Below the pieces are notes generated by a model. That model was not told the origin of the DNA, did not search any database, and saw only the letters and a program-made list of their open reading frames with translations. Shown piece by piece: positions 1 to 9,020 of a stretch of 9,020 nucleotides of DNA. The position numbers were made by a program, and so were the translations under genes. This stretch comes from Deltaproteobacteria bacterium RIFOXYA12_FULL_61_11. GTDB taxonomy: Bacteria > Bdellovibrionota_F > JAHFAK01 > YA12-FULL-61-11. The stretch lies in assembly GCA_001799195.1 (NCBI GenBank), contig MGSU01000089.1, positions 4,073 through 13,092 of the forward strand, written 5' to 3'. How positions within the stretch are numbered: position 1 is the first letter of the stretch; the number at the start of each line of letters is the position of its first letter.

Positions 1-410
1 TCACCCGAGGGGCCAGACTTCTCTGTGGCGGCACTCGCGCAGGAGCCGTGGTCGCTCCGACCCTCTTGGAAGGAGTGCCGAGGGATTGCACGCTGTACCG
101 CCGGGAGGTCTTCGGACCGGTGGCCATGCTTTCGACCTACCGAGACTTCTCCGACGCCCTGGCCGAAGTCAACGACAGTGAGTACGGCCTGCAAGCCGGA
201 CTCTTCAGCCGCGACCTGCACCAGATCCACCGCGCCTGGGCGGGCCTCGAGGTCGGCGGCCTGGTCGTCGGCGACGTGCCGTCGTTCCGGGTGGACAGCA
301 TGCCTTACGGCGGGGTCAAGGCCAGCGGCTTCGGTCGCGAGGGCGTGCGCTACGCTATGGAAGAGATGACCGAACCGCGGCTCCTGGTCCTCCGGCGGCC
401 CGCGGGATGA
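1..410 (+). CDS. Aldehyde dehydrogenase, C-terminal fragment (5' end outside window)
   Basis: The reading frame is open from base 3 to the TGA at 408-410, giving the last 135 residues of an NAD(P)+-dependent aldehyde dehydrogenase (PF00171), a cytosolic enzyme that oxidises aldehydes to carboxylates. Seen in order: the strand leading to the conserved EVFGPV motif, the segment SEYGLQAGLFSRD, and the C-terminal block MPYGGVKASGFGREG, followed by a tail ending in a LLVL-type strand. These are standard landmarks of the C-terminal half of the fold, and the tail length is normal, so the gene looks intact here. The catalytic Cys and the NAD-binding half lie upstream of the window, so substrate cannot be assigned. 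The GTG at base 48 is an internal codon, not the start: family-like sequence (ARLLCGG) continues in frame before it. Family certain, specificity unknown. Confidence 0.93.
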   Translation, partial: TRGARLLCGGTRAGAVVAPTLLEGVPRDCTLYRREVFGPVAMLSTYRDFSDALAEVNDSEYGLQAGLFSRDLHQIHRAWAGLEVGGLVVGDVPSFRVDSMPYGGVKASGFGREGVRYAMEEMTEPRLLVLRRPAG

Positions 411-559
411 CCACGGCGCAGGATGGGTTTCGTCCTCCATTTTTGCCTTGCAATCGCCTTCCGCCCGTGCTAGGGCGTGTCTGCTGACCAGCAGGATCGG
501 GTTCTTCCGGACTGTACGGCACCGCGGGAACCACGCTCCCTATCGAGCTGGCAGAGTGA

Positions 560-568
560 TGGTATGAT
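560..568 (+). promoter_or_regulatory. Possible extended -10 promoter for the RRM gene
   Basis: TGG-TATGAT matches a TGn-extended -10 box (5 of 6 bases of TATAAT). It lies about 75 nt before the RRM start codon, so a transcript from about position 575 would carry a leader of roughly 70 nt. No convincing -35 hexamer lies at the right spacing, which is tolerated with an extended -10. The rest of 411-643 shows no gene. It holds two small hairpins at 462-477 and 481-494 without a T-run. Confidence 0.33.
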
Positions 569-643
569 CCTCTCCTGAGACCAGACACCCCTACATGACA
601 GCCAGGCGAGGACAACTTCTATTCCCTCTTTAGGAGAAGGTGC

Positions 644-1072
644 ATGTCGAACAACAAGCTCTACGTCGGTAACCTCAACTACTCCACGACCAAGGAAGAC
701 CTCATGACCCTCTGTTCCCAATTCGGCCCGGTCGTCGAGATCAAGCACTTCGAGAACAAAGGGTTCGCCTTCGTCGAATTCGAGAACGAGGAAGCCGCCG
801 AACAAGCCAAGGCCGCGCTCGATCACCAGGAATTCATGGGCAGGAATCTGCGCGTCGACGAAGCCCAACCGCCGCAGAAGCGCGAGGGCGGTTCCCGGGG
901 TGGTTGGGGCCGCGGAGGCGAACGCGGGAATGACCGCGGCAACGACCGCAACTGGGGTAACGACCGTGGTGGTAACGACCGCAACTGGGGCAATAACCGC
1001 GGCGGCAACGACAGTAACTGGGGCAACGATCGCAATGGGAACCGCGGCGGCAACGACCGCGGCTGCTACTGA
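644..1072 (+). CDS. Glycine-rich RRM RNA-binding protein
   Basis: A 142-residue cytoplasmic protein with one N-terminal RNA recognition motif (about residues 4-74) and a disordered tail. RNP2 is LYVGNL (6-11) and RNP1 is KGFAFVEF (39-46), both exact, with the aromatic residues that stack on RNA bases. The beta2-beta3 loop is very short: RNP1 follows almost directly after VEIKHFEN. From about residue 80 the tail is Gly/Asn/Arg/Asp-rich and includes three 11-residue repeats (99-131), ending in Gly-Cys-Tyr. Small RRM proteins with Gly-rich tails occur in cyanobacteria and several proteobacterial groups, often linked to cold or stress responses; that role here is inference. The ATG at 644 follows GGAG at 633-636 with 7-nt spacing. 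It appears to be a single-gene unit, with 127 nt before the next gene. The family is secure; RNA targets are unknown. Confidence 0.93.
   Translation: MSNNKLYVGNLNYSTTKEDLMTLCSQFGPVVEIKHFENKGFAFVEFENEEAAEQAKAALDHQEFMGRNLRVDEAQPPQKREGGSRGGWGRGGERGNDRGNDRNWGNDRGGNDRNWGNNRGGNDSNWGNDRNGNRGGNDRGCY
938..1036 (+). repeat. Three tandem 33-bp repeats in the RRM protein tail
   Basis: Three in-frame 33-bp units at 938-970, 971-1003 and 1004-1036 encode GNDRNWGNDRG, GNDRNWGNNRG and GNDSNWGNDRN. A degenerate remainder follows to 1066. The units differ mainly by synonymous or Asp/Asn changes. This is a coding minisatellite that could vary in copy number between strains. Confidence 0.88.
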
Positions 1073-1133
1073 CAACTCTTTCCTCTCCCATCTTTCTCCA
1101 ACCAACTGTTCCAATAGGTCTCGAAAAATGATC

Positions 1134-1162
1134 TTGACATACCTCCCGCCGACTCCGATCCT
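1134..1162 (+). promoter_or_regulatory. Possible sigma-70-type promoter before the DUF3015 gene
   Basis: A perfect TTGACA -35 box lies at 1134-1139. With a 17-nt spacer the -10 position (1157-1162) reads GATCCT, only 3 of 6 consensus bases. Transcription would start near 1169, about 30 nt before the ATG at 1200. The position suits an operon running from DUF3015 into the DUF4105 gene. The weak -10 keeps confidence low. Confidence 0.35.
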
Positions 1163-1199
1163 AGCCTCCTGTTGCAACCATCCCTAGAAGGGGAAAACC

Positions 1200-1661
1200 A
1201 TGAAGAAACTCATCCTCGTCCTCGCCTTCCTGTTCCTCTCCGGTTCCGTGTATGCGGGCGGTTACGGCGCCGCGGGTTGCGGTCTGGGCTCACTGGTCTT
1301 CGGCGAGAAGAACGGCATAGGCAACCAGATCCTGGCCATGACCACCAATAGCACCTTCGGTAGCCAACTCTTCGGGATCTCCACCGGCACCCTGAACTGC
1401 GACGCCGAGGGCTTGTTCGTCGAGAATCGCACCCAGGAAGCCTATGTGAAAGCCAACCTCGACGTGTTGACCAAGGAAATGGCCCAGGGCCAGGGCGAGC
1501 ACCTCAGCACCCTCGGACACATCCTCGGCTGCAGCGAGGTCGACCAATTCAATTCCCTGATGCACAGGAACTACGAGACAATCCACAACGCCCCCACCAT
1601 GCTCGAGGGCGTGAAGCAGACCGTGGTCACCGACGGCTCGATCACCTGCACGCTGCTCTGA
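1200..1661 (+). CDS. DUF3015 family secreted protein
   Basis: A 153-residue protein with a clear Sec signal peptide: Lys2-Lys3, a hydrophobic core (residues 4-13) and a likely cut after SVYA at residue 19. The mature part begins GGYGAAGCGLGSLVFG and continues with an ATTN-like segment (MTTNSTFGSQLFGISTGTLNC), the pattern I recognise as DUF3015. Four cysteines (27, 67, 111, 150) remain after cleavage and could form two disulfides in the periplasm. The second half is predicted helical. No function is established for the family as far as I know. The ATG is preceded by AGAAGGGGA in the Shine-Dalgarno position. The stop lies 7 nt before the start of the DUF4105 gene, so the two are very likely one transcript and may act together. 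Family call is strong; role unknown. Confidence 0.88.
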   Translation: MKKLILVLAFLFLSGSVYAGGYGAAGCGLGSLVFGEKNGIGNQILAMTTNSTFGSQLFGISTGTLNCDAEGLFVENRTQEAYVKANLDVLTKEMAQGQGEHLSTLGHILGCSEVDQFNSLMHRNYETIHNAPTMLEGVKQTVVTDGSITCTLL

Positions 1662-1668
1662 TCCCCGC

Positions 1669-3612
1669 TTGCACCCCTGCCTCTCCACCTTTGCGTTCCT
1701 GACTTCCCTCCTGCTCAGCGCCTCGAACTCCGGCGCCGAGGTCCGACCCCCAGCCGAGAACTCCTCAGAACTCGACGCCCTGCTGCACGCCGCGAGCCTG
1801 CCCGAGGTCTTCGCCCATCCTGCCTGGCTGCACGTGGGCCACTGGCGCAAGACGGCTTTGGGGGGCTACGAGAGCGAGCAGGATTCTTCTTCCTTCTTCC
1901 TCTCGACCAGAGGCCGCACCGATCCTCGGGCCGAACTGCAGGCGACCTTGAGGGCCTTCCACGCGCCCTTGGCCCCCGACGAAGTGGCCGACTACCACCC
2001 GCGCTGCCACTACCCTGCACGCGAGCTGGTCCTGCGTTCCCTGCTCCGCCTCGACCCCGACCGACTGCCCCAGGTTTCCTGCCGACACTACCAACGGTGG
2101 AGAGAGAAGCTCGACGTGAACCGCCTCGAGCTGGTGTTCGCTTCGTACTATTTCGGCAACCCGTCCTCGATGTTCGGCCACACCCTGCTCAAACTGCGGC
2201 GCGGCCCGAAACAGCCGGACTTAACCGACCAATCGGTCAACTTCTCGGCCAACACCGGCGACGCGGGGACGGTGTGGTATTTCGTGGGCGGCATCTTCGG
2301 CGGCTTCACCGGGACCTTCTCCCTGCTACCCTACTTCGCCCGCGTGTTCGAGTACAACCACCTCGAACAGCGCGACCTGTGGGAATACCCCTTGGCCCTG
2401 ACCCCCTTGCAGCTCGACCTCGTTCTCGGCCATCTCTGGGAACTCGGCGAAGGCACCTGGTTCGACTACTTCTTCTTCACCGAGAACTGTTCCTACCACC
2501 TCCTCGGCCTGGTCGAGACCGCGGTACCGGGACAGGGCTTGACCGAGAGCTTCGGCCTCTGGACCGTCCCCATTGACACCATTAAGGTCCTACAACGCAG
2601 GACCGACGTGGTGGGCAAACCGCACTGGCGCCCCTCGCTGAGGCGACGCTTCGAGCATCAACTCGCCCTCCTGCACACCCCCGAGCGCGCGATGTTACCA
2701 GAACTGCTCGCCCCCGACCGGGTCCTCCCCCTGACCGCCTTGGCAGCCTTACCCCCGGAACGGCGGGTTCCCCTACTCGACGCCGCGTTGGAATACCTGA
2801 CCTACGACCACGGCCGGAGTCTCCAGGCCCAACGGCCCTTGCCGGAACTGGAAGCGCTCCGTGAACGTCTGAGACAGCTCGGCCACTTCCGTGCCGAGTT
2901 GCCCGCGGCCGCGAGTTCGGCTCCACCCACGCCCTCGTCTACGCCGGAGCAACTCCACGAGACCTCGCGGCTGGCTCTCTCCACCGGTTCCCAGCACAGC
3001 GCCCCCTTCTTGGGCCTACTGCTCCGACCCTCCTTCCACGATCTCCTCGCGCGTCCGGCGGGTTTCGACCCCCACGCCCAGTTCATCGGCGGCGAAACGG
3101 AAGTACGCGTATTCCCCCAACAGAGTTCCCTGATGCTCCGGCGGCTCGACCTCCTGTCCCTTTACTCCCTGCAACCCATGAGCGAGTATTTCCTCTTCCC
3201 GTCTCATCTCGTCGAGCTGGGGATTGCCGGCCGTGGGCCCCTCACCGACCTCTCCGCCCACGAACTCCACCTGCGTTGGGGCCGAGGGGGAGCCCTGGCC
3301 TTGTTACCCGGTGGCGGAGCTACCGCCTACCTGATGCCAGGCTTCACCGTGCGGGCCGATCCCCGCGATCGCTGGGCATTAAGGGGAGGGATCGGCACCC
3401 ATGCAGGTCTCCTGCTGGGGCTTCCCCGGCATAGTCGCCTCTTGGCCTCGACCCGGTATCACTGGGTACCGTGGTCCCACCACCGACATGACGCCGAGTT
3501 ATCCCTGGGTGGGAATGTGCCTGTCACCACAAATACCGAACTCCGCCTGCATGCCACCTGGTCGACCTTCGTCGGCCTCGAGGGCATTCTCTCGGGCGCC
3601 TGGTATTTCTGA
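1669..3612 (+). CDS. DUF4105 / Lnb-type periplasmic domain protein with C-terminal barrel-like region
   Basis: A 647-residue exported protein. Residues 1-22 resemble a signal peptide, though its n-region has no Lys or Arg. Residues 30-130 are a helical domain with the conserved CHYPAR (Cys113). Residues 145-300 form the DUF4105 core: NPSSMFGHTLLKL with His171, and FTENCSYHLL with Cys274. These are the invariant residues of the family and a plausible catalytic His/Cys pair. The family is named after Lnb, a lipoprotein N-acyltransferase of Bacteroides, so acyl transfer in the periplasm is a reasonable but untested guess. After a Pro/Ser linker near 410-430, the last 200 residues alternate in beta-strand fashion and end in Trp-Tyr-Phe, the terminal aromatic typical of outer-membrane barrels. 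Start: TTG at 1669 is the only start giving a leader peptide. No Shine-Dalgarno is visible and it lies 7 nt after the DUF3015 stop, suggesting translational coupling. Confidence 0.88.
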   Translation: MHPCLSTFAFLTSLLLSASNSGAEVRPPAENSSELDALLHAASLPEVFAHPAWLHVGHWRKTALGGYESEQDSSSFFLSTRGRTDPRAELQATLRAFHAPLAPDEVADYHPRCHYPARELVLRSLLRLDPDRLPQVSCRHYQRWREKLDVNRLELVFASYYFGNPSSMFGHTLLKLRRGPKQPDLTDQSVNFSANTGDAGTVWYFVGGIFGGFTGTFSLLPYFARVFEYNHLEQRDLWEYPLALTPLQLDLVLGHLWELGEGTWFDYFFFTENCSYHLLGLVETAVPGQGLTESFGLWTVPIDTIKVLQRRTDVVGKPHWRPSLRRRFEHQLALLHTPERAMLPELLAPDRVLPLTALAALPPERRVPLLDAALEYLTYDHGRSLQAQRPLPELEALRERLRQLGHFRAELPAAASSAPPTPSSTPEQLHETSRLALSTGSQHSAPFLGLLLRPSFHDLLARPAGFDPHAQFIGGETEVRVFPQQSSLMLRRLDLLSLYSLQPMSEYFLFPSHLVELGIAGRGPLTDLSAHELHLRWGRGGALALLPGGGATAYLMPGFTVRADPRDRWALRGGIGTHAGLLLGLPRHSRLLASTRYHWVPWSHHRHDAELSLGGNVPVTTNTELRLHATWSTFVGLEGILSGAWYF

Positions 3613-3689
3613 AGCCCCTCCTGCTGCAAAAGCCCGTCCGTTGGAGTATCCTCTACCTCGAAGCCCTGCACCGTGACCGGCTCGACTGC

Positions 3690-4559
3690 ATGAAGTACGC
3701 ACAACCCAAACCCCATCACTCCGCCTCCTCCCTGCTCATGACCTTCGCGTTCGTCCTGGGCTGGGCCTGCTCCGACCCCATCGAACCGGCCTACCAGGAC
3801 TACCAAGCCCCTGCCCCCATTCCCGACCCGACGCCCGAAGAACCCGACCCAGGAGTAACCCGTCCGGATCGGCCTTCCATCGCCACCAACGACCTACCGC
3901 AAGGCGAATTACCGACCGCACCCGAGGTCAACCCGGCCCCTGTCGCACTCCCGACCGAACCCCTCACCCCGGTCGAACAACCACCCGCACCGGTCACTCC
4001 GCCGCCCGAGCCGACCTCGCCGCCGCCGCACAAGGTCTATCTGATAGGTGATTCCCTCATGGTCGGCGCGACCAACGCCGCCAAAGCAGCCCTGGAGCAA
4101 GAGTACGAGCTCACCATCCACGCGAAGGTCGGCGACAGCGTCAGCAAACGTATGCCCTATATAGAAGAAGCGGCCCGCGAGGGAGCCGAGGCGGTGATCA
4201 TCCAGCTCGGCATCAATGACGTGGGCGGGGGGTGCCCGGTGGCCGAGAGCACCATGCACTCACGGATCGGGCAAGCCCTCGACACCGTGGCCGCGGCTCG
4301 TTGCGTGTTCTGGGTCAACTCCCAGGAGCGCTACGTCACCGGACCGTACGCCGCAAAACTGAACTGCTCGGCCCCCGTGCTCAACCGTATCATCGCCGAG
4401 GAAGTAGAGAAACGCGACAACGCCGAGTTGGTCGACTTCCGCGCCACCATGGACGCCGACCCGGGTTCTCTCAACAGCGGCGACGGACTTCACCTGAACT
4501 CAGCGGGCATGCAGGCCGCGGCCGAGGCCTATCGCAACGCCCTGGCTTCGTGCCGCTGA
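3690..4559 (+). CDS. SGNH/GDSL-family hydrolase, probable lipoprotein
   Basis: A 289-residue protein. Residues 1-27 have basic residues, a hydrophobic core and a lipobox-like GWAC, with Cys27 the probable lipid-attachment site (Trp at -2 and Gly at -3 are not ideal). Residues 28-115 are a proline-rich stalk. Residues 115-289 are an SGNH hydrolase domain: block I GDSLMVG with nucleophile Ser122, a GIND block (Gly174, Asn176, Asp177), and block V DGLHLN with Asp265 and His268. The catalytic set is complete. Relatives act as esterases, deacetylases or acyltransferases on carbohydrate, peptidoglycan or lipid; the substrate cannot be read from sequence. Cysteines in the domain could form disulfides. 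The start ATG lies 77 nt after the DUF4105 stop with no good Shine-Dalgarno or terminator between, so co-transcription is possible but not shown. An ATG at 3738 would remove the basic n-region. Confidence 0.9.
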   Translation: MKYAQPKPHHSASSLLMTFAFVLGWACSDPIEPAYQDYQAPAPIPDPTPEEPDPGVTRPDRPSIATNDLPQGELPTAPEVNPAPVALPTEPLTPVEQPPAPVTPPPEPTSPPPHKVYLIGDSLMVGATNAAKAALEQEYELTIHAKVGDSVSKRMPYIEEAAREGAEAVIIQLGINDVGGGCPVAESTMHSRIGQALDTVAAARCVFWVNSQERYVTGPYAAKLNCSAPVLNRIIAEEVEKRDNAELVDFRATMDADPGSLNSGDGLHLNSAGMQAAAEAYRNALASCR

Positions 4560-4584
4560 ACCTCGTTCCCTTGGACTCTCCAGC

Positions 4585-6045
4585 TCAGTCGATGTGGAAA
4601 ATGTGGAAGGCATAGAGTCGGGTGATCCGTCGCGTGATCGTGGTCAGGCCTTCCGCGGCGAGCTCCAGGGCCTCTTGGCTGTAGCGGATGGTGCTGTCCT
4701 CACCCCGGGCGACAAAACCGTAATTATTGAAAGGATCCGGGTCCAGATCACCCAGCGTGGCATACCCCTTGGGCATGTTGAACAGGACCCCCCCGGTGAT
4801 TGTGGCATCGCCGTGGACCTCGAAGACACGGCCGAGCTCTTGGTCGGGATCTTCTTCGTCCGAACGGGCCATGGCCTGGAAATACCCGCCCCAGGTGAAA
4901 TCGCCGGACACGTCCACGCTGCCGTCCTGGATGAAGACACCGTACCCCTCGACCGGCCCGAGAAATTCGATCACGCCGTCCCCTTCCGCGTAGTTGCACA
5001 GGGCTTCGACGGCAACCTGGGCGGTGCAGCGAGGGTACTTACCCTTCACGACCACGACTACGGGATCGGTCATTGTGCCGAGGACGATCGGCTGGCCCGG
5101 CACGGGCGGAGCTATGCTGAGTTTTCCCCCGCCCGACGCGTCGAACTCGATCAGTTTCTTGCCGGTCAGGTCGAAGGTGGTGGTTTCGGGCGTGATTTTC
5201 ACCACCTGGTGGGCATGGTGTACGTGGGGATCGTACTTCACCGTGTACTCGATGCCGCGGTACTTCTTGCACTTGACCTTGATCCAGTCCAACTCGAGCA
5301 CGGCATCGGCGCCGACCAGGGTTTCCAGACCGCTGACCTGGGGAAGGCTCTCCACGTTGTTCTCGTACCAGGGTTCACCAAAAGTCCCGTTGCTGGCAAG
5401 ACCCTTCTTGTGGTCCGAGGTCGCCGGGGTTCCGTCAAGGAGATGGTTGTTGCCGTTGACCTTGATCTTCTTGACCCCGCCCTCATTGTCGAGATCGATC
5501 TTCACGTTGAAGTTCTTGTACAGGCCATCGTAACAGGCACCGAAGGCCGCGGGGAGCGCGGCCACGGTCTTGGGACCGTAATTGGTCTCCATCTGGACCT
5601 CGACGAAACTGTCCAGCCTCCTGATGACCTCGCTTCCTCTCCACACCCGCACCTCGAGGTGCATCTTGCCGTCGAGGTCTATACCCAGGTCCGCATCGCC
5701 ATCGTCATTGTCGCTGAGGAAGAAATTGAAGGTGTAGTCCTTCAGCGTGCGATGGAAACGCTCGAGGCTCTGGCTGGTGCTCAGGAGCGGGTTGCTCGCG
5801 GCCATATCGGCCATGAGGTTGGCATAATCGGTCTCGTAGCGTGCCGCTATCAGATCCCTCGCCTCCTTCGCCAAGGACATCAGAACAATATCGACATGTT
5901 GCATCGTCGAGAAGCCTCGTTCCGCGCGCTGGTGTTGCTGTGAACCGAGGTAGATCAGACCTCCGGCAGCGCTCAAGAGGGCCAGCAGCACCAATACTGC
6001 CAACAAGGTGAAACCGCGTTCGTTCGATCGGTTCCTGCATTCCAT
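4585..6045 (-). CDS. Large PilX/GspK-like minor prepilin
   Basis: Starting at 6045 the product has 486 residues. Residues 1-34 are a type III (prepilin) leader: a basic n-region, then RG|FTLLAVLVLLALL, so PilD-type cleavage is expected after Gly11. Position +5 of the mature protein is Ala16, not Glu. Lack of Glu5 is typical of tip-type minor pilins (PilX, GspK) that enter the complex first. Residues 35-110 are the helical spine. Residues 112-126 are Asp-rich (SDNDDGDADLG) and may bind calcium. Residues 325-425 are beta-rich with repeated Gly and hydrophobic patterns (VVVVVKGKY; VDVSGDFTWGG; EVHGDATITGG) resembling a beta-solenoid. This is far larger than ordinary PilX proteins (about 200 residues). 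The start is fixed by GGAGGT at 6056-6051, 5 nt upstream. The gene lies 58 nt downstream of the PilW-like gene on the same transcript. The prepilin call is strong; the subtype is inferred. Confidence 0.87.
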   Translation of the reverse strand: MECRNRSNERGFTLLAVLVLLALLSAAGGLIYLGSQQHQRAERGFSTMQHVDIVLMSLAKEARDLIAARYETDYANLMADMAASNPLLSTSQSLERFHRTLKDYTFNFFLSDNDDGDADLGIDLDGKMHLEVRVWRGSEVIRRLDSFVEVQMETNYGPKTVAALPAAFGACYDGLYKNFNVKIDLDNEGGVKKIKVNGNNHLLDGTPATSDHKKGLASNGTFGEPWYENNVESLPQVSGLETLVGADAVLELDWIKVKCKKYRGIEYTVKYDPHVHHAHQVVKITPETTTFDLTGKKLIEFDASGGGKLSIAPPVPGQPIVLGTMTDPVVVVVKGKYPRCTAQVAVEALCNYAEGDGVIEFLGPVEGYGVFIQDGSVDVSGDFTWGGYFQAMARSDEEDPDQELGRVFEVHGDATITGGVLFNMPKGYATLGDLDPDPFNNYGFVARGEDSTIRYSQEALELAAEGLTTITRRITRLYAFHIFHID

Positions 6046-6050
6046 CCAAC

Positions 6051-6056
6051 ACCTCC
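6051..6056 (-). promoter_or_regulatory. Shine-Dalgarno that sets the large prepilin start
   Basis: GGAGGT on the minus strand, 5 nt before the ATG at 6045. It supports this start over the longer frame that opens at 6168, which would overlap the upstream gene by 65 bp and bury the prepilin leader 50 residues inside the protein. Confidence 0.85.
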
Positions 6057-6103
6057 TCGCTCCCTCACCACGATCTTCGCAGCGCTGTCCAGAACCAAAC
6101 GGT

Positions 6104-6949
6104 TCAGACATCGACAAAGATGCGTTGGCTGAGGCGATAGCCAAAATCCTTACCCTGACGGCGTACACCGAGCTCGAGGATCACTTCCTTGATGGTATTG
6201 CGCAGCTCGAGGGCCACGTTGTCATCACTACCGTCGTTGAACAATCCGGTCGATGAATCATAGAAAACCATTGTGTTATCATCCAACAAGTAGAAGACCC
6301 GGACGTACTCGACCCCTCGCAGCAACACCTCGACCGTACCATCATCGTTGCTGGTACGGTGATCCCCCAGGTTCTGGGTGACCAGACAGTCGAGCTGCCC
6401 GTCCTGGTCACAATCATCATAGGAATACAGGATATTATCCCGCGAAATGGCCTTAAGGGGAACGTGATCCACGACTGTACCCACCTGGTCGGCGGTGCTG
6501 TAGCAATCCGGGTCCGGACTCAGGAGACTCGTCCCAGTCACCACGCCGTCGAGACAGAGTCCCTCGTTGGCCGCGATCTTCCCGTCCCGGTCTTTATCGT
6601 AGGGCTTCAGCGCCAACACCTGGAAAGAAGCTGAGCCCACCGGCAGGATACCGCGAATAGCCGCCACTTCCGTCTCGAGCCGTCCGAGGGCGAAACCATA
6701 GGTATCGGCGCTCTGATCGATCCGAGGGCTGGGATCACTGCCGGCCTGGAAGAGATCCCGGCGTATTTGGTCGAGTACCCGCAAATCGGCAGCCCTGTCG
6801 CTTGCCTCTTCCTCGGCTTGGCTCCACCCCTGATCGAGGGTCGCCCCGGCTTTGATCGCTGCGAGGACGACCAGAGCCCCAAGAAGGAGTCCTAACACCA
6901 ACTCCACCAGGGTGAAGCCGCTCCGGAGGGTAGTCCGTCGTGGTTTCAC
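6104..6949 (-). CDS. PilW/GspJ-like minor prepilin with EF-hand-type loops
   Basis: A 281-residue prepilin. The leader is MKPRRTTLRSG|FTLVELVLG, with cleavage expected after Gly11 and the conserved Glu at mature position +5 (Glu16). A hydrophobic helix runs to about residue 34, followed by an amphipathic spine and a globular C-terminal domain. The size and the FxQAGSDP segment after RRDLF resemble PilW or GspJ-type minor pilins. Unusual: residues 118-129 (DKDRDGKIAANE) fit the 12-residue EF-hand calcium loop exactly, and residues 179-190 (DCDQDGQLDCLV) are a second DxDxDG loop. Cysteines 132, 149, 180 and 188 flank these loops and may pair. The start is GTG, with GAGGAG at 6960-6955; the start and the upstream stop overlap as GTGA, so translation is coupled to the PilZ-like gene. 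Prepilin identity is secure; PilW versus GspJ is not resolved. Confidence 0.9.
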   Translation of the reverse strand: MKPRRTTLRSGFTLVELVLGLLLGALVVLAAIKAGATLDQGWSQAEEEASDRAADLRVLDQIRRDLFQAGSDPSPRIDQSADTYGFALGRLETEVAAIRGILPVGSASFQVLALKPYDKDRDGKIAANEGLCLDGVVTGTSLLSPDPDCYSTADQVGTVVDHVPLKAISRDNILYSYDDCDQDGQLDCLVTQNLGDHRTSNDDGTVEVLLRGVEYVRVFYLLDDNTMVFYDSSTGLFNDGSDDNVALELRNTIKEVILELGVRRQGKDFGYRLSQRIFVDV

Positions 6950-8352
6950 AGCAACTCCTCGTGAGAGAGAGCGGACCGAAGACGCTCCAATCTTCGTTCG
7001 AAGCCGCTGATCTTGCGAGTCAGCATGCGACGGATCGCCTGGTCGTCCGCCAAGCGCCAGAGCCTTCGGAGATCCTCGAGATAGCGCGCACCTGCCGTCA
7101 GGAGGAACTGTTGCCGATCGGCGAACTCCGTGGGCCCGAGCAAACGCCCACGCCTCGGAGCCTCTTCGGGGGACAGCACGCGGAACCTCACCGGCCCGAG
7201 GGTAGTGGTCTTGACCGGCTCGAGTTGCTCGGCCCTGCCACGGAACCGGTCATTGTAGTCCCGAACCCGGCGCAAGAGCGAGGCCTCACCGGATGCTTCG
7301 AAGCCCTCCTCACTCATGTCGAGCGGCCGGATGCCGTCGTGCGCCGCGAGTTCCTCCCCATCCCCGAGGAGGAGCATGGACAAGATAATCGTGCTGAGAG
7401 CCAAGCTCAGGAGCGCGATCCCCAGGACCCAAGGTTTCCGGGTCGGCCTCCTCTTCGGCAGGCAAGGTCGTGGTTCACACACCCCCTGGACCGCAAAATC
7501 CTCCAGCACGACCCGTTCGAGAGGGAAGCGCTGCTCGGCTTCTCCTGTTCCTATAGCTGCTGTTACTTCTTCCGGCTGAGCCGGTCCACTGTCAGTGAGC
7601 GAACCCGAACGTTCAGCTTCTCCTCCGCGTTCGAACTGCTCTTCGAAGCGCAGGCGACGCTGCCGTCTCCCCCTTTCGACAACGGCAGAGACTCCCCGGA
7701 GATGTTGGCGATCGTCGGGTTCGAGCCGGAGGAAGCCCAGGTCCTGTTCCCAAGAAATCGAACTCGGCTGTTCGATCGAGCGCTGGTGTAGGATCGTACA
7801 CCTCAGCGGTCGTTCCCGACCGGTGATCGGATTGTGGAGGTGGAGTATCAGCGGGGTTGTCGGGTCGAGTTCGAGTACTCCCCGCACCCGCGCACCCTCG
7901 GCCTCGAGTTCGAGGAGCCTGACCGGGAGCAGCGTGCCGTTCCCGGTCTCGAGCTGAGCGTGGAGGGCGCTGTCGATCATGCAACCGGATAGCTCTTCGA
8001 GCAGGCCAGAGGCCGGACCGCTCGACAGCACCTCCTCGATACGACCGCGTTGGGTCCCACCGAGGTCCGAGAAGTGGAGAAAGTGCTGGGTCCCGGCTCG
8101 GTCTCCGGGTACGGGTTCCATTGTGGCAACCGGCAGGAGGGTTTCGGCGAGTTCCCCCGGAAAGAGCACCGCCAAGACCGACCCCTCTTGTAAGACCGTC
8201 GCCGAGGAAGTTCGTACTCGACACGCCGAGGGCGAAAGAGCGGTGATTCTGACGGGCACCGACCCATGTGCCATTCTCAAGCATGCCTCCAGACCGAACA
8301 ACACGCGCGGGCGAGGAGCATCGATAGGGCGCTGCGCAGGTGCGATCATCAT
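6946..8352 (-). CDS. Degenerate PilZ-like, single-pass membrane protein
   Basis: A 468-residue protein from the ATG at 8352. Residues 5-108 read like a PilZ domain: an Arg-containing opening (QRPIDAPRPR), an ALSPSACRV strand where PilZ proteins carry D/NxSxxG, and an ending FLHFSDLGGTQRGRIEEVL. Residues 128-226 may be a second PilZ-like barrel. The RxxxR and D/NxSxxG residues that bind cyclic di-GMP are not intact in either, so ligand binding is doubtful. Residues 230-305 are charged and probably disordered. Residues 307-329 are one transmembrane helix. Residues 355-468 are a charged, largely helical tail, probably periplasmic. As first gene of an operon with two minor prepilins, it may couple a cytoplasmic signal or the assembly machinery to the pilin complex (inference). 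TTGGAG lies 5 nt before the ATG. The frame also opens at GTG 8403, but that would place the sigma-54 element inside the gene. Confidence 0.72.
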   Translation of the reverse strand: MMIAPAQRPIDAPRPRVLFGLEACLRMAHGSVPVRITALSPSACRVRTSSATVLQEGSVLAVLFPGELAETLLPVATMEPVPGDRAGTQHFLHFSDLGGTQRGRIEEVLSSGPASGLLEELSGCMIDSALHAQLETGNGTLLPVRLLELEAEGARVRGVLELDPTTPLILHLHNPITGRERPLRCTILHQRSIEQPSSISWEQDLGFLRLEPDDRQHLRGVSAVVERGRRQRRLRFEEQFERGGEAERSGSLTDSGPAQPEEVTAAIGTGEAEQRFPLERVVLEDFAVQGVCEPRPCLPKRRPTRKPWVLGIALLSLALSTIILSMLLLGDGEELAAHDGIRPLDMSEEGFEASGEASLLRRVRDYNDRFRGRAEQLEPVKTTTLGPVRFRVLSPEEAPRRGRLLGPTEFADRQQFLLTAGARYLEDLRRLWRLADDQAIRRMLTRKISGFERRLERLRSALSHEELL

Positions 8353-8387
8353 TCTTGCTCCAAGCCAGAGATCCGGGGGCCTTTCGC

Positions 8388-8402
8388 GCAAGCCTCGTGC
8401 CA
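8388..8402 (-). promoter_or_regulatory. Sigma-54 (RpoN) -24/-12 promoter of the pilin operon
   Basis: The minus strand reads TGGCACGAGGCTTGC, an exact match to the core consensus TGGCACG-N4-TTGC, with GG and GC 12 nt apart. With the C at 8388 as -12, transcription starts near 8376. That gives a leader of about 24 nt containing the TTGGAG Shine-Dalgarno before the ATG at 8352. Transcription would therefore need RpoN and an enhancer-binding activator, as is known for pilA genes of several bacteria. Confidence 0.85.
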
Positions 8403-8435
8403 CTACTTCTTCGAATACTCCGCTTCAACTCTTTG

Positions 8436-8448
8436 TTTCAATTTGTTA
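8436..8448 (+). promoter_or_regulatory. IHF-like site in the sigma-54 control region
   Basis: TTTCAATTTGTTA matches WATCAANNNNTTR at 8 of 9 defined positions, within an AT-rich stretch (8429-8458) that stands out from the GC-rich surroundings. It sits at about -60 to -72 from the predicted start, where IHF usually bends DNA at sigma-54 promoters. A TACAAT hexamer at 8447-8452 (plus strand) overlaps it and could be a weak rightward -10 box instead. The match to this loose consensus is suggestive only. Confidence 0.4.
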
Positions 8449-8520
8449 CAATATCTCATCTCGAGACACCTGCGGAAGAGTGCGCGATTCCGCTCAACCC
8501 GGGGTGCTCGATCGCGTCCA

Positions 8521-8582
8521 CCGAGGTCCGCTACCCGAACCACGACGTACCAACCTCTCACCTCGGCTTCTCCGAAGAGGTG
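8521..8582. promoter_or_regulatory. Inverted repeats, possible activator binding region
   Basis: CACCTC (8559-8564) and GAGGTG (8577-8582) form a 24-bp imperfect palindrome with a further TTC/GAA inner pair. CCGAGGT at 8521-8527 is also inverted against ACCTCGG at 8560-8566. They lie about 145-205 bp upstream of the predicted transcription start, the usual range for enhancer-binding activators of sigma-54. Nothing identifies the binding protein, and a GC-rich region gives such short repeats by chance. No gene is seen between 8353 and 8600. Confidence 0.3.
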
Positions 8583-8600
8583 GAGACACATCCTGTTGGG

Positions 8601-8642
8601 AGCACATAATCTGTCCGGTTTTCTAGCACATAAACTGTCCGG
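8601..8642 (+). repeat. Pair of 18-bp direct repeats at the IS left end
   Basis: AGCACATAATCTGTCCGG (8601-8618) and AGCACATAAACTGTCCGG (8625-8642) agree at 17 of 18 positions and start 24 bp apart, about two helical turns. They sit in the untranslated end of the insertion sequence and are best explained as tandem transposase-binding sites of the terminal region. Confidence 0.8.
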
Positions 8643-8659
8643 ATCGAGGAGGCACAGGA

Positions 8660-8665
8660 GGAGGT
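8660..8665 (+). promoter_or_regulatory. Shine-Dalgarno favouring the GTG start of the transposase
   Basis: GGAGGT ends 6 nt before the GTG at 8672. The in-frame ATG codons at 8690 and 8708 lack a site at proper spacing (AGGAG at 8702-8706 is only 1 nt from 8708). Confidence 0.6.
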
Positions 8666-8671
8666 GCCGAG

Positions 8672-9020
8672 GTGAGGCGGGCAGTATGGATGCAGGAGAC
8701 CAGGAGCATGCGATTTGAAGAGACGTTACGGGGATGGCAAGAGAAGGAGATAACACAAAAAGAAGCGGCCAGACTGTTAGGAGTGGATGAGCGCACTTTT
8801 CGACGGTACCTCAAGAGATACGAGGAGAGCGGCATGGAAGGCTTACAGGACCGGCGGATCAGCGAGCCATCCAAGCGGAGAGCGCCAGGATACGAGGTAC
8901 AGGAGATAGCGGAGAGGTATCGGGCACGGCATCAGGGCTGGAGCGCGAGGCACTATTTTTCATGGTATCGACGCGCAGGAGGGAAACGCAGTTACACGTT
9001 TGTAAAGGAGAGGTTGCAAG
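8672..9020 (+). CDS. ISNCY-family transposase, N-terminal part (3' end outside window)
   Basis: The frame stays open from the stop at 8624-8626 to the window end, giving 116 residues from the GTG at 8672. The N-terminus carries a helix-turn-helix: RFEETLRGWQEKEITQKEAA, then LLGVDERTFRRYLKRYEESG, then the GLQDRR turn and a linker SKRRAP. This is the pattern of ISNCY (and related IS481/IS630-like) DNA-binding domains. The block EIAERYRARHQGWSARHYF and the later SYTFVKERLQ match the conserved region before the DDE catalytic core in ISNCY transposases. The catalytic residues lie beyond the window, so activity cannot be judged. Full-length relatives are about 400 residues. Codon use is less GC-biased than that of the flanking genes, in keeping with acquisition by transfer. 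Family call is fairly strong; subgroup uncertain. Confidence 0.85.
   Translation, partial: MRRAVWMQETRSMRFEETLRGWQEKEITQKEAARLLGVDERTFRRYLKRYEESGMEGLQDRRISEPSKRRAPGYEVQEIAERYRARHQGWSARHYFSWYRRAGGKRSYTFVKERLQ

Follow-up and report, generated by a model that had tools for sequence, protein, structure and literature searches.

The window analysed here is a 9,020-nt stretch of DNA (contig C89:4073-13092) from a 4.64-Mb draft genome of 342 contigs that is 87% complete. Its minus strand carries three genes between 8352 and 4585, the last of which meets a convergent gene. Their products are a membrane protein of PilZ-like type and two minor pilins, and a sequence matching the sigma-54 (-24/-12) promoter core lies upstream of the first gene. 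A gene elsewhere in the window (644-1072, plus strand) encodes an RRM-like RNA-binding protein whose low-complexity tail consists of Asn-Asp-Arg-Gly-Trp repeats. The features of the locus, in the direction of the operon, are:

8601-9020, plus strand: left end of an insertion sequence, with AGCACATAAWCTGTCCGG twice, followed by an HTH transposase and cut short by the end of the contig
8403-8470, minus strand: A+T-rich stretch upstream of the putative promoter, 38% GC against 61% for the genome; possible activator/IHF region
8388-8402, minus strand: sigma-54 (-24/-12) promoter core TGGCACGAGGCTTGC, exact match
About 8376, minus strand: predicted +1, from the geometry relative to the -12 C at 8388
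8358-8363, minus strand: ribosome-binding site TTGGAG, from sequence, 5 nt from the ATG at 8352 and 8 nt from the ATG at 8349
6946-8352, minus strand: gene 1, 468-aa PilZ-like membrane protein (PF07238, E 2e-5, residues 130-219, above the gathering score)
6104-6949, minus strand: gene 2, PilW-like minor pilin (prepilin cleavage G/FTLVE, Glu5 present; N_methyl PF07963; a paralogue is 40% identical)
4585-6045, minus strand: gene 3, PilX/GspK-like minor pilin (cleavage G/FTLLA, no Glu5; weak N_methyl match, E 0.016)

The reading frames and Shine-Dalgarno sites of the operon are intact, and the GTG start of gene 2 overlaps the stop codon of gene 1 (GTGA). By hydropathy and motif checks, the product of gene 1 has two PilZ-like (beta) domains, one transmembrane helix at about residues 309-329, and a helical tail. 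Neither beta domain contains the c-di-GMP motifs RxxxR and [D/N]xSxxG as a pair. Gene 1 appears not to encode a c-di-GMP-binding PilZ protein; it looks like a degenerate PilZ-like protein, so named by profile match only. Class III signal peptides can be read from the sequence of both pilins, the PilW type with Glu5 and the PilX type without it. The N_methyl matches of these pilins are weak and mostly under the gathering score, and the pilin calls therefore rest on the signal sequence, the gene order and the paralogues (gene 3 is 31% identical to its paralogue over 418 aa, E 1e-68). PilX likewise lacks Glu5 in M. xanthus and P. aeruginosa (PMC7541494). The operon is without FimU, PilV and PilY1 partners. 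A search of the genome for PilY1 gave no match, and neither did the controls of that search. Single-sequence structure predictions for the PilZ-like protein (pLDDT 40) and the PilX-like protein (pLDDT 35) were too low in confidence and were not used.

The core at 8402-8388 is the sole copy in the window, where dinucleotide shuffles lead one to expect 0.01. The minus strand reads ...GAAGAAGTAG TGGCACGAGGCTTGC GCGAAAGGCCCCCGGATCTCTGGCTTGGAGCAAGA ATG ATG..., with the GG of the -24 region at 8401-8400, the GC of the -12 region at 8389-8388, and G at -11. The gap between the core and the ATG at 8352 is 35 nt, resembling that at further sites in the genome, many of which lie at 35-40 nt. The original prediction had given a transcription start near 8376, a Shine-Dalgarno TTGGAG and an ATG at 8352, and its coordinates are right: the -12 C is 8388, TTGGAG lies at 8363-8358 and the start codon at 8352-8350. 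It had also described a match to the RpoN consensus at every defined base. This holds for the core, in which all 11 bases of TGGCACG-N4-TTGC are present with exact spacing, but not for the flanks. The published consensus from 186 promoters is mrNrYTGGCACG-N4-TTGCWNNw (quoted in PMC2725144), and both the Y that precedes the core and the W at -11 are G here. The stretch from -11 to +1 is G+C-rich (75%), unlike that of the exact-core sites elsewhere in the genome. We also considered GTG 8403 as the true start of gene 1, which would make the core intragenic. We rejected it; this codon has merely GAAG, too close to it, whereas the ATGs at 8352 and 8349 have GGAG at 5 and 8 nt.

The genome contains an intact rpoN (AID, CBD and DBD domains) and about 28 genes with a good Sigma54_activat domain (bEBPs). 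Genome-wide, there are 15 copies of the exact core TGGCACN5TTGC and 10 of the mirror pattern, a difference too weak to serve as evidence alone. For this reason we used placement instead of count. A site was scored as promoter-placed if it was intergenic, on the correct strand and no more than 120 nt ahead of a gene start, with genes called by a simple codon-usage script. Nine of the 15 exact cores are promoter-placed (eight by the script, plus the site at 8402-8388 via the ATG at 8352, the script having picked a later start); for the mirror pattern the figure is 0 of 10 (Fisher p = 0.0025). A 15-mer put at random would count as promoter-placed at 3.5% of positions, which gives a binomial p of 3e-10 for 9/15. 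Cores with one mismatch show no excess (137 against 172 mirror sites), and their count is not informative. In a draft genome that lacks relatives, mirror-pattern and placement controls can tell true -24/-12 sites from those due to chance. The genes that follow exact cores encode largely proteins to which Pfam gives no significant match, and many of these seem to carry a signal peptide. One exact core stands 40 nt ahead of a gene whose product is a ClpP-like protease (PF00574, E 7e-22) that appears to be exported.

The alternative that survives best is that the core at 8402-8388 is a chance match in intergenic DNA, and that the operon owes its transcripts to some other (sigma-70-type) promoter or to upstream read-through. 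By the mirror control, about 10 chance cores are expected in a genome of this size, yet chance would promoter-place only 3.5% of sites, and the placement of the exact cores differs sharply from this. The base at -11 and the G+C-rich initiation region resemble the class of matches found in coding regions, which are presumably due to chance. Exact-core sites elsewhere in the genome mostly read TTGCT, and TTGCT sites are usually intergenic (17/21) and often promoter-placed (12/21). TTGCG sites, with G at -11, are mostly intragenic. However, even this class is enriched before genes: 4 of 17 TGGCRYN5TTGCG sites, including 8402-8388, are promoter-placed, where about 0.6 would be expected. The four sites all belong to the TGGCAY group (4/7), while TGGCGY sites give 0/10. 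One of them, TGGCATTGGACTTGCG, precedes a gene for flagellin (PF00669, 4e-44), a gene class that is often sigma-54-controlled; fliK is preceded by a TTGCT site. In addition, no sigma-70-like site was found on the minus strand of the promoter region. We consider a chance match unlikely.

A known promoter with G at -11 is that of prxS-rpoN2 in M. loti (ATGGCACGGCGCTTGCG; PMC3538637). Given this example and the promoter-placed sites described above, that of flagellin among them, we conclude that G at -11 is tolerated here. In Salmonella, our own count from the table in PMC3844500 gives A or T at -11 in 27 of the 29 intergenic binding sites. A/T at -11 and a pyrimidine before TGG are preferences and not requirements; G at -11 reduces the odds for 8402-8388 without ruling a promoter out. 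Because four promoter-placed TTGCG sites were observed against the 0.6 expected, we judge that the site is quite likely a real sigma-54 promoter, which is an estimate rather than a measured rate.

The same genome carries a second, diverged PilZ-like/PilW/PilX cassette, at C92:8741-12730 plus C85:11474-13570. On C92, a gene for a GAF-PilB ATPase (8741-11020) is followed after a 38-nt gap by a gene for a PilZ-like membrane protein (11058-12308) with the same layout as gene 1 (PF07238, E 0.0013, slightly below the cut-off). An overlapping pilW, whose product is 40% identical to that of gene 2, is cut off by the end of the contig. C85 opens with the end of a pilW, the part that C92 lacks; next comes a PilX-like gene with 31% identity to gene 3, and the ends of the two contigs would join here. 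The two cassettes share a homologous three-gene core and differ in their upstream regions. The C92/C85 cassette sits behind the PilB-like ATPase gene, and neither its PilZ-like gene nor the ATPase gene is preceded by a sigma-54 element, whereas the 8352-4585 operon has one. That a paralogous cassette does without the element counts in favor of a chance match. A further PilW/PilX-like pair on C12 has no sigma-54 element of comparable strength, and for the pilA-like genes of C339 and C22 there are weak candidates only. The element is specific to the 8352-4585 cassette, which fits separate regulation and fits absent conservation equally well. Beside the PilX gene on C85 are sensor-kinase-like and response-regulator-like genes, as read from their sequences. 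C339 carries four tandem pilA-like genes (2766-5520), three of them near-identical at the N terminus.

No orthologue of the operon turned up in the genomes searched. The 97 other genomes and the GTDB contigs gave no homologue of the PilZ-like gene 1 protein, and the GTDB contigs gave none of the PilX-like gene 3 protein; the relatives compared included a single genome of the same class. An alignment search with PilW across 290 genomes gave distant relatives only, and the PilZ-like gene was absent at the loci inspected.

The DNA upstream of the core is A+T-rich, as it is at many other sigma-54 core sites of this genome. It contains no convincing inverted repeat that could be an activator site, and we found no recognizable activator site for the promoter. 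Some 200 bp upstream of the promoter lies the start of the insertion sequence. Its end contains two direct 18-bp copies of AGCACATAAWCTGTCCGG, which start 24 bp apart, and the contig stops 420 bases into the element. The neighbourhood beyond is thus cut off, and the remark in the original prediction that no dedicated regulator is visible has no evidential value; bEBPs work in trans in any case. An open frame of about 62-64 codons lies at 8403-8597 on the minus strand, and its TAG (8405-8403) directly abuts the promoter core. We rejected it as a truncated upstream gene; its codon score is slightly negative and it has no family match. The frame is possibly the remnant of an upstream gene severed by the insertion sequence.

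It is very improbable that RpoN binds at 8402-8388 with no productive transcription of the operon, either at a remnant severed by the insertion sequence or as a bound roadblock: the insertion sequence does start about 200 bp upstream, where activator sites are commonly found, but 200 bp is still enough for such a site, and the frames and Shine-Dalgarno sites of the operon are intact. Binding of this kind would have parallels in Salmonella, where many RpoN-binding sites lie away from operon starts (PMC3844500). The best reading of the locus, with a probability of roughly 0.77, is that the minus-strand element at 8402-8388 is a true sigma-54 promoter from which the operon 8352-4585 is transcribed. 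The exact core, the intact rpoN and the many bEBPs speak for the RpoN promoter that had been proposed for these genes, and the deviating flanks speak against it.

Several known systems resemble parts of this arrangement. The fimU-pilVWXY1Y2E operon of Pseudomonas aeruginosa, under AlgZR/FimS control, is similar in having co-transcribed minor pilins under the control of a signal; it differs in that its control is not of the sigma-54 type and it has no PilZ-like gene. Promoters of type IV pilus genes that carry a -24/-12 element and depend on RpoN are known in Geobacter sulfurreducens (PMC2725144), Ralstonia solanacearum (PMC4371752) and commensal Neisseria (pilE; PMC6528607). These promoters drive the major pilin, whereas the element here precedes a minor-pilin operon. 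Another parallel comes from M. xanthus, whose pilY1/minor-pilin clusters have been described (PMC7541494). There, HsfA, an NtrC-like regulator, binds directly to the promoters of two minor-pilin operons, pilY1.1 and pilY1.3, and its regulation of the two runs in opposite directions (PMC9109919). The likeness extends to the PilW and PilX types (PilX without Glu5), control by the bEBP family, which is predicted here, and the presence of several differently regulated cassettes per genome. In contrast to the operon here, which has only two minor pilins and the PilZ-like membrane protein, the M. xanthus operons carry fimU, pilV and pilY1. HsfA binding was demonstrated in M. xanthus, whereas the activator here is a predicted bEBP. 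The original prediction had presented RpoN control of such a minor-pilin cassette as less well known than that of pilA. The HsfA precedent shows that control of the RpoN/bEBP type is not new for minor-pilin operons, and the 8352-4585 operon is probably a new case of it.

We postulate that RpoN-RNA polymerase would be held in a closed complex at the -24/-12 region of 8402-8388. A bEBP bound upstream, one of the approximately 28 in the genome, would then open the complex and allow transcription from about 8376. If the promoter is used in this way in vivo, synthesis of a pilus accessory or tip module would come under the control of the signal to which that activator responds, and the products may assemble at the tip of the type IV pilus. 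The proposed "signal-gated" expression of a "tip complex" would be consistent with such a scheme. We speculate further, and with considerable doubt, that the two cassettes could represent two modules, one tied to the GAF-PilB motor gene that precedes it and the other, free of the motor, under an RpoN switch. Signals could then drive the exchange of tip modules, with the degenerate PilZ membrane protein serving as a module-specific adaptor.

These findings leave the understanding of sigma-54 and of type IV pili unchanged. They add a plausible RpoN-controlled minor-pilin operon in a sparsely sampled, uncultured lineage.
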